A stretch of DNA of 60,560 bases from contig JAGWHU010000007.1 of assembly GCA_028866575.1 (NCBI GenBank), forward strand, positions 1-60,560. The letters are read 5' to 3'. Below, piece by piece: positions 1-60,560 of the stretch. The notes below the pieces were generated by a model. It worked only from the letters and a program-made list of their open reading frames with translations. It did no database searches and had not been told where the DNA came from. The number at the start of each line of letters is the position of its first letter. The stretch's first letter is position 1. The position numbers were made by a program, and so were the translations under genes. The stretch is from Candidatus Micrarchaeota archaeon (GTDB lineage Archaea; Micrarchaeota; Micrarchaeia; Micrarchaeales; Micrarchaeaceae).

Positions 1-220
1 TTGAGGTATGTTGACGTTCGTCCACGGTTTACCAACCGCTGGTTTATATCTCTCCAATTCCTAAGGTCGTTCATGTTTGTCGCCAAAACAAACATGCCTG
101 GGGGTTTCTATAAACCCCTAGGAAATAGTGGAATTATTGGACACAGGCTGATTTGCTGTCCTTTGTTCAAGTGCCGTAAGCAAATTGCAGGATCAGATTG
201 CCGATGATTCTTTGCGGCAT
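1..220. other. Gene-free left edge with two adjacent hairpins
   Basis: No convincing gene lies here; the open frame that spans it has no family resemblance. Positions 72-96 form a hairpin with a perfect 9-bp stem (CATGTTTGT with ACAAACATG). It is followed at once by a second hairpin at 97-122, with an 11-bp stem containing one G-T pair around a CTAT loop. Two stems back to back look like a terminator pair or the structured end of a mobile element. The window edge cuts off the context needed to choose between these. Confidence 0.4.
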
Positions 221-691
221 TTATATGCTTTTTTGAGGCCCTGTGCTTGAATTCCGCATATTGAATATTGCAGTGTCGAAATCAGCCTCGTAAATTCCGG
301 ACATTTCGAATTTCGTGCCGTTGACCCTTGCATGCCTGAATATCGACTTGCCGAACTCTATTCCGGAAAGGTCCAGGCCCTCAAGGTTGCAGCACAGGAA
401 CATTGGCACGCTGTTGCATTTCTTGCTTGTCTCGACAATGTCCGCAACGCGCTCCCTGGTTATGGGCTCCTTCGTGTCTTTGAACGCAAGCACCTGCTTC
501 CCGGATATCTTGTCCTTAAAGGCAAGGTACTTGTCATCCACTACCTCGTACAGTTTTGGGCCCTTCCTGAGAAGATGCGCGGGCATTTCTATGAGCATGC
601 CTTTGCCTTCAGGATTGCCTTGCGACTGCGCTTCGGCGTTTCCGGTTGCGCCCCAGTTTCGTGCTGAAGATATTGTAACGACGTTCCCCAT
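221..691 (-). CDS. Small protein with pentapeptide-like C-terminus
   Basis: A 156-residue protein. Its N-terminus (MGNVVTISSARNWG) matches that of the 59-residue protein encoded immediately upstream, so the two are probably paralogues sharing a leader-like motif. Residues from about 100 to 145 (CNLEGLDLSGIEFG, then FRHARVNGTKF and IYEADFDTAIF) look like a short run of pentapeptide repeats, which normally fold as a right-handed quadrilateral helix used for protein contacts. There is no signal peptide or membrane helix. The start codon directly follows the upstream stop, so translation is probably coupled. Function unknown; the repeat call is by eye. Confidence 0.7.
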   Translation of the reverse strand: MGNVVTISSARNWGATGNAEAQSQGNPEGKGMLIEMPAHLLRKGPKLYEVVDDKYLAFKDKISGKQVLAFKDTKEPITRERVADIVETSKKCNSVPMFLCCNLEGLDLSGIEFGKSIFRHARVNGTKFEMSGIYEADFDTAIFNMRNSSTGPQKSI

Positions 692-871
692 TCAATCAGT
701 GTATTCGACGTTTACTGGCCTGGGTTCTATGGGCCCCCTTAGCATCATGCTGAGCGGGATGGGCATTGCTATTACGTTCGAACCATCCTTATCCTTCTTC
801 AGATTAGGCTTGCCTGCATCATTGCTGGTTCCCCAGTCGCGCCCGGAGGTTATAGAAACGACACTCCCCAT
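692..871 (-). CDS. 59-residue paralogue of the downstream protein
   Basis: A short ORF beginning MGSVVSITSGRDWG and ending in TGA, with the next gene's ATG immediately after. The first 14 residues align with MGNVVTISSARNWG of the neighbour, and a later MPIPLSMMLRGP segment aligns with MPAHLLRKGP. This shared pattern and the operon layout argue that it is real despite its size. It lacks the neighbour's pentapeptide-like tail. A TATA-like TTAAATAATA lies about 40 bases upstream (near 905-915). No function can be assigned. Confidence 0.6.
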   Translation of the reverse strand: MGSVVSITSGRDWGTSNDAGKPNLKKDKDGSNVIAMPIPLSMMLRGPIEPRPVNVEYTD

Positions 872-957
872 CTAACCAATTAAGCTCATAAACCTAATCA
901 ATTAGATATTATTTAATACTTTCCTTCAAGGTTTTTTCGCGCAAAATTGTCCAGGGA

Positions 958-1365
958 TCAGAGCAGTACCGGGCCGGTAATGACATATTTGTGGGCCAGT
1001 CTCGAGATGCTCGATTCAGCCATTCCCGATTCCCTGAGGAATCCGACGCCCTCGAAAACCCTCTGCAGCTTGAGCAGCATGATTCCGGCATTCTTGTACG
1101 CGTTGTCCCTCCTGATCAAAAGAAGATCCTTCTCGACAGACACCAGCGCCTTTAGGGCGGCTTCCTCGTATTTCCTTGCAGCTGCCATGTAGTGGCCCAC
1201 CGCAAGCATGGAATATGCATCGCATCGCTTGCTCTTGCCGTCCATCGTGAACAATTCTATTGTTATGGACCTGTTTTCATGGGCCCTGCGGATATCAACA
1301 TCCACGTGCCTTTTCCTTTTAGTTGAGACCTCATGCTCCCTTTTCAATGCTGTAATAGTCGCCAT
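958..1365 (-). CDS. Hypothetical basic helical protein
   Basis: A 135-residue protein that I do not recognise. The N-terminal 30 residues are rich in Lys, Arg and His. The remainder is predicted helical by eye, with a stretch (MLAVGHYMAAARKYEEAALKA) resembling one TPR- or MIT-like helical hairpin. No catalytic motif, membrane helix or metal site is visible. The ATG is preceded by GTGAT, a good archaeal ribosome binding site. Codon use is typical of the core genome. Confidence 0.65.
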   Translation of the reverse strand: MATITALKREHEVSTKRKRHVDVDIRRAHENRSITIELFTMDGKSKRCDAYSMLAVGHYMAAARKYEEAALKALVSVEKDLLLIRRDNAYKNAGIMLLKLQRVFEGVGFLRESGMAESSISRLAHKYVITGPVLL

Positions 1366-1432
1366 TTTATCACTTAGAAGTAAGGCTTATGCAGTGCATG
1401 ATATATAAACCTTCCTGAAACTGGCCGTGTCC

Positions 1433-1600
1433 CTATGCTCTCTTCAGTACGAACCTGTATCCCTTCAGGGACTCGTAGGCCTGCTCAAGCTTCTTCACGT
1501 CCACGTTCTTGGGCAATTTGCCCGGATCGAGCCTTTCCAGCCTTGCAAGGAGCTGCCTGTGCAGCGCCTTGAGCTCGGTTATCCTGTTCTCGTGCCTCAC
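1433..1600 (-). CDS. 55-residue hypothetical protein
   Basis: A GTG-started small ORF preceded by GGTGAT, a strong match to the archaeal anti-Shine-Dalgarno. The product is charged and helical: an N-terminal amphipathic helix rich in Leu, Arg and Glu, a PGKLPKNVD turn, and a second helix ending KGYRFVLKRA. Codon use matches neighbouring core genes and it lies divergently from ndk. No family is recognised; such proteins are often nucleic-acid- or ribosome-associated, but nothing here proves that. Confidence 0.55.
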   Translation of the reverse strand: MRHENRITELKALHRQLLARLERLDPGKLPKNVDVKKLEQAYESLKGYRFVLKRA

Positions 1601-1673
1601 ATCACCACCGCTATAATAATTGCAGTATGATTATAAATCATTTGTATACAAAATTAGGTTATACGTGATAAGC

Positions 1674-2237
1674 ATGATTGAAAGAACATTGGTGCTCGTA
1701 AAGCCTGATGGCGTGCAGCGCGCGATTATAGGCAGGATCATATCCAGATTCGAGGATGCGGGGCTCAAGGTGGTTGCAATAAAGATGTCCAGGCCCGACA
1801 GGGAGCTTGCCGGCAGGCACTACATAGCTGACCAGAAATGGTTCGAGGACACAGGGAACAGGACGCTGCAATCGTACAAGGAGAAGGGCATAATACTCAA
1901 GGAAAGCGCCGTAGAGCTCGCCACAAGGGTGCGCAACTACCTCATAGAGTTCCTGTCCAGCGGGCCGGTCGTGGTTATGGTCCTTGAGGGCAACGAGGCG
2001 ATATCAGTGACAAGGAAGATAACAGGCTCTACAGAACCCAGGAAGTCTGATCCCTCCTCGATAAGAGGAGCGTTAAGCGTCGATTCCTACGATCTTGCAG
2101 ATGAGAAGAAAAGGGCTGTGAAGAACCTGGTGCACGCATCTGAGGACAGGGCAACCGCAGAGAGGGAAATAGGCGTATGGTTCAAGCCCAACGAGATAAT
2201 GGATTACAAGAGGGCAGACGAAAGCGCGATGTACTGA
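1674..2237 (+). CDS. ndk: Nucleoside diphosphate kinase with internal insertion
   Basis: Transfers the gamma phosphate from NTPs to NDPs through a phosphohistidine, balancing nucleotide pools in the cytosol. The N-terminal strand ERTLVLVKPDGVQR is diagnostic. His154 in NLVHASED is the expected phosphorylated histidine, and FKPNEI near the C-terminus is also typical. At 187 residues it is longer than the usual 150 or so; the extra residues fall at about 56-95, between the alpha2 region and the GPVVVMVLEG strand. The ATG is preceded by GTGAT. The next gene's start region follows within a few tens of bases, suggesting cotranscription. Confidence 0.95.
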   Translation: MIERTLVLVKPDGVQRAIIGRIISRFEDAGLKVVAIKMSRPDRELAGRHYIADQKWFEDTGNRTLQSYKEKGIILKESAVELATRVRNYLIEFLSSGPVVVMVLEGNEAISVTRKITGSTEPRKSDPSSIRGALSVDSYDLADEKKRAVKNLVHASEDRATAEREIGVWFKPNEIMDYKRADESAMY

Positions 2238-2260
2238 TGCGCAGTAATTGGAGTGGGCAT

Positions 2261-2674
2261 ATGGGGAAAAGGCCGAAGGATGTAGATGAATACATTGCGA
2301 TGGCGCCGGTAAGAGCGCAGGGAAAGCTCAGGGAGGTGAGGATGGCGATAAAGGGCGTTGCCCCGAATGCAGTTGAAGGGATCAGCTACATGATGCCATA
2401 TTACAACTACAATGGGCGTCTTGCCTGGTTCGGGCTGCACAAAAAGTACATCAGCCTTTATCTGCGCCCTCCGGTAATAGAAAAACACGGCAAGGAGCTC
2501 GCGGATTATAAGACGACAAAATCTGCGGTGCATTTGCCGCTTGACAGAAAGATGCCAGCAGGCCTCATAAGGAAGCTCGTAAGGGCAAGGATGAGGATTA
2601 ACGATTCGGACATGCAAAAAGGCAGAATATTGTCGAAAAACGCCAAAAGCTATAAATACCTTAAGCTTCATTAA
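2261..2674 (+). CDS. DUF1801 / YdhG-like protein
   Basis: A 137-residue protein with the hallmarks of DUF1801: an N-terminal DVDEYIAMAP helix, NAVEGISYMMPYYNYNGR followed by a strand, then FGLHKKYISLY and a C-terminal PLDRKMPAGLIRKLV helix. The family includes YdhG, a Bacillus frataxin-like iron chaperone, but most members are uncharacterised, so an iron role is only possible. An earlier ATG at 2237 overlaps the ndk stop. I prefer 2261 because GGAGTG precedes it at good spacing. It probably shares a transcript with ndk. Confidence 0.8.
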   Translation: MGKRPKDVDEYIAMAPVRAQGKLREVRMAIKGVAPNAVEGISYMMPYYNYNGRLAWFGLHKKYISLYLRPPVIEKHGKELADYKTTKSAVHLPLDRKMPAGLIRKLVRARMRINDSDMQKGRILSKNAKSYKYLKLH

Positions 2675-2770
2675 AGTCCTGAACGACCGGAATGCCGATG
2701 TCAGATTGGCATTTTAATCAAGGAATTGGCAAAGCATAGCAATTAGCGCTTGCCAAAAAAAGGTGAAGGA

Positions 2771-3235
2771 ATGAGCAGGTATCTGAGGAAAGTCGATGTA
2801 AACAAACAGATAGCGATACGGCTGCGGAGGACGGAGCTGCAACACGAAAAGCTTGAAAGGCTGATAGATGACATATCAAACAGCGGCGGCACAGTGAATG
2901 TGAAAGGGGAGAGATTATCGCTATTCGGAGTAGCATCGGACGGCAGGTACAACAGGTACATAGGGGTTCTCGATGCGCTTGCGCAGTCCAGGGGCTCGGA
3001 CGACCGTGTCCTTGCAAAGGTCGCGCACGAAATAGTCAACAGCAAAATCCCGGAGAACGGGAACAGGCTGAGGCTCAGGATATTATGGAGCATAAGCGCG
3101 CACCAGAACGTGTCCGAAGAAACCAAGGAGTTCGTGGACAGGGAGTTCGACAAGGTGCTTGCAAGTAAGCACGATTCCAAGGAGAAGAAGGGCAGGCCCG
3201 GGATATTCAGCATGCTAGGATTCCTTAGGGGCTGA
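2771..3235 (+). CDS. Hypothetical charged helical protein
   Basis: A 154-residue soluble protein that I do not recognise. The N-terminal half contains a long charged helix (RTELQHEKLERLIDD) followed by a short beta segment (GGTVNVKGERLSLFGV). The C-terminus ends in a Lys-rich linker and a hydrophobic FSMLGFLRG tail that could associate with membrane or a partner. The ATG at 2771 was chosen over an upstream TTG because GGTGAAGGA lies just before it. No catalytic residues stand out. Confidence 0.65.
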   Translation: MSRYLRKVDVNKQIAIRLRRTELQHEKLERLIDDISNSGGTVNVKGERLSLFGVASDGRYNRYIGVLDALAQSRGSDDRVLAKVAHEIVNSKIPENGNRLRLRILWSISAHQNVSEETKEFVDREFDKVLASKHDSKEKKGRPGIFSMLGFLRG

Positions 3236-3253
3236 CTTGCCCCGCCAGATATG

Positions 3254-3262
3254 TTTATATAT
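3254..3262 (+). promoter_or_regulatory. TATA box for the kinase-like gene
   Basis: TTTATATAT about 30 bases before the TTG start at 3292, the spacing expected for a leaderless or near-leaderless archaeal transcript. Confidence 0.5.
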
Positions 3263-3291
3263 CTGACACTGCGTAAACAGATTGTGATAAG

Positions 3292-3972
3292 TTGCTGAAT
3301 GCTGCAATGAGGCCGAGTCCAGTGCAATGGGATGCTGGCCTGAAGAACCTGACCGATGAGGGCTATTTGGGGCATCTGATTCGCGGGACCGAATCCCTGC
3401 CAAGGATATCGTTCAGGACAAGGGATGACATAAAGGCGCAATTGGCCGGGCTGGGAACAGACATAAACGACGTTTTCTTCAAGTGCACTACCGAGCAATC
3501 GCACGGCATATGGGGAAACGGGAGGAGGTCGAAGCTAAAGCTTTCATGGTATGGTCACGACAGCGTGCACCTGTACAGCGAGGTGTCGCAGTCAATCAAG
3601 ATTCACGGCGCAATACCTGGCAACACTGCTGCCCCGATAGCCATCGCGAAAATGGGCGATGAGACCGTAGGATATTTTATCGAGCACGTGAACGGCTCTG
3701 ACCTGTCCAGCCTGTTCGCAAGGCCATCGGACAACGGCCTGCTCGTGCGCGTTGCAGGGAACCTGTCAGAGGTCATTGCAAAAATGCACGACAAGGGAAT
3801 AGGGCACGGTGATCTCAGCCTTAGCAATATAATGCTCACTGGCAGCATGGAAATAAAGCTCATAGACCCGATATGCAACTGCTTCCGCGAGCCGGACAGC
3901 ATGCTTATAGAATACGACAGGAAGGCACTGGATGGCATACTCAGGATAGCAAACAGCACATTCGTTGACTAG
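3292..3972 (+). CDS. Protein-kinase-fold (Bud32/RIO-like) protein
   Basis: A 226-residue protein with the C-lobe signature of eukaryotic-like kinases. HGDLSLSNIM at about 172-181 corresponds to the catalytic loop (Asp174 and Asn179), and KLIDP at about 189-193 replaces DFG, as in Bud32, RIO and choline-kinase-like families. YFIEHVNGSDL before it fits the hinge. The N-lobe lacks an obvious glycine-rich loop. The true KEOPS kinase Bud32 is similar in size, but the expected family signatures around the N-lobe lysine are not clear, so this may be a divergent paralogue. The start is TTG at 3292 or ATG at 3307. Confidence 0.7.
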   Translation: MLNAAMRPSPVQWDAGLKNLTDEGYLGHLIRGTESLPRISFRTRDDIKAQLAGLGTDINDVFFKCTTEQSHGIWGNGRRSKLKLSWYGHDSVHLYSEVSQSIKIHGAIPGNTAAPIAIAKMGDETVGYFIEHVNGSDLSSLFARPSDNGLLVRVAGNLSEVIAKMHDKGIGHGDLSLSNIMLTGSMEIKLIDPICNCFREPDSMLIEYDRKALDGILRIANSTFVD

Positions 3973-4266
3973 TCAGTTCGTATACTTGAGCTCCTCGCTC
4001 ATCATCTCCGGATTCCATAATGGATCCCATACGAGCTCCAGCTCCACTTTTCCTACGCCTGTTATGGCCTCTAGCCTCAATTGTGCATCGGCCATTATTA
4101 TGCTGGTGACCGGGCACATTGGTGATGTCATGGTGAGCGTCAGCTTCACGTCCTTGCCGTCGTTTATCCTCACGCCGTATATGAGCCCTATGTCCACTAT
4201 GTTTGCGCCAAGCTCGGGGTCCAGGCACTGCGACAGCGCGGTTATGACTTCGCTTACTTCCACCAT
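3973..4266 (-). CDS. MIP18/SufT-family (DUF59) protein
   Basis: A 97-residue DUF59 protein involved in Fe-S cluster assembly or maturation in the cytosol. DPELGANIVDIGLIYGV near the N-terminus and TMTSPMCPV with Cys51 are the family's conserved elements. Stand-alone DUF59 proteins (SufT, and eukaryotic MIP18/CIA2) aid cluster delivery. A longer version from TTG at 4287 is possible; the ATG at 4266 follows a GAGG. It converges with the kinase-like gene, the two coding ends being adjacent. A Rieske protein, a possible client, is encoded divergently just upstream. Confidence 0.88.
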   Translation of the reverse strand: MVEVSEVITALSQCLDPELGANIVDIGLIYGVRINDGKDVKLTLTMTSPMCPVTSIIMADAQLRLEAITGVGKVELELVWDPLWNPEMMSEELKYTN

Positions 4267-4362
4267 ATCCTCGTATTCCCTATGCAACCAAAATACTTAA
4301 ATGCTATGATAAATAAGCAAAAGTTAAATAAAAGTCCTGTACATTATCGGTAGGGTGATCAC

Positions 4363-4674
4363 ATGGTAAGGATACATGTTGGAAAGTCGAGCGAGCTTGC
4401 CCCGGGAAGCATGAAGAGCGTAGCGGTTGAAGGAGGGGACGACATAGTCGTTGCAAACGTGAACGGAAAGTTTTACGCGATGAGGGGCATATGCAACCAC
4501 CAGGGAGGGCCGCTGGCCGAGGGGGAGCTGGAAGGCAACATAATCACATGCCCATGGCACGGCTCCAAGTGGGACGTGACAACCGGCAAGATGACGGAAT
4601 TCGCGATAGAGCTGGATGACGAGCCGGTATACAAGGTAATAGTCGAAGGCGAGGAAGTCTTCGTTGAGACATAG
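4363..4674 (+). CDS. Rieske-type [2Fe-2S] ferredoxin
   Basis: A soluble 103-residue Rieske domain that carries electrons through a [2Fe-2S] cluster held by two Cys and two His. Cys44 and His46 lie in ICNHQGGPL, and Cys63 and His66 in ITCPWHGSKWD. The protein is just one domain with no membrane anchor, like the small ferredoxin subunits of dioxygenase or nitrite reductase systems, but no partner oxygenase or reductase is encoded nearby. The ATG follows GGGTGATCAC, a near-perfect archaeal ribosome binding site. The substrate chain is unknown. Confidence 0.93.
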   Translation: MVRIHVGKSSELAPGSMKSVAVEGGDDIVVANVNGKFYAMRGICNHQGGPLAEGELEGNIITCPWHGSKWDVTTGKMTEFAIELDDEPVYKVIVEGEEVFVET

Positions 4675-4760
4675 TAATCGCACCGTCAAGGGCGGGCCGC
4701 GCTCTTGCATATATTATTAAAGTTTGCCATCTATTAGATAAAGGGCGAGGCGGCGTTGCA

Positions 4761-5045
4761 ATGAGAGACATAGACGTAAAAATAAGGTACGCTTATGCAA
4801 GGCTCAAGAGGAAAATGGCGCTGTATTTCACGCTCTGGTTTCTTGCGCTTCTTGCTGCAGTAAGCCTGATAATGGACAGCATATTCATAGGCGAGAACGT
4901 GATCTCGCTCAAGATATGGTCGGCAGCGCTGGTTATACTCATAGCAATAAAGCTCGCATACGATGCGCAGCTGAACCTGAAGAAGGAATACAAGAGCTTC
5001 AAGGACGAGTACAACCAGACAGACACGACGCTGAAGAAACTCTGA
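4761..5045 (+). CDS. Small two-helix membrane protein
   Basis: A 94-residue protein with two hydrophobic helices, about residues 20-41 and 49-68, joined by a short polar turn. A charged C-terminal helix (LKKEYKSFKDEYNQ) is probably cytosolic and coiled. No family recognised. It is followed 24 bases later by the P-loop kinase gene in the same direction, so they may be cotranscribed. Confidence 0.65.
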   Translation: MRDIDVKIRYAYARLKRKMALYFTLWFLALLAAVSLIMDSIFIGENVISLKIWSAALVILIAIKLAYDAQLNLKKEYKSFKDEYNQTDTTLKKL

Positions 5046-5069
5046 TCCTGCAATCTTCCAAGTGGGGCA

Positions 5070-5678
5070 ATGGCTTCAGAAAACAAGGCGTACATACCTC
5101 CTTTCGCGTTCATAGGCAAGATGGCAAGCGGGAAGGGCACCTATGTCAGGCAGATGAGGGAATCGATAAGGGCGGAATTCGGGGTCGATGCCAAAGTATA
5201 CGTATTTTCCACGAAGATAATAGAAATCGCAAGGGACCTCTTCGGCATGGAGGACAGGGACCGCAAGCTGATGAGCAGCATAGGCAACAAGATGCGAGAG
5301 ATAGACGCATCGGTATGGGCAAAATACATAGTCAGGAAGATAAAATCATCCGGCAGCGGGCAGTTCATCATAGACGGGATCCGGGCCAGGGAGGAGGCAG
5401 AGGCCCTGAGGGCCAGCTTCCCGGATATGCTCATCGTAAGGATAGAGGCCGACGAGGGGAAGAGGATGGAAGTCTACAAGAAGGAATACGGAAGATACCC
5501 TACCGAGGGCGAACTTAACGACTTATCCGAGACCGGAATAGGCAGGCTGCCTTACGACATGGAGGTCTTCAACAATTATGAAAGGAAGGGGATGGAGGCG
5601 CAGGTGGAGCATATAATAAGAATTGTCGGGGAGGGCAACGTCGACAGCCTAAAGGGACTTAGGCTGGGCTTTTCCTGA
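5070..5678 (+). CDS. P-loop nucleotide kinase-like protein
   Basis: A 202-residue P-loop NTPase. The Walker A motif GKMASGKGT at 16-24 is of the nucleotide-kinase kind (compare adenylate kinase and dephospho-CoA kinase). IIDGIRAREEAEAL supplies the acidic strand expected to contact Mg or substrate, and a basic LID-like segment follows (EADEGKRMEVYKKEYGR). It most likely phosphorylates a nucleoside monophosphate or a similar small molecule; the substrate cannot be told from sequence. It does not look like a canonical Adk, Tmk or Cmk. Confidence 0.75.
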   Translation: MASENKAYIPPFAFIGKMASGKGTYVRQMRESIRAEFGVDAKVYVFSTKIIEIARDLFGMEDRDRKLMSSIGNKMREIDASVWAKYIVRKIKSSGSGQFIIDGIRAREEAEALRASFPDMLIVRIEADEGKRMEVYKKEYGRYPTEGELNDLSETGIGRLPYDMEVFNNYERKGMEAQVEHIIRIVGEGNVDSLKGLRLGFS

Positions 5679-5737
5679 TGAACTGCATAGGTATAAATAT
5701 TTCCATTTGCAAGTATCTATTCAGATAGGGGGTACAT

Positions 5738-6265
5738 ATGGAGCTTATTCCGTATAGTCTTCAGAGAATAAGGATAGGCGTGCCCAGGAGCAGGGCGCAC
5801 GCGTCGAATATCAGGAGCATAGACGTAAAGACGCAGCACAGGCTTGCATCATCGCAGGACCACTGGACAATGGTGAGCCTTGCGCACAACCCAAGCATAC
5901 ACCAGTCGGTGCAGAAAAGGTTCGTCGAAAGGTTCCAGGAGATTGGCGTCGAGGAATTCATAGGCACAAGCGTATCCTTGAACAGAAAGCTCAAGGCAAA
6001 GAACTTCATCGTAGTGATGAACAGGCTGTCGGCAAACCCGAAGCTGCATCCCGAGCTGCACAAAAGCATGGTTGATTCCGTCATAAGGCTCGACGATGAG
6101 ATAAGCTCCTCGATAGGCAACCAGGAGATCAGCGAGTTCAACAGGGAGGTCATCCTGAGATGGCTCCAGTCAGACACGCATTCCATAGCGGCAAACCTGG
6201 TTAACAATCCATGCGTTGAAGATGCAGCGCTGAAGGAAAGGCTGTCCGAGCACTTCAAGATCTAA
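5738..6265 (+). CDS. Protein with leucine-rich-repeat-variant-like repeats
   Basis: A 175-residue soluble protein. Three segments share one pattern of hydrophobic residue, x2, Asn-Pro, then two short helices: SLAHNPSIHQSVQKRF, RLSANPKLHPELHKSM and NLVNNPCVEDAALKER. This spacing resembles leucine-rich repeat variant (LRV) or HEAT-like units, which make binding solenoids. No enzyme motif is visible. GGGGGT precedes the ATG by a few bases. It is convergent with ftsZ, with only the ftsZ terminator between them. Confidence 0.65.
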   Translation: MELIPYSLQRIRIGVPRSRAHASNIRSIDVKTQHRLASSQDHWTMVSLAHNPSIHQSVQKRFVERFQEIGVEEFIGTSVSLNRKLKAKNFIVVMNRLSANPKLHPELHKSMVDSVIRLDDEISSSIGNQEISEFNREVILRWLQSDTHSIAANLVNNPCVEDAALKERLSEHFKI

Positions 6266-6309
6266 TCCGCTCTAAGTTTTTCCAAAGATATAAAGAAAAA
6301 GAAAATTAA

Positions 6310-6353
6310 AAAATAAAAAGAATAAAAATAAAAAGGTAGGGCTTTAACCTACC
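6310..6353 (-). terminator. ftsZ terminator, hairpin plus T-run
   Basis: On the minus strand a 6-bp stem (GGTAGG with CCTACC, 6335-6340 and 6348-6353) is followed by a long T-rich run. The ftsZ stop codon lies in the loop, so the terminator is built into the end of the gene. Archaeal termination depends mainly on the T-run. Confidence 0.7.
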
Positions 6354-7411
6354 ATTTCAAGGCCGCCGTATGTGGTTTCCTGCTTTTCATCCTTGTTGCC
6401 CACTATGCTTGAGCCCTTGACGCCGGTTATTATCGCCACTATCTCTATTTGGTCGTCATAGCCGGGCATCAGCCTCGCGCCCCATTTTACGTTGCTGTTG
6501 TTGTCCATCTGGTCCGTTATCTTTTCTCCTGCCCTTATTGCATCGCCTATTGTCAATGACGCACCGCCAGTGATATGGATCAGCGCGCCGCTCGCGCCTT
6601 CGAGGTCTACGTCCAGGAGCCTGTTCTTCGTCACTCCTTCGGCCGCTGCATCTACCTTGTTGGTTCCCCTTCCCGAACCTACGGCTATCATGCCCACGTC
6701 GCCGTTGCCCATTATAGCCCTGACGTCGGCGAAGTCTATGTTGATAAGGCTTGGCTGCGTTATCGTCCATACCAGCCCTCCTATTGCCTTTCCAAGCACC
6801 TCGTCTGCAAGGGAGAACGCCTCATTCATCGGAAGGTTCGGCACCAGCTTTACCAGCCTGTTGTTGTCCAGTATTATTACGCTGTCGCAGTATTTCCTGA
6901 GCCTCTGTATTCCCTCCTCTGCCTTGACCTTCCTTACCCTTTCAAGGTCGAACGGATAGGTTACGAAAGCGACAACTATTGCGCCCTGCTCCTTTGCAAT
7001 CTGCGCCGCTACCGTTATTGAGCCAGTGCCCGTGCCCCCTCCCATTCCGCAGCACAGGAATACAAGCTGCGTGTTGTTGAAGACGCCTTCCAGCAATGGC
7101 CTGTCAATCTCCGCCGCCTTTGCCCCTACCGTCGGATCTCCTCCCGCGCCCAAACCTTTTGTAAGCGCCCTTCCTATCAGGACTTTCTTGATCCGGTCGT
7201 CTATTATCTTGAAGTGCAGGGAATCGGTATTCACCGCTACGAAGTCCGTCCCTTTCACTCCCACCTTTATAAGTCTGTTTACGATGTTGCATCCCGCACC
7301 GCCAAACCCTGCCGTTACTATCTTTATCTGTGTCGAGCTGAATTCCTCAGCCGCGTCGCTATTGCTGCTACTTTGTCCTCCACCAAATACGTCGTGTACC
7401 ATATCGGTCAT
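6344..7411 (-). CDS. ftsZ: Cell division protein FtsZ
   Basis: A 355-residue tubulin-like GTPase that polymerises at mid-cell to organise division. The tubulin signature GMGGGTGTGS is at 122-131 and GFGGAGCN at 35-42. The GTP-hydrolysing T7 loop appears as NIDFADV. The extreme C-terminus is short (GNKDEKQETTYGGLEMVG) without the long linker of bacterial FtsZ; the last residues may be a protein-docking tail. I chose the ATG at 7411 because it follows GGCGATCAC; an in-frame start 14 codons upstream is less likely. The gene stands alone with its own terminator. Confidence 0.97.
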   Translation of the reverse strand: MTDMVHDVFGGGQSSSNSDAAEEFSSTQIKIVTAGFGGAGCNIVNRLIKVGVKGTDFVAVNTDSLHFKIIDDRIKKVLIGRALTKGLGAGGDPTVGAKAAEIDRPLLEGVFNNTQLVFLCCGMGGGTGTGSITVAAQIAKEQGAIVVAFVTYPFDLERVRKVKAEEGIQRLRKYCDSVIILDNNRLVKLVPNLPMNEAFSLADEVLGKAIGGLVWTITQPSLINIDFADVRAIMGNGDVGMIAVGSGRGTNKVDAAAEGVTKNRLLDVDLEGASGALIHITGGASLTIGDAIRAGEKITDQMDNNSNVKWGARLMPGYDDQIEIVAIITGVKGSSIVGNKDEKQETTYGGLEMVG

Positions 7412-7649
7412 CGTGATCGCCTGATTAATAGTAATCTGGTATGCTTTAAACATCTATCGTTTTTTAATATTAATGGTAGTATAGGAGATTTAGGGGCATT
7501 TGGCCCTTCTTCCCTGATATTTTGATGGGCAGATTTGCCAGCATCCCTTAAATCTGACGGATTATATGCTGCCTAATTTTTAAACTGGAATGCATATATT
7601 TTAAAATGTTTAATTTCAATATTATAGGACTTACAAAGAAAGGCTTGTT

Positions 7650-8663
7650 ATGGAATACTCTTATACTAAAAGGGCCTTACTCAGGGAGCTGAGCGAGAAT
7701 TCCAGGGTCTCTGTCAGCGAATTGGCCCAAAAGACCAAACATTCAAGGAATACAATTATCAGCAATTTAAAGTTCCTGGAGAAGGAATTTGGAGTAAGGT
7801 ACACCTTAGAATTTGACATACAAAAGCTTGGGTATACGCATACGCAAATTTCGTTCATAAAATTTGGCATCAAGCCCACGCTTGAGGAGATAAAAGATGC
7901 TTTTAAGGGCGGCGAGAATTATATCATATTTTTAGCGGTTACGGAGGGCGATTCAGATTTGATACTCAAAACAATCGCAGACACCAGTACGGAATACATA
8001 TACTGGGGCATAGGCATTTACCAAAAGCTCATTAGATTCGATCCGGTAATCAGGTCATCGAACATAGTCAGCAACATTATCGGTTTTATGCCGCTGCCAT
8101 CTAGCGTCATCGAGAAGTTTGACCTGACAAAGATAAAAATGGACTCTCTTGACAAAAAGATACTCATACTGCTAAACAAGGACTGCAGGATGACTTACAA
8201 TGAGATAGCAAGAGAGCTTAAAGAAAATACTCAAACAATCCGTTATAGGTTACAGGTACTCGATAAGTCAAAATTGATCAGGAGATACACAATAGTCCTT
8301 GAAAAACCACCGCAAAAGCACATATTAGTATACAATTATTCGATTGCGTTAACGTCCAGCACGATTGAAAATTATAAGAGGAGCCTTGATTATTACGCAG
8401 ATGTAGAAGGCAGCCTGCCTTTTACCAACAAGTTTTTTTATGTCAGCTCGGCAATTGGGATGTATAATACCATAGGCATGGCATATTTCGACAACTTGGA
8501 CGAAGTGATTGCAACCCATAAAAGAATTTTTGAAAAGGATAAAATTGATATCAAACATTCAAAGATCCTCAATGTAATATACGGGAGCGTTCCGATACAA
8601 AATGCGGACATCAAGAAAATTGTAAAGCAGCGCAAGGACGAGATCCGTGCCTTTGGGCTATAA
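7650..8663 (+). CDS. Tandem Lrp/AsnC-type transcription regulator
   Basis: A 337-residue protein with two winged-helix domains. The first is at about 1-50 (RVSVSELAQKTKHSRNTIIS) and the second at about 165-215 (LDKKILILLNKDCRMTYNEIA, then TIRYRLQVL). Each is followed by an alpha/beta segment that could be a RAM-like ligand or dimer domain. Standard Lrp/AsnC proteins are about 150 residues with one such unit, so this is a tandem arrangement that could act as a pseudo-dimer within one chain. A TATA-like CATATATTTTAAAA lies about 40 bases upstream. Codon use is more AT-rich than neighbours. The effector is unknown. Confidence 0.8.
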   Translation: MEYSYTKRALLRELSENSRVSVSELAQKTKHSRNTIISNLKFLEKEFGVRYTLEFDIQKLGYTHTQISFIKFGIKPTLEEIKDAFKGGENYIIFLAVTEGDSDLILKTIADTSTEYIYWGIGIYQKLIRFDPVIRSSNIVSNIIGFMPLPSSVIEKFDLTKIKMDSLDKKILILLNKDCRMTYNEIARELKENTQTIRYRLQVLDKSKLIRRYTIVLEKPPQKHILVYNYSIALTSSTIENYKRSLDYYADVEGSLPFTNKFFYVSSAIGMYNTIGMAYFDNLDEVIATHKRIFEKDKIDIKHSKILNVIYGSVPIQNADIKKIVKQRKDEIRAFGL

Positions 8664-8678
8664 TAATCTTTTGCCAGC

Positions 8679-8697
8679 ATAGCCGGCATGCGGCTAT
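8679..8697. terminator. Hairpin after the tandem Lrp-type gene
   Basis: ATAGCCG and CGGCTAT form a perfect 7-bp stem around a GCATG loop, 15 bases past the stop codon. A T-rich stretch follows some 50 bases on. A role as terminator or 3' end stabiliser is likely but unproven. Confidence 0.4.
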
Positions 8698-8828
8698 CGG
8701 CTTGGTGCCGGTTTTCCCATAGCAAACATGAAACGTTGGCTTTTTAGCCTCGTTTTAATTGGAGAGTTTCCACGTACATAAATACGCACCTATTTATGCT
8801 ATAACTGAGTATTTACACTGATTAAATG

Positions 8829-9170
8829 ATGGAAAAGGATTACGATGAAAAGCACTGGTTCTTCAAGGCCTTGTTCATATTGGGGATAATCATTTTTGTG
8901 GGAGCGGTGTTCTTTTTTGCAGCACGATCAAACCCAAGCTTCTCTGCATTTAGCTTCGGTTGGAGCTGGGCATGGAATATTTTCTGGCTGTTGCTTTTTG
9001 TCTGGATTATATGGTGCATGGTTAGATGGATGTTCGGATGGCGATGGTATGGCGGAAGACACTGGCATGGTCATGGACATGCCAAGAGCATAGCAAGGAG
9101 AAGGTATGCAAGGGGAGAGATATCAAGGAAACAGTACCACGAAATAATAAAGGATCTTGACGACACATGA
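8829..9170 (+). CDS. SHOCT-domain membrane protein
   Basis: A 113-residue protein with two hydrophobic helices (about 12-32 and 44-66, rich in Trp and Phe), a His/Gly/Trp-rich linker (GGRHWHGHGHA) and a C-terminal SHOCT motif (RRRYARGEISRKQYHEIIKDL). SHOCT domains are short oligomerisation-like modules at the ends of many small membrane proteins. The His-rich linker might bind a metal. Start at ATG 8829, the second of two overlapping ATGs. Function unknown. Confidence 0.75.
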   Translation: MEKDYDEKHWFFKALFILGIIIFVGAVFFFAARSNPSFSAFSFGWSWAWNIFWLLLFVWIIWCMVRWMFGWRWYGGRHWHGHGHAKSIARRRYARGEISRKQYHEIIKDLDDT

Positions 9171-9307
9171 GATTCTTGTAATAGTTGTAATCTGATCCTT
9201 ACAGGAAGGTCAATTCCTGGAAATACATGATAGGGTCTACGGAGGCAACCGTATGAAATCAAAAGTGCTTTATATTTCATTTAATTAGTTATCTAATTGG
9301 GGAGTGA

Positions 9308-11698
9308 TTGGATACAACTAAAAGGTTAATTTTAGTCTGTTTAGTTCTCGGTGCTTTGGCAGTTCCGATAGGAATTGCTGCGCAGCCAAGCGGTGGCGAA
9401 TGGACCTATTTCACGCTTAATAATTATGACACAAGATATCAGGTTAACTCCACTATAAATTCAAGCAACGTCAACGCGTTGATCCTTGCATGGAATCTCA
9501 CAACGGCGAACTCAATAACCTCTACGCCGCTCGTGCAGGGAGGGAATGTCTACTTCGACGATTGGGGCGGATATGTATACTCGGTAAACATACTGACAGG
9601 CTCGGTAAACTGGAAGGAGAATCTGGGTGCGGGGATATCGTCAACCCCGATACTCTCTGGGGGCGTGCTCTACATAGCTCTGGGCCCCTCAGGAACTGCA
9701 GATGTAGGCCACTCCGTAGGAATACTCAAGGGCCCGAATGCAACAGCGGTGTTTGCGCTAAGCCAGTATACGGGAAATGTTATCTGGGTCGAGAACCTAA
9801 ACAAAACAACCCATATGGACGCCATATGGGGGTCTCCGATAATATACAAGAATTTGCTGTACATAGGCGTTGCATCGCAGGGAGACGAATCAGAAGTCGC
9901 ATGGAAGGGAAGTCTTTATGCAATATACACGGGCAACGGCACCATAGCATGGAACACCCTGACCGGTGGGCCTGATGGCGGGGACGGAGTATGGAGTTCT
10001 GTAGTTATTGATCCCAGCCTCAACTCGCTATACTTCGGAACAGGTAACCCTTATTCAAATAATACCTCCGCTAATTCGCTGTACGGCTATTCCGTGATAT
10101 CGCTAAATGCAACAACAGGGCATATGAACTGGTTTGACCAGGTATGTACCCAAGGATTAAATGCATGCGGCGATGCGGACTTCGGGTCAACGCCGAACCT
10201 ATTCACGGTTACCATAAAGAACTCAACGCACAATGTTGTAGGAATAGGCAACAAGGATGGAAGTTACTATATATTTGATAGAAGCAGCGGTGCGCAGCTT
10301 GAAAACTTTCCGGTAGGTACTGCAGAGACTCAGGCAAATCCGGATGGGGGCATAATAGGCCTTGCTGCCATGAACGGTACAACAAATCCCGAACTATTCA
10401 TACCTTCATACTATCATCCAAACTCAACGACAAGCGGTGTTGTTGAAGCGCTAAATCCATCAACAGGCGCCGTTGCATGGAGGTTTACAACCCCGGGAAC
10501 CGTAGATGGATCAGTTACAACGATACCTGGAGCGGTGCTGTTTGGCGACCAGGATGGCAACATCTATGTGCTATCAATGGCAAGTGGGGCGGAGCTCTTC
10601 CATTACAAGATTCCGGAAGGTATTGCAGGAGGGGTTAGCGATGCTGAAGGATATATACTTGCAGGGGGGCTTACAGGCTCTAAAAATACCCTGGGTCTGT
10701 ATGCGTTTAGGCTTCCAGCCTCTAACAGCATTACAAACACGATAAATGCAACAAATACGACCGTAAGCACGACCTCGCTGACCACAACCATCCCCGCAAA
10801 TGGCATCAAGACTTATAGCGAAACATTTGTTGAAAACGGGCTTGCGGCAAACGTACCATGGTCTGTAAGTTATCCGAACAGCACGAATATCAGGGTTTCA
10901 CTTGCCCCGAATGCCATAATCTTCAGCTCTAATCTCATATTTCCTACAAACCAGTTCATCGTGAAGGACGTGATATCCGGTAATGTCATATACGTCCCTG
11001 CGCCATCCAACGGCACGCTTGCCGCAAACGGCGTGCTTTCAATAAGCTTTGCTCCCGCAACCAATACAATCAACTCCACTACGACCATTGCAGCCAACAC
11101 AATTACTAGCAGCTCGAGTTCTAGCACGCTATCAACAACCACGTTGAATAGCACCACCATTAAGACAACCGTACCGGTAAGCACGACACCCCCCACGACC
11201 ACAATACACTCAAACCTTACGATAAATAAGACAAACAACGGCACCGTTGTAAGCGGGGTTACGGCTTCGGGTGGCTCCTTTAACGTTGCTTTTTGCGGAA
11301 GGAACCTGAGTGTTGCTGCCAGTGGCATAAGTGCAACAAATACAACAATAGTCCTAAACTATATTCAGTATGTCCTAAGCTTGAATAGACCTGTGCAACT
11401 GACTACTCTGCCAAACGGGTGCTATGCAGAGCTTACAAGCGTCTTAAACTCAACGACCAAACCAACTGCCACTCTAAGCTTCTTCCAAAAGGTAACGCCA
11501 TTTGTACAGCCAGGAATAAACAGCACAAGCACCGTCAACCATAATGTCAGCAGCAGTACGGTGAATGGCATATCGTCAATAAGAAGCGGTTCTAAAAATT
11601 CATTCTCAGCAACGCAAATCTATATCGGAATTGGAGCACTGGTTCTTATTTTTATAGCAATCGCGGCATGGCTGGCCACTAGAAAATCCGCCGACTAA
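9308..11698 (+). CDS. Secreted PQQ-type beta-propeller protein with C-terminal anchor
   Basis: A 796-residue surface protein. A signal peptide at 1-25 ends near AAQPS. Residues about 40-480 carry repeated propeller blades with the YxxDxxTGxxxW pattern of PQQ-binding quinoproteins (VYSVNILTGSVNW, VFALSQYTGNVIW, VISLNATTGHMNW, VEALNPSTGAVAW). Then come Ser/Thr/Asn-rich stalk segments, probably glycosylated, and a C-terminal membrane helix (IGIGALVLIFIAIAAWLA) with a basic stop. The propeller resembles soluble alcohol or sugar dehydrogenases, but the catalytic Asp and Ca site are not provable by eye, so it may be a non-enzymatic adhesin. The TTG start follows GGGGAGTGA. Confidence 0.8.
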   Translation: MDTTKRLILVCLVLGALAVPIGIAAQPSGGEWTYFTLNNYDTRYQVNSTINSSNVNALILAWNLTTANSITSTPLVQGGNVYFDDWGGYVYSVNILTGSVNWKENLGAGISSTPILSGGVLYIALGPSGTADVGHSVGILKGPNATAVFALSQYTGNVIWVENLNKTTHMDAIWGSPIIYKNLLYIGVASQGDESEVAWKGSLYAIYTGNGTIAWNTLTGGPDGGDGVWSSVVIDPSLNSLYFGTGNPYSNNTSANSLYGYSVISLNATTGHMNWFDQVCTQGLNACGDADFGSTPNLFTVTIKNSTHNVVGIGNKDGSYYIFDRSSGAQLENFPVGTAETQANPDGGIIGLAAMNGTTNPELFIPSYYHPNSTTSGVVEALNPSTGAVAWRFTTPGTVDGSVTTIPGAVLFGDQDGNIYVLSMASGAELFHYKIPEGIAGGVSDAEGYILAGGLTGSKNTLGLYAFRLPASNSITNTINATNTTVSTTSLTTTIPANGIKTYSETFVENGLAANVPWSVSYPNSTNIRVSLAPNAIIFSSNLIFPTNQFIVKDVISGNVIYVPAPSNGTLAANGVLSISFAPATNTINSTTTIAANTITSSSSSSTLSTTTLNSTTIKTTVPVSTTPPTTTIHSNLTINKTNNGTVVSGVTASGGSFNVAFCGRNLSVAASGISATNTTIVLNYIQYVLSLNRPVQLTTLPNGCYAELTSVLNSTTKPTATLSFFQKVTPFVQPGINSTSTVNHNVSSSTVNGISSIRSGSKNSFSATQIYIGIGALVLIFIAIAAWLATRKSAD

Positions 11699-12045
11699 GA
11701 ATTAGCAGCTGTTTAATGGCATATACAATGCTTATGATAAGTGAATCAAATCATTACGATAGAAGCGTGATGTCCCATCGAGCGTTACCCATTTGGGTTC
11801 TATGCTTTTCGGTTACAGCCATTAACCCACTTATAAAACATTGTCGACTTAGATCATAATAAACTTACTTCAAGAATAGCTTAAAACCTTATCAATGTTC
11901 TAAGCATCCTACTCTTTTACTGTATCATATAAAATGAAATTTGCTATAACTGTAATTAGTATTATTATCAACATTAAAGCTGGAAGGATGCCTAAGTTGA
12001 GTAGTAAGGTCTTGAAGAATATATTAGCTTGTGGAAACTAAATAG
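11699..12045. other. AT-rich gene-free spacer at island edge
   Basis: No ORF is supported. Composition drops sharply in GC relative to the preceding gene. The only structured element is the decayed tRNA-end-like repeat at 11773-11810 (listed separately). The stretch looks like the worn outer boundary of the tRNA-Glu island. Confidence 0.5.
11773..11810 (-). repeat. Decayed tRNA-Glu 3'-end-like att remnant, outer copy
   Basis: This 38-base stretch aligns without gaps to 13529-13566 (about 30 of 38 positions identical by eye). It keeps TCCCATCG at one end and GGTTCTATGCTTTTC at the other. The TCCCATCG part corresponds to the 3' end of the intact tRNA-Glu at 14796-14870. The central ACCC-AAAT-GGGT stem has changed together with its partner in the other copy (GAACC-TAAA-GGTTC), so pairing is kept. 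This suggests an old attachment site. Confidence 0.5.
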
Positions 12046-12570
12046 TTAATCTTTGTATCGTTCTATTTTGTTATTTGATACAATATAGAATTCAATATTT
12101 TTTTCTCTATTATTTTCCGAAATATAACATATATTGTCTTCCTTGTCATCATACAACTTAATTTTTTTGTATGATTTAGATAACTTCTTTACAATATTTG
12201 ATTTCCATAACTCATCTTTTATTTTGTAACTTTTTCGGATTATAAGCTCATCATAATTTACTCTGTTTGTACTCAGTAGTTTTTCTGTAAAAATTCTGGT
12301 CTTATTTGTTCGTGCAGTAAGTATAAAAATATCATAATCCACACTTTTTGATATTACCTTATACAGCGTTTTATTTAGTTTAGAGTATTTAGTATATTTT
12401 GACTGTGCAAGCTTGTATATTTTTTCCTTAATATCATTAGGTAATTTCCTTACAGCTTCTCTGTCAATTCTTCTACCCAAAACTTCTTTACTTGAAAGTT
12501 CTATTCCTTCTTTAGTAAAAAATAAGGTATCATCAAAGTCTACGAGTAATAGATTCTTTTTCCTAGCCAT
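12046..12570 (-). CDS. HAD-superfamily phosphatase-like protein
   Basis: A 174-residue protein with the HAD motifs: DFDDTLFF (Asp11 nucleophile, Asp13 acid/base), ILTARTN (motif II) and LYDDKEDNI (acidic metal site, motif IV). The small helical cap between motifs I and II suggests a substrate such as a nucleotide or sugar phosphate. Its ATG overlaps the upstream gene's stop by 8 bases (ATGGCTAG), so the two are translationally coupled. It is strongly AT-rich compared with the core genome, indicating acquisition. Substrate unknown. Confidence 0.8.
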   Translation of the reverse strand: MARKKNLLLVDFDDTLFFTKEGIELSSKEVLGRRIDREAVRKLPNDIKEKIYKLAQSKYTKYSKLNKTLYKVISKSVDYDIFILTARTNKTRIFTEKLLSTNRVNYDELIIRKSYKIKDELWKSNIVKKLSKSYKKIKLYDDKEDNICYISENNREKNIEFYIVSNNKIERYKD

Positions 12571-13357
12571 CTACACCAATGCCCTTAAAATATTCCATTT
12601 CTCTCTGAACTAAACCTAAGTACCTATCTTCATTACTTTTGGGTTTTTCTCTTACAACTACAATATCTGATATTTTTATAGGTATTGAGTGAGCAGAACC
12701 AGTGGAATTTTGTACTAGAATGATATTTGTACGTCCGTTTCCGTTAGTCGAATGTGTATTTTGTATTGCAGCCAGATATGCTCTATGTGTTCCATCACGT
12801 ATAACTGCAAGCATATTGTTTTTATCCAATATGGTTTTTGCTCCAGCCAACATTTTTGTTAAGTCGATTTTGGTATCGCCTTCTGACCCTTTGTAATCTA
12901 TCGTAGGTGCATCTTTGACTCTTTTTTCAAGATTAGAAACAGCCTCCCTAAATAGCTTTTTAGGAAGCACTTCTACTATTACTGGTAGATAAATTGCTGC
13001 ATATTTGTTGTATTTTAAAACTAGGGATGGTGAAGCTTGCATTGAGCCAAAACCCAAACGACTAAAGGTTGGATTTATATCTGTAATTAGCATTGATAAT
13101 TTTTCAGAAGATGCAAATAATTGCATAGCATATACTGAGTCGCCATTTAATTCATGTGTAGATACAGATGTATTTTTGTATACGCGTGTACCTCTCCTAT
13201 TTTTTACATTTCTTAATAGATCACGCACTTCAATATCATTGATGGGTCTTATATCTAACTTCTCTAGTTTTCCTTCAAATACGGCTAGTTTTATTATATC
13301 CCTTACACCAATTACTGCTTCGGATTCTTTTATTGCACTTCTAAGAGTGCTACCCAA
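12563..13357 (-). CDS. ParB/DGQHR-like protein, partner of the HAD protein
   Basis: A protein of at least 264 residues. The region MLAVIRDGTHRAYLAA near residue 185 resembles the DG-x-HR core seen in ParB/Srx nucleases and in DGQHR/DndB proteins. The rest is not recognised. The start is uncertain: TTG at 13357 is used here, but the frame stays open for about 29 more codons upstream without an ATG, and a TATA element (TATAAAG on the minus strand near 13434-13440) lies further up. It is coupled to the HAD gene. The pair sits in the tRNA-Glu island, where defence or parasitism genes are common. Confidence 0.55.
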   Translation of the reverse strand: MGSTLRSAIKESEAVIGVRDIIKLAVFEGKLEKLDIRPINDIEVRDLLRNVKNRRGTRVYKNTSVSTHELNGDSVYAMQLFASSEKLSMLITDINPTFSRLGFGSMQASPSLVLKYNKYAAIYLPVIVEVLPKKLFREAVSNLEKRVKDAPTIDYKGSEGDTKIDLTKMLAGAKTILDKNNMLAVIRDGTHRAYLAAIQNTHSTNGNGRTNIILVQNSTGSAHSIPIKISDIVVVREKPKSNEDRYLGLVQREMEYFKGIGVDG

Positions 13358-13525
13358 GCTAAGATTTTCCAGTATTTCTTTTGAATCTAAATGTAGCTTG
13401 AATCCGTTTTTACCTAATTGCAGGAAATCCCCCTTTATATGTATGGATCAGCATTATTAAGTATTCTCGTTTATATGAAATAAAAGAGTGCGGTTTTCCT
13501 TGAATACCACTATCCCGCTCCCTTT

Positions 13526-13566
13526 TGCTCCCATCGGGATTTGAACCTTTAGGTTCTATGCTTTTC
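13526..13566 (-). repeat. tRNA-Glu 3'-end copy (att-like), inner
   Basis: The first 22 bases, 13526-13547, are identical to 14796-14817, the 3' end of the intact tRNA-Glu gene, in the same orientation. Beyond the tRNA part, GGTTCTATGCTTTTC is shared with 11773-11810. A direct repeat of a tRNA 3' end on the far side of foreign genes is the usual footprint of tyrosine-integrase insertion into a tRNA gene, but no integrase remains here. Confidence 0.75.
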
Positions 13567-13572
13567 ATCTCA

Positions 13573-13758
13573 TCATGGTTTTATTGATAAACGTTCCTTT
13601 ACCTTATGGTATAACTTAGGGTCTCTATTTGCGGTCTTCAATACGGAATTTATCAGCATAGTTTGCTGCCTTGACCATACGCTATTGGTGTGGGTCTTCA
13701 TGTAATTTACCCAGAACCTTACAAAGCCAAGCCTTTCTTTCAGATCCCTATTCGAAGC
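13573..13758 (-). CDS. Small partner of the nucleotidyltransferase
   Basis: A 61-residue basic protein (MASNRDLKERLGFVRFWVNYM...). Its ATG lies inside the last codons of the nucleotidyltransferase gene (overlap 13748-13758), so the two are translated together. Helical by eye, with Trp and Arg-rich patches. It does not show the R-x4-6-H motif of HEPN toxins, so the pair is not a standard MNT-HEPN module. It may be an antitoxin-like or adaptor subunit; this is a guess from context. Confidence 0.55.
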   Translation of the reverse strand, partial: ASNRDLKERLGFVRFWVNYMKTHTNSVWSRQQTMLINSVLKTANRDPKLYHKVKERLSIKP

Positions 13759-14350
13759 CATATTCAACCATCTTCTTTTCTACTCCAAGTCTCTTAGCTA
13801 TATTATGCATTAGTTCCTTATTAAGTTTGTCTTTAAACAGTTCGTAGACATGCGTGGCATCTTCAATGTCCTTGTCGCTTCCGAGCCATAACTTGAATGG
13901 TATCTGTATCTCGAATGGCGAAACATTGAGATGTCTGTCGTTAATTATGACCTCCAATGGCTTATTCAATGACATAAAATCAGTCTCCTTTTTAGGTAAC
14001 TTTATTTCAAAATTCGGAACTGCTTCGCCAATCTTTGCTATCCTTATTGGTAGATGCTCATTTAGGATTTCGAATGCCTCTTCTTTCCCATCCCCATTAA
14101 TGAGCCATAACCCGTTCTTGCCAAGTTCGTCGAAAAACTTGCCGAATGTGGCTGAATCTGTAACCTCAATGAAAATGTCCACATCCTCCGTAGTCCTTGT
14201 CCTGCCGAACAGTATGGCGACATAGCCGCTGATTACCACGTATTTTATCCCTACATTATTGAACAATGATACAAATTTAAGAACCAGCTCATCTAACTCT
14301 GACAATTCCCTATTGAATATCAGCCTGCTACCATCCAATGTATACTCCAT
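13748..14350 (-). CDS. Nucleotidyltransferase-fold protein (AbiEii/MNT-like)
   Basis: A 200-residue protein with the DNA-polymerase-beta-like nucleotidyltransferase core: a helix, then GYVAILFGRTRTTEDVDIFI, in which the Asp pair DVDIF is the metal-binding site. A third acidic residue should lie in the following sheet (around EVIINDRHLNVS). Such proteins act as toxins (AbiEii, MenT), antitoxins (MNT) or tRNA-modifying enzymes. The ATG at 14350 follows GTGAC; a GTG 9 bases upstream is possible. It is part of the 1.27-kb module between two tRNA-Glu ends and is coupled to a 61-residue partner. Confidence 0.78.
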   Translation of the reverse strand: MEYTLDGSRLIFNRELSELDELVLKFVSLFNNVGIKYVVISGYVAILFGRTRTTEDVDIFIEVTDSATFGKFFDELGKNGLWLINGDGKEEAFEILNEHLPIRIAKIGEAVPNFEIKLPKKETDFMSLNKPLEVIINDRHLNVSPFEIQIPFKLWLGSDKDIEDATHVYELFKDKLNKELMHNIAKRLGVEKKMVEYGFE

Positions 14351-14369
14351 TCGAGTCACTTTAATGTAC

Positions 14370-14756
14370 TTATTTTGATTTTACACGCCTATCTGCCTTT
14401 CTAAATATCTTTATTTTGAACCATTGTTCTTGGAACTCAGTTAATGCTTTTATTTGTTCATCCAAGTAGGCTTTATTAAACGGGACTACAATGAGTTTGT
14501 CATCATTATCTTCAGTTCTGACTATTATTGCTATACACCTTCCACGAAAACTGTTTATGGGTTTGAATACGCCCAAAACATATGCATCGATATCCTCTCC
14601 ATCCGCAGATTTTTCTCTTTTTACATAACCATAATTTATCGGATAAATAAAGTCGTGCTTAGGATGCCTACTACCTAATGGTCGGTCTATGGTGACACTA
14701 ACAGTTTTACCTATAAATTTTCTTGAGTTTATATGTTCTTCATTATTTGCACGCAT
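14370..14756 (-). CDS. Inorganic-pyrophosphatase-like small protein
   Basis: A 128-residue protein resembling the short family I pyrophosphatase homologues. VTIDRPLGSRHPKHDFIYPINYGYV followed by DGEDIDAYVLGVF corresponds to the PPase substrate strand and the DGDPxD metal loop. It is shorter than a full family I enzyme (about 170 residues) and one acidic position differs from the canonical DxDPxD. It may hydrolyse PPi or a related nucleotide. GGTTGAT precedes the ATG. As the gene nearest tRNA-Glu in the island, it is probably acquired. Confidence 0.75.
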   Translation of the reverse strand: MRANNEEHINSRKFIGKTVSVTIDRPLGSRHPKHDFIYPINYGYVKREKSADGEDIDAYVLGVFKPINSFRGRCIAIIVRTEDNDDKLIVVPFNKAYLDEQIKALTEFQEQWFKIKIFRKADRRVKSK

Positions 14757-14795
14757 ATCAACCAACTATTTTTAGCTAGGTTCAAATCTCCCCTG

Positions 14796-14870
14796 TGCTC
14801 CCATCGGGATTTGAACCCGAGTTCCTGGGTTGAAAGCCCAGTGTCCTTGGCCGAGCTGGACGATAGGAGC
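14796..14870 (-). tRNA. tRNA-Glu (anticodon UUC)
   Basis: A complete cloverleaf on the minus strand. The acceptor stem GCTCCTA pairs with TGGGAGC (one G-U), and the anticodon stem CTGGG/CCCAG holds the loop CTTTCAA with anticodon TTC at its centre. The T-arm is GGGTTCAAATCCC. The discriminator base is A and CCA is not encoded. Its 3' 22 bases are repeated exactly at 13526-13547, so it has served as an integration target. Confidence 0.95.
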
Positions 14871-14938
14871 TTGGATGATTCTATGGTATGGTAATAATAT
14901 ATTAACTTTCCCTTATAACTTATAAAACGGGGGGTAAA

Positions 14939-15484
14939 ATGATACTTTCAGACTTCGATTTGATGAACTACCTGAACAGCAAGAGGCTGAAGATAGAGCC
15001 GTTCTCAAGGGAGATAGTGCGCGAGAACGGGATAGATTTCCGGCTTGCTGACGAGATAGCATACCACAGGAAGGACCTTGGCGACGATTTCGTTATGGAT
15101 CCGTCAAACAAGGAGATGATAGAAAGGGCGTACGACGTGAGGAAAAAGCAGGAGACGCTCGTGATAGGGCCGCGCGAGCAGGTTCTTCTTTCTACCATAG
15201 AGCACGTTGCGCTGCCCGACGATCTTGTCGGCGTCGTTGAGCTGAGGAGCACGTGGGCAAGGCACGGCTTTTCCATGCCCCCGACCATAATAGATGCTGG
15301 ATTCAACGGCAACGTAACCCTTGAGGTGATAAACAACGCGCCGTACAAGATAGCGCTGAAGCCGAACACCAGGTTCGCGCACATAGTTTTCATAAAGGCG
15401 AGCAACGCCGTGGAAAGCAGCTACTCCAAGGGATCCTATTCAGGGCAGATGGGCGTGAGGCTGCCCAAGGTAATAAGCGAGTAG
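14939..15484 (+). CDS. dcd: dCTP deaminase
   Basis: A 181-residue trimeric deaminase converting dCTP to dUTP in pyrimidine deoxynucleotide synthesis. ELRSTWARHGF carries the conserved Ser/Arg substrate residues, and DAGFNGNVTLEV carries the catalytic Glu. N-terminal ILSDFDLMNYL and NGIDFRLADEI are typical. No dUTPase domain motif is evident, though some archaeal enzymes are bifunctional. GGGGGGT before the ATG is a strong ribosome binding site. It lies divergently from tRNA-Glu. Confidence 0.93.
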   Translation: MILSDFDLMNYLNSKRLKIEPFSREIVRENGIDFRLADEIAYHRKDLGDDFVMDPSNKEMIERAYDVRKKQETLVIGPREQVLLSTIEHVALPDDLVGVVELRSTWARHGFSMPPTIIDAGFNGNVTLEVINNAPYKIALKPNTRFAHIVFIKASNAVESSYSKGSYSGQMGVRLPKVISE

Positions 15485-16537
15485 TCACACCAGCTCCTTG
15501 AGCCCCTCGATTGATGATACAGGCGCAGAGCCTGATGCCTTTATTATCCTGTTCATGATGGCTAGCCCTATTCCCCTCTCGGGAAATGTTTCTACCAATG
15601 CGAATTTCACTTCCTTTTTGTCGAGCTCCCTGAACGAGTCGAACAGGTTCTTTGCTATCTCGTAAAGGCTCCTCTCGCTCCCCATCCTTATGAGCTTTGC
15701 TCTTGAGTCGGATATCCTTTCTGCGGTCTCGTTGCTGCACAGCACGGCATAGTCGTCGCGCTTCCCAAGATGCTCCACTGCGCTCTCGAGAAGGTCCTTT
15801 TGCACGGCTATCAGCTTTGTGTCAGGGGCATAGTGCCTGTACTTCATCCCCGGCGCAACAGCCACGACATCCTTCCTGCTTATGTTTATCGATTCTGGCA
15901 CCTCTATGTCAAGATATTTCCTTAGCTCCTCCATGGTGAACGCGCCGGGCCTGAGGAGCAGGTACGGCTCGACTGTAGCGTCTATTATCGTAGATTCCAT
16001 GCCGAATGCCGCATCCCCGCCGTCAAGTATCGCGTCTATCTTGCCGTCGAAGTCCTTTATGACGTGCTCCGCCCTGGTGCCGCTAGGCCTCGTGGAGATG
16101 TTGGCGCTCGGAGCGGCTATAGGTGTCCCGCTTGCCTCTATCAGCCTGAGCGCGACTGGATGCGCGGGCATCCTTACCGAAATGGTATCAAGCCCTGCAG
16201 TCGTTTCGATAGGCACTGCTTCGTTCTTCTTAAGCCTGAACGTGACCGGCCCGGGCCACAGGATCTTCACCGCATTCATTACCTCTTCAGGCACCTCCCT
16301 TGCGACCCTTTCAATATCCCTGGTTTTCGATATGTGCGCTATGAGCGGGTTGTCCATCGGCCTGTTCTTTGCCTTGAATATGTTACGGCATGCGCCGCCG
16401 TTGAATGCGTCTGCGCCAAGCCCGTATACCGTTTCAGTCGGGAAGGCCACTATCCCGCCGCTTTTTATAATTGCAGCTGCTTCCCTTATGAGCTCCATCT
16501 CCGGGTTTACCGGGTTTACCTTGATTACTTTCGTCAC
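15485..16537 (-). CDS. sua5: Threonylcarbamoyl-AMP synthase (Sua5)
   Basis: A 350-residue Sua5 enzyme making threonylcarbamoyl-AMP from Thr, bicarbonate and ATP for t6A37 of ANN-decoding tRNAs. The YrdC domain is N-terminal: FPTETVYGLGADA, KNRPMDNPLIAH and SANISTRPSGT. A PGMKYRHYAP linker, which closes the active site in Sua5, is followed by the C-terminal Rossmann-like Sua5 domain. The GTG at 16537 seems the best start. It converges with dcd with no spacer. The kinase-fold protein at 3292 could be linked if it is a KEOPS-like kinase, but this is uncertain. Confidence 0.94.
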   Translation of the reverse strand: MTKVIKVNPVNPEMELIREAAAIIKSGGIVAFPTETVYGLGADAFNGGACRNIFKAKNRPMDNPLIAHISKTRDIERVAREVPEEVMNAVKILWPGPVTFRLKKNEAVPIETTAGLDTISVRMPAHPVALRLIEASGTPIAAPSANISTRPSGTRAEHVIKDFDGKIDAILDGGDAAFGMESTIIDATVEPYLLLRPGAFTMEELRKYLDIEVPESINISRKDVVAVAPGMKYRHYAPDTKLIAVQKDLLESAVEHLGKRDDYAVLCSNETAERISDSRAKLIRMGSERSLYEIAKNLFDSFRELDKKEVKFALVETFPERGIGLAIMNRIIKASGSAPVSSIEGLKELV

Positions 16538-16606
16538 GCAAATGCACAATGAGCAGATTATCCGCTATTATTTAATATACTTTACTGTCAAATACTTAAT
16601 GATTTG

Positions 16607-17164
16607 ATGCAGATAGATACTGCGGAGCTTATGCTAGCGAAGAAGGTCCTCTGGCCAGACGAGGAGGTGGAGGGCACGATAAAGCAGAGGCGCTTCATGC
16701 CCGGGGGATCGCTCATAACCCCAACCACTGTTGTTGTCACGGACAAGCGCCTCATAATAATAAACAGGGCTTCGCTCGGCTTCAGGCAGGACTATGAGGT
16801 TGTGCCCTACAACGCGATAATGAGCGTAAGGCTGGAGCACGGCATAATAACATCAACCGTATTCATAAGGGTCCTAGGCTACGACACCGACAGGGGGCTG
16901 CTAGGCGGCTCCGGGAAGCAGGAAGGGGAGATAGACGGGCTGAAGAACAAGGATGCGACGGAGCTTACCGATTACCTGAACAAGAAGCTCGAGAAAAGGT
17001 TCGATGCGCAGGCTAACGTGGACAAGGAGATACAGGGCCAGGAGGCGCACATAGACAACGGCGTGGGCTCCTACATATACTGCAACAACTGCGGCACCAA
17101 GAACAAGTCCTCTGCCAAGTTTTGCAGCAAATGCGGGAAACCGCTTTCAGGCGAGACAACCTAG
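16607..17164 (+). CDS. PH-like domain protein with C-terminal zinc ribbon
   Basis: A 185-residue protein. Residues about 15-120 resemble the bacterial PH (bPH) domain: ITPTTVVVTDKRLIIINR followed by an amphipathic helix and DYEVVPYNAIMSV. The C-terminus has a four-cysteine zinc ribbon, YCNNCGTKNKSSAKFCSKCG. No membrane helix is seen. Such proteins often sit in membrane or stress-related assemblies, but nothing specific can be inferred. Start at ATG 16607, directly after a TTG. It is divergent from sua5 across a short AT-rich promoter region. Confidence 0.75.
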   Translation: MQIDTAELMLAKKVLWPDEEVEGTIKQRRFMPGGSLITPTTVVVTDKRLIIINRASLGFRQDYEVVPYNAIMSVRLEHGIITSTVFIRVLGYDTDRGLLGGSGKQEGEIDGLKNKDATELTDYLNKKLEKRFDAQANVDKEIQGQEAHIDNGVGSYIYCNNCGTKNKSSAKFCSKCGKPLSGETT

Positions 17165-17224
17165 CAAAAACCTATGTTTGCCGCAAGGATTATTAAATAA
17201 TCCGCACAACTCATTATAGATTGT

Positions 17225-17980
17225 ATGAAAAAGCAGTCCAGCATGTTGGGTCTTTACGCGGTTGCAGTACTCGCGATATTAGTCTTTGCAGCGGTGATGG
17301 TCTACGGCTTTACTATAAACCGCAGCCAGAGCCCGACCACAAGCACCATACAGCAGAGCAGCACCCTCACAATCAGCGCCACGGGCACCGTATACAACAG
17401 CTCCTCGCAGTCCGTCATCTACGTCACGATGAACGGAACCGGGAAGACGAACCAGCAGGCTGTTCAGAACATATCAGCTACGCTGCAGAAATTCAACAGC
17501 ACGATAATGAAATACGTTAACAACAACGCGAGCCTCATAACCACCAGCTATTTCAACGTCTACAAGGTATACAACAAGAGCAGCTATGAGGCGTCGGAAA
17601 GCCTGTCCGTCACAATACCAGACATAGGAAATACCAGCGCAGCGATAGGCGCGCTGTCCAACATAACCAACGTTTACGTGGGCGGCGCAAGCCCCGAGCT
17701 CTCTGACGCTCAGGTGAGCGCTATGCGGGTCGCCGCGCTGTCACTTGCGCTTTCCAATGCCACGGCGCAGGCGCATGCGCTGCTGAGGAACAGCACCATA
17801 TACACCACCAACATAACGATAAACAACTACTACGTGTACCCAATACCGTACAGGCTCGACCTTGCGATATCAGGAGGTAGCGGCGTAACAACCACTATAC
17901 CGCCGGAATTCTACGGAGGTACAAACAAAGTCACGGAAAGCATAACGGTTGTGTTCGTATACGGGACCAAGCGTGGCTAG
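17225..17980 (+). CDS. SIMPL-domain (DUF541) surface protein
   Basis: A 251-residue protein with an N-terminal membrane anchor or signal (about 9-29) and a Ser/Thr-rich linker. A SIMPL domain follows: TLTISATGTVY, then a long helix, then SESLSVTIPDI, and the helix MRVAALSLALSNATAQAHAL typical of the family. SIMPL proteins are exported or periplasmic-facing, of unclear role, some linked to oxidative stress or signalling. Many Asn-x-Ser/Thr sites suggest glycosylation outside the cell. Confidence 0.8.
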   Translation: MKKQSSMLGLYAVAVLAILVFAAVMVYGFTINRSQSPTTSTIQQSSTLTISATGTVYNSSSQSVIYVTMNGTGKTNQQAVQNISATLQKFNSTIMKYVNNNASLITTSYFNVYKVYNKSSYEASESLSVTIPDIGNTSAAIGALSNITNVYVGGASPELSDAQVSAMRVAALSLALSNATAQAHALLRNSTIYTTNITINNYYVYPIPYRLDLAISGGSGVTTTIPPEFYGGTNKVTESITVVFVYGTKRG

Positions 17981-18018
17981 CGTCTTATGCAATCGGCTTT
18001 TCAGGATGAGATCCCGCC

Positions 18019-18447
18019 CTACATGCCCCTGTCCGCGTAGAAAGCGTGGTGCCTCTTCGGCTTCAGGCTCTTCACTATGTATTTGAATGCCTCGTGCGGC
18101 TTTGCCTTTCCGCCGCAGGTGTATATGTCAAGGGTTGCGTACTTGTATTCGTTCCACGTGTGTAGCACAACGTGGCTTTCGGTTATCAGCGCCATCACAG
18201 TTATGCCGCCCTTCTTGCCGCCGAAAGACCAGGATTTCACCTCTACAAGGGTCATCTTCGCCACCCCGACGGCCTTGAGCACCATGTCCTTCAGGAATGC
18301 CTCGTCGTTCACCAGCCTGTCGTCCGGCTCGTAGAGGTTGCCGAACACGTGTGAGCCGACTATCCTTTCCCCGGAATCAGCGATGCCTAAGGATTCTCCG
18401 CTTATCCTTTCTATTACCTTCTGGTGCACCGTGGAATTTTTAGCCAT
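18019..18447 (-). CDS. speD: S-adenosylmethionine decarboxylase proenzyme
   Basis: A 142-residue class 1b AdoMetDC that makes decarboxylated AdoMet for polyamine synthesis. The proenzyme should cut itself between Glu90 and Ser91 in [12 protein letters not shown], turning Ser91 into the pyruvoyl cofactor; His92 is within the motif. Cys111 in IYTCGG is the conserved catalytic acid. No spermidine synthase gene is in the window. An AT-rich promoter (TATAATTTATT on the minus strand) lies between it and rps10. Confidence 0.94.
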
Positions 18448-18551
18448 TTCGATAAAACCTGCCAGATATGTTAATAAATTATAATTTCCAGTTTTATTTT
18501 TGATGGATAATTATTTAAGAGTATTGAAAAGAAATAGGAATTATTTCCGGA

Positions 18552-18860
18552 TCAGCCGGCAAGGCTTATCTCTATCTGCACCGTGTCCGGGACCCTTATT
18601 CGCATAACCTGCCTGAGCGCCTGCTCGCTCCCGTCTATTATTATCAGGCGCTTGTGGACGCGCATCTCCCACTTCTCGTAGGTGTGGCTGCCGTCGCCGC
18701 ACGGGGTTTTCCTGGTCGTGTGGGAAAGCCTGCGCGTGGGAAGGGGCACCGGCCCCTTGGACTCCACGTTTATGGATACCGCTATGGCCTTTATCTGGCC
18801 GGCTATTGCGTCTATGTCCTTGGCAACCGTGCTGACCAGCTTTATTATCGCCTTCGTCAT
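18552..18860 (-). CDS. rpsJ: Ribosomal protein S10
   Basis: A 102-residue small-subunit protein S10 that sits in the 30S head. GPVPLPTRRLSHTTRKTPCG carries the conserved loop, and the helix-strand MRVHKRLIIIDGS is typical. It is encoded 12 bases downstream of the EF-1A gene, the classic archaeal tuf-rps10 pair, so it should be cotranscribed with it. Confidence 0.95.
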   Translation of the reverse strand: MTKAIIKLVSTVAKDIDAIAGQIKAIAVSINVESKGPVPLPTRRLSHTTRKTPCGDGSHTYEKWEMRVHKRLIIIDGSEQALRQVMRIRVPDTVQIEISLAG

Positions 18861-18872
18861 CTATTCACGCAT

Positions 18873-20147
18873 CTACTTCCTTGCGACGACGTCGAGTATT
18901 ATGCCTGCGCCTACCGTCTCTCCCATGTCCCTTATCGCGAACCTTCCCAGCTGCGGGAATTCGCTGAACTTCTCTATGCATATCGGCTTAGTCGGCTTTA
19001 TCTTCACTATTGCAACGTCGCCTGTCTTTATTGTCTCGGGATTCTGCGCCGCAGTTTGGCCTGTCTTAGGATCCTTCCTCTCGAGTATGTCCGTTATAGT
19101 GCATGCGAGCTGCGCCGTGTGTATGTGGAACACAGGGGTGTAGCCCCTTGCTATGACGTTCTGGTGGTGCAGCACTATTATCTGCGCGGTGAACTCCGTG
19201 GCTACTGTCGGCGGGCTGCTTGTTGGGCCTATGACGTCCCCGCGCTTTATGTCCTTCCTGTCGACGTTCTTTATGTTGAAGCCTATGTTGTCCCCCGGCT
19301 CCGCCTGCTGCATCTGCTGGTGGTGCATCTCTATGCTCTTGACTTCAGATTTTGCCCCGCTAGGCATTATCACTATGGGATCGCCCACCTTGACAACCCC
19401 TGTCTCTACCCTCCCTACAGGAACCGTCCCGAATCCGGATATGCTGAACACGTCCTGTATCGGCAGCCTCAGCGGCTTGCTCGTAGGCTTTTCAGGCACT
19501 ATGAGGGTATCGAGCGATGCGAGCAGCGTCGGCCCGGTATACCATGCCATCTTCTCCGACTTCTTCCCTGCATTGGATCCCTCCAGTGCAGAATATGGCA
19601 CGAAAAGCACCTTGTCGGTCTTGAAGCCAAGCTGCTTCAGCAAGGTAGTGGCTTCTGTCTTTATCTGCTCGTACTTCTGCTGGCTGAAGTTGACCTGCGG
19701 GGAGTCCATCTTGTTTATGCCGACTATGAGCTGCGGCACCCCGAGGACGTTTATCAGTATCGCGTGCTCCCTTGTCTGCGGCTTTATGCCTTCCTCCGCG
19801 CTTATGACAAGCACCGCTGCGTCAGCCTGGCTGGCTCCGGTAATCATGTTCTTTACGAAGTCCCTGTGGCCCGGCGCGTCTATGATCGTGAAGAAGTACT
19901 TCTGCGTCTGGAACTCCTTGTGCGCTATGTCAATCGTTATTCCCCTTTCCCTTTCCTCCTTCAGGTTGTCCATTACGAACGCGAACTCGAAAGTGGGCCT
20001 GTTGAACTGCTGGGTGAGCTCCTTGAATCGCGCTATGTCCCTGTCTGTTATCGCGCCGCTCTCGTAAAGCAGCCTTCCTACTGTTGTTGACTTTCCGTGG
20101 TCAACGTGTCCTATAAAGATTAAATTCAGGTGTGGTTTATCTGCCAT
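18873..20147 (-). CDS. tuf: Elongation factor 1-alpha
   Basis: A 424-residue archaeal EF-1A, the GTPase delivering aminoacyl-tRNA to the ribosome. G1 is [12 protein letters not shown] at the N-terminus, G3 is DAPGHRDF, and G4 is NKMD. The switch I region [11 protein letters not shown] is canonical. Domains II and III follow with their normal length. An AT-rich promoter lies upstream within 20160-20280. The first gene of an operon with rps10. The long plus-strand frame opposite it is only its shadow. Confidence 0.97.
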
Positions 20148-20477
20148 TATTTCACCGATTTAGCATAAACATTGATTTTTCCAATGCATTTAATGAGACT
20201 AAGAAAACTAGCCCCTTAGAGTGCCCAGAATAGCAATACAAATATGACATAATACTTATATATGTAAGATATAAAAAACTATGCCCTTTCCCGGTTTATC
20301 GATAGCTAGGAAGGTGTTGGTTCCTGCATGCGTAGCGGCCCAATCCTGCGGATTATTGCGGCATTCTGGCAGTGGAAAAATGATGGATTTGCGACGCCTT
20401 TCGCGAAACCAAAATAAAACACAAAGGTATTTAAACACAGTCGTGCATAATAGCTTGATTAACCGTATGTGATCCCT
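20148..20477. other. Divergent promoter region without a firm gene
   Basis: It holds the EF-1A promoter on the minus strand and TATA-like elements on both strands around 20251-20276. A 63-codon plus-strand frame from ATG 20281 follows a TATA element at leaderless spacing, but its composition and product look unlike a conserved protein, so it is not called. A second TATA-like TATTTAAA near 20430 precedes the acidic gene at 20478. Confidence 0.5.
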
Positions 20478-20603
20478 ATGAAGATACCATACTATCCGAT
20501 AGCAAGGGTCGAAGCCGAAGATGAGGACGAGGATGAGGACGAAGACGACGACGTGGACGACGACGATGATGACGAGGACATGGACGACGAGGAGGACATG
20601 TAG
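20478..20603 (+). CDS. Tiny polyacidic protein
   Basis: A 41-residue ORF whose first ten residues (MKIPYYPIAR) are neutral to basic; nearly all of the rest is Asp and Glu. TATTTAAA lies about 50 bases upstream and GTGAT just before the ATG. The stretch cannot be a chance frame in a low-complexity non-coding repeat alone, because it has promoter, ribosome site, start and stop in order. Such tails occur on histone chaperones, PCNA or nucleosome partners and ribosome-associated factors. It sits upstream of cdc48 and Alba-region genes. Too short for the usual gene finders; role unknown. Confidence 0.55.
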   Translation: MKIPYYPIARVEAEDEDEDEDEDDDVDDDDDDEDMDDEEDM

Positions 20604-20740
20604 CTTTGCGCCCTTGTCACGCGGGCAATAGAAAAGTATAAAGGATTTTTTTGTTAAATATTATTATTCATTTTATTCGGTTTATCATATTCTATTCATA
20701 ATTTTGACTGATTGATGATGTTAGCTTATCAGGTGTAGAT

Positions 20741-22897
20741 TTGGCGGATGGCATAGAACTTACTGTTGCTGCGGCTCTGGTAACCGATGACGGGAGGGGC
20801 ATAGCAAGGATAGACTCCAAGGCCAGGAAGATGCTCAACCTCATTTCCGGGGACGTAATAGAGATGAAGGGCAGGAGGAAATCGACTGCTGCCATAGTGT
20901 GGCAGGCCCACCAGCAGGACGAGGGACTGGACTTCATAAGGATAGACGGATGGATAAGGCAGAACATAGGTGTTGGCATAGGGGACAGGGTCTTCGTTAC
21001 CAAGGCCGAGGTCAAGGATGCGGAGAAGATAGTCCTTGCGCCGCCGCCGAACCAGCGCACCCCGATATCGCCGGATTTCTCAGAATACGCCAAGAACAGG
21101 CTGGAGGACAAGCCGCTGGTAAAGGGGGACGTTGTGCCCATAGCGATGTTCGGCTATGCATTCAATTTCATAGTAACGCAGGTTTCCCCGCACGGTGTTG
21201 TCAGGGTCACAAAGGATACGGAAGTTCTTGTAAGGAACGAGCCGGTGTCCGAATCAATGGTGAAGATAGGGGAGGTGCACTACGAGGACATAGGAGGCCT
21301 GAAGGGCGAGATAGAGAAGATAAGGGAGATGGTTGAATTGCCCATAAGGTACCCGGAGCTCTTCGAAAGGCTGGGGATAGAGCCGCCAAGGGGGGTTCTG
21401 CTTTACGGATCCCCAGGCACTGGAAAGACGCTGCTTGCTAAGGCCGTAGCCAACGAGAGCGATGCTCATTTCATATACATATCAGGGCCCGAGCTCGTGA
21501 GCAAGTTCGTTGGCGAGAGCGAGGAGCGCCTCAGGGAGATATTCAACGAAGCAAAGGAGAAGGCGCCGACGATAATATTCATGGACGAGATAGACGCCAT
21601 AGCGCCCAAGAGGGAGGAGGCAACCAACGAGGTGGAGCGCAGGATGGTATCGCAGCTGCTCACGCTCATGGACGGCATGGGAACAAGGGGCCACGTCATA
21701 GTTGTAGGAGCTACGAACAGGCCCAATGCGATAGACCCGGCGCTCAGGAGGCCCGGCAGGTTCGACAGGGAAGTTGAGATAGGGGTTCCTGACAGGAACG
21801 CAAGGAAGGAAATACTCCAGATACACACAAGGAACATGCCATTGGCCAAGGACGTGAAGCTGGAGGAGCTGGCAGACATGACGCACGGCTATACCGGTGC
21901 TGACATAGCAGCGCTTGCGAGGGAGGCAGCGATGGCCGAGCTCAGGCACATACTGCCAAAGATACTCAACAAGAAATCCGTGCCGAACGAGATACTCATG
22001 TCGCTCAACGTTACGATGCAGGATTTCAGGGAGGGGCTTTCGCTGATACAGCCAAGCGCGCTCAGGGAGGTATTCGTGGAAAGGCCGAACGTGCACTGGA
22101 ACGACGTCGGCGGAATGGAGGACGTAAAGGCGCAGCTGAAGGAAGCTGTTGAACTGCCCGTGAAGAACCCGGAGGCCTTCGAGAAGATAGGGATAAGGCC
22201 GGTAAAGGGATTGCTGCTTGTCGGGGCGCCAGGCACTGGAAAGACGCTGCTTGCTAAGACTGTTGCCACCGAGCGCGAATCCAACTTCATATCCATAAAG
22301 GGCCCTGAGCTCCTAAGCAAGTACGTCGGGGAGAGCGAAAAGGCGGTAAGGGAGGTATTCAGGAAGGCGAAGATGGCCGCGCCGTGCATAATATTCATAG
22401 ACGAGATAGACGCGATGGCATATGCAAGGAACAGCGACTCGACAGATTCGCTTGTTACGGAAAGGGTTGTAGACACTTTGCTGACGGAGATGGACGGGCT
22501 TTCGGAAATAAAGAACGTGTTCGTGCTCGCAGCGACCAACAGGCCCGACATAATAGACCCGGCGCTGCTGAGGCCCGGCAGATTCGACAAGATAATAGAG
22601 ATACCAATGCCTGACGAGCCCACGAGGAAGGCGATATTCGTTGTGCACACGAAGAAGATGCCGTTAGCTAAGGACGTCTCCCTTGACGATCTCGCAAGGG
22701 AAACAGAGAACTACACCGGAGCTGAGATAGAGAACATAGTCAGGGAGGCAGGCATGAACGCGATAAGGGCCAAGAGGGACATAGTGACAAAGCCGGACTT
22801 CAAGGTTGCATTGGAAGAGGTGAAGCCTACGATACCGAAGGAGCTTTCCGACAGGATAAAGCGGTTCAAGGAAGAACCGGAAAACATGTACAGGTAG
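20741..22897 (+). CDS. cdc48: Cdc48/VCP-type AAA+ ATPase
   Basis: A 718-residue hexameric unfoldase that pulls apart protein complexes, often feeding the proteasome. The N-terminal double-psi barrel and Cdc48_2 domains occupy about 1-180. The D1 AAA domain has Walker A GSPGTGKT at about 224-231 and Walker [10 protein letters not shown]; the D2 domain has GAPGTGKT at about 495-502 and IIFIDEIDA. Arginine fingers are in the ALRRPGRFD and LLRPGRFD segments. It ends ENMYR rather than with a long tail; Tyr near the end is the HbYX-like position that docks to the 20S proteasome. TTG start after AGGTG. S6e follows 5 bases later. Confidence 0.96.
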
Positions 22898-22902
22898 ATT
22901 AT

Positions 22903-23292
22903 ATGAAAGTAGTATACGCTGATGCGAAAACGGGTAAGAGCGCCCAGATGGAACTGGACGATGACAAGGCCTCGCTTTTCATGAACCACAGGATAAACGA
23001 GGTGATAGACGGTGCGGCCCTTGGGCTTTCGGGCTACAAGCTCAGGATAACCGGGGGCAGCGACAAGAGCGGCTTCGCGATGAACAGGAGCATAAGCGGC
23101 GCGATAAAGACCAAGATCCTTGAAAGGGCTGGCCGCGCAGGCAAGAGGAAGGGCCAGTACAGGAGGCGCACCGTGAGGGGCAGCATGGTGAGCAACGACA
23201 CCGAGCTTGTCAATACGGTAATAGTTGAATACGGCGACAGGCCGGTTGCGGAGCTTTTCCCCGAAAAGGGGAAGAAGGAGAAGGCTCAGTAA
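22903..23292 (+). CDS. rps6e: Ribosomal protein S6e
   Basis: A 129-residue archaeal/eukaryotic S6e of the small ribosomal subunit. VVYADAKTGKSAQMEL begins the fold; LRITGGSDKSGFAMN is the conserved core; RKGQYRRRTVRGSMVS is the basic rRNA-binding segment. It lies between cdc48 and aIF2-gamma with very short gaps. The S6e/aIF2-gamma pair is a known archaeal arrangement. Confidence 0.95.
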   Translation: MKVVYADAKTGKSAQMELDDDKASLFMNHRINEVIDGAALGLSGYKLRITGGSDKSGFAMNRSISGAIKTKILERAGRAGKRKGQYRRRTVRGSMVSNDTELVNTVIVEYGDRPVAELFPEKGKKEKAQ

Positions 23293-23307
23293 TGATGGTG
23301 TTTAGCT

Positions 23308-24525
23308 TTGGACAAGACCACGCATAGCGTATTGAACATCGGGACGCTTGGCCACATAGACCACGGGAAGACGTCGCTCACAAGGGCCATAACCGGCACC
23401 TGGACCGACAGGCACAGCGAAAGCATAAAGAGGAACATGACGATAAAGCTCGGCTATGCGGATGCGGTAATCAGCAAGTGCGATGGATGCGACGGCCCCG
23501 GCGCGTACACCACTGGGGAGAAGTGCGATGGATGCGAAGGAAGGGCTGTGCCGCTCATGAGGATATCGCTCCTCGATGCGCCGGGCCACGAGACGCTCAT
23601 GGCGACAGCTATAGCCGGATCCAGCGTCATAGACGCGATACTCTTCGTGATAGCGGCCAACGAGCCGGTCCCGATGCCTCAGACCAGGGAGCACCTCATG
23701 ATAATAAACATACTCGGCATCAAGAACGTGATAATAGCCCAGACGAAGATAGACGTTGTTGGAAGGGAGAAGGCGCAGGAGCACGAGGCAAAGATAAGGG
23801 AATTCATAAAGGGCAGCATAATAGAGGGCGCGCCGATAATACCGGTGATGCCGAACCTCGGCATAAACGTGGGCGCCATACTGGAGCGCATAGCAAGCAT
23901 GAAGCTGCCGCAGAGGGACCTGGAGTCCGACCCGATGATGTACGTGGTGAGGTCCTTTGACATAAACAAGCCGGGAGTCGATGCGGACAAGATCTCCGGA
24001 GGGGTCATAGGATGCGCGGTAACAAGGGGCAGGCTGAAGTCAGGCTCGCAGATAGAGATAAGGCCCGGGATAAAGCGCAACACCAAGTCCAAGAGGGAGA
24101 TGTACGAGCCGATAATAACCGTTGTGAACGGCATGAGCAACGGCAAGGACAGCATAGACGAGGCAATACCTGGCGGGCTTGTCGGCATATCCACGGAGAT
24201 AGACCCGACGTTCACCAAGGCTGACGGCCTTGTAGGGAATGTTGTGGGCCTTGTCGGCAAGCTGCCGCCGATGATAGGAAGCATCACGATAAAATACCAC
24301 AAGCTCAAGAGGGACGACATACCTGAGCAGGGAATGTCGGAGAACGAGCCGCTCATCCTCGGCATAGGCACCACCACAATCCTGGGCTACATAAAGAAGG
24401 CGAAGAGGGACAACATAGAGATAACGCTCAAGCACCCGATAAGCGCTGAGAAGGGCGCCAAGATAGCTGTGATGAGGAACATAGGGCGCAGGTGGAGGCT
24501 TACAGGCTACGGCCAGCTCAACTAG
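23308..24525 (+). CDS. eif2g: Translation initiation factor aIF2 subunit gamma
   Basis: A 405-residue GTPase that carries Met-tRNAi to the small subunit as part of the aIF2 heterotrimer. G1 GHIDHGKTS is at 15-23 and DAPGHE is the G3 motif. A four-cysteine zinc knuckle is present: Cys58/Cys61 and Cys73/Cys76 in SKCDGCDG and EKCDGCEG. The NKMD motif is replaced by QTKID, usual for the family. The TTG start at 23308 follows a GGTG. Cotranscribed with rps6e. Confidence 0.96.
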   Translation: MDKTTHSVLNIGTLGHIDHGKTSLTRAITGTWTDRHSESIKRNMTIKLGYADAVISKCDGCDGPGAYTTGEKCDGCEGRAVPLMRISLLDAPGHETLMATAIAGSSVIDAILFVIAANEPVPMPQTREHLMIINILGIKNVIIAQTKIDVVGREKAQEHEAKIREFIKGSIIEGAPIIPVMPNLGINVGAILERIASMKLPQRDLESDPMMYVVRSFDINKPGVDADKISGGVIGCAVTRGRLKSGSQIEIRPGIKRNTKSKREMYEPIITVVNGMSNGKDSIDEAIPGGLVGISTEIDPTFTKADGLVGNVVGLVGKLPPMIGSITIKYHKLKRDDIPEQGMSENEPLILGIGTTTILGYIKKAKRDNIEITLKHPISAEKGAKIAVMRNIGRRWRLTGYGQLN

Positions 24526-24593
24526 CCTTTTGCCTCTGTTCCGATAATGAGCAGCAGCTGCAACGCTATTAATATTTTCACGTCCATTAATAT

Positions 24594-25001
24594 ATGCCTG
24601 TACGCAGGCGCGTGCATTCAATGGCGAAAAGGATCCACGTAGGCATGATAGCCGAAAGGTCAATGGTCTCTGTCGCCCCGGACACCAAGGCCTCTGCAGC
24701 GCGCAAGCTGATGAGGGATTCAAACATCTCTATGGTACCTGTGCTTGACAACGGAAGGCTCGTCGGCATACTTAGCGACGAATCCGTAAATGTGAACGGT
24801 ACAGAAAATGAGGCAGGGGCGCTGATGCTCAAGCCGCTTTTCGTGGAAAAGGATAGGAGCCTGGACTACGCGATAAAATACCTGATAAGCCACAGGCTCA
24901 ACAGGGTACCGGTGGTTGAATCAAGCATAGGGATGATATGCATAGGAATAGTTACTGCATCCGAGCTCCTCAAGGCAAAAAAATCGATGCAGGTTGATTG
25001 A
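24594..25001 (+). CDS. Tandem CBS-domain protein
   Basis: A 135-residue protein made of two CBS motifs: one at about 12-60 (VSVAPDTKASAARKLM, then ISMVPVLDNGRLVGILSD) and the second at about 80-130 (LDYAIKYLISHRLNRVPVVE). Tandem CBS modules bind AMP, ATP or AdoMet and usually regulate another domain; here none is fused, so it may sense energy charge and act on a partner. ATTAATATTTT lies about 25 bases before the first ATG, consistent with a leaderless start. A start at 24621 is also possible. Confidence 0.85.
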   Translation: MPVRRRVHSMAKRIHVGMIAERSMVSVAPDTKASAARKLMRDSNISMVPVLDNGRLVGILSDESVNVNGTENEAGALMLKPLFVEKDRSLDYAIKYLISHRLNRVPVVESSIGMICIGIVTASELLKAKKSMQVD

Positions 25002-25007
25002 ATGGCT

Positions 25008-25328
25008 CTACCTCTGCAGCACTATCTGTATCGCGCTAACCTTCGACCTTGAGCCGTCCTCGTTCGTAAGCTCCTCCGAGGATGTCTTTATGCTCTTCTC
25101 CTTCAATTCCGGCAGGAACCTGTTGACCACTATCTCCTTCACGTCCACAGCCCTGGATATGGAGTTGCCCCTGGCCTTTATGGTTACCTCCTTCATGCCG
25201 CTGTTGAACTGCGTCACCACGGCAAGCACGTAATTCATCGTGGGCTTCCTGCCTATGTAAACCGTGTTCTCCGACCTTCCCTCGCCACCAAAGTCCATCC
25301 TCTGCTCTTCCGTTGTTTCGTTTGCCAT
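25008..25328 (-). CDS. alba: Alba chromatin protein
   Basis: A 106-residue DNA/RNA-binding chromatin protein. [14 protein letters not shown] has the expected lysine (Lys28, equivalent to the acetylated Lys16 in Sulfolobus), and [17 protein letters not shown] is the conserved core helix. It begins with an acidic 20-residue N-terminal tail not usually present. GTGATATC precedes the ATG, and CTATATATA lies upstream as promoter. It converges with the CBS gene with only 6 bases between them. Confidence 0.95.
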
Positions 25329-25466
25329 GATATCACTTGCTCCGTTCGTGTTAGATGCAGAATGACTTGTTAATCAAAGTATATATAGGTTCTTGCGTGC
25401 CGTGTGTATTTTTATCGCAACCGGTGCCGATTGGTGCATGCATGAGCGGGAATTCCGCCGTACGCA

Positions 25467-26339
25467 TCACTTAGAGGAGAGCTTCCTTATGCCCCTCAGC
25501 TCCCTGTCAGGATCCACATCCAGCCCCATCTCCGACAATACCTGGAAAGGGTACACTATGGATATGTCGCTGAGAAGCCTCACCTCCCTCTCGAGCTTTA
25601 GCTCCCTTGCGAGCTTCATGTTGGCCTCTATGGACCACAGCACGTTGGAGAGTATGCCCCTAGCGAGCTTTAGAACATGCTCTCTCTCCACCACATTTTC
25701 AGCTATGAGCCTGCGCGCCTCCTCCGTGTCCCACCTCTCCGTCCCCTTGTCCTCGAATGCCTTGCTGAAGGAGCGCATGAATTCCGGCGACACGGGATAG
25801 AACACCTTGTAGAATATTATCCCGAAAGTGGCAGCGTAGGAGTAGCGGAGTATTATGCCCGTTGTTATGACCCTGTCGTGCCACGAGTCTATCTTTGATA
25901 TGCGCTCGAATGCCTTCTCGAGCGACTTGGGCTGCTCCCCCACAGAATGGCCCAGACCCTCGGCAAGGTTCTTCAGCGCGCGCGTGCGCCTCATGTCCAG
26001 GACGGATATCTCGAGGAAGCGCCTCTCGTATTCCGCGTTCCTGTCAAGCGACTTGGTGGCCCACGCCTCCTCTATGCGCGCCATGCTCTCCTCGCCGTAG
26101 AAGAATAGGTTGAGCAGCTTGAGCACCGACGCCATGTTGAACGTGGTCCCGTTCGGGAGCCTCACCTGCGTCTTGGTTATCTCCCCCTTCTTCCTCTTCA
26201 CATCGACAAGGCTTATTGCGTATTTGACTGCACTGATTGGGTTTTCCCTCACGTACCTGTACACGTACGGCCTCACCCACACCGGAAGCCTGTATTTCTC
26301 AAGCGCAGAATCCACCAGCCTGTCTGTCTGCAGATTCAA
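25467..26339 (-). CDS. Hypothetical helical protein at end of ABC operon
   Basis: A 290-residue all-helical protein. I do not recognise it. The sequence VITTGIILRYSYAATFGIIFYK contains a hydrophobic helix, and the central helices carry Glu, His and Arg in spacing that faintly recalls ferritin-like bundles, but no E-x2-H metal pair is certain. The TTG at 26339 follows GGTGGGC; a TTG 18 bases upstream is possible. It follows the CARDB gene closely in the same direction, so it probably belongs to the PadR-regulated operon. Confidence 0.6.
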   Translation of the reverse strand: MNLQTDRLVDSALEKYRLPVWVRPYVYRYVRENPISAVKYAISLVDVKRKKGEITKTQVRLPNGTTFNMASVLKLLNLFFYGEESMARIEEAWATKSLDRNAEYERRFLEISVLDMRRTRALKNLAEGLGHSVGEQPKSLEKAFERISKIDSWHDRVITTGIILRYSYAATFGIIFYKVFYPVSPEFMRSFSKAFEDKGTERWDTEEARRLIAENVVEREHVLKLARGILSNVLWSIEANMKLARELKLEREVRLLSDISIVYPFQVLSEMGLDVDPDRELRGIRKLSSK

Positions 26340-26375
26340 GTGCCCACCACTCTGCAATATACGCTTGATATCCTT

Positions 26376-28004
26376 TTATGTCTTTTTCTTTGATTGAGAC
26401 TTCCTGCTTGAGTATATCCTGAATGCGACGAAGGCTATTACGGCGATTACCACTGCGTATTCTATGTAGCTGATGTATCCGGAGGTGCCGCTCCTGCCAG
26501 TTCCAACATATGCGTAGTAGCCGTTGGATCCGGAGAACTGCTGGTTGACCGCTGCGTTCGGCTGCCTCCACTGCTCGAAGAGAGTGACTGGATAGTTCCC
26601 CAGGTTTCCAGAAGGGTCGACGCCGACGTAGAACGTAGCGTTAACGCTCTGGCCCGGCGCCAGCGAGTTTATGTATATGTTCGGGTTCACCGGCGTTATG
26701 GGGAATGTTGTCTGCAGGCTCAGTGTTACCTGCTCGGCCGCTATGTTCCCTGTGTTCTTGATGTGGAACGTTATGGGCTTGTACGCATCCCCGGGCTTTA
26801 TGCTTGTGGTAACGTTGGTTATGTTGAATACCGCAGATTTCTGTATGTTTATGGGTATGTACTGCAGCTGCGTGAAGTTGTCGTTGTAGTTGGAGCTGTA
26901 GTACTTCAGCGAGACGGGGAGCGAGAAGGAGTTGCTGCTGAGGGACCTGTTGGCGTTTATGTAAACAGTCATCGTCGTGGAGTTCTTCGGGCCTAGCGAT
27001 GCTATGAAGAACTGGGATATGCTCCCGATTTCAACCCCGGGCCCGTTCAGGAAGCTTGCTGTCAGGTTCTTTGCCGTGCCAAGGCCGGTATTCTGAAGCT
27101 GCACGGTGAGAGTCTGGTTGCCCCCGGCATACAGGTTCGTCGGCGTGGCGCTGGCTATGCTGGCCACGACGTTCGGCTGGTTTATTATTATGTCAAGCAA
27201 AAGGCTTGTGTTCTCGGTAACTGCGTTTCCCGACTGCGCGACATATGATATGGTCGCGTTTACAGGGTAGGTGCCGTTGCTTATGCTGATGGACGGCTGC
27301 AGATTGGCGGTGAATGTGGCCGTGCCGTCGGGGCTTATGGACCCGAGGTTGAACTGCTCAGTTCCGAAAACCTTGAAGTACTGCGAGTCGTGCAGCGTCA
27401 CGGTCACGTTGTTTGCTACGTCGGTTCCGGGATTCACCGCACTCATCTGCATGCTTGTGGATTGCCCCGGGGAGAGCATGGACGAGGGATTTGCGCTGAG
27501 CTTTATCACAGGGGTGCCGTAGACGTAGAAGCTTATCGGGATTTCCGCTGATGCGGGAAGCCTCGTTACGCCGCTGTAGCTGTTCGGCTGGTCGGTCTGG
27601 TAGTTCGCGACCACGTCTATAGTGTATTCCCCTGCATGCAGGGTAGAGGGTATGTGCACCGAATAGGTGAATGTGTCAAGCCCCACTCCCCCGCCGTAGA
27701 GCCCCGTGCCTATCGCGTCTATTATGGAGGTGCTTGACGGCGATACGTTTATTATCGGGTTCTGCGCGGTAAGCTGCAGGTTCACGTTGTAAAGCGTGGA
27801 CGAGTATGAATTGTAAAGCTGCAGCATTATCGTGGCGTTGCTTCCTGCCACTACAGGCTGCGGCGATATCCTCAGATTGACGATGGACAGCGCCCCGTCC
27901 CCGACCGAAACCGCGCCCGCAGCGCCCATCGCAAGGACTGGCGCAAACATGGAAACCAGAAGGATTACCCTTATCATCTCTTTAGCTCTCATTTCATTCA
28001 CCAT
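26376..28004 (-). CDS. CARDB/COG1361-type surface protein
   Basis: A 542-residue exported protein. It has an N-terminal signal (about 10-30, VILLVSMFAPVLAMG) and at least four Ig-like CARDB-type domains of about 110 residues, each opening with a phrase like ISPQPVVAGSNATI, LSANPSSMLSPGQS or ATPTNLYAGGNQTL. A C-terminal membrane helix (AVVIAVIAFVAFRIY) and a Lys-rich tail follow. Its position 6 bases after the ABC permease gene is typical of COG1361 proteins linked to export transporters. It may present or accept the transported substrate outside. Confidence 0.83.
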   Translation of the reverse strand: MVNEMRAKEMIRVILLVSMFAPVLAMGAAGAVSVGDGALSIVNLRISPQPVVAGSNATIMLQLYNSYSSTLYNVNLQLTAQNPIINVSPSSTSIIDAIGTGLYGGGVGLDTFTYSVHIPSTLHAGEYTIDVVANYQTDQPNSYSGVTRLPASAEIPISFYVYGTPVIKLSANPSSMLSPGQSTSMQMSAVNPGTDVANNVTVTLHDSQYFKVFGTEQFNLGSISPDGTATFTANLQPSISISNGTYPVNATISYVAQSGNAVTENTSLLLDIIINQPNVVASIASATPTNLYAGGNQTLTVQLQNTGLGTAKNLTASFLNGPGVEIGSISQFFIASLGPKNSTTMTVYINANRSLSSNSFSLPVSLKYYSSNYNDNFTQLQYIPINIQKSAVFNITNVTTSIKPGDAYKPITFHIKNTGNIAAEQVTLSLQTTFPITPVNPNIYINSLAPGQSVNATFYVGVDPSGNLGNYPVTLFEQWRQPNAAVNQQFSGSNGYYAYVGTGRSGTSGYISYIEYAVVIAVIAFVAFRIYSSRKSQSKKKT

Positions 28005-28010
28005 TGAACA

Positions 28011-29150
28011 TCATTCTATCCTTGTCTTGAAGACCTTGATTGCGAGTATCGTGGAAACCACGATGAACACCGCGAGCACTGCAAGGTCAAGCTCTATCGT
28101 AGCTATAGGATAATAGCCGTTCATCATCACGTCCCTTATGCCGGTGGTGACGTATGTGAGCGGGTCCACAACGCTCACCGGCTGCAGCCAAGCAGGCAGC
28201 GTGCTGACAGGGGAGAACGCCCCGGACACGAACCACAGCGGCAGCGTTATGGTCTGCGCAGCTATCGCGTATACCTCGACCTTGTTTATCCTCGACGCAA
28301 GCGCGCTTGTGAGCGCGCTGAACCCGAATGCTGCGATGAGCGACAGCAGGAGTATCCATATCACCCCGACAGCGCCCATCGCTATGTTTATACCGAACAG
28401 GAATATCAGCCCGAACATTACTATTGAGTTCACCACCCCCGTAGTAGTTCCAGCAAGCATCTTGCTGAGCACCAGCGCGGTCCTTTGAACAGGGGTTATA
28501 AGAAACGCCTTGAGGTTGCCGAAGTCCCTGTCCTGGATTATGGACATGCCGCCGCCGAACATGCTTCCGAACACTATCACCATCCCGAAGAGCCCGCCTG
28601 CGACGAACGTCTTGTAGTTCCCTTGGGTGCCGTACGTAGGATTGAGCGTTACGGTGCTTACCGGAGGGGCGTTGCTGAGGAGGAAGCCCTGCTGCAGCGC
28701 CGCGCTGGTCCTTGCGCCGAACTGTGAGGCGGTTACGCTGATCTGCTGGAGCGAGCTCCCGAGATTGGCGAAATTGTTGGCATAATAAACATAAACGGAC
28801 GGGCTAGTAGATGAGGCCGTTCCGCTGCCAGGGAATCCGGGCAGTATTACAACGACTACGTCTATCCTCCCGGCGCTGAGGTCCTTCAGGGCCTGGTACT
28901 CCGTTGTCACGCCCTTCAACGACACGAAGTTCTGCTGCTGCAGGTTGTTCATGAACTGGACAGACTGGGGATTGTTGGCGTAGTTGACAACTTCAATGGG
29001 CACGTTCTTCGGCGCGGAGTTTATGCTGCCGAATATGAGAAGCAGTATGAGCGGGAATATTATGGCCCTTATGAGGTTGGTCCTGAGGTTTGCCTTGTAT
29101 ATGAGCAATTCCCTCTTGTAAAGCGTAATGGTGTCGTTCAGTAGCCCCAC
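28011..29150 (-). CDS. ABC-2 type transporter permease
   Basis: A 379-residue permease. One helix near the N-terminus (about 26-45) precedes a large external domain (about 50-170) and is followed by five helices in the C-terminal half (GMVIVFGSMFGGGMSI, FGLIFLFGINIAMGAVGVIW, and others), the ABC-2 plan. The GTG at 29150 follows AGGTGATC and lies 4 bases after the ATPase stop. With the ATPase it should export a drug, lipid or surface component. Confidence 0.9.
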   Translation of the reverse strand: MGLLNDTITLYKRELLIYKANLRTNLIRAIIFPLILLLIFGSINSAPKNVPIEVVNYANNPQSVQFMNNLQQQNFVSLKGVTTEYQALKDLSAGRIDVVVVILPGFPGSGTASSTSPSVYVYYANNFANLGSSLQQISVTASQFGARTSAALQQGFLLSNAPPVSTVTLNPTYGTQGNYKTFVAGGLFGMVIVFGSMFGGGMSIIQDRDFGNLKAFLITPVQRTALVLSKMLAGTTTGVVNSIVMFGLIFLFGINIAMGAVGVIWILLLSLIAAFGFSALTSALASRINKVEVYAIAAQTITLPLWFVSGAFSPVSTLPAWLQPVSVVDPLTYVTTGIRDVMMNGYYPIATIELDLAVLAVFIVVSTILAIKVFKTRIE

Positions 29151-29154
29151 ATGA

Positions 29155-30150
29155 TCACCTTTTCCACATCTTGTTCCTGTTTGCAGTTGCCGCATCCTCC
29201 GAAGTGGAATCCCTTATCTGCGATCCAGTGAGCTTGAGGAAGGCGTCGTCGAGCGTCGGGAGGTGCGCGCTTATCGCAAGCACAGGTATCTTCTTGTCCT
29301 CGATGTCGTTGGTTATGTTCCTGAACAGCCTTGAGGAGTTGGCCCCGAGGGCGCCTATTATCTTGTCGCCCTTTATCTCCGGGTCAACCCCGTATTTCTT
29401 CAATATCCTTACGATGTTCTCTATGTCGCCGTGCCTGGCGACTATTTCAAGGATGTTGCCGGTGCTCACCATCGCCTTGAGCTCCGACGCGGTGCCTATC
29501 GCCTTTATCTTTCCGTGGTCTATTATCGCTATCCTTTCGCACAGCGCGTCAGCCTCCTCGAGGTACTGCGTAGTAAGTATTATCGTGACGCCGCTCTTGT
29601 TCAGCTCCCTTATCCTGTCCCACAGCTGGTTCCTGTTCTGTACGTCAAGGCCGGTTGTCGGCTCGTCCAGTATCAGTATCGGTGGGTTGTGCACCATGGA
29701 CTTCACCAGCTCCAGCCTCCTTTTCATGCCCCCGGAAAATGTGCCTGCCTTCTTGTCTGCAAAATCCATGAGGTCGGCGTCATGAAGCGCCTCTGCAACC
29801 CTCTTTTTCTCCGTTACAGGATCAACCTGGTACAGCTCTGCGAACAGCTCCAGGTTCTGCCTTGCGGTAAGCTCGTTTTCAACAACCGTCTCCTGCGTCA
29901 TCAGGCCTATCGATTGCTTTATGCTGTTTATGTGCTCCTGGTTGTTTATCCCGTTCACGAATATGGTTCCGCTGGTCTGCTTGAGAAGCCCGAGCACCAC
30001 GTTGAGCAGAGTGGTCTTGCCGGCGCCGTTGGGCCCGAGCAGGCCGAATACCTCGCCCTCCTTGATGCTGAGGTCTATGCCGCCGAGTGCGGTGAAGTCC
30101 CCGAATTTCTTTACCAGGCCGTTCACCTCTATTATGTTTTTTGCAGCCAC
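29155..30150 (-). CDS. ABC transporter ATP-binding protein
   Basis: A 331-residue ATPase of the drug/ABC-2 export class (CcmA-like). Walker A GPNGAGKT is at 39-46, signature FSGGMKRRL at 138-146 and Walker B ILILDEPTT at 158-166; the H-loop lies beyond TTQYLEEAD. The C-terminal 90 residues form the accessory domain found in DrrA-like proteins. GTG start, 4 bases after the PadR stop. It pairs with the permease downstream. Confidence 0.94.
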   Translation of the reverse strand: MAAKNIIEVNGLVKKFGDFTALGGIDLSIKEGEVFGLLGPNGAGKTTLLNVVLGLLKQTSGTIFVNGINNQEHINSIKQSIGLMTQETVVENELTARQNLELFAELYQVDPVTEKKRVAEALHDADLMDFADKKAGTFSGGMKRRLELVKSMVHNPPILILDEPTTGLDVQNRNQLWDRIRELNKSGVTIILTTQYLEEADALCERIAIIDHGKIKAIGTASELKAMVSTGNILEIVARHGDIENIVRILKKYGVDPEIKGDKIIGALGANSSRLFRNITNDIEDKKIPVLAISAHLPTLDDAFLKLTGSQIRDSTSEDAATANRNKMWKR

Positions 30151-30154
30151 AGGA

Positions 30155-30529
30155 CTACCCCAGTATCTTGACGAGCTCCCTCATGCTTTTCATGAAAAGC
30201 CCCTTTGATTCCTTGAGGGCATTGCTCCCCTTTGCGGTTATTTTGTAATAGTTCTTAAGCTTGCCGCCGTCTATCCTCGCATCCAGCTTTATGTAGCCGG
30301 ATTTCTCCAGAGCCTTCACCGTGTTGTATATGTCGTTCTTGGGATCCGTGCTGTATTTCTTGAGGAACATGGAGAACCTGCTTGCATTCAGCTCCTTGAT
30401 CAGGGCATACGAGTATATTTCGCCGCGCTCTATCCTCTTCAACAGCACGATCTTGAGCACGGTCCTCGCCATGTCCTTCGTCATGAACGGGTGCTCGTAC
30501 TTGTACTTCTGCGCAGCTGGCTTCGCCAC
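30155..30529 (-). CDS. PadR-family regulator of the ABC operon
   Basis: A 124-residue PadR-like winged helix. IERGEIYSYALIKELN and DIYNTVKALEKSGYIKLD are the recognition helix and wing region, followed by YYKITAKGSNALKE. It is the first gene of the ABC operon and sits just below an 18-bp perfect palindrome in its own promoter, so it probably represses itself and the transporter and is relieved by a transported compound. GTG start preceded by GGGGGGT. Confidence 0.87.
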   Translation of the reverse strand: MAKPAAQKYKYEHPFMTKDMARTVLKIVLLKRIERGEIYSYALIKELNASRFSMFLKKYSTDPKNDIYNTVKALEKSGYIKLDARIDGGKLKNYYKITAKGSNALKESKGLFMKSMRELVKILG

Positions 30530-30543
30530 ATTAACCCCCCAGT

Positions 30544-30561
30544 TAGTTTAAATTTAAACTA
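30544..30561. promoter_or_regulatory. Perfect palindrome at PadR-ABC promoter
   Basis: TAGTTTAAATTTAAACTA is an 18-bp perfect inverted repeat 15-32 bases before the PadR GTG, next to the AT-rich promoter (AATTAATATAG on the minus strand). A half-site-like TTTAAAACT follows within 20 bases. It is the obvious candidate operator for the PadR protein. Confidence 0.65.
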
Positions 30562-30595
30562 TATTAATTTAAAACTAAAAGTATATATATCTTTT

Positions 30596-30614
30596 TGGCA
30601 CAGGAGCTTTGCAC
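30596..30614. repeat. Left 19-bp direct repeat of the element
   Basis: TGGCACAGGAGCTTTGCAC, identical to 34292-34310. At the right copy the sequence continues into a hairpin-forming GGCAC...GTGCC arrangement (34293-34323), suggesting the original target was a small hairpin. Confidence 0.8.
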
Positions 30615-30657
30615 GAGAAAGCCATTTTGCACGAAAACTCTCCTTCTTGCACGAAAA
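30611..30657 (+). repeat. GCACGAAAA motif cluster, left end
   Basis: Three copies at 30611-30619 (GCACGAGAA), 30629-30637 and 30649-30657, about 18-20 bases apart, roughly two helical turns. Two more copies, in inverted orientation to each other, lie near the right end. Such end-clustered motifs often bind a recombinase or transposase. Confidence 0.65.
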
Positions 30658-30747
30658 GTCAAAAATTCATGATTAGGTGAACCTATGGTAACTAATATAG
30701 ATTTGATTAGACCAAAAAATAATAAGATATACAAGAGGGTAAGACCC

Positions 30748-31635
30748 ATGACTGTTTGTTTAAGCGTAATATGCGATAGCGGCACATATCCGAGAATTGT
30801 ATTTTGTGCAGATAGACAAGTAACTGCTGGTGGTTTAACATTTGAACAAGCACGTGCAAAATTCGCTTTGGCTTCAAGAAAATGTACTAATTGCGTCATA
30901 TTAAACGCTGGTGATGGGTATAATGCCGACAAAATACTTGTCAGAGTAGGTGATTTCCTTGATGGAGAGATATCTAAAGGTAGGATATTCACTATAATGG
31001 AAATTTCTGAACTTATAAGGAAAGAAACAGAACATCTTAGAAACGAAAGGATAAATGCACAAATTCTTAATCCACGTGGTTTAAACTTAGAAACATTTTA
31101 CAAAAATTTAAAGAAATATCCAGAAACTTTTTGGAAAAATGTAGACGAAGAAATTAAGAAGTACTCTGTAGATACGAATTTCTTAGTTGTAGGGTTTGAC
31201 ATAATGGAAAACGGTAAAAAATATCTCGCACACATAAATCTCATAAATGAAAATGGTGAAATAGAGATATTAGACGGAGATGGGTTTGGGATAATAGGAA
31301 TGGGTAATCTTATGTCCTTGCCAGAGATAACAAAAGAAGCATATCAACTTACAACCCCCTTAAGTGAAGCCATTGTAAAAGTTTATTGGGCAAAAAAATC
31401 TGCTGAAAGAGTTTTAACTGTAGGACATAAATCAACAGATTTAGGAGTTATGTGGTGCATTTCAGATAAAGATGGGAATGTAATAGTACAAGGCACTATG
31501 CTACAGCCTGAATTTCTAAAAGAACTTGATAAAAGCTATGAAGCCTCAAATCAGAAAATGCATGAATCAATAGTAGAAATAGAAAAAAATATCGAAGACA
31601 TATTCGCTGGTAAAAAAACACTATCAATACATTAA
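30748..31635 (+). CDS. Proteasome-like Ntn hydrolase
   Basis: A 295-residue protein with the N-terminal-nucleophile fold of 20S proteasome beta, HslV and Anbu. Starting at ATG 30748 the protein reads MTVCLSVICDSG, so removal of Met exposes a Thr1 nucleophile. ADRQVT at about residue 20 after Thr1 and the lysine of ARAKFAL at about 37 correspond to the Asp17 and Lys33 positions of the proteasome. A GAGGGT ribosome site precedes this ATG, arguing against the longer frame from 30685. The C-terminal 60 residues are helical and unlike HslV. It is not the cell's core proteasome; its cargo position suggests a role in the element's biology. Confidence 0.75.
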   Translation: MTVCLSVICDSGTYPRIVFCADRQVTAGGLTFEQARAKFALASRKCTNCVILNAGDGYNADKILVRVGDFLDGEISKGRIFTIMEISELIRKETEHLRNERINAQILNPRGLNLETFYKNLKKYPETFWKNVDEEIKKYSVDTNFLVVGFDIMENGKKYLAHINLINENGEIEILDGDGFGIIGMGNLMSLPEITKEAYQLTTPLSEAIVKVYWAKKSAERVLTVGHKSTDLGVMWCISDKDGNVIVQGTMLQPEFLKELDKSYEASNQKMHESIVEIEKNIEDIFAGKKTLSIH

Positions 31636-31639
31636 GTAA

Positions 31640-31807
31640 TCATTTCTTTTTTTTCTTAATTATTAGAATACCATTCTCTATTCTTGCATCTAAAACTTGC
31701 CCAGCTTTCCATTCTAACTTTTTAACTTCTTCAGGTGGTATTGTTATAACCCATTTAATGTACTCTTTTGTCCCTATCTTACGGGAAAGCCGTTTTTGTA
31801 GTTGCAT
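31640..31807 (-). CDS. AbrB/MazE-like small DNA-binding protein
   Basis: A 55-residue protein with the swapped-hairpin pattern of AbrB/SpoVT/MazE proteins: WVITIPPEEVKKLEWKAGQVLDARIENGILIIKK-type layout of a strand, a short helix, then two strands. Such proteins bind palindromic DNA as dimers. It is divergent from the transposase gene, with four TTAGGTRCCTAA-type sites between them, so it is a strong candidate to repress both promoters. It is below the size limit of common gene finders. Confidence 0.7.
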   Translation of the reverse strand: MQLQKRLSRKIGTKEYIKWVITIPPEEVKKLEWKAGQVLDARIENGILIIKKKKK

Positions 31808-31814
31808 AATGTAT

Positions 31815-31899
31815 TTAGGTGCCTAAAGCTTTAAAAGCCTTTGGTTTAGGTACCGAAAGGTATATATGTCTTAGGTACCTAATAATATTAGGTGCCTAA
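31815..31899. promoter_or_regulatory. Array of TTAGGTRCCTAA palindromes
   Basis: Near-identical 12-bp palindromes lie at 31815-31826 (TTAGGTGCCTAA), 31846-31857 (TTAGGTACCGAA, imperfect), 31871-31882 (TTAGGTACCTAA) and 31888-31899 (TTAGGTGCCTAA). They surround a TATATATG promoter element, and the last one abuts the transposase ATG. Binding there would block both divergent genes. Confidence 0.8.
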
Positions 31900-31900
31900 T

Positions 31901-33097
31901 ATGATAGCACAAACAAACTTAAGAAGACAAAGAGGTTATGAGATAGCTCAACAAAAGACAATAAAGATAATAAAGTCTGGCTGGCTTGTAGAGTCTCAAT
32001 CAGGGAATGGATTTTATAAAGTATCAAATGAATTTATCTGCAACTGTCCAGACTCAGAACTGCATAAAGAGACCTGCAAACATGCTTTTGCAGTTAGATA
32101 TTATCTAAATATTGAAAAAAGAAGTATGCATGGTCTTGAAACTCACAAAATACCACTTACTTACTCACAAGCGTGGACTACCTATAATCAAGCACAAATG
32201 TCAGAAGGCAAGCTATTTTATGAACTTTTAAGAGATTTAGTAAAAGATTTGGAAGACCCTTTAAACAAGCAGAAAACGGGCAGACCACGTATGAAATTCA
32301 ATGATACTATGTACCTTGCAATAGCCAAAGTGTATTCCCAATTGTCCTGCAGAAGGGCTAATTCCTTATTTGGAATAGTACGAGATAGAGGCTTTGTAAA
32401 AGAGATACCACATTTCAATGCTTTATCAGTAGTCCTAAATAGAGCAGATATAACACCTATTCTGCAAGAGTTAATAGCTACTACATCAGCCCCTTTAAAA
32501 TCTGTAGAAGTCGCCTTTGCAGTAGATAGCTCTGGATTTAGGACACGTTCTTTCAGTCCTTATGTTGATGATAAGTACGGTATAAAAAGAGAACATAAAT
32601 GGATTAAGGCACATATCTGCGTTGGCACAAAGACAAACGTAATAACGGCACTAAAGATAACAGAAGGTTATAGTGCCGATTCAAAGGAATTCATACAGTT
32701 AGCACAGACAACAAAGGATAATGGCTTTGATATACAAGAAATCTCGGCAGATAAAGCATATAGCAGTAGAGAGAATTTCTCGTATATAGACAGCATTGGC
32801 GGTACTGCCTTCATACCGTTCAAATCAAACTCAAGAGCAAAACCAAAGGGAAGTAGGATTTGGAATAAGATGTATCATTATTTCAATATGAATAAGGACG
32901 AGTTTATGTTGCATTATCATAAGAGAAGTAATGTAGAGAGTACTTTTGCGTCTATAAAAAGGAAGTTAGGCGATACCTTAAAATCAAAAAATAGGACATC
33001 ACAGATTAATGAATTGCTGTGTAAAATAATCGCATACAATATTACTGTTTTGATTCAGGAAATGTATGAATTGGGTATGACTATTGATTTACAATAA
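31901..33097 (+). CDS. SWIM zinc-finger DDE transposase
   Basis: A 398-residue transposase. The N-terminal SWIM finger has Cys47, Cys49, Cys59 and His61 (ICNCPD...ETCKHAF). The catalytic triad of an RNase H-fold DDE enzyme is visible as Asp209 (AVDSSGF), Asp284 (SADKAYSS) and Glu346 (KRSNVESTF); the last has the Y/R-E-x6-R/K style of the IS4/IS5 group. The frame appears intact. The ATG at 31901 is chosen over a GTG 9 bases upstream, which lies in the operator. No inverted repeats immediately flanking this single gene were found; the larger element has its own ends. Confidence 0.85.
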   Translation: MIAQTNLRRQRGYEIAQQKTIKIIKSGWLVESQSGNGFYKVSNEFICNCPDSELHKETCKHAFAVRYYLNIEKRSMHGLETHKIPLTYSQAWTTYNQAQMSEGKLFYELLRDLVKDLEDPLNKQKTGRPRMKFNDTMYLAIAKVYSQLSCRRANSLFGIVRDRGFVKEIPHFNALSVVLNRADITPILQELIATTSAPLKSVEVAFAVDSSGFRTRSFSPYVDDKYGIKREHKWIKAHICVGTKTNVITALKITEGYSADSKEFIQLAQTTKDNGFDIQEISADKAYSSRENFSYIDSIGGTAFIPFKSNSRAKPKGSRIWNKMYHYFNMNKDEFMLHYHKRSNVESTFASIKRKLGDTLKSKNRTSQINELLCKIIAYNITVLIQEMYELGMTIDLQ

Positions 33098-33445
33098 GCA
33101 AAGAATACCCCCTATCAAACTAATAATTGGTAATATTAAAAGAATTGGAAGTGTATAAAATCCTACCATGCTAAATAACGAAAATATAATTCCTATTATA
33201 GACCAAATCTTTTTAACCGACTTTAATCCTGTACTCAAAATAGCCCCAGAGATTATAGTCATTAAGCTACCAAGTATTAGAAATAAAGATAAATCCTTAA
33301 AATCAAAACCAGCAAGATATAAAACTCCTGGAGCAGAATTTACACTATCAATAAAAAGATTCAAACCCATCAAGAATGTTAATATACCAGCTATAATAAG
33401 TAGAAAAGCACCTATGGTTAATAGGGATACACTTTTATCAGCCAT
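33089..33445 (-). CDS. Four-helix membrane protein
   Basis: A 118-residue protein with four hydrophobic helices (about 8-30, 45-70, 78-95 and 98-116). The loops are short, with KSVKK between helices 3 and 4 marking the cytosolic side. It resembles generic small DUF membrane proteins. Its 3' end overlaps that of the transposase by 9 bases. Function unknown; part of the integrated element. Confidence 0.6.
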   Translation of the reverse strand: MADKSVSLLTIGAFLLIIAGILTFLMGLNLFIDSVNSAPGVLYLAGFDFKDLSLFLILGSLMTIISGAILSTGLKSVKKIWSIIGIIFSLFSMVGFYTLPILLILPIISLIGGILCLL

Positions 33446-33505
33446 GTTATAAAATCAATACTTAAGCTTTTAAAGGTTTAGCACGTCCATTATTAATATT
33501 AAAAG

Positions 33506-34237
33506 ATGGTCTTTTTGGCTAAGAAAAATAAATTTAAACATTTGTGTGAAAAATGGAATAACATGACCTTCGCTAATAAAATAATGATTACATTAACATT
33601 AATAGGTATAATTTTAGGTTCAACTTTGACTGGTTTGGGTGTTTATATTTCCTTAGCTCAAATACATATTACACAACAGCAAGGGCATATTACACAATTG
33701 CTTAGTGAGGCTAATATAGTACCGTATACTGGATTTTGCAAATATATATGGTATCATATTGGTGGTTATAATCAGAGCTACACTATAGTTAATATAGGAA
33801 AATCACCAGGTAACGCAACTATCTCTTATAATTATACAGGATTTTCATATTTAAGTCTTAGCCAAAATGATACTGTAAAAGATTATGAAAGGCAAACTTA
33901 TCCAAATGAAACAACCATTCAAATAATTCCTGGAACTCCATTTACATTTAGAATTCAAGGAAGCGTATTTCCATCAATAGGGAATTGGTCTCGTTTGCAA
34001 TATTCATTAAAAATAAAAACAAATGGTGGTACATTTGGTACAGATTTTAATAATTGTTATGTGATAACCTGTTCATATGTAAACGTAACACCAACAAGAT
34101 ATCTTGTTGGTAATAATGTAGCGTTTTTGCAAGTTAAAGCAAATAGTATAAATGTAAACTATCCAAATGGTTTTAATGGTTGGAATACAAGTACCAATAC
34201 AACCTGGAAACAAGTACCTTTAGCATCTTGCACTTAA
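33506..34237 (+). CDS. Membrane-anchored surface protein of the element
   Basis: A 243-residue protein with a basic N-terminus, one membrane helix at about 25-50 and a beta-rich, Asn/Thr/Tyr-rich external part with many possible N-glycosylation sites. Cys pairs (GFCKY, NNCYVITC) could form a disulphide outside. In plan it resembles the protein at 47445-48332 in another AT-rich patch: a single N-terminal anchor and a similar external composition. No domain recognised. Confidence 0.6.
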   Translation: MVFLAKKNKFKHLCEKWNNMTFANKIMITLTLIGIILGSTLTGLGVYISLAQIHITQQQGHITQLLSEANIVPYTGFCKYIWYHIGGYNQSYTIVNIGKSPGNATISYNYTGFSYLSLSQNDTVKDYERQTYPNETTIQIIPGTPFTFRIQGSVFPSIGNWSRLQYSLKIKTNGGTFGTDFNNCYVITCSYVNVTPTRYLVGNNVAFLQVKANSINVNYPNGFNGWNTSTNTTWKQVPLASCT

Positions 34238-34249
34238 ACTAAAGATTAT

Positions 34250-34285
34250 GCACGAAAAGTTAGCCAAAAACCTTAGTTTTCGTGC
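34250..34285. repeat. Inverted GCACGAAAA pair, right end
   Basis: GCACGAAAA at 34250-34258 and its reverse complement TTTTCGTGC at 34277-34285 form a 9-bp inverted repeat just inside the right direct repeat, repeating the motif found three times at the left end. Confidence 0.65.
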
Positions 34286-34291
34286 AAACCC

Positions 34292-34310
34292 TGGCACAGG
34301 AGCTTTGCAC
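34292..34310. repeat. Right 19-bp direct repeat of the element
   Basis: An exact copy of 30596-30614. The native sequence after it (CCAGGCCCGTGCC) pairs with the start of the repeat to make an imperfect hairpin at 34293-34323, which may be the original insertion target. Confidence 0.8.
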
Positions 34311-34429
34311 CCAGGCCCGTGCCCAATTAAAAGAGGGTTTATATATATGAATGTTGTAATTTATATTACGGAGAAGGAAGACATGAATGTTCTAATTCTA
34401 CGTAAAAACAAAAAAAATAAGTGTATGTA

Positions 34430-34714
34430 ATGTACCAAGATGAAGGATCAGGAAGGAATAGCTCCTATGGAGGAGGATACGGAGGGCGCAGGGAAGGAAG
34501 GAGAAGCTCATTTTCGGGCTCTTCTGAGCCGAAGCCGGTAAATACCGGCGACGAGATAGAAGTCAAGATCGAGGCTGTTGCATCCAAGGGCGATGGAATA
34601 GCCAAGAAGGACGGCTTCGTAATCTTCATAAAGGGCGCAAAGGAAGGAGAGACTGTAAAGGCAAGGATAACTGAGGTCAAGGAAAGGTTTGCAATAGGGG
34701 AAGTAATCAGCTAA
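34430..34714 (+). CDS. TRAM-domain RNA-binding protein
   Basis: A 94-residue protein: a Gly/Arg/Ser-rich flexible N-terminus (about 1-35, with SSYGGGYGGRREGRR) and a TRAM beta-barrel at about 36-94 (VNTGDEIEVKIEAV, GDGIAKKDGFVIFIKGA, ETVKARITEV). Stand-alone TRAM proteins in archaea act as RNA chaperones, some tied to cold response. The RGG-like N-terminus would add RNA affinity. A TATA-like TTTATATATAT lies near 34339. Start at ATG 34430. Confidence 0.88.
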   Translation: MYQDEGSGRNSSYGGGYGGRREGRRSSFSGSSEPKPVNTGDEIEVKIEAVASKGDGIAKKDGFVIFIKGAKEGETVKARITEVKERFAIGEVIS

Positions 34715-34757
34715 ATCCTTAGCTTCTATTTTTATTTTTTTCTTATTTTTCCCGTGA
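34710..34757 (+). terminator. TRAM gene terminator
   Basis: GCTAA (containing the stop codon) pairs with TTAGC at 34719-34723 across an ATCC loop, followed by a T-rich run. This is the same design as the ftsZ terminator, with the stop codon folded into the hairpin. Confidence 0.6.
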
Positions 34758-34843
34758 GTCAGCGGGAGCGCTACCCGGAAATAGGCGCATTGCGGAAAAT
34801 CCGCAGTGCAAGACTGGTTTTTACCTGAAATCGGAAATGGAAA

Positions 34844-34864
34844 GTGCCGGCAAGCGGCCGGCAC
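34844..34864 (-). terminator. Hairpin after dnaG
   Basis: GTGCCGGC and GCCGGCAC form a perfect 8-bp GC-rich stem around AAGCG, 9 bases past the dnaG stop on the minus strand. The following T content is modest, so it could be a terminator or a 3' end protector. Confidence 0.5.
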
Positions 34865-34873
34865 CCTGCTCAA

Positions 34874-36334
34874 TCAGTTGGCAAGCTTGCCCTGCTCCTT
34901 TGTGTATAGCAGCATGCCCTCGAACATCCTGGATACCTGGCCTGCCCTTATGCCGTATATCGACTTAACCCTTCGCTTGTTGGCAAGCTCTATCAGCCTC
35001 TGGGTTATGATGCCGTCAAAGACTATTGCGCTTATCCCGTCGGTGTCCTGGACCGTCTGTATGAGCTCCCTTATGGGCACCTCGGATATTACGTTGCTGT
35101 TTTTGTCGTATAGCCTGCCCCTGAGCGTGTTGTGCAATTCGGTGAGCGAGTCCATATACCTCTGCTCCGGCTCAGCTGCGGCGCGGTCGTCTATCGACTT
35201 TATCGCATCCATCCCGCTGGGGTCCTCGTGGTTTATGTCCTTTATGCCAAGCTCCGGGTCTACGTTTATCGGCTCCACTGCCGCCTTCGCATCCTCCTTG
35301 CTCAGCATCTTCCTGGATATCTCCGACGGGCTCAGTATGCTCCTGTCCCTTTCCTGCTGCCTCGGGGCTCCTCCCAGCCTGACCTCGTGCCTTGACTGCT
35401 GCTGCACCTGCTGCTCCACCCTCATTTCCCTCTGCTGGTGCTGCTGTTGGAACCTGTCCCTCCTCTGCTCCTGGTAGTGGCCCCTGTGGCTGCCGCCGTT
35501 GAGCCTTGGTATGACCTGGTCTATAGGGACCTTTGCCCTTAGCGCCTTTATGATGTCCTTCCTGGTGAGCTCCTCCACTTCCTTGCCGTCCGGAGCCCTT
35601 ACCACGTAGTCTATGTCGCAGACGTTCAGCAAGCCCCTCAGTATCATGTCGCCGCCCCTGTCCCCGTCAAGGAAGAGCGTGGCCTCCTTCGACTTCGTGA
35701 GGTCTATTATCGTCTGGGGTATCTTCCCGGTGGCGCCGCCCACCGCTATGCAGTTGGTTATGTCGTTCTTGAGCAGGTTTATCACATCGGCCCGGCCCTC
35801 TACCAGTATCACCTCGTTCTCCTCCTCTACGTCAGGCCCGGCAGGCAGGTTGTCCTGTCCGAACGTGGTTACCACGCTTGATTTCACGTCGGTTTCCACA
35901 AGCTCGCTTATCTCCTTGCTGTCCGGCATCTCGGTAGTTATGAGCGTCTTCAGTAGGTCCTTTGCCCTTGCTACTATCTTCCTGCGCTTCTCGTTCCTGG
36001 TGTCCTCTATCTTGTTTACCTTGAATACCGTTTCGAAGGGCCCCACCCTGTCAACCGATTCTATGGTTGCGCCGAGTATGCAGGTCTCGACCCTTCCTAG
36101 CGATGACGGTAGGAAGAGCTTGCCGTACGTCTTGTTCCCCTGCGAGGAAGCCTCTATCTCTATCCTTCCTATCTTGCCGTTCTTCTGGAGCTCCCTGAGA
36201 TCCAGGCCGCCTCCGAGAAGCCCTTCAGTCTGCCCGAAAACGGCGCCTATTATGTCCGGCTTCTCAGCCAATCCGGATATCTCGAATCTTGCCTCTACCA
36301 TGTACTTTACAATGTCAATGTAAGTTTTTGCCAT
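34874..36334 (-). CDS. dnaG: Archaeal DnaG-type primase
   Basis: A 486-residue DnaG-like protein. The N-terminal part (DIIGAVFGQTEGLLGGGLDLRELQ) is the archaeal signature. The TOPRIM domain has the catalytic Glu in ILVEGRADV and the DxD in FLDGDRGGDM. In archaea it associates with the exosome, often more than with replication. Residues about 285-340 form a Gln/Arg-rich low-complexity linker (many EQRRDRFQQQ-like runs) not normal for the family. The C-terminal part may hold the exosome-interacting region. Confidence 0.93.
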   Translation of the reverse strand: MAKTYIDIVKYMVEARFEISGLAEKPDIIGAVFGQTEGLLGGGLDLRELQKNGKIGRIEIEASSQGNKTYGKLFLPSSLGRVETCILGATIESVDRVGPFETVFKVNKIEDTRNEKRRKIVARAKDLLKTLITTEMPDSKEISELVETDVKSSVVTTFGQDNLPAGPDVEEENEVILVEGRADVINLLKNDITNCIAVGGATGKIPQTIIDLTKSKEATLFLDGDRGGDMILRGLLNVCDIDYVVRAPDGKEVEELTRKDIIKALRAKVPIDQVIPRLNGGSHRGHYQEQRRDRFQQQHQQREMRVEQQVQQQSRHEVRLGGAPRQQERDRSILSPSEISRKMLSKEDAKAAVEPINVDPELGIKDINHEDPSGMDAIKSIDDRAAAEPEQRYMDSLTELHNTLRGRLYDKNSNVISEVPIRELIQTVQDTDGISAIVFDGIITQRLIELANKRRVKSIYGIRAGQVSRMFEGMLLYTKEQGKLAN

Positions 36335-36584
36335 TCAAACACCTATTGTTTTGCGTCAGAATAGCCACATCAGAAGGAGGTTACGTTAACTTCTATGCCT
36401 ACGTAATTGCCTAAAGCCGAAGCTGGGTATCAGGTCGACTTTTCCAGGATCCCAATCCATACGACTTATGAAATTCAAATACTCAAACCCCTCATGAAAT
36501 ATGACTATTCTTAACTACTTATAGTTAGGCAAGAATATGCTTATAAGCCTTCTGTATATTCCATTGGCATGGAAGATACCGCAG

Positions 36585-39125
36585 CTATCCCCTCCTGTTG
36601 TGCTCCCTGAACCTTATGTTTATGTCAATGTACTCCAATGACTTTGATATGCTCCTTGCAAGATCTGCCCTGTAGTTGGACTTTACCCTGAAGAACGCAT
36701 CTATTTCTTTTCTTGTCTTCCTGTCATCCATGACAGAAAGTATGTCTATGAAGTCGGTAAGCCCCCTGACCCCCCTGTCGTACATAGACATCAGCCTCTT
36801 CCAGTTGGATCTTGTCCATTTCCATACCGCTTCCTTGCCCTGCTCGTGGGATGCGATTGATGCTGGTATCCTGTTGACGTGCTGCATCCTTACGTTCTTT
36901 GACAGCGTGTACTCTAGGGCCATTCCCATGCACTTCGGGTCGTTGAAGCTGCCGAGGGCGAGCAGGAACCTCATCTTTTCCTCCGGGACAGCCTCTTTCT
37001 CGTACAATCCGACAAATTTCCTGAAAGTCGACTGGTCGCCCACCCATGCGTTAAGGCTGTACACTGTGGAGCGTATGTCGGTGTCTATCTCACTGCCCTT
37101 GCCCAGGTAGTCGGAGAAAAGCTTCCTGGATCTTGATATTACCTCCTTGTCGTTCATGAATCCAAGCGCCCTGAGCGTATATACCCTAAGAAGCACTGTG
37201 GAATTCCTGTCATTCTTTCTTCTTTTCCAGCCCAGTTTCCTGAGCAGTTTCCTGTGGTATGCCATGCTGAGACGCCTTGGCCGCTCCGCGACCTTTTTCT
37301 CATTGGCCAATAGTAGGGTAAGGGCGGTAAGATGCCCTGAAACGCTAATGTCCATAGGAAACTCGCAATCCATGCAATGCCTCTCGATGAAATCCAGGTA
37401 CTCTGATACCTTTATGCTGCACGATCTCGCCGCGCTGTACAGATCGTTCTCTATCCCATAGCCGTCAAGGGCGCTTATCTTTCCGGATTCTATAAGCCTG
37501 CCGAGCTCGCCAAGCATGCTCTTGGGGTATTTTGACCTGTAGAACCCCTTTTGAGCGTAATTCAGCTTTATGTATTCAAGCCCTTTCTCCTTGAGTGATG
37601 CGCTTTTCCCGCTTAGCAGCATGGAGCCCTCCTGCGCCCTTTCGCCCCTTTCCTTTTTCAGGTAGTGTATTGGTATTGGCCATATAGATGCGTCTTTCCT
37701 GTCCAGGAGGAAGAAGCGGCGCTGCCCGAGAGACAGCGTGCTGCCGTTGTATTTGACCTCAACTATGGGATATCCGGGCAGTTTTATCCAATTGCTTGCT
37801 ATGTTGCCTATGTTGGACCTGTTGGGCCTTGCCGCGCGGCTTATTTCAGCCCAGAGGTCTGCTCTTGTTGCGTTTGAATACGCATATTTCTCCAGGTATG
37901 CGTGCAGACCCTTCCTGAACGTATCCTCGCCAACGTAATCCTCGAGCATCGCGAGTATGGCCCCGCCCTTGCTGTACGTTATGTTAGGGTCGAAGGCATC
38001 GCCGAGATCCGCGGGGCTCTTCACGTCTATGCCTATAGGCTGCGTGGAGCGCAGCTGGTCCGCCCCCAATGCGCCCCCGGTCCTTCCGAGAACGTATTGC
38101 ACGTCCATCTGCCATTTCGGGAACACCTTGTGCATTGCCTTGAAGGACATGAACGTGGCAAAGCTCTCGTTGAGCCATATGTCGCTCCACCATTTCATCG
38201 TCACAAGGTCGCCGAACCACTGGTGCGCGAGCTCGTGGGAAACCAGCTCCGCGACCCTCTGCTCCTGCATAACCGACATGCCCTTTTCGGCAAGCAGCCC
38301 GTTCTCCGCGTATGTTATGGCGCCCCAGTTTTCCATCCCGCCTATCGCGAAATCAGGAACCGCAATGAAGTCCATCTTCGGCAGAGGGTATTTTATCCCG
38401 AAATATTCCTCGTAGTGCCTCATGAATTTCTTCCCGTATTCGAGGGCAGTTTTTGCCATGCCTATCTTGCCCGGCGTTGTAACTACGCTAAGCTTTATCT
38501 TTCCGTAAGACCCTTCCAGCTTTTCAAACTCCCCTATGCCAAGGTAAAGCAGGTACGTTGACATCCTTGGCGTCCTGTGGAATGCGACCAGCTTTTTGCG
38601 GCCCATTGGCTTGGTGCCCTTTTCGGGCATGTTGGATAGTGCGGATAAATCCTTGTCTATGATGAATGAAACGTCGAAAGTTGCCTTGAACTCCGGCTCG
38701 TCGAAGCACGGGAACGCCCTGCGTGCGTCCGCAGCCTCGAACTGCGTGGTAAGCCAGTAGTGCTCCTTGCTGCCTATCCTGTACCTGCTCCTGTAGAAGC
38801 CGCTCAGGGTGTCTTTGTTCAGGCCCTCGAAATCTATTTTAAGCTCGCAGCTTCCGGATACAGGAGTTTCGAATTCCAGGACGCAGCGCTCCTGCGCCCT
38901 GTCAATTACCGCCTTTGCTTCCTGCACGAACCTGCCCTTCGATACGGTGGCCTTTACTATTTTTATGTCTATGGCGTTCAGCGCTATCCTCCTGGTGCTT
39001 TTCTTTACGCTAACAGATATCCTTTCCTTGCACGTATACGTTGATTTTCTCATGTCGGGTCGGAATACCAGCACGTAATTGGATGGTATTGCGTTATTCC
39101 CGAGCGTTTGCCTTTTTCCGGCCAT
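36585..39125 (-). CDS. M1-family aminopeptidase
   Basis: An 846-residue zinc aminopeptidase, resembling tricorn-interacting factors F2/F3, that trims short peptides after proteasome action. GGMENWGAITY is the N-terminal-binding exopeptidase motif. HELAH at 297-301 and Glu320 in WLNESFA form the HExxH-18-E zinc site. The usual four-domain architecture fits the length. No signal peptide, so cytosolic. GTGATATT precedes the ATG. It ends the minus-strand group with TldE and TldD, which together suggest a peptide-degradation cluster. Confidence 0.95.
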   Translation of the reverse strand: MAGKRQTLGNNAIPSNYVLVFRPDMRKSTYTCKERISVSVKKSTRRIALNAIDIKIVKATVSKGRFVQEAKAVIDRAQERCVLEFETPVSGSCELKIDFEGLNKDTLSGFYRSRYRIGSKEHYWLTTQFEAADARRAFPCFDEPEFKATFDVSFIIDKDLSALSNMPEKGTKPMGRKKLVAFHRTPRMSTYLLYLGIGEFEKLEGSYGKIKLSVVTTPGKIGMAKTALEYGKKFMRHYEEYFGIKYPLPKMDFIAVPDFAIGGMENWGAITYAENGLLAEKGMSVMQEQRVAELVSHELAHQWFGDLVTMKWWSDIWLNESFATFMSFKAMHKVFPKWQMDVQYVLGRTGGALGADQLRSTQPIGIDVKSPADLGDAFDPNITYSKGGAILAMLEDYVGEDTFRKGLHAYLEKYAYSNATRADLWAEISRAARPNRSNIGNIASNWIKLPGYPIVEVKYNGSTLSLGQRRFFLLDRKDASIWPIPIHYLKKERGERAQEGSMLLSGKSASLKEKGLEYIKLNYAQKGFYRSKYPKSMLGELGRLIESGKISALDGYGIENDLYSAARSCSIKVSEYLDFIERHCMDCEFPMDISVSGHLTALTLLLANEKKVAERPRRLSMAYHRKLLRKLGWKRRKNDRNSTVLLRVYTLRALGFMNDKEVISRSRKLFSDYLGKGSEIDTDIRSTVYSLNAWVGDQSTFRKFVGLYEKEAVPEEKMRFLLALGSFNDPKCMGMALEYTLSKNVRMQHVNRIPASIASHEQGKEAVWKWTRSNWKRLMSMYDRGVRGLTDFIDILSVMDDRKTRKEIDAFFRVKSNYRADLARSISKSLEYIDINIRFREHNRRG

Positions 39126-39135
39126 AATATCACAG

Positions 39136-40494
39136 CTACTGCACCGTAGTAACAGTAACGTCCTTTACAGTGAAGCTCGGGACAAAATAATAGTCCATGT
39201 CGACGTCCCACGAGGTGCACTGCCTGGCATTCCTTGCGGCGAGCACGGTGTTCTTGAGCATTCTTATGAGGTTGTCGCTTATCCTTATGCCGACTATCGG
39301 TCCTATGTCCTTCTGCTTTATCGCGAATGCCGGCTCCCCTTTCTCTATGTACAGCGTTAGATCCCTGGGCATTGTGGAGAAGTCGCCCTTGATGTAGCTG
39401 CTGAACCTCGTATACCACGTGTTCGTTACGAGTATGCCCCTGTCCACGCTGGATATCAGCTTGTCCACGTCCTTGACGGTTTTCCTGTGCTCCATCACCA
39501 GCGTCCTGGTGCTGGGCCTCACGAGCCCCGCATTCCCGGTGCTCTTGGTGTTGTACTTCTCTGCCGTTGAATGGTTGTGCAGGTACGTCCTGAGTATCCC
39601 GCTTTCCACCACCTTTGTTCTCTGGGATGGAGTGCCCTCTAAATCGTAGGCCGATGACTGTATGCCCTCCCTTATCCTTCCGTCATCGTAAAGCATGATA
39701 TCCTTGCCTGCGACCACCTTGCCCAGCTTGCCGGTGAAGCAGCTACCGGTTTCGGCGTTGCCCATGCATGCAGCTGAAGCTGCATTCGTAAGCAGGGAGC
39801 CGCCTGGAGACTGCATGTACACTATGTCGTATTTCCCGTCCTTTATCTTGCCAATTTTCTTCGTGCTACCCAGTATTTCTGCCATTTCCTTGGGCTCCCT
39901 GTCGAATTTGACGTCCTTGAGCATCCTGGAGGCGAAAACGTTCTGGTAGGAGAGCTTGCCGCGGAACACCCTCAGGGACATCCTGGCGAAGGTGCCCCTG
40001 TCGGTGCCGTTGAACCCGTTGCTGGTGCTTACGGTATCTGATCCTGATCCTACCACTACCATTCCGGCAACTGAAGTCGCGCCGTTGTCCAATGCGCTGT
40101 TTACAGCAGCTATCGCCTTGTCTGCCATTTCCGCGCTGCCGCAGTCCTCTATGCTCCTGTCGTACGGATAAACGTATTTTGGCCTGCCGCCTCGCGGCGA
40201 TGCGAGCCCGAAATAGTCCTCCTTCGGCTTGACGCTTGCAAGGGCCTTAGATGCGCTGCCTATGATCCTCCTTATCCCCTGCCTGCTGGTATCGGAGATG
40301 TCTGAAAGCAGCAGTATCCTCTTGTCTTTCGTCAGGAATATGTTGCAGGATATGTTCAGCTTTTCGACAACAGAATCGATCTCGGAATTTGTTATCTTGA
40401 GGTACAGGTTGCGCCCGGTCCCTATGTCCACGGCAACGTCGTCAAAACCCATGCCCTTCGCGATCCTCACTATCCCATCGGTGGTCTCTCCCAT
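39136..40494 (-). CDS. tldE: TldE/PmbA-type subunit of TldD/E protease
   Basis: A 452-residue subunit lacking the HExxH, as expected for TldE/PmbA. GGSLLTNAASAACMGN and ILRTYLHNHSTAEKYN are family segments. It pairs with TldD to form a heterodimer that cleaves unfolded peptides in a gated chamber. The ATG at 40494 follows GTGACTTAC and lies 5 bases past the tldD stop, so translation is coupled. Confidence 0.93.
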   Translation of the reverse strand: MGETTDGIVRIAKGMGFDDVAVDIGTGRNLYLKITNSEIDSVVEKLNISCNIFLTKDKRILLLSDISDTSRQGIRRIIGSASKALASVKPKEDYFGLASPRGGRPKYVYPYDRSIEDCGSAEMADKAIAAVNSALDNGATSVAGMVVVGSGSDTVSTSNGFNGTDRGTFARMSLRVFRGKLSYQNVFASRMLKDVKFDREPKEMAEILGSTKKIGKIKDGKYDIVYMQSPGGSLLTNAASAACMGNAETGSCFTGKLGKVVAGKDIMLYDDGRIREGIQSSAYDLEGTPSQRTKVVESGILRTYLHNHSTAEKYNTKSTGNAGLVRPSTRTLVMEHRKTVKDVDKLISSVDRGILVTNTWYTRFSSYIKGDFSTMPRDLTLYIEKGEPAFAIKQKDIGPIVGIRISDNLIRMLKNTVLAARNARQCTSWDVDMDYYFVPSFTVKDVTVTTVQ

Positions 40495-40499
40495 GTAAG

Positions 40500-41921
40500 T
40501 CACTTGAACGAAAGCAGCACGGACGGGCCGCCCATGGTAACAGGTACGCCCTGCATGGGCTCGCCCTTCCCGCATGTGCCTACGTAAAGCTTGATGTCGT
40601 TTCCCAGCATCTTTACAGCGTGCCAGAAGTCAAGCGTGCCCTTCTCGAGCCTGTAGTTCTTTATCGGTTTTCCCAGCCTTCCGTTTTTTATCATGTACGC
40701 AACGTTCCCCTGGTACCTGGAGAAGCTCCTTGTGTCGTCGATGTTCCATTCCGTGAAGTTCTTTATGTATACGCCGTCCCTTGCCTCCTCGACCAGCTCG
40801 TCAAGGCTTGACGTGCCATTCCCGAGGTATGTGTTCCCCATGCGCACCATGGGCTCGTTCGAATACGAGTCGCTCCTCGATGAGCCGTTGCTGTGTTTCC
40901 CAAGGATATGCGCATATTCGCGGTTCGTCAGCAGCTCGTTCTGCCTTCCGTTTTTGACTATGCACCGCTTGCCGGCCCTTACGCCCTCCTCGTCGAACAT
41001 ATAGAACCCGTAGGTGTTTTTTATGGTTGGATCGTCGTATATCGAGACAATCCCGCTGCCTATGCTCATGCCGAGGTTGTCCTTTGTGAGATAGCTCGTC
41101 CCTGCCTGAGCCGCCTCCCTTCCGTATATCCTGTCCGCCTCGTTCGGATGGCCGACGCTCTCGTGGACAGCTATCCCTGTTATTTCCGGGGCTATGACCA
41201 CGTTCCTTACCTTTTTTATCTGGTCCTCGCTCATGTTTACGCCATTCCTCATAACGCTGTGCATCTCCTTGGCGTTGTCAAGCACGTCCCCCATTATCCC
41301 TAGCGCCTTGAAATTCCGGTAGCTGCCCTTTATGCCGTATTGCAGTATCCTGTCCCTCTTGTCGCTGCCTTCTGCAAGGCTCATGCTCACTACGGCAGAG
41401 AACACGGGTATGCTGCTCCTCACGGTATTGCCTTCGGTATTCACTATGTATTCCTTTCCGGAGCCGAATCCACCGTACACTCCCCTGTATTTGACGTACC
41501 TGAGACTTCCCATCGCCCTGTCTATTTCAGACAAATCGTCAAGGAAATCCTCGGGCTTTGTCCTCGCATTTTCCTTTACGCCGTAGCTTGAATGCAGATC
41601 AGGCTCGCTGGAAAGCTCGGTGTCGATGCCCTTGAAGCCCCTGAAGCCCCTGATGGCCCTGTCGAGCACCTTCTTTTCCAGCATGTTAGTGGAGAATGTG
41701 TAAAGCTTCTTCCCCTTTATGAGTCGTATGCGCAGGCCCGCGCTTTCCGCATACTGGCCGCCGTTGAAGATGCCCTGCTCTATCGCATAGGAATTGTCCA
41801 CGTCGTATCTCAGGTAGGCCTCGGCGTAATCCAACCCAGCCTTCCCTGCAACGGACATGGCATAGTCTGCTATGCCGTAATCGATTTCCATGTCATCAAG
41901 TAGCGCGCGTTTGTAGTACAT
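40500..41921 (-). CDS. tldD: TldD metalloprotease subunit
   Basis: A 473-residue metallopeptidase. The zinc motif HESVGH is at 253-258, and GTCGKGEPMQGVPVTMGG near the C-terminus carries the conserved Cys and the cap segment. It works with the adjacent TldE on short, unfolded peptides. A TATA-like element lies 17-26 bases before the ATG, indicating a leaderless transcript that reads tldD-tldE and probably the aminopeptidase gene. Confidence 0.95.
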   Translation of the reverse strand: MYYKRALLDDMEIDYGIADYAMSVAGKAGLDYAEAYLRYDVDNSYAIEQGIFNGGQYAESAGLRIRLIKGKKLYTFSTNMLEKKVLDRAIRGFRGFKGIDTELSSEPDLHSSYGVKENARTKPEDFLDDLSEIDRAMGSLRYVKYRGVYGGFGSGKEYIVNTEGNTVRSSIPVFSAVVSMSLAEGSDKRDRILQYGIKGSYRNFKALGIMGDVLDNAKEMHSVMRNGVNMSEDQIKKVRNVVIAPEITGIAVHESVGHPNEADRIYGREAAQAGTSYLTKDNLGMSIGSGIVSIYDDPTIKNTYGFYMFDEEGVRAGKRCIVKNGRQNELLTNREYAHILGKHSNGSSRSDSYSNEPMVRMGNTYLGNGTSSLDELVEEARDGVYIKNFTEWNIDDTRSFSRYQGNVAYMIKNGRLGKPIKNYRLEKGTLDFWHAVKMLGNDIKLYVGTCGKGEPMQGVPVTMGGPSVLLSFK

Positions 41922-41937
41922 ACCTATATTTAAGCTG

Positions 41938-41947
41938 TTAATTTAAA
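41938..41947 (-). promoter_or_regulatory. tldD TATA box
   Basis: TTTAAATTAA on the minus strand ends 17 bases before the tldD ATG, close to the spacing for leaderless initiation. Confidence 0.5.
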
Positions 41948-41962
41948 CCTTGTGTTAAAAAC

Positions 41963-41970
41963 TTTATATA
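41963..41970 (+). promoter_or_regulatory. TATA box of the glycosyltransferase gene
   Basis: TTTATATA ends 25 bases before ATG 41995, ideal for a leaderless transcript. It lies back to back with the tldD promoter. Confidence 0.55.
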
Positions 41971-41994
41971 GTTGCAATATGCAGTAGTGTGCGA

Positions 41995-43134
41995 ATGAAA
42001 ATAGCGTTTGTTTCCGATGCAGTATACCCGTGGAACGTTGGGGGGCTCGAGACGCTGGAGAGCACCGAGGCGCAGGAATTGGCGAAGGCAAACGATGTGC
42101 ATTTCTTCTCGCTCAGATGGCCGGGCATGGAGAAGGACTTCAGGCACAACAACATAATGTACCACACGCTGCACGACATAACCACTGAGAAGTTCTACAG
42201 CCACGGCAGGAGGTCCATAAGGCAGGCAATCATATACACGATAGGGCTTGCGCGCATATTCTTCTACAAGTTCGACTACATACAGTCCAACGAGTTCCCG
42301 ATACTGCAGATACCCGTGCTCAAGCTCTACTGCATGCTCAACGGATGCAAGCTCATACTGGACATGCACGAGGTCTGGGACAAGGAATACTGGACTAGCT
42401 ACCTTGGCGGGGGCATACGAGGCCATCTTGCAAACTGGTTCGCATCTACTGTACTTAAGATGGCCGATGCATACATAGCCAACTCGAGCGTGACAGCGGA
42501 GAGGCTGGAGGGCCTCGGGATTGACAGGTCAAGGATACACACGTTTTCCCCGGTGATAAACGACAACGAGCTGCGGAAGATAAGGGCAAAGGACAGCAGG
42601 AAGCAGGTTGTTTTCTCAGGCAGGCTCATAAAGGAGAAAAGAGTGGACAAATGGCTGAAGGTCGTAAAGGAGGCGAGCAGGGGCGTAAAGGGCATGAAAG
42701 CTGTGCTCATAGGGGAAGGGCCGGAGAAGAGCAGCATAAAGGGCGAAATAGAGAGGCTTAATCTGGACCGCATCGTAGAGCTCAGGGATTTCTACCATAC
42801 GGAGGACAAGAACGAGCTGTACAGGACAATAAAGGGCTCGAAGGTATTGCTGCACATGTCGGAGAGGGAGGGACTCAGCATAATAGTGCTGGAGAGCCTT
42901 GCGCTTGGAACGCCTGTCCTGCTTCCCGAATACTCGCCAATACCGAAGGAAGTAAAGGAGATGTGCGTGGTAAGGGACGAGGAAGAAATACCAAAAGAGC
43001 TTGGCAAGATGCTGGAGAGCAAGGACAAGGGCCAATTCATAACCAACGCCAGCGGCCTGAACAGCTTCCTCGCGTCGCACACCAACGAATTCTACGCTGC
43101 GCTGTTCGGCAGGCTCAAGGGAAAGGCCAGATGA
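41995..43134 (+). CDS. GT4-family glycosyltransferase
   Basis: A 379-residue GT-B-fold glycosyltransferase. The N-terminal domain has PWNVGGLETLES (the donor-side glycine loop). The C-terminal domain has VVFSGRLIKEKRVDKWL, AVLIGEGPEKSS and the sugar-nucleotide-binding SEREGLSIIVLESLALGTPVL with the E-x7-E motif. It probably transfers a sugar during glycan or glycolipid synthesis at the cytosolic membrane face. Acceptor and donor unknown. No other glycan genes are adjacent. Confidence 0.9.
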   Translation: MKIAFVSDAVYPWNVGGLETLESTEAQELAKANDVHFFSLRWPGMEKDFRHNNIMYHTLHDITTEKFYSHGRRSIRQAIIYTIGLARIFFYKFDYIQSNEFPILQIPVLKLYCMLNGCKLILDMHEVWDKEYWTSYLGGGIRGHLANWFASTVLKMADAYIANSSVTAERLEGLGIDRSRIHTFSPVINDNELRKIRAKDSRKQVVFSGRLIKEKRVDKWLKVVKEASRGVKGMKAVLIGEGPEKSSIKGEIERLNLDRIVELRDFYHTEDKNELYRTIKGSKVLLHMSEREGLSIIVLESLALGTPVLLPEYSPIPKEVKEMCVVRDEEEIPKELGKMLESKDKGQFITNASGLNSFLASHTNEFYAALFGRLKGKAR

Positions 43135-43207
43135 ATTACAGGTTCATCCGAACCAAAGCATAACGATGCATTTTAATACCAGTACAAAATAATAAGAATG
43201 TGGGAAT

Positions 43208-43591
43208 ATGTACAGCGTAACCGATTTTCAGATACCTGCGGATGACAAGGAGCGCGCGAAAAAGTTCTACAGCTCGGTTTTCGGGTGGAAGACCAATGAC
43301 GTGCCAGGAGTGGACTACACAGGGCTCATAACAGCCGAGACCGACGAGAACTCCAACAGGCCGAAGCGCCCCGGGGCAATCAACGGCGGGATGATGAAGA
43401 GGGAAGGAACGTTTAAGAACCCGACCATAACGATAACAGTTGACGACATCGACAAGGCCCTGGAAAACGTCGAGAAGGGAGGCGGAAAGATAGTGAAGGG
43501 GAAGGACAGCGTCATGGACATGGGATTCGTTGCCTGGTTCCAGGATACTGAGGGAAACGTCCTAGCGCTTTGGCAATACATGAAGAAGTAG
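43208..43591 (+). CDS. VOC/glyoxalase-fold protein
   Basis: A 127-residue vicinal-oxygen-chelate domain protein. DFQIPADDKERAKKFYSSVFGW starts the first beta-alpha-beta-beta-beta module, and ITVDDIDKALENVEKGGGKI then FVAWFQDTEGNVLALWQ form the second. It resembles the CFP-30B/hydroxylase-like group of VOC proteins, which lack the full glyoxalase metal set. Substrate unknown. Confidence 0.88.
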   Translation: MYSVTDFQIPADDKERAKKFYSSVFGWKTNDVPGVDYTGLITAETDENSNRPKRPGAINGGMMKREGTFKNPTITITVDDIDKALENVEKGGGKIVKGKDSVMDMGFVAWFQDTEGNVLALWQYMKK

Positions 43592-43610
43592 GCATATTCG
43601 GCAAACCAAT

Positions 43611-43726
43611 CATTCAAGGCGCTTGATTGTGTGGTAGCCGAACTGCGTCCTGACTATTCCTGATACTTGGCCTTTTCCCAGTGCGAATGCTGAATTCTCA
43701 AACTCTTTTATAATCATGCCGCGGCC
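43611..43726 (-). pseudogene. Truncated parvulin 3'-end copy
   Basis: The minus strand of these 116 bases matches the 3' end of the complete parvulin gene (44442-44557) without gaps, at about 90 percent identity by eye. The reading frame is kept and ends in the same KRLE. The upstream part of the gene is absent; the open frame runs on into unrelated sequence. It is a remnant left when the nucleotidase-bearing segment was inserted at the parvulin 3' end. Confidence 0.75.
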
Positions 43727-43790
43727 ACATGCTCCAAACCCTGAAAGATATATTTTTATATTGTTTAGGACAGAGCTTATCTGTGGTAAA

Positions 43791-44435
43791 ATGATTAAGC
43801 AAAATGAAAATGTTGCCCTTTTCGACATGGATGGAACGCTGTGCGATTATGACGGCCAGCTTTCTAAAGATTTGAAAGGGTTGATGTCTCCGGGAGAGTC
43901 AGAATTTAGTGGCAGGATAGACAAAGCGCCGGATTACGTAAAAAGGAGGGCCGACATATTAAGATCCTCACAAGACTGGTGGAAGAACCTCCCTAAGCTG
44001 CAGCTCGGCTGGGACGTGCTCGAGATTGCGCAGGAACTTGATTATAGGATAATGATATTGACGCAGGGCCCTCGGAAGAACCCCTCAGCATGGACTGGCA
44101 AGAAGCTATGGATAGACGAAAAACTGGGACAGGACGTCGATATAACAATAACAAGGGACAAGGGGCTAGTTTACGGCAAGATACTAGTGGATGATTTCCC
44201 GGAATACGCGGAACGCTGGCTCACATGGAGGAAAAACGGCCTAGTCATAATGCCAGTCAATAAATCAAATGAGGACTATTCGCACAGGCAGGTAATCAAA
44301 TATGACGGTACAAACCTGGAGGAAGTGAGGCACGCGATGACCGAAAGGCTGAGGACAGGGCATGGCGCCGATCAGATACTCGATAAAGCAGGTCAAATAC
44401 TCCGAAAGGCGGAAAGGTCCAAAGTCAGAACCTAA
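43791..44435 (+). CDS. HAD-family 5'(3')-nucleotidase-like protein
   Basis: A 214-residue HAD phosphatase. LFDMDGTLCDYDG holds the nucleophile Asp12 and Asp14; motif II is MILTQGP; ILVDDFPEYAERW holds the acidic metal pair. This resembles deoxyribonucleotidases (5' nucleotidase, deoxy, cytosolic type C). It would dephosphorylate dNMPs. TATATTTTTATA lies about 35 bases upstream and GTGG just before the ATG. It lies between direct repeats of the parvulin 3' end. Confidence 0.83.
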   Translation: MIKQNENVALFDMDGTLCDYDGQLSKDLKGLMSPGESEFSGRIDKAPDYVKRRADILRSSQDWWKNLPKLQLGWDVLEIAQELDYRIMILTQGPRKNPSAWTGKKLWIDEKLGQDVDITITRDKGLVYGKILVDDFPEYAERWLTWRKNGLVIMPVNKSNEDYSHRQVIKYDGTNLEEVRHAMTERLRTGHGADQILDKAGQILRKAERSKVRT

Positions 44436-44440
44436 TTGCA

Positions 44441-44716
44441 TCATTCAAGGCGCTTTATTATGTGGTAGCCGAACTGCGTCCTGACTATTCCTGATACTTG
44501 ACCCTTTTCCAATGAAAATGCTGCATTCTCAAACTCTTTCACCATCATGCCGCGGCCGAAGAATCCAAGGTCTCCACCCGTCTTCCTTGTCCCGTCAAGT
44601 GAATACTCGCCGGCCAGCTTTGCGAAGCTTTCGCCCTTTGAGAGCTTTTCCAGTATCTCCTTTGCGGTGGATTCCTTTTCCACCAATATGTGCGCGCACC
44701 TTATCTTGTTTGCCAT
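44441..44716 (-). CDS. Parvulin-type peptidyl-prolyl isomerase
   Basis: A 91-residue stand-alone parvulin, catalysing cis-trans isomerisation of Xaa-Pro bonds in the cytosol. It opens [12 protein letters not shown]; then [20 protein letters not shown] and [11 protein letters not shown] are the classic core. No signal or membrane anchor. Its last 116 bases are repeated at 43611-43726. It follows the dehydrogenase gene with 12 bases between, and may be cotranscribed. Confidence 0.93.
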
Positions 44717-44728
44717 GTTTACACCATT

Positions 44729-45469
44729 TCAATGATTCATGTTCTTGAACATCTGGTCCTTTTCTTCCCTTGACCCCTGGCTCAGGCCCTGCGCCCTCCC
44801 AACTGCTATCTCGTACTGGTCGCTTTCGATGCCTTTCATTGCCGCTTCGGCCACTTCCGAAGGAGGTATGCCCTTGTCGGGGTAGTCGTTTTTCCTTGCG
44901 CCTTTCAGGTTAGTATCGGTAGTGGGTGGAATGACCTCGAATACCTTTATGGTTGTGTCCCTTAGCTGGTGCCTCAGGGACATGCTGAACGAGTGTATTG
45001 CCGCTTTCGTCGCAGAATAAACCGGGAATATCGCAAGCGGCACGAACCCCAGCCCGGATGATATGTTGATTATCGCTGATTCCTCCCTTTTTGAGAGCAA
45101 TGGTATGAAAAGGGCGGACATGTATATCTGGGATTTCAGGTTTATTGTTATTTCGTCTTCGCTGTTTTCCAGGTCCTCAAGCCCCTTCTTCAGGTCTATC
45201 CTGCGCTGTATTCCCGCATTGTTTACAAGCACGTTAACCTTGAAGTTCGAGCTAGCCCAGTCGTAGAGGGCCCTGCATTCGTCCTCCTTTGACACATCGC
45301 ACTTTCTTGTGTGTATCGATGGGAGCTTTGCCCTTGCTCCCTCCAGCCTTTCAGTGCTTCTCCCGCATATTATGACCTCGTTCCCGGATTTGACGAAAGA
45401 TTCCGCGAGAGAGAGACCGATGCCAGAGCTGCCGCCAGTGATCAATACGACGTTGCCTCTTGTCTTCAC
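44729..45469 (-). CDS. Short-chain dehydrogenase (DltE-like)
   Basis: A 246-residue Rossmann-fold oxidoreductase using NAD(P)H. The cofactor loop is ITGGSSGIG, NNAGIQ follows strand 4, Ser lies in INISSGLG, and the YSATKAA motif gives the catalytic Tyr and Lys. The beginning VKTRGNVVLITGG matches DltE-like enzymes when started at GTG 45469. A TATA element near 45494 places the transcript start at that GTG, so the longer frames upstream are unlikely. Substrate unknown. Confidence 0.88.
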   Translation of the reverse strand: MKTRGNVVLITGGSSGIGLSLAESFVKSGNEVIICGRSTERLEGARAKLPSIHTRKCDVSKEDECRALYDWASSNFKVNVLVNNAGIQRRIDLKKGLEDLENSEDEITINLKSQIYMSALFIPLLSKREESAIINISSGLGFVPLAIFPVYSATKAAIHSFSMSLRHQLRDTTIKVFEVIPPTTDTNLKGARKNDYPDKGIPPSEVAEAAMKGIESDQYEIAVGRAQGLSQGSREEKDQMFKNMNH

Positions 45470-45535
45470 CAAACCACCATTTGACATTATTATATGCAAG
45501 GGCTTCAATAATAATTGTACCTGAAGCTTGCGGTT

Positions 45536-46888
45536 TTAGCCGAATTTCTCCACCAGATAGTCAAAGTACTGCTCAAATCCCCTTTTGGTCCAATAACCCG
45601 TAATTATGCTGCCCCTAACCCTGTCGCTTGACTCCTCGTTCATGCTCTCAAGCTTTTTGTCCATGCGGTCTGCGATTATGCCGGCATGTAGATCTGCGAT
45701 TATGCTAGCAGACTGCTCGCAATTCTCCAACGACACCAGAGAACCGGATTGGGACCCGATGCCCTTTATGCGCGTTTCGGACAGCATCTCCGGGCTTCTT
45801 GTTATGGAATATACGGCCTTTGCCGCTGCGTTCGGATCCATGTTATTGTCAGAGTATGCGTACATCTCGTATGCATTGACGAAATTCTTCAAGGATTTCA
45901 TTTCATAAGCTGCAAGGAACCTTTCCTGGATCTTGGAGTAGGCCTTTTTGTCTTCGTCGCCGAGGGTGCCTATTCCGTTGCTTAGTTCCCTCACCATCCT
46001 TGACGAGCCCATCCTCCCCAGTGCCGCGGTGCTTGATGCAGAAAGCTGGCTTTGAGGATATGCCAAAAACCCTGGAATCTGGGCCTTTTTTATCTCTGTG
46101 ATGAAGAACTGTCCCTGGTGCCCCAGCAGGCCCTCGCTGCCCACTGCACTTGCGGCGCTGAACATGTCCGGGACAGCTATGTATTTGAGGCCGTCCTTTA
46201 TCTTTACGAACTTCGGGCCGTAGAGGTTCAAATACACCGTATTCAGATTCTGGTAGGATTCTTCATCGCTCTTTTCCGTAAACCTCACTGTTTTCATATA
46301 GTCCTCGGAATCCCTGAATATGGACTTTATGCTATTTGGGGCCATTTCAAACGAGCTCATGACTATGCCCCTGTACATGTTCTCTATGATGCCCAGCTCC
46401 TCCCTGTCTTTTGCCTTGTCCTCATAGCTGTTTCCGTTTATTATCATCCATTTTTCAGCAGCCTTGCCGAAATCCTTCCTCTTGAAGTGCCCCTCGATTT
46501 CCTTCATGTCCTCTTTTTCAATTCCGTATGACCTGAGCACAGTCTTGTAATCCAATTCATTGCTTGCGACTGCTTGAACCCTAGCGCCCATCATTTCCAG
46601 GCGTGCAGAAAGCTCTAGTTTCAGTATTTCGTCAAGCCTGTCGCTGGTTTTAGCTTCATGGACAGACAGGGAAAGCCTTTCAATGCTGTCCGACAGCTTT
46701 GATGCCGTATCCGGCTGATAAAGCCCTCTTGATACTGATTTCATCGAAGCATCGTAGTCGGCATACAGATCCGAATAAGCGCTGAAATTGCCTTCCATCT
46801 CGCTCGAGAACTTCTTGGACAGAGGGTTGGCGTTGTCGCTATTATTTTCCTTTGAGACCGTAACCAATTTTATCAATTTATATGACAT
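45536..46888 (-). CDS. Large helical hypothetical protein
   Basis: A 450-residue soluble protein that is mostly helical and charged by eye, with a more ordered central part (YQNLNTVYLNLYGPKFVKIKD, then IAVPDMFSAASAV). I recognise no family. ATG 46888 follows an ATTTATATC element by about 15-20 bases; longer frames are unlikely. Codon use is core-like. It ends at the boundary of the tRNA-Ile patch, on whose other side the sequence turns AT-rich. Confidence 0.6.
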   Translation of the reverse strand: MSYKLIKLVTVSKENNSDNANPLSKKFSSEMEGNFSAYSDLYADYDASMKSVSRGLYQPDTASKLSDSIERLSLSVHEAKTSDRLDEILKLELSARLEMMGARVQAVASNELDYKTVLRSYGIEKEDMKEIEGHFKRKDFGKAAEKWMIINGNSYEDKAKDREELGIIENMYRGIVMSSFEMAPNSIKSIFRDSEDYMKTVRFTEKSDEESYQNLNTVYLNLYGPKFVKIKDGLKYIAVPDMFSAASAVGSEGLLGHQGQFFITEIKKAQIPGFLAYPQSQLSASSTAALGRMGSSRMVRELSNGIGTLGDEDKKAYSKIQERFLAAYEMKSLKNFVNAYEMYAYSDNNMDPNAAAKAVYSITRSPEMLSETRIKGIGSQSGSLVSLENCEQSASIIADLHAGIIADRMDKKLESMNEESSDRVRGSIITGYWTKRGFEQYFDYLVEKFG

Positions 46889-46951
46889 TGGCGTGATATA
46901 AATATGCTTCTTCGGATGCGAAATTCCATAAAACAGGCAGGCAAATCCAAG

Positions 46952-46984
46952 TGGGCCCGCGGAGAATCGAACTTCGGACCTCAA
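46952..46984 (-). pseudogene. tRNA 3'-end remnant
   Basis: The minus strand reads like a tRNA 3' third: a T-arm CGAAG-TTCGATT-CTCCG (four of five pairs) followed by the acceptor strand CGGGCCC and an A. The CGGGCCCA end equals that of the intact tRNA-Ile at 48448-48523. No 5' half is present nearby. It looks like an attachment-site remnant at the far end of an AT-rich patch. Confidence 0.55.
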
Positions 46985-47007
46985 TTCGGTTGGTTATTTT
47001 CGCTATA

Positions 47008-47142
47008 CTAATCAGTTTTTAAAAATCCTCCACTAAATTTCGTTATTGCTTTCCTATTTTTCAGTAAGTAAAAAATGATTATTACAACAAATGCTAATAT
47101 TACACCCAAAATAAAACTACTTGTTAATCCCAATTTCTTCAC
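47008..47142 (-). CDS. 44-residue single-helix membrane protein
   Basis: A GTG-started small ORF preceded by AAAAAGGAAT. It encodes one strongly hydrophobic helix (about 9-28, FILGVILAFVVIIIFYLL) between basic ends. It is in the AT-rich patch and has no family assignment. Its size, ribosome site and clean hydrophobic profile make it a plausible gene, but chance hydrophobic frames do occur in AT-rich DNA. Confidence 0.4.
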   Translation of the reverse strand: MKKLGLTSSFILGVILAFVVIIIFYLLKNRKAITKFSGGFLKTD

Positions 47143-47444
47143 TATTCCTTTTTAGTCAATAAATTAATTAACAGACCAACAATATATATACCCCTATTCC
47201 AACAAAAGCAAAAGAGGCAATCTCGCAAAAGTCAGAGATAATAGCTATTTATAAAGGGCATTCCAACACAAAGGTAGTAAAGCGTAAGTTTGTGATGGAC
47301 ATAGGTATATTAACAAGGAAGAAAACGACAAAGTAATATATCATGCAAGGGCTCTAAATGATCGTATACCACCAGATGTAGCTGGTATCAGTATAGAAAA
47401 TGAAAGGAATAAGTGGTTTCACTTGATAAAATCAAGCAAGTAGA
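47143..47444 (+). other. Decayed coding-like stretch
   Basis: No intact gene. Between 47288 and 47443 an open frame with no start codon encodes a plausible protein fragment (NDKVIYHARALNDRIPPDVA, then NKWFHLIKSSK) and ends in TAG. Other frames upstream also look protein-like but are interrupted. This suggests a degraded gene carried by the element rather than random spacer. Confidence 0.35.
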
Positions 47445-48332
47445 TTATTTTTTTGTATAATTAAAAGTAAATTGAGTGCCAGAGCAGTTTATAATACTAT
47501 TCCCAGTCGTATAAAATGTAATTGAATTGGCTCCAACAGAACTTATGTTTATTATATTAGCATTGGTTTCACTTATTAAATGCCAATTTCGATATATATA
47601 GTAATTTAACCCTTGTAAGTTCTTTTGGCTAAGATTAACATATGGGCTACCATTTAAAAATATATTATAAAATTGAAGATTTGCACAATCTGTTGGGTTT
47701 TTGGTTGGTCCAATAGGTACATTTATTATCATCGGTTTTCCCAACACATCAGGGGTACAATTTCCTGTATAAATTATATTTTTCATCTCGTCTTGATATG
47801 AGGAAGTTGTTCCATTTATATTGTACAATATCGAACTACAAAGTTGTGCATCAGAGTTTGGGTTTATTTTAATCTTTGAATTTCCATCTAAAATTAAACT
47901 TATTACTCCCCAATCTCCTATTGGTATATTATCTAATCTGACATAACCAGTAGTTGAATTATCCAAAATGGTCGAGTTAATATTTGGATAACCTATGAAT
48001 GGTTTTATGGCATTTATTTTTACCAGATTATTGGTTGGATTTATATAGAACGCCAAACCTTGAGAGGGTAAATTACCCTGATTTTGTATGGCTATGTAGT
48101 AATGATTAGGTGCTGTAGTTTCGTTATATGCCAATATAGAGACAAATGGCTTTGATGTTATTGTGGTTGTAATTATAGATATAGAAGTAGTTGTAGTTGT
48201 TGTATATGTATGATTAAAGGCACCACCAAAATAAGCACCGAATAAACTACCAATAATTACAATTATAAGTTCAAAAAATAGGTAAGGTCTATTTTTAGTA
48301 TAGTATACTTTAATTTCATCCTTTAAAGTCAT
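47445..48332 (-). CDS. Membrane-anchored surface protein of the tRNA-Ile patch
   Basis: A 295-residue protein: a basic N-terminus, one membrane helix at about 15-38 (LFFELIIVIIGSLFGAYFGG), a Thr-run (TTTTTTSISIITTTIT), then a beta-rich external part full of Asn, Ser and Thr with many glycosylation sites. Cys residues (QLCSS, GNCTP, DCANL) may pair outside. Similar plan to the protein at 33506-34237 in the other mobile segment. AT-rich and probably acquired with the patch. No domain recognised. Confidence 0.6.
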   Translation of the reverse strand: MTLKDEIKVYYTKNRPYLFFELIIVIIGSLFGAYFGGAFNHTYTTTTTTSISIITTTITSKPFVSILAYNETTAPNHYYIAIQNQGNLPSQGLAFYINPTNNLVKINAIKPFIGYPNINSTILDNSTTGYVRLDNIPIGDWGVISLILDGNSKIKINPNSDAQLCSSILYNINGTTSSYQDEMKNIIYTGNCTPDVLGKPMIINVPIGPTKNPTDCANLQFYNIFLNGSPYVNLSQKNLQGLNYYIYRNWHLISETNANIINISSVGANSITFYTTGNSIINCSGTQFTFNYTKK

Positions 48333-48447
48333 ATTTCAATTTAGTAAAATAAGTATAAAAATTAGAACCATCTCTAAAAGTGCCAATAACTTTATACTAA
48401 AATTTCCTGCAAATACTAAGCCAGGTATTATTATGAGTAATAAGAAA

Positions 48448-48523
48448 TGGGCCCGAGGAGATTTGAACTCCTGACCTCCCGATTATCAGTCGGGTGCTAC
48501 TAACCAGGCTAAGCTACGAGCCC
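48448..48523 (-). tRNA. tRNA-Ile (anticodon GAU)
   Basis: Full cloverleaf on the minus strand. The acceptor GGGCTCG pairs with CGGGCCC, the anticodon stem CCCGA/TCGGG holds the loop CTGATAA with GAT in the centre, and the T-arm is AGGAGTTCAAATCTCCT. Discriminator A, CCA not encoded. It borders the AT-rich patch and a similar 3' end occurs at 46952. Confidence 0.95.
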
Positions 48524-48539
48524 ATGTTGGGTTTAATGC

Positions 48540-49157
48540 TTAATCTTTATCATACTTAACCTCTAATACCTTGCCCCCGGGCTTTTCCTCCCTGAATAAT
48601 TGCGTCTCGAACTTGTAGAGCTTCAGTTTTGGCTGCGACCAGTAATTCCTGTGCATGCCTGCCTTCACGCACGTCTCTTCCAGGAATCTCTTCCTGTCCC
48701 ATCCCTGCTCAACTGCTACTATGGGCAACAACAGGCCGCTCTGCATGCCGTATTCCACCATCAGGCCGTCCCTGCCGACTTTTACGCTGTCCAGCCTCTT
48801 CCTCTCGCCACCAGTTATCAGGACTGGGCTTGAGAGCACGCTAACTTCCACAAGGAGGTCGTCAAGCTCCTTTTTTGATACGGACACGAACCTAGGATCC
48901 TCGAACGCTGCCGCTATCGCAGCATCTACAAGCGACTCGCCCAACGGGGCTATCGCCCTCGGGAAACCTATGCAGCCGCGCAACGACCTCGTGGGGTAGT
49001 GCTCCAGCGTCACGAACACCCCGTAAGGCCTGCCGAACTCCTCAAGTGTGCTTGAAACAACTTCCTTCTCGAAATTGGGATTTATTATGAACAGCTCTAT
49101 CGCATATCTCGCGGCCTTGACGAGCCTCTCGCCCTCCTTCGCTGCAAGCACATGCAT
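48540..49157 (-). CDS. AMMECR1-domain protein
   Basis: A 205-residue AMMECR1-family protein, widespread in archaea and eukaryotes, of unresolved biochemical role (often found near radical SAM or MEMO genes). The hallmark TRSLRGCIGFP is present, with VEVSVLSSP and DGLMVEYGMQSGLLLP further on. The ATG at 49157 lies 33 bases from a TATA element shared with the divergent RNase HI gene, so the much longer frame upstream is not needed. Next to tRNA-Ile. Confidence 0.93.
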   Translation of the reverse strand: MHVLAAKEGERLVKAARYAIELFIINPNFEKEVVSSTLEEFGRPYGVFVTLEHYPTRSLRGCIGFPRAIAPLGESLVDAAIAAAFEDPRFVSVSKKELDDLLVEVSVLSSPVLITGGERKRLDSVKVGRDGLMVEYGMQSGLLLPIVAVEQGWDRKRFLEETCVKAGMHRNYWSQPKLKLYKFETQLFREEKPGGKVLEVKYDKD

Positions 49158-49189
49158 GATATACACTAGGATTAGATTTACAATACAAG

Positions 49190-49197
49190 TATAAATA
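49190..49197. promoter_or_regulatory. Shared divergent TATA box
   Basis: TATAAATA (TATTTATA on the other strand) is 29 bases before the RNase HI ATG at 49226 and 33 bases before the AMMECR1 ATG at 49157. It appears to serve both leaderless genes in opposite directions. Confidence 0.55.
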
Positions 49198-49225
49198 TTT
49201 GACATACGAATTAGGCACGGGTTAC

Positions 49226-49648
49226 ATGGAAAGGAGGCTAACCGTATACACTGATGGCGCCGCGCGCGGCAATCCCGGGCCAAGCGCATCCGGATTCATG
49301 GTATATGAAGGGGGGAAGCTGCTTCACAGGCATTCGGAATACAACGGCAAATCGACCAACAACCACTCGGAGTACAGGGCTGTCGCTCTTGCGCTGAAGT
49401 GGTGCGTTGCCAACCTCGATGCTGAAGAGCTCCACGTTTCGCTGTATTCGGACAACGAGCTCGTCGTAAGGCAGCTCAATGGAAGGTACAAGATGAAATC
49501 CGAGTCGCTACGGCCGCTCAACGAGGAAATAAGGGAAACATCAAGGAAATTCGGGAAAATCGAATTCAGGAACGTGAGGAGGGAGAACATCTACATAGCA
49601 GCGGTAGACAGGTCCTTGAACGAGCTGCTTGACAGGATGGAGGACTGA
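49226..49648 (+). CDS. rnhA: Ribonuclease HI
   Basis: A 140-residue RNase HI that cuts RNA in RNA-DNA hybrids, removing primers and R-loops. Asp10 (VYTDGAARGNPGP), Glu49 (NNHSEYRAV) and Asp76 (LYSDNELVVRQL) are the core catalytic residues. The fourth, Asp128 in AAVDRS, lies in a shifted context without the usual HxGxxxNExAD, as in many archaeal and bacterial short RNase HI variants. Start at ATG 49226 for leaderless spacing. Confidence 0.92.
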   Translation: MERRLTVYTDGAARGNPGPSASGFMVYEGGKLLHRHSEYNGKSTNNHSEYRAVALALKWCVANLDAEELHVSLYSDNELVVRQLNGRYKMKSESLRPLNEEIRETSRKFGKIEFRNVRRENIYIAAVDRSLNELLDRMED

Positions 49649-49687
49649 GCTTGTGGCGCTGTCCGTCTTGATGATGTCTGTGATAAA

Positions 49688-50095
49688 ATGGAAAAGAGGA
49701 TAAAAATCGTGAACGAAAGTTCCAATGGCTCAGGCCCCAACTGGTCCGCGAGGATTGACAGGAGCATCAGCATGGGCAACGGCTCCTTCGGCATCAGAAT
49801 AGACCTTGGCACAAAATCCCTGTATATGCACGGGAGAAAGGCATACGACTGGGAGATGGAAGACTATGTCGCTGCGATGGGAAGAAAGCCGCAGGACCTG
49901 CATTTTGTAACAATTAACGAGTATTACGGCACCGACAGCAATTTCCTGAACCTGATAAGGAGGAATGGCAGCGAAAAAAAGGTATTCATCGACGTGCCCA
50001 AGGACAAGAGCATCTCCGAGGCCTTTGAGGATGAGGTAAACAGGATGTACAACAACACCTTCCTGAAGAGGGTGCTGCTGCGGAACAAGGCCTGA
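49688..50095 (+). CDS. Hypothetical protein
   Basis: A 135-residue soluble alpha/beta protein I do not recognise. The central part (SISMGNGSFGIRIDLGTKSL, then a WEMEDYVAAMG helix) could be a small beta sheet with a capping helix. It begins shortly after RNase HI in the same direction and is followed by a strong hairpin at 50113-50131, so it probably ends that transcript. No motifs of known enzymes. Confidence 0.6.
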   Translation: MEKRIKIVNESSNGSGPNWSARIDRSISMGNGSFGIRIDLGTKSLYMHGRKAYDWEMEDYVAAMGRKPQDLHFVTINEYYGTDSNFLNLIRRNGSEKKVFIDVPKDKSISEAFEDEVNRMYNNTFLKRVLLRNKA

Positions 50096-50112
50096 TGCAT
50101 GCTTGGTTGTAT

Positions 50113-50131
50113 TTGCGGCATATTGCCGCAA
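50113..50131 (+). terminator. Hairpin between two transcripts
   Basis: TTGCGGCA and TGCCGCAA form a perfect 8-bp stem with a 3-base loop, after the stop at 50095 and just before an ACTATAAATAAG promoter for the next gene. Confidence 0.5.
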
Positions 50132-50184
50132 CAGTAACTATAAATAAGACATAGGACGCAATTATTATGATATAGAGTGTAGAC

Positions 50185-51744
50185 ATGCCGGCAGCGAGCA
50201 AGAACCCAAAGGGAGATCACGAGGGCAAGCAGAAGTCCGAGGAGACGCAGAAGGCGGAGGAAGTGCACACAGTGGACATCGCGGCAAAGGAGCACTGGAA
50301 GAAGGGCAACTCCCTGTTTGAGGAAAGCAAGTTCGAGGAGGCGATAGGGGAGTACAACGAGGCGATACGCATAGACGCCAAGTATGCCGATGCGTATTTC
50401 AACAGGGCGCTTACGAAAAGGGTGACAAACGACTTCGACGGAGCGAAGAACGACCTGGAAATGGTCCTGAGCCTGCAGCCGAAGAGCGCGGACGCGCCTT
50501 TGCTCATAGGGGACATAGCCGAGAACGCCAACGACCTGCTCAGCGCCAAGTACTGGTACGAGAAGTCGCTTGCAAACAACCCGGATTATACGGAGGCGAA
50601 GAACAGGCTCGAGCACATAGATTCCCTGATGCACATGGATACTGACATAGCGGGCAAGCAGGGCACGCAGCAGGTGCAGGTGAAGAAGGAGGAGCAGAAG
50701 GACGTGATAGAGGAAGGGCAGATAAAGAAGGTGGCATTCCTCAAGTCTGACGTAAGGTTCGATGACGTGATAGGGCTTGAGAAGGTGAAGCGCTACCTGC
50801 AGGAAAACGTCGTCCTTGCGATAAAGAAGCCGGAGCTGTTCAAGAAGTACGGGAAGAAGCTGGGACTGGGCCTTTTGCTATACGGCCCTCCGGGCACCGG
50901 AAAGACATACATAGTCAGGGCGATAGCCGGCGAGGCTGGGGCCAACGTGATAATCGCAAGGGTGAACCAGATAGTCGACATGTACACAGGAAATACAGAG
51001 AAGAACCTACATGCAATATTTGAGCAGGCAAGGAAGAACACCCCGTGCATAATATTCTTCGACGAGCTTGACGCACTCGGGGTGAAGAGGGGCGGCGACG
51101 AGCCCGGAGGGGGCAACAGCTCGGCACTGAGGCTCGCGGTCAACCAGTTCCTCGTGGAAATGAGCGGCGTAGAGAGCAATCCGGAGGGCATATACGTAAT
51201 AGGAGCAACCAACAACCCGTGGGACATAGACCCGGCGCTCAAGAGGAGCGGGAGGTTCGGGGACAGCGTCTACATAAAGCCCCCGAGCTATAAGGACAGG
51301 AGGAACCTGTTCAAGTACTATACCAGGAACAAGCCGATTGGCAACCTGAATTACGGGAGGCTGGCTAGGGCAACAATGGGATACTCCCCTGCGGACATAG
51401 AGAGAGTGGCTGACAAGGCCGCGATGCTGCCGCTGCTCCACGAGTACACCCTGAACATGAGCAGGGAATACAGCATGAAGGACGTACTTTCCATACTGCG
51501 CGACAAGGACTACAGCGGGAGCTCCCTTGACGAATGGTACGCGATGGTTAAGAAGGACGTCATAACCAAAACCGAGGTCCAGATAATAGACGGCAAGAAG
51601 CAGGAGATAGTGAAGGAGGGCAAGCTGGACCCCCAGGAGAAGATATTATACAAGACGATGGTGAGCGACATAAAGAGGAACACCAGCAGCATGGTCATAT
51701 TCATAAGGAAGTTCGTGAGATGGTTTGCAGTCAACGCATTCTGA
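50185..51744 (+). CDS. TPR-AAA+ ATPase fusion
   Basis: A 519-residue protein. A charged N-terminal tail precedes three or so TPR units at about 33-140 (AKEHWKKGNSLFEESKFEEAI, YADAYFNRALTK, SAKYWYEKSLANNP). A linker leads to one AAA+ domain at about 190-420: Walker A GPPGTGKT at about 234-241, Walker B IIFFDELDA, and an arginine finger region LKRSGRFGD. The C-terminal region is helical and basic. TPR plus a single AAA module suggests a substrate-selecting remodelling ATPase. It is unlike Cdc48, PAN or Vps4 in layout. Encoded upstream of a pilin-like gene on the opposite strand. Confidence 0.85.
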   Translation: MPAASKNPKGDHEGKQKSEETQKAEEVHTVDIAAKEHWKKGNSLFEESKFEEAIGEYNEAIRIDAKYADAYFNRALTKRVTNDFDGAKNDLEMVLSLQPKSADAPLLIGDIAENANDLLSAKYWYEKSLANNPDYTEAKNRLEHIDSLMHMDTDIAGKQGTQQVQVKKEEQKDVIEEGQIKKVAFLKSDVRFDDVIGLEKVKRYLQENVVLAIKKPELFKKYGKKLGLGLLLYGPPGTGKTYIVRAIAGEAGANVIIARVNQIVDMYTGNTEKNLHAIFEQARKNTPCIIFFDELDALGVKRGGDEPGGGNSSALRLAVNQFLVEMSGVESNPEGIYVIGATNNPWDIDPALKRSGRFGDSVYIKPPSYKDRRNLFKYYTRNKPIGNLNYGRLARATMGYSPADIERVADKAAMLPLLHEYTLNMSREYSMKDVLSILRDKDYSGSSLDEWYAMVKKDVITKTEVQIIDGKKQEIVKEGKLDPQEKILYKTMVSDIKRNTSSMVIFIRKFVRWFAVNAF

Positions 51745-51751
51745 TTCCAGG

Positions 51752-52537
51752 TCAAACAAAGCTTATCGCTATGCTGTTGCTAAGCCCGGCGTAATGCGCC
51801 GTAACTATAACGTTGCCTGCGGCTGTGCCGTATATGCTGCCTATCGCTATGCCGTTTGAGTTCGTGGTCGTGTTGCGCGAAAGCACGTAGTTGCCATTGC
51901 TTTCCGTGAAGTTCACGGTGGCGCCCTTCAGTGGATAGCCAAGGAGCGTGACGTAAGCCGTGAGCTGGTCTCCCTGGCCGCTTGCCTTTTGGGTGTAATT
52001 TAGTGCCGTCAGCTTGATCGAATACCTTGTGGTTACTATCGGCTGCGCGTGAGCAGCAAAGCTCCCGGAATAGGTTTGCTTCTCGCCGTTGGAGCAACTC
52101 TTGGGCGAAGTGGAAAGGCCGCAGTATGTGGCGTTGAGGTAAAGGTCCCCGGATGAAAGTTCCCCTATGCTTACGTACGAATTCAGGCTTAGCGTGCATA
52201 TCATTGACCCGCCCTGGAGGACGAAGCTTGGAGAGCATGGCACTGCAGTCGTGTTGGCGCTATTCACCCGTGCGTAAATCTCCGGATTCGTTATGGGATA
52301 CTGCTGTGAATTCGTGAGGAACAGAGCTATTACCGTATTGTGGGATATGGTATTTGTACCAACGATAACCTCGTTGCAGTATATGCTGCTTAGAAAGTTG
52401 CACGTGTCGCCCACGATCTTCTGCGGGGCATAAAGGTACAGGTAAAGCACCCCCATCACTATCCCAAGTATAAGTATCGCCCACCCGAAAGTGACCATGT
52501 ATTCCATGGCTGCTTGTGCATTATTTTCATTACGCAT
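51752..52537 (-). CDS. Class III signal peptide protein with Ig-like/Big-1 domain
   Basis: A 261-residue exported protein. NAQAAMEYMVTFGWAILILG is the class III (archaellin/pilin-type) signal cut by EppA/FlaK-like peptidases before Gln or Ala, with the hydrophobic helix forming a pilus core. The external part has Cys pairs (CNFLSSIYC) and, at about 175-261, an invasin/Big-1-like Ig domain (YSIKLTALNYTQKASGQGDQL, NGIAIGSIYGTAAGNVIVTA). It could be a minor pilin or an anchored adhesin. Divergent from the T4SS-like operon. Confidence 0.85.
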   Translation of the reverse strand: MRNENNAQAAMEYMVTFGWAILILGIVMGVLYLYLYAPQKIVGDTCNFLSSIYCNEVIVGTNTISHNTVIALFLTNSQQYPITNPEIYARVNSANTTAVPCSPSFVLQGGSMICTLSLNSYVSIGELSSGDLYLNATYCGLSTSPKSCSNGEKQTYSGSFAAHAQPIVTTRYSIKLTALNYTQKASGQGDQLTAYVTLLGYPLKGATVNFTESNGNYVLSRNTTTNSNGIAIGSIYGTAAGNVIVTAHYAGLSNSIAISFV

Positions 52538-52714
52538 ATAACTTACTTTTGATTATATTTTTTTTATGACTATAGTAAAATATTTTAGAGATATTTTATT
52601 CTTATCCATAGACCAGATAGCTCTGCTAAAACATAAAAACCTATTTTTCCTACAAAATAATAATTAATCCGACAAAGCCCATTTTATCAAAATGTTTAAA
52701 TATTTATTTGTGGT

Positions 52715-52727
52715 AAAATATATATAC
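52715..52727 (+). promoter_or_regulatory. TATA element of the T4SS-like operon
   Basis: AAAATATATATAC ends 26 bases before the ATG at 52754, and no other strong promoter is seen within the operon, which fits one transcript for the nine genes. Confidence 0.55.
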
Positions 52728-52753
52728 TAAAGTAAAAGAACTTGGATGAGTGT

Positions 52754-53140
52754 ATGAGCCCTAAAATATGCCGTAATTATCCCGAATTTGTTAGGAAGAT
52801 AACAAAATATTTGACAATACCCAGTTTGGTAATTATAGTGTTAGCATCGAGATTTGTTGAGGCAGGAAGTGTACCGTTAGTAACTGAAATAAATAATATT
52901 CAATTAGTACTTACACAAGTAGGTCCTGCATTAAGCGCTGTACTGTTTGTGTTGGCAGGCATATTCTATGCAATAGGGCAAATGTTGCCTCCAGACAAAA
53001 AAGCTAATTTTCACACTGCTGCAGTTAACATGATTATTGGTGCAATAGTTGTTGGGGTATTGAGTGTAGCATCGACGTCTCTTGCTATTGCATCCACGCA
53101 TCTTATCGGTAACTTTACTTCTGGGAATTCTTTAATATAA
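52754..53140 (+). CDS. VirB2/CedA1-like pilin candidate
   Basis: A 128-residue protein with an N-terminal hydrophobic, signal-like helix (about 19-36), then two long hydrophobic helices joined by a short charged loop: VLTQVGPALSAVLFVLAGIF, the loop MLPPDKKANFHTA, and NMIIGAIVVGVLSVASTSLAI. This is the pattern of VirB2/TrbC pilins and of CedA1/TedC, the archaeal mating-pilus subunits. GGATGAG precedes the ATG. It starts an operon of nine coupled genes, as pilin genes often do. The identity rests on topology and neighbours, not on close sequence match. Confidence 0.6.
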   Translation: MSPKICRNYPEFVRKITKYLTIPSLVIIVLASRFVEAGSVPLVTEINNIQLVLTQVGPALSAVLFVLAGIFYAIGQMLPPDKKANFHTAAVNMIIGAIVVGVLSVASTSLAIASTHLIGNFTSGNSLI

Positions 53141-54202
53141 ATGGTGAATTTTTTGGCCCTTGGTTTTGGAGTATATACAATTGCAATAGCTTTGATATCA
53201 ATAATGCTTTCTATAGCAGGCATGATTTTGGGTTTGGGTTATGCAATTGATGATAGGAAACTCAAAGAATTCGGGAAATCTGAAATTTATCAATCGGTTA
53301 TAAATGGAGCCATAGTGGGAATATTAATAATTGCATTTGGTAGTGGTGGATTTTTTACTTTATTAATAAACAATATAACTGGAGGAGCTGCTATTACAGC
53401 TACATGCGAGCAAGCCATGAGCTCCAATTATGCGATATGTTTTGCTTACAATTATCTAGTAGGCTTACAGCCAGTAGGCATAAATGGTGCAAACTACCCT
53501 ACACTTATAGACACATCAGTTGGCCTACTAGCTCCAGTTTCCGTGTTATACACTAGCTTGAGCCTTTTGGGTTCTATAAAACTTAGTTTGGGTGTAATAA
53601 GTATCGGCTTTTATAGTGCATTAAATCCGATTTTAACTGCACTGAATTATATAATAGAGATACTTACAGCGGCAATAATAAGCATAGAGGTGCAAGGAAT
53701 TCTGCTAAAATTTATATCAATAATTGCAATACCTGTTCTTCTTCCAGTAGGCATACTGTTAAGGACAGTCTATGTAACTAGGAAACTTGGTGGTGCAGTA
53801 ATGGCTATTGCAATTGGATTATATGCAGTATTTCCATTGACATACGTCTTGGATGCAAGCCTTGCAAATAGTTACATTACTAGTTTAAGTAGTGGATCGG
53901 TAAGTACTTTCATAGCTTCTGAAACAAATTCAAATAACAATATAATAAGTATGACGACTCAAATAAGCGAAAGCAACAAAAATGACACATTTGGATTTGT
54001 TAGTTACTTTACAAATGCAATAAATAATCTCGTAAAAGGATTTGATGGTTTTCTTAATCAACTTACAAGCATGGTAGCACTTATAATAATAGAGGTATTT
54101 TTCCTACCCGTTTTTAGCCTCATATTAACTGTGATATCAATAAGAGAACTTGCAAATATTTTAGGTTCTGAGATAAGTTTTGGGAAACTTTACATATTTT
54201 AG
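53141..54202 (+). CDS. Polytopic membrane protein, CedA/VirB6-like
   Basis: A 353-residue protein with about seven membrane helices and a hydrophilic stretch at about 250-290 rich in Ser and Asn. The ATG directly follows the pilin stop (TAAATG). In Ced-type DNA importers a protein of this size and topology, CedA, forms the membrane channel and has been compared to VirB6; the present one has the same neighbour (a CedA1-like pilin). No enzymatic motif. It could equally be a novel channel protein. Confidence 0.65.
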   Translation: MVNFLALGFGVYTIAIALISIMLSIAGMILGLGYAIDDRKLKEFGKSEIYQSVINGAIVGILIIAFGSGGFFTLLINNITGGAAITATCEQAMSSNYAICFAYNYLVGLQPVGINGANYPTLIDTSVGLLAPVSVLYTSLSLLGSIKLSLGVISIGFYSALNPILTALNYIIEILTAAIISIEVQGILLKFISIIAIPVLLPVGILLRTVYVTRKLGGAVMAIAIGLYAVFPLTYVLDASLANSYITSLSSGSVSTFIASETNSNNNIISMTTQISESNKNDTFGFVSYFTNAINNLVKGFDGFLNQLTSMVALIIIEVFFLPVFSLILTVISIRELANILGSEISFGKLYIF

Positions 54203-54209
54203 TGATATC

Positions 54210-54944
54210 TTGGAGCATGATATAAGGTTTTATGTGATTGCCAGTGTTCTAATATTACTAACTATAGCAAGTTTATTCACATTAAAATGGATTTTGATAA
54301 TTGTAAGCTTAACAATTACCGGATTATCAATCGTATTTTACAAAATGTATTACATAATTGAAGCATCAATAATTAAAAGGACGGGAATAGTACAATTAAT
54401 AGACGGGAATGAACTTAGTGGAGATAGGACAACCACAGTGAGAAGAGTAAAAGGTAATTTCATAGCCACTGCAGTTGCAATCCTCAAAAACAATTCTAAA
54501 GAACCAATAACAAGAGATAAAATAGAAAATATTTTGGAAAATTCACATTTTACATTCAGGTTCATTATGCAAATTGAACACATAGATGTCAACAAGTTGC
54601 TTGATAGACTTCAAACAAAAAGGAGCATGTTAGAAATAGAGTTAGATAAACTCAATGATCATGTAACTAAAAATAATTCCTTAAAAATAAACGTGTTAAA
54701 ACGTAGAATAGATCAAATAAATCATGAATTGGACAGCATAAGTTCTGGAGGCACTCCATTGAAGATTTCACAATATATAATGACAAGTGCAATGGCTGCT
54801 AATAAATCCAGTGCACAAGAACAGGCAAAATCTCAATTGCGTGAATTAGTTAGTGAGTTTGGGGCGTTACTTGGAACATCATCGAATATAATGAGTGGCA
54901 ACGAATTGCTTGAGCTTTTAAAATTCGATTCTATGGCGATTTGA
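54210..54944 (+). CDS. Membrane protein with two N-terminal helices and coiled coil
   Basis: A 244-residue protein: two adjacent hydrophobic helices at about 8-44, then a cytosolic part with a winged-helix-like segment (KEPITRDKIENILEN) and a long coiled coil at about 135-180 (RLQTKRSMLEIELDKLNDHV, VLKRRIDQINHELD). Its position between channel and ATPase and its helix pair recall VirB3- or TrbD-like linkers, though the soluble part is unrelated. TTG 54210 follows GTGAT; it ends inside the start of the first ATPase gene (TTGATG), so coupling is tight. Confidence 0.6.
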   Translation: MEHDIRFYVIASVLILLTIASLFTLKWILIIVSLTITGLSIVFYKMYYIIEASIIKRTGIVQLIDGNELSGDRTTTVRRVKGNFIATAVAILKNNSKEPITRDKIENILENSHFTFRFIMQIEHIDVNKLLDRLQTKRSMLEIELDKLNDHVTKNNSLKINVLKRRIDQINHELDSISSGGTPLKISQYIMTSAMAANKSSAQEQAKSQLRELVSEFGALLGTSSNIMSGNELLELLKFDSMAI

Positions 54945-56326
54945 TGAATATAAATGAGAATTCAAATTCGAAAGAGGCAAGCAAAAGCATTTATTTAGGG
55001 CGAATGTCAGAGCCCTATTTTACTGATAGTGATAGAGGAATATACGTAGGTAAAAGCAAAATATACAAAATCCCGTTCTTTTTAGATCTTGATAACTTGA
55101 TAAATAGAAACATGGCAATTTTAGGCATGTCGGGAGCAGGAAAAAGCTATTTCCTTAAAAGTTTCGTAATAAGAAGCGCTTTGCAGAGGAACTCATATGT
55201 ATTGATAATAGATTGGAATGGAGAATATAATAGTGTGATAGAATTTCTAGGTGGGAAAAATTTAATTTTAGGAACTGATTTTAAAGTAAACGTATTCAAA
55301 TTGTACGATCTAAAGAGCATAAAAAATATAAAAATTGTATCCGATTGTATAGTGCTTTCGCTAAATTTGAACGAAGAAGAAAGTTACATAATATATAATA
55401 AGATCTTATCTATGTGCTATCCTAATAGTGTAATCAAAAACCTGTCTGAATTGATTACAGGATTCAAAAATGATACGAATCCAGATTCTGAAAAACTTGC
55501 AAATAAGCTTTTACAGCTGAAAGAGAATCCCATGTTTGCAGAAGGAACTGATTTTGCCGTTGATGAAATACTGGATGGTATCATAAATATTGATTTTTCG
55601 ATGCTCAAAGACAACGTGCAAAGAAATGATATATCGAGATCTATATTTATGATCATAATAGAACTGATGCACAACACGAAAATAGAAGCAAAAAAAGAAA
55701 AATTGATAATTCTTGATGAAGCATGGAGACTCATAAAGAATTCAAATGACGTTGGAGTACTTTATAGAGAGGGTAGAAAGTATGGGTTCTGCATTATTAC
55801 TGCAACACAACTTGTGCAGGATATCGACAACGAAGTGATTTCTAATGCCGCATCCATAGTTATATTCAGATTACAGAATGAGGCAGACTATAGTCTTCTT
55901 CTAAATTCTGGGATTATAAGGGAGGAGGATAAAAAAATTATAATGCAATTACAAACTGGAGGTTGCATGTTTTCGATAGCATTCAAAAATGATAATAATC
56001 AAATATGTAAATTTTTTATAGAATCCACAGATGGAATCAGCACTAGTTTTTACAACATAAAAAGTGGTAAAATGAGGAGAAGAATATCTCATAGATTACT
56101 TATGGAATCCACAAGTAAATTGAATGCAAGCAATGAAATAAAAGAAAGGCTCATCGGATTCATTTCGGAAAACAATAGGGAACTGGATGATGTACATCTA
56201 GTGGCATTCATGGTGAATGCAGGCATTCCGAGATTAGAAATAGTTTATTACCTTAGACTTCTTGGACTAAAGGACGAGCATATAGTTATGGCATATAACA
56301 GCGCAGTCCGTATTTCTAAAACGTAG
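54944..56326 (+). CDS. HerA/VirB4-type ATPase 1
   Basis: A 460-residue P-loop ATPase. Walker A is GMSGAGKS at 61-68; Walker B is LIILDEAWRL at about 254-263, the DEAW form typical of VirB4/TraC-type conjugation ATPases; TATQLVQDI follows as sensor-like motif. It lacks the VirB4 N-terminal domain, so it is essentially the motor core with a C-terminal helical extension of about 90 residues. It would power pilus assembly or DNA movement at the membrane. Confidence 0.85.
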   Translation: MNINENSNSKEASKSIYLGRMSEPYFTDSDRGIYVGKSKIYKIPFFLDLDNLINRNMAILGMSGAGKSYFLKSFVIRSALQRNSYVLIIDWNGEYNSVIEFLGGKNLILGTDFKVNVFKLYDLKSIKNIKIVSDCIVLSLNLNEEESYIIYNKILSMCYPNSVIKNLSELITGFKNDTNPDSEKLANKLLQLKENPMFAEGTDFAVDEILDGIINIDFSMLKDNVQRNDISRSIFMIIIELMHNTKIEAKKEKLIILDEAWRLIKNSNDVGVLYREGRKYGFCIITATQLVQDIDNEVISNAASIVIFRLQNEADYSLLLNSGIIREEDKKIIMQLQTGGCMFSIAFKNDNNQICKFFIESTDGISTSFYNIKSGKMRRRISHRLLMESTSKLNASNEIKERLIGFISENNRELDDVHLVAFMVNAGIPRLEIVYYLRLLGLKDEHIVMAYNSAVRISKT

Positions 56327-56336
56327 TGGTTTTATT

Positions 56337-56975
56337 ATGGTAGAAAATGAAAGCATTTTCTTGAGTACATCTTTTCATGCAGCTGCAGCATTAAGGACAA
56401 ACATGAGTTACGTAAAAGACATTCTTACATTGGTTCCGAATGCCAAAAAAATGGTTGATGGACCTATGTTAAAATATGAAATATCCATGGCTGACGGTGA
56501 AAGAAGCTTACTAGAATTATCAGACAGTCATATGAGTTTAAGGTTCTCAGCAAAAATGCAGAGTTCGTTGAAATACAAGACAAACTTTCTCAAATTTGTC
56601 TCATTAATGGCTTTACTTAAAGGTCAGTATACTGTTGATATTAGTACCATATATGATTATATAATAGAAGCGTTGGAACAAAATTGGCAGAATTCTTCAC
56701 ATGATCAGGGACAAGTAATAGAAGGCTTAAAAGAAAGGATAAATATATTAGATAAATCAAATTTTTCACTCGGTTTAAAGCTTATTGAAATGTCGAAGGA
56801 AATTAAACGCATTTCATCAGAAGTGTCTATTTATAAGGAATTTAGCGCTTCGGTAATGTCCAAAACATGCGAAATAAAAAATGGAAAGAAGACATACGAC
56901 TATTCTACATTGATGCAATTCGGGGTTGACAGTCGGCTTGCAAAAAGTGTCGAAACGATGATCCGTGAAGGCTGA
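56337..56975 (+). CDS. Hypothetical soluble component of the operon
   Basis: A 212-residue soluble protein. The N-terminal half is alpha/beta (AAAALRTNMSYVKDILTLV, KYEISMADGERSLLEL) and a coiled-coil segment lies at about 125-165. No membrane helix and no known motif. Placed between two ATPase-linked genes with only short gaps. It may be a cytosolic adaptor or a chaperone. I do not recognise it. Confidence 0.6.
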   Translation: MVENESIFLSTSFHAAAALRTNMSYVKDILTLVPNAKKMVDGPMLKYEISMADGERSLLELSDSHMSLRFSAKMQSSLKYKTNFLKFVSLMALLKGQYTVDISTIYDYIIEALEQNWQNSSHDQGQVIEGLKERINILDKSNFSLGLKLIEMSKEIKRISSEVSIYKEFSASVMSKTCEIKNGKKTYDYSTLMQFGVDSRLAKSVETMIREG

Positions 56976-56981
56976 TAGTAT

Positions 56982-57671
56982 ATGTATACACCCATACAAA
57001 GTACTAACTATGCTGGATATTATGGCCTAATAATGATACCTATAGGAATGGCCGTATATTTCATTATAAGATATGGTTCTGACTTAAGCACATCATACAA
57101 TGGACTTTGTATAAATAGTGGCGAATATTTTATTGATAAGGAATACATAAGTGTGGATGAATTATATAGTACCATCAACGCAAGATTAAAGGAAAACGAC
57201 CGTGTTTTCATAGTAAAAAATTTACCGCTGCGTATTAATGAGCTTTCATTTAAGCATTTGAATGTTTATGCATCATCTAAATCTGCTGTTTTGGATAACA
57301 TGAATGACTATCTCCAAAATCTAATAGAATGCAATTTAGATGAAATGATGTGCAAGAACAATGTTATAATAAGAAAAGAGGACAACTTTTGTAAAAAATT
57401 TTCAGCAAGAATAGCATATGATGAATTTATAAATCATGGATCTTTCTCAATCAAGGACAAATTAGACAAATTCTTATATAAAAATGAGATAAGTGCAGAA
57501 AATGATTTAAGTTTGAAAGTTATTTCTAAAAGTAATATGATAAAGACAGTTTTTACTTTTAGCTATACACATCGCAGGGCTTTTGCTTCAAGATTTAATT
57601 TATTTGGATATGGCAACGGATTAATTTTTTTCATGATGCTGAACGACCTCGTTAGGGTAATAAATTGCTAA
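56982..57671 (+). CDS. Membrane-anchored hypothetical component
   Basis: A 229-residue protein with one N-terminal membrane helix (about 12-30, YYGLIMIPIGMAVYFIIRYG), a soluble central part, and a hydrophobic, possibly membrane-associated C-terminus (YGNGLIFFMMLNDLVRV). It overlaps the next gene by 7 bases. No domain recognised; layout would suit a scaffold around the channel. Confidence 0.6.
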   Translation: MYTPIQSTNYAGYYGLIMIPIGMAVYFIIRYGSDLSTSYNGLCINSGEYFIDKEYISVDELYSTINARLKENDRVFIVKNLPLRINELSFKHLNVYASSKSAVLDNMNDYLQNLIECNLDEMMCKNNVIIRKEDNFCKKFSARIAYDEFINHGSFSIKDKLDKFLYKNEISAENDLSLKVISKSNMIKTVFTFSYTHRRAFASRFNLFGYGNGLIFFMMLNDLVRVINC

Positions 57672-57850
57672 CCATAGTCAATTACATAGCCAGATTCGGC
57701 CTGGCAATTGGAGTATTGCTACTTGACACAGGGATGCTTTTATGGCTTTTTGATAAATCCAATAGAAGAGCAAGCAACAAAATCGCAATGGATATGATTC
57801 GCGGCTCAATTACCTTGATAATTTTTGCACTTTTGGCATATATTTGGTGA
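57665..57850 (+). CDS. 61-residue two-helix membrane protein (CedA2/VirB2-like)
   Basis: A TTG-started small protein with two hydrophobic helices (about 5-29 and 46-60) joined by a basic loop (DKSNRRASNKIAMDMI). The pattern matches CedA2 and VirB2-type small subunits. The overlap with the preceding gene shows it is translated. A TTG start and its size would make it easy to miss. Confidence 0.55.
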   Translation: MLTIVNYIARFGLAIGVLLLDTGMLLWLFDKSNRRASNKIAMDMIRGSITLIIFALLAYIW

Positions 57851-57872
57851 GTGCCTGTTTGACGAGATAAAA

Positions 57873-58157
57873 ATGATGTACAAGGAGCAAAGTGCATTTG
57901 ATATTTTATTTTTATCTGTCGTGATGGGGCTGCTTACATCAATTTCGATTGCGGCATCCGCATTACAGCTTCATTATCTTGGTATATTGCAGAATGTTCC
58001 AAATTATCTTCACGTGATAATATTTTCATTCGTGTTTTTTTTATCGTTTGTAACATCTTTTGTATTCAAGTTTAGGATACATATACCAATCGAGAAAAAA
58101 CTACTTTTGATAGTAGGCATATTTTTTTCTATCATTATCATTTACGTGATTTTATGA
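57873..58157 (+). CDS. Three-helix membrane protein
   Basis: A 94-residue protein with three hydrophobic helices (about 10-35, 42-63 and 73-93) and basic ends. The ATG at 57873 follows GACGAGAT; earlier in-frame starts would fall inside the preceding gene. It ends inside the ATG of the large ATPase (ATGA overlap), typical of subunits that must be made in ratio with it. Confidence 0.55.
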   Translation: MMYKEQSAFDILFLSVVMGLLTSISIAASALQLHYLGILQNVPNYLHVIIFSFVFFLSFVTSFVFKFRIHIPIEKKLLLIVGIFFSIIIIYVIL

Positions 58158-60400
58158 GCCATGGTATGAAATTTTATAGAATTTCGGAACTACCAAGCAA
58201 GAAAATAGACAGCAATAAGATATTCGAATGCATAGGAAAACAGAATTTTGTTCTGTTATACGATTTGGCAAATTCAACATCCATGTTGGGATTCATGCAA
58301 AAGGATTTCGAGGACATAGGGCTAAAAATGGAAAAATTCATTCCTGGGATGCACATGACAGAACTTGAATTTCATAAGCTAGACGGCAATTTAGATATCA
58401 AGGCATTTTCGATATATAGGAAGGTGGACAGATATGAAGATAAATTGTTTAACGATGTATTTAACTTACTGCCAACAATTAGTGTGTTAGGTATTCTTTT
58501 CGTACCTATAAGAGTTGAAGAGATCAACTACATTAAAAAGCACATAGAAGATGTCCTTAGTTCAAAAACAGTTAGGGAAACCGAATCATCATTTATGGTG
58601 CGCAATAAGTCAAACTCAACGTTGCAAAAGGAACTTTACTATGACTCAGAAGAAAAAATGATGCTGAATGACACACTTGAATCACTGAACAAATCAATAT
58701 TGGGAAATAACCTTGTATATAAGATATTCCTTATTGCATCCGGTGACATAGTAGATTTGAGTCGTTATATAAAGACTAATTTTCTTATACTGGAAGAGTA
58801 CAATTTTAATAAAGATACTATTGAGGCTGTTATACATCAGCTTTCTAATAAGCCTTCCCTTTCTTTTGGTACCGATTACGCCAAGGAGTTTATGAATTTC
58901 CATGGTTATTATGATGTGAATCATACGCTAACTACTTCAGCTCCTAAAAGCGGAAACGGGATTCGTATAGGCAAATTTGTCAAGGATGGTGTGTCTGAAA
59001 CAGATTTTGATATAAACATAGAGCCATCGACGATTAATTTAGGCTTTATTATAACAGGGCTGCCGGGCTCTGGAAAGACGGTGGAAGCTATGTCAGTTTT
59101 GGATTCAATTATTTCCAGTAAGGCCACAAAGCCAACAGTATTTGTTATAACACCCACAAGCGAATGGAAAAATTTTGCACTATGCCATAAAATGCACTTC
59201 ATAAAATTGTGCGATGATGACACTCCAATAAATTTTTTCAGACACCCAAAAACAGTAGGATCTGAAAAGTTTTACGGCAATCTTGCAATGATACTATCTG
59301 CTGCAGCAAATTCAGGACCTTACCAAAAGCCCATGGAAAAATGCATGCTTAGTGCATTCAGAAGAGTTTACATTACAAATAAGAATTACAATGACACCGA
59401 ACCAGACCCGATAAAAGTATATGATGAAATAGAAGAATCGGTTACTAGATATCATGGCAAAAGGATTCCCAGCGGAATAAAATATACTAAACACGGCGAA
59501 AATATAAGATCAGGACTTGAAAATCTGCGTGGTATATTAAGCAAAAAACAATATTGTGTAAAGGAAGGCATAAGAATTGAGGATTTCATCGGAAGCGGCG
59601 CAATTTTTGACGTTTCTGGCGCAAGTTCTGGCACAAGAACACAATTATATGCGCTAATATTGAATCAGATTTACGCACTTACCGATGGCCTTGACATGGA
59701 AGGAGATAATGAGCTAAGGCTTGTTATATGCCTTGAGGAGGCCCAAACCATATTTGGAGATCCGTATTCTCCTGCTGTACAGGATATAAAGCAGCGGATA
59801 CAGGATTTTAGAAAGCAGGGTATAGGACTCATCCTGCTTACCCACAATGTAAATGATATAGAGGCGGGTATCAGAAGGCTGTGCCAGATCAAACTGTACC
59901 TCAAACAAGCATCGGATATTGCACCGATAGCTGCTAAAGATCTGATATTCGCCTATGTAGACAACGATGAAGTGGTACTTAAGCTGAAAACGTTAAGCTC
60001 AAGGATAGGCGCATTCAGCAGCACTTCCAAATCAGGACATGAGAAAAGACAGCAAGACACTATTTTCATAAAAACTGAAACATATGTTCAAGAAAACTGC
60101 ATCAATCCAAGCAATCTTATATCCAAATATATGGAAAAACTGAATATCAACACTGTAGAAGAAATAAAATGCACTATTGAGCTTAAGAGATTACCTGATT
60201 CAAAAGAGCTTAAGGAATGCACCATAATACTTAGATTTCTTGGTGAGGAGATATGGAGGGCCTTAATAGATAAGATGTCTGGATACGAAATTTGTCTTTT
60301 AAAAGGCAAAGATTATACAATACAAATACTTGATAAAAAGGGTAGGATCCTAAAAGACCTGCGTGTTTGCGGGGCACAGCATATATGTATTTATGCTTAA
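58154..60400 (+). CDS. HerA/VirB4-type ATPase 2 (CedB-like)
   Basis: A 748-residue ATPase. The N-terminal 290 residues are a VirB4-like accessory domain without clear motifs. Walker A GLPGSGKT is at 302-309. Walker B is RLVICLEEAQTIF, with Glu528/Glu529, the EEA form of HerA/CedB-like motors; LLTHNVNDI follows, then a conserved RLCQIKLYLK strand. The long C-terminal domain (about 620-748) is unassigned. In Ced systems one HerA/VirB4 ATPase (CedB) drives DNA uptake; a second full-length one beside a short one is unusual. Confidence 0.87.
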   Translation: MSHGMKFYRISELPSKKIDSNKIFECIGKQNFVLLYDLANSTSMLGFMQKDFEDIGLKMEKFIPGMHMTELEFHKLDGNLDIKAFSIYRKVDRYEDKLFNDVFNLLPTISVLGILFVPIRVEEINYIKKHIEDVLSSKTVRETESSFMVRNKSNSTLQKELYYDSEEKMMLNDTLESLNKSILGNNLVYKIFLIASGDIVDLSRYIKTNFLILEEYNFNKDTIEAVIHQLSNKPSLSFGTDYAKEFMNFHGYYDVNHTLTTSAPKSGNGIRIGKFVKDGVSETDFDINIEPSTINLGFIITGLPGSGKTVEAMSVLDSIISSKATKPTVFVITPTSEWKNFALCHKMHFIKLCDDDTPINFFRHPKTVGSEKFYGNLAMILSAAANSGPYQKPMEKCMLSAFRRVYITNKNYNDTEPDPIKVYDEIEESVTRYHGKRIPSGIKYTKHGENIRSGLENLRGILSKKQYCVKEGIRIEDFIGSGAIFDVSGASSGTRTQLYALILNQIYALTDGLDMEGDNELRLVICLEEAQTIFGDPYSPAVQDIKQRIQDFRKQGIGLILLTHNVNDIEAGIRRLCQIKLYLKQASDIAPIAAKDLIFAYVDNDEVVLKLKTLSSRIGAFSSTSKSGHEKRQQDTIFIKTETYVQENCINPSNLISKYMEKLNINTVEEIKCTIELKRLPDSKELKECTIILRFLGEEIWRALIDKMSGYEICLLKGKDYTIQILDKKGRILKDLRVCGAQHICIYA

Positions 60401-60422
60401 TACATTATATTAATGACCTTCT

Positions 60423-60442
60423 CCACGACCTAAAGGTCGTGG
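60423..60442. repeat. IS200/IS605-type end hairpin
   Basis: CCACGACC-TAAA-GGTCGTGG is a perfect 8-bp stem with a 4-base loop, just past the stop codon of the transposase on the minus strand. Subterminal hairpins like this are recognised by Y1 transposases in single-stranded form. Confidence 0.75.
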
Positions 60443-60448
60443 TATCAT

Positions 60449-60559
60449 TCAGGTAAGTGTTGTTTGCATAGATATATCTTGTTTTCGTATGTAATTCTGC
60501 AATGTTTTCTCGTCTCTTGGACCAACACTTCCGTTGCTGTACCCTGCAGTCCAGAAGTG
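60449..60559 (-). CDS. tnpA: IS200-type Y1 transposase TnpA, C-terminal part
   Basis: Only the last 36 codons are inside the window. HFWTAGYSNGSVG followed by EKTLQNYIRKQ is the conserved end of TnpA proteins of the IS200/IS605 family, which move as single strands; the Y of NYIRKQ is in the alphaD helix region that carries the catalytic Tyr. The frame runs off the window edge. The element's end hairpin is directly downstream. Confidence 0.75.
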   Translation of the reverse strand, partial: HFWTAGYSNGSVGPRDEKTLQNYIRKQDISMQTTLT

Positions 60560-60560
60560 T

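Follow-up and report, generated by a model that had tools for sequence, protein, structure and literature searches.

The closest described systems are the archaeal Ced and Ted DNA-transfer systems, whose pilins, CedA1 and TedC respectively, are of the conjugative type (PMC9905601). CedD, a paralogue of CedB, is an essential part of Ced; CedB works with CedD in Saccharolobus, and import requires both proteins (PMC11868833). A relaxase homologue has been recognised in no archaeal genome or conjugative plasmid (PMC9905601). In the case of Mia14, a cultured micrarchaeon, exchange of DNA via membrane proteins or likely conjugative elements has been raised as speculation only (PMC5498576). Here, a nine-gene operon of a Candidatus Micrarchaeota archaeon (DPANN) is described that almost certainly encodes a T4SS-derived machine; no published description of this operon, or of the related locus reported below, was found.

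Organization and recurrence of the operon

Nine genes, all open and on one strand, occupy positions 52742-60400 of the window (i.e. the whole stretch of DNA analysed, 60,560 nucleotides), which is an entire contig, so that the operon ends ∼160 bases from the contig end. The genes abut, overlap or lie a few bases apart, bearing out the tight coupling described in the initial annotation. A putative TATA-box-like element, TTTAAATA (52695..52702, forward strand), was read from the sequence 5' of the operon.

A search for the same block elsewhere, suggested at the outset, was successful. Gene order and topology recur in many genomes, the order is kept over two families, and roughly two thirds of one order of Ca. 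Micrarchaeota have the operon with its gene order unchanged. Genes 1-9 form a single block in 23 of the 40 relatives holding gene 9; in some others, gene 9, alone or with gene 8, is found elsewhere in the genome that carries genes 1-7. Of 147 genomes from the order that are at least 70% complete, 90 carry both gene 9 and the block gene 2, 8 carry gene 9 only, 12 carry gene 2 only and 37 carry neither (Fisher p = 1e-16). In the tree of gene 9, which mirrors the family split, family f1 forms one group at 99/98 and f2 one at 95/96; judged from this match between tree and families, the operon is inherited vertically.

This pattern bears directly on whether the locus could be a self-spreading conjugative mobile element. 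T4SS genes are present, the operon is missing from about a third of genomes, and its neighbours vary, the few that recur giving no functional hint. Its base composition is also odd in this genome (34% G+C vs 48% for the remainder of the window). The genes are thus AT-rich here, as initially noted, but the difference was not seen in relatives, and low G+C was rejected as a hallmark of the system, being peculiar to this genome. The pairing of relaxase and VirD4 that marks a conjugative element was not found either: profile searches of the whole genome detected neither VirD4 (PF02534) nor PF03432, the one relaxase family searched. No relatives of genes 2 or 9 were found in viral contigs, and plasmids yielded distant ATPase matches with no close copy; a plasmid or viral origin was accordingly rejected. 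A mobile element is therefore very improbable, being largely refuted by the vertical tree. The lack of a relaxase had also been taken to favour import over self-transfer. Its absence stands for PF03432, but says little about direction, since archaeal genomes and conjugative plasmids as a whole have no recognised relaxase homologue (PMC9905601).

Pilin and putative channel

Gene 1 (52742..53140, forward strand) encodes a VirB2/TrbC-type T4SS pilin, as first proposed. Among its homologues, 17 of 24 match Pfam T4SS_pilin and 10 of 24 match TrbC/VirB2; the protein in the window scores 24.3 bits against T4SS_pilin, slightly below the 26.6 cut-off. The ATG at 52754 is the likelier start. A signal-peptide-like helix is followed by two helices flanking a positive PPDKKANFH loop, and A-x-A-like sites precede the mature part in many homologues. 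The topology first assigned to gene 1 was revised in one respect: the first hydrophobic helix now looks like a signal peptide, leaving the mature pilin with the two that follow.

Gene 2 (53141..54202, forward strand) is a polytopic membrane protein of 6-9 helices belonging to a conserved family (A3). It had been called CedA/VirB6-like, and it is indeed polytopic and in the right position, but all sequence searches were empty, with no match in Pfam, NCBIfam or PDB profiles, nor any when 38 diverse paralogues were used. The pilin-like start reported for CedA is absent, and a channel-pilin resemblance of the CedA/CedA1 type was not seen. It is by position and topology only that gene 2 fits a CedA/VirB6-like protein.

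A motor probably split over two genes

Gene 3 (54180..54944, forward strand) encodes two transmembrane helices and a VirB4 N-terminal domain. Its sequence matched nothing in NCBIfam or PDB, and no sequence kinship with the N-terminal part of gene 9 was found. The assignment comes from an AlphaFold2 model (pLDDT 85.8), for which R388 VirB4/TrwK structures fill the first 11 places of the Foldseek ranking, places 1-8 at probability 1.00 and the best at E 1.6e-3. One of four proteins that the initial annotation could not place has thereby been identified.

Gene 4 (54941..56326, forward strand) supplies a HerA/VirB4-superfamily ATPase domain that lacks an N-terminal domain (Walker A GMSGAGKS, Walker B LIILDEAW). 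Its best NCBIfam match is CedB (E 1.3e-23, profile positions 244-522 of 590), which scores well above VirB4, TraC and HerA, and gene 4 is in turn the best CedB match within its own genome. At 83 bits against an equivalog cut-off of 700, it falls outside CedB proper. When genes 3 and 4 were joined, the alignment to CedB spanned positions 10-522. Split homologues of gene 3 were detected in 207 of the 223 phylum genomes, and no fused form was found. Genes 3 and 4 are thus very likely the first and second halves of a single split CedB/VirB4.

Second ATPase and accessory genes

Gene 9 (58154..60400, forward strand) encodes another VirB4-fold ATPase, this one complete: it has an N-terminal domain of its own, an additional C-terminal beta domain at about residues 665-748 and, as modelled, no transmembrane helix. 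The best Foldseek match of its AlphaFold2 model (pLDDT 87.6) is VirB4/TrwK (E 7e-15), and the Walker A residues G302-P304-G305-G307-K308 are invariant in 31 homologues. No match to the NCBIfam CedD model NF053655 was obtained at E 0.1. The claim of two HerA/VirB4-type ATPases of different build therefore holds, one a CedB-like domain and the other a whole VirB4 fold.

Both ATPases belong to the FtsK-HerA superfamily, and HerA appears at rank 9 of the Foldseek matches for gene 9, which would suit two unrelated HerA-type repair or packaging ATPases lying beside membrane genes by chance. That reading is refuted by the pilin families, the VirB4 N-terminal fold of gene 3, the conserved order and the co-occurrence, as well as by a separate HerA-like gene in the genome (C1:140005-140868). 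Given that gene and the better CedB match, gene 4 was also rejected as the HerA of a NurA-HerA system.

Gene 5 (56337..56975, forward strand) encodes a soluble protein with a coiled-coil-like stretch that matched no known family, and its homologues adjoin gene 4 in most blocks. Gene 6 (56982..57671, forward strand) encodes a membrane-anchored protein. Gene 7 (57665..57850, forward strand) is a 61-aa two-helix membrane protein whose positional homologues keep their place while the sequence changes fast. Gene 8 (57825..58157, forward strand), a small three-helix membrane protein also with positional homologues, lies directly 5' of gene 9. Both the second ATPase and the extra subunits had been considered alien to Ced and Ted. 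With respect to Ced, this remains so for genes 5, 6 and 8, but not for the second ATPase, because CedD, itself a CedB paralogue, is an essential part of Ced (PMC11868833).

A sister locus with six gene 2 paralogues

In the same genome, a larger sister locus carries exactly six paralogues of gene 2 in tandem, together with a homologue of gene 5. This locus is phylum-wide, and its paralogues are position-orthologous. Its ATPase matches the CedD model NF053655 at E 5.9e-19, below the cut-off. We tentatively suggest, at somewhat less than even probability, that Micrarchaeota possess their own T4SS class with a split motor and with compact and six-paralogue forms, one of them a contact device that draws DNA or other material from hosts. 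If so, what defines the class would be a motor in two halves, the N-terminal one anchored in the membrane and the ATPase one soluble. The compact form would combine one channel gene with an extra VirB4 motor, and the phylum-wide form six ancient, non-interchangeable channel paralogues with two motor-anchor proteins. The six paralogues could then build a hetero-hexameric pore; that they are fixed raises the question whether such channels can be hetero-oligomeric.

Proposed function

The proposal of a T4SS-derived machine in a DPANN archaeon, here a micrarchaeon, was upheld for its pilin, its polytopic protein and its pair of HerA/VirB4-type ATPases. Of the components that a broad definition of a T4SS asks for, a VirB2-type pilin and a VirB4-type ATPase (genes 4 and 9, with the N-terminal domain from gene 3) are present, and the polytopic gene 2, for which no sequence match was found, is placed as a VirB6-type channel would be. 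On balance, we favour a T4SS derivative that has been domesticated, is inherited with the chromosome and operates in the manner of the archaeal Ced/Ted systems. This reading draws on the pilin families in most gene 1 homologues, on CedB as the best curated match of gene 4, extended by gene 3, and on the VirB4 folds of gene 3 (N-terminal domain) and gene 9 (whole). It draws equally on the conserved order, co-occurrence and family-wise tree, and on the lack of viral relatives and of other than distant plasmid ATPase matches. Counted against it are the lack of sequence kinship to VirB6/CedA or of pilin resemblance in gene 2, the distance of gene 4 from the CedB cut-off, the missing CedD match of gene 9, and a best Foldseek E of just 1.6e-3 for gene 3.

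In such a machine, the gene 1 product would be inserted via its signal peptide and may polymerise into a thin pilus or conduit of the VirB2 type that grows from the membrane, with gene 2 as the putative membrane channel at its base. Gene 3 would tether the VirB4 N-terminal domain in the membrane and also hold the gene 4 ATPase, the two presumably rebuilding one CedB/VirB4 motor. Gene 9, a predicted hexameric VirB4-type ATPase that is probably cytosolic, could take the role of CedD or of the missing VirD4, and genes 5-8 may be adaptors or contact proteins. The machine probably serves to pass DNA or proteins from cell to cell on contact. DNA is the more plausible cargo, most likely single-stranded and, by analogy with Ced, more likely travelling inward; DNA, with import as the probable direction, is our first choice, and host-directed delivery is the rival.

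Under this rival, the T4SS would attach to, or deliver proteins into, a Thermoplasmatales-type host without moving DNA, as has been proposed for the Patescibacteria T4SS and for nanohaloarchaeal giant Ig-domain/VirB4 proteins. The archaeon carrying the operon is tiny and probably host-dependent. Other archaea serve as hosts of Micrarchaeota, and pili-like connections to host cells that lack a wall have been reported (PMC5498576). Furthermore, Saccharibacteria cannot grow epibiotically without their T4SS, which, as here, has no recognisable coupling protein or relaxase (PMC10633639), and Nanohaloarchaea possess VirB4 ATPases with giant Ig-like surface proteins (PMC10266531). In family f4, where gene 6 homologues reach 704-710 aa, one homologue and the gene that follows gave weak Ig-like matches. 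However, gene 6 of the window has no Ig-like domain, no effector candidates were identified, and the curated families nearest to the ATPases consist of DNA-import proteins. We consider host-directed delivery unlikely, though well ahead of a mobile element.

On the preferred DNA-transfer reading, the Ced/Ted idea would extend from Thermoproteota to DPANN. The operon provides named, widespread genes with which to test DPANN gene exchange with, and attachment to, hosts, and the natural division of VirB4 into membrane and motor halves offers a direct test of how the halves work.

Comparison with known systems

The operon shares with Ced of Sulfolobales (CedA, CedA1, CedA2, CedB, CedD, CedE) a small VirB2-type pilin, a polytopic protein, a small two-helix protein, a CedB-like ATPase with a second related ATPase, a chromosomal location and the lack of a relaxase. 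It differs in that the CedB-like ATPase is split over two genes, gene 4 scoring far short of the CedB cut-off, gene 9 gives no match to the CedD profile model, genes 5, 6 and 8 are extra, and, in contrast to CedA1, a signal peptide seems to precede the pilin. Ted of Thermoproteales (TedA, TedB, TedC) likewise has a pilin with a cleavable signal peptide followed directly by a polytopic gene, and a VirB4-like ATPase nearby, but TedB is described as a single VirB4-like ATPase. To our knowledge, Ted has no counterpart of gene 9.

With bacterial VirB2/VirB4/VirB6 conjugation systems (TrwK of R388 being VirB4), the operon shares the fold of genes 3 and 9 and the family of gene 1, yet it has two VirB4 motors, one of them split, and no outer-membrane parts, VirD4 (PF02534) or relaxase (PF03432) were found. 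The T4SS of Patescibacteria is similarly near-universal, without relaxase and found in ultrasmall host-dependent cells, but belongs to the bacterial MPF_FATA clade, with no split VirB4 reported in the available part of the source (PMC12102498). The nanohaloarchaeal giant Ig/VirB4 proteins (SPEARE) also link VirB4-type ATPases to surface proteins in DPANN; no pilin/channel operon is mentioned in the available part of their description (PMC10266531), and the ATPase is fused to a giant adhesin.

Layout and setting of the operon

The nine open reading frames (genes 1–9, + strand, 52742-60400) are closely packed, adjoining or overlapping one another or leaving gaps of a few bases, and are separated by 204 bases from a divergent gene. 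A putative TATA-like element, TTTAAATA (52695-52702), lies upstream. The window is contig C7, which ends at 60560 and belongs to a 1.13 Mb genome (97.5% complete) whose close relatives are Candidatus Micrarchaeota, some of them Micrarchaeaceae, and mostly metagenome-assembled. The G+C content of the block is 34% vs 48% for the rest of the window; the initial annotation had described the genes as tightly coupled and AT-rich. Low G+C as a trait common to relatives' blocks was rejected (mean 44.0% in blocks, 44.7% in flanks); in the window's genome the block may have been gained from an AT-rich relative or have evolved towards one. Another AT-rich stretch of the window (33-38% G+C) carries a DDE transposase (31892-33097, + strand). 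The divergent neighbour (51752-52537, - strand) encodes a protein that begins with a hydrophobic stretch like that of type IV pilins (QAAMEYMVTFGWAILIL) and contains a Big_1 Ig-like domain; proteins resembling it sit near some blocks in other genomes. At lower coordinates (50185-51744, + strand) lies a gene for an AAA ATPase with fused TPR repeats.

Pilin and polytopic protein

Pfam T4SS_pilin was matched by 17/24 gene 1 homologues and TrbC/VirB2 by 10/24, with the window's own protein (3.3e-5) slightly under the curated cut-off. The family alignment opens with a helix resembling a signal peptide, in many members with A-x-A ahead of the mature start, and continues with two helices flanking a positive loop (PPDKKANFH). 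This is the layout of VirB2 and TedC (PMC9905601). The VirB2-like pilin proposed initially is supported. Gene 2 encodes a conserved polytopic family for which a CedA/VirB6-like role had also been proposed. Its topology and place agree, as gene 2 directly follows the pilin gene just as tedA directly follows tedC in Ted, but no Pfam, NCBIfam or PDB profile was matched, even using 38 diverse paralogues; by place and topology, it may be considered CedA/VirB6-like.

Two proposed motors of different build

The N-terminal domain found in VirB4/CedB is missing from gene 4. Among curated models CedB matches gene 4 best (1.3e-23, profile positions 244-522 of 590), at a score far under the equivalog cut-off. 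Gene 3, among the proteins that the initial annotation could not place, had no match in sequence searches. The top 11 Foldseek matches of its AlphaFold2 model (pLDDT 85.8) were all VirB4/TrwK of R388, the first eight with probability 1.00, with a best E-value of only 1.6e-3. When genes 3 and 4 were joined in silico, the CedB alignment spanned profile positions 10-522; the score rose little (86 bits vs 83.5 before joining), and what counts is the collinearity. Of 223 phylum genomes at least 80% complete, 207 have a gene 3 homologue; among those listed, open frames are no longer than about 410 aa, so that a fused form was not seen.

The gene 9 model (pLDDT 87.6) matches VirB4/TrwK over its whole length (Foldseek, 7e-15); lower matches include HerA (2.7e-12), the Thermoanaerobacter VirB4 motor domain (2.4e-11) and TrwB, a coupling protein (rank 47). 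TM-scores are low (0.3-0.4), thus the domain arrangement differs; an extra C-terminal beta domain is present (about 665-748), and the Walker A motif does not vary among 31 homologues. Gene 9 did not match the CedD model, and is taken as a VirB4-type second motor that cannot be recognised as CedD. The two HerA/VirB4-type ATPases anticipated from sequence are supported, one without the N-terminal domain and the other matching VirB4 at full length.

Conservation and inheritance

When 119 relatives were searched with gene 9, strong matches came from most of the order's two families. The same nine-gene block, sought as suggested initially, was found in full order in 23 of the 40 annotated loci, while some of the remainder carry gene 9, or genes 8-9, elsewhere in the genome from genes 1-7. 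Genes 6-8 keep their place and topology, but their sequence changes fast. Among 147 members of the order with a completeness of 70% or more, 90 had both gene 9 and the block's gene 2, eight gene 9 alone, 12 gene 2 alone (many single-gene cases being incomplete genomes) and 37 neither (Fisher p = 1e-16, inflated by relatedness).

Beyond the order, gene 9 was found in only three genomes, all of family f15 (L177:9728-12163; L191:7147-9585; L178:6920 onward), with no adjoining compact block. One f15 genome, G204, has a longer reading frame (1076 aa). In the gene 9 tree, the order's families each form one group (99/98 and 95/96), with f15 outside. Flanking genes differ among relatives, which points either to movement of the block within chromosomes or to rearrangement of the chromosomes themselves. 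Viral contigs yielded no relatives, and plasmids distant ATPase matches only. The single-contig genome G025 (L158:8062-9063) lacks gene 9 and carries a divergent gene 1-4 block whose gene 2 is interrupted by a stop codon; this block is probably a decaying copy.

A larger sister locus

The gene 2 search exposed a second, larger T4SS-like locus in the same genome (L151:7564-19686; contig C3, about 67563-79685), consisting of a pilin, a six-helix protein, six tandem gene 2 paralogues, two gene 3 paralogues and a gene 4-type ATPase (506 aa). Gene 2-type proteins occur in 243/276 genomes of the phylum, and in 23 of 24 arrays read across it the number of paralogues is exactly six (five were called in the other). 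Within the order, each array position matched the same position in other genomes (36/36 comparisons), and an 85-protein tree of the six positions and compact-block gene 2 required eight label changes (minimum 6; shuffled labels 58). The arrays' ATPases best match CedD or CedB, under the cut-off. These findings indicate that the window's block is the compact sister form of a machine found across the phylum. One reading is that the six paralogues form a hetero-hexameric channel; VirB6 paralogues are also reported in bacterial Rickettsiales (PMC7648143). Other families, too, have compact blocks that contain one gene 2. In the compact block of f4 (L180 and L181), a gene 6 homologue of 704-710 aa precedes a protein of 1024-1034 aa; both have weak Ig-like matches and are possible contact proteins.

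Proposed function and known systems

In the proposed machine, gene 1 would form the pilus, gene 2 the channel and genes 3 and 4 a membrane-anchored motor, with gene 9 as a second motor and genes 5-8 as adaptors or contact parts. By analogy with Ced, DNA import would be our first choice. Host-directed attachment or delivery is a serious rival by analogy with Patescibacteria (PMC10633639, PMC12102498) and nanohaloarchaea (PMC10266531). The genome search found neither VirD4 (PF02534) nor a relaxase of family PF03432. The latter agrees with the initial annotation, which took it to favour import over self-transfer, but is not decisive, because a relaxase has been recognised in no archaeal system (PMC9905601).

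A description of a Micrarchaeota T4SS was not found in the literature searched, itself seen in part and largely without subscription papers and preprints; a paper on Mia14 refers broadly to two type IV pili systems and likely conjugative elements (PMC5498576). In Saccharolobus, DNA import needs both CedB and CedD; the N-terminal domain of each corresponds to a different part of the VirB4 N-terminal domain (PMC11868833). The present pair, with one split and one complete motor, therefore parallels CedB/CedD loosely.
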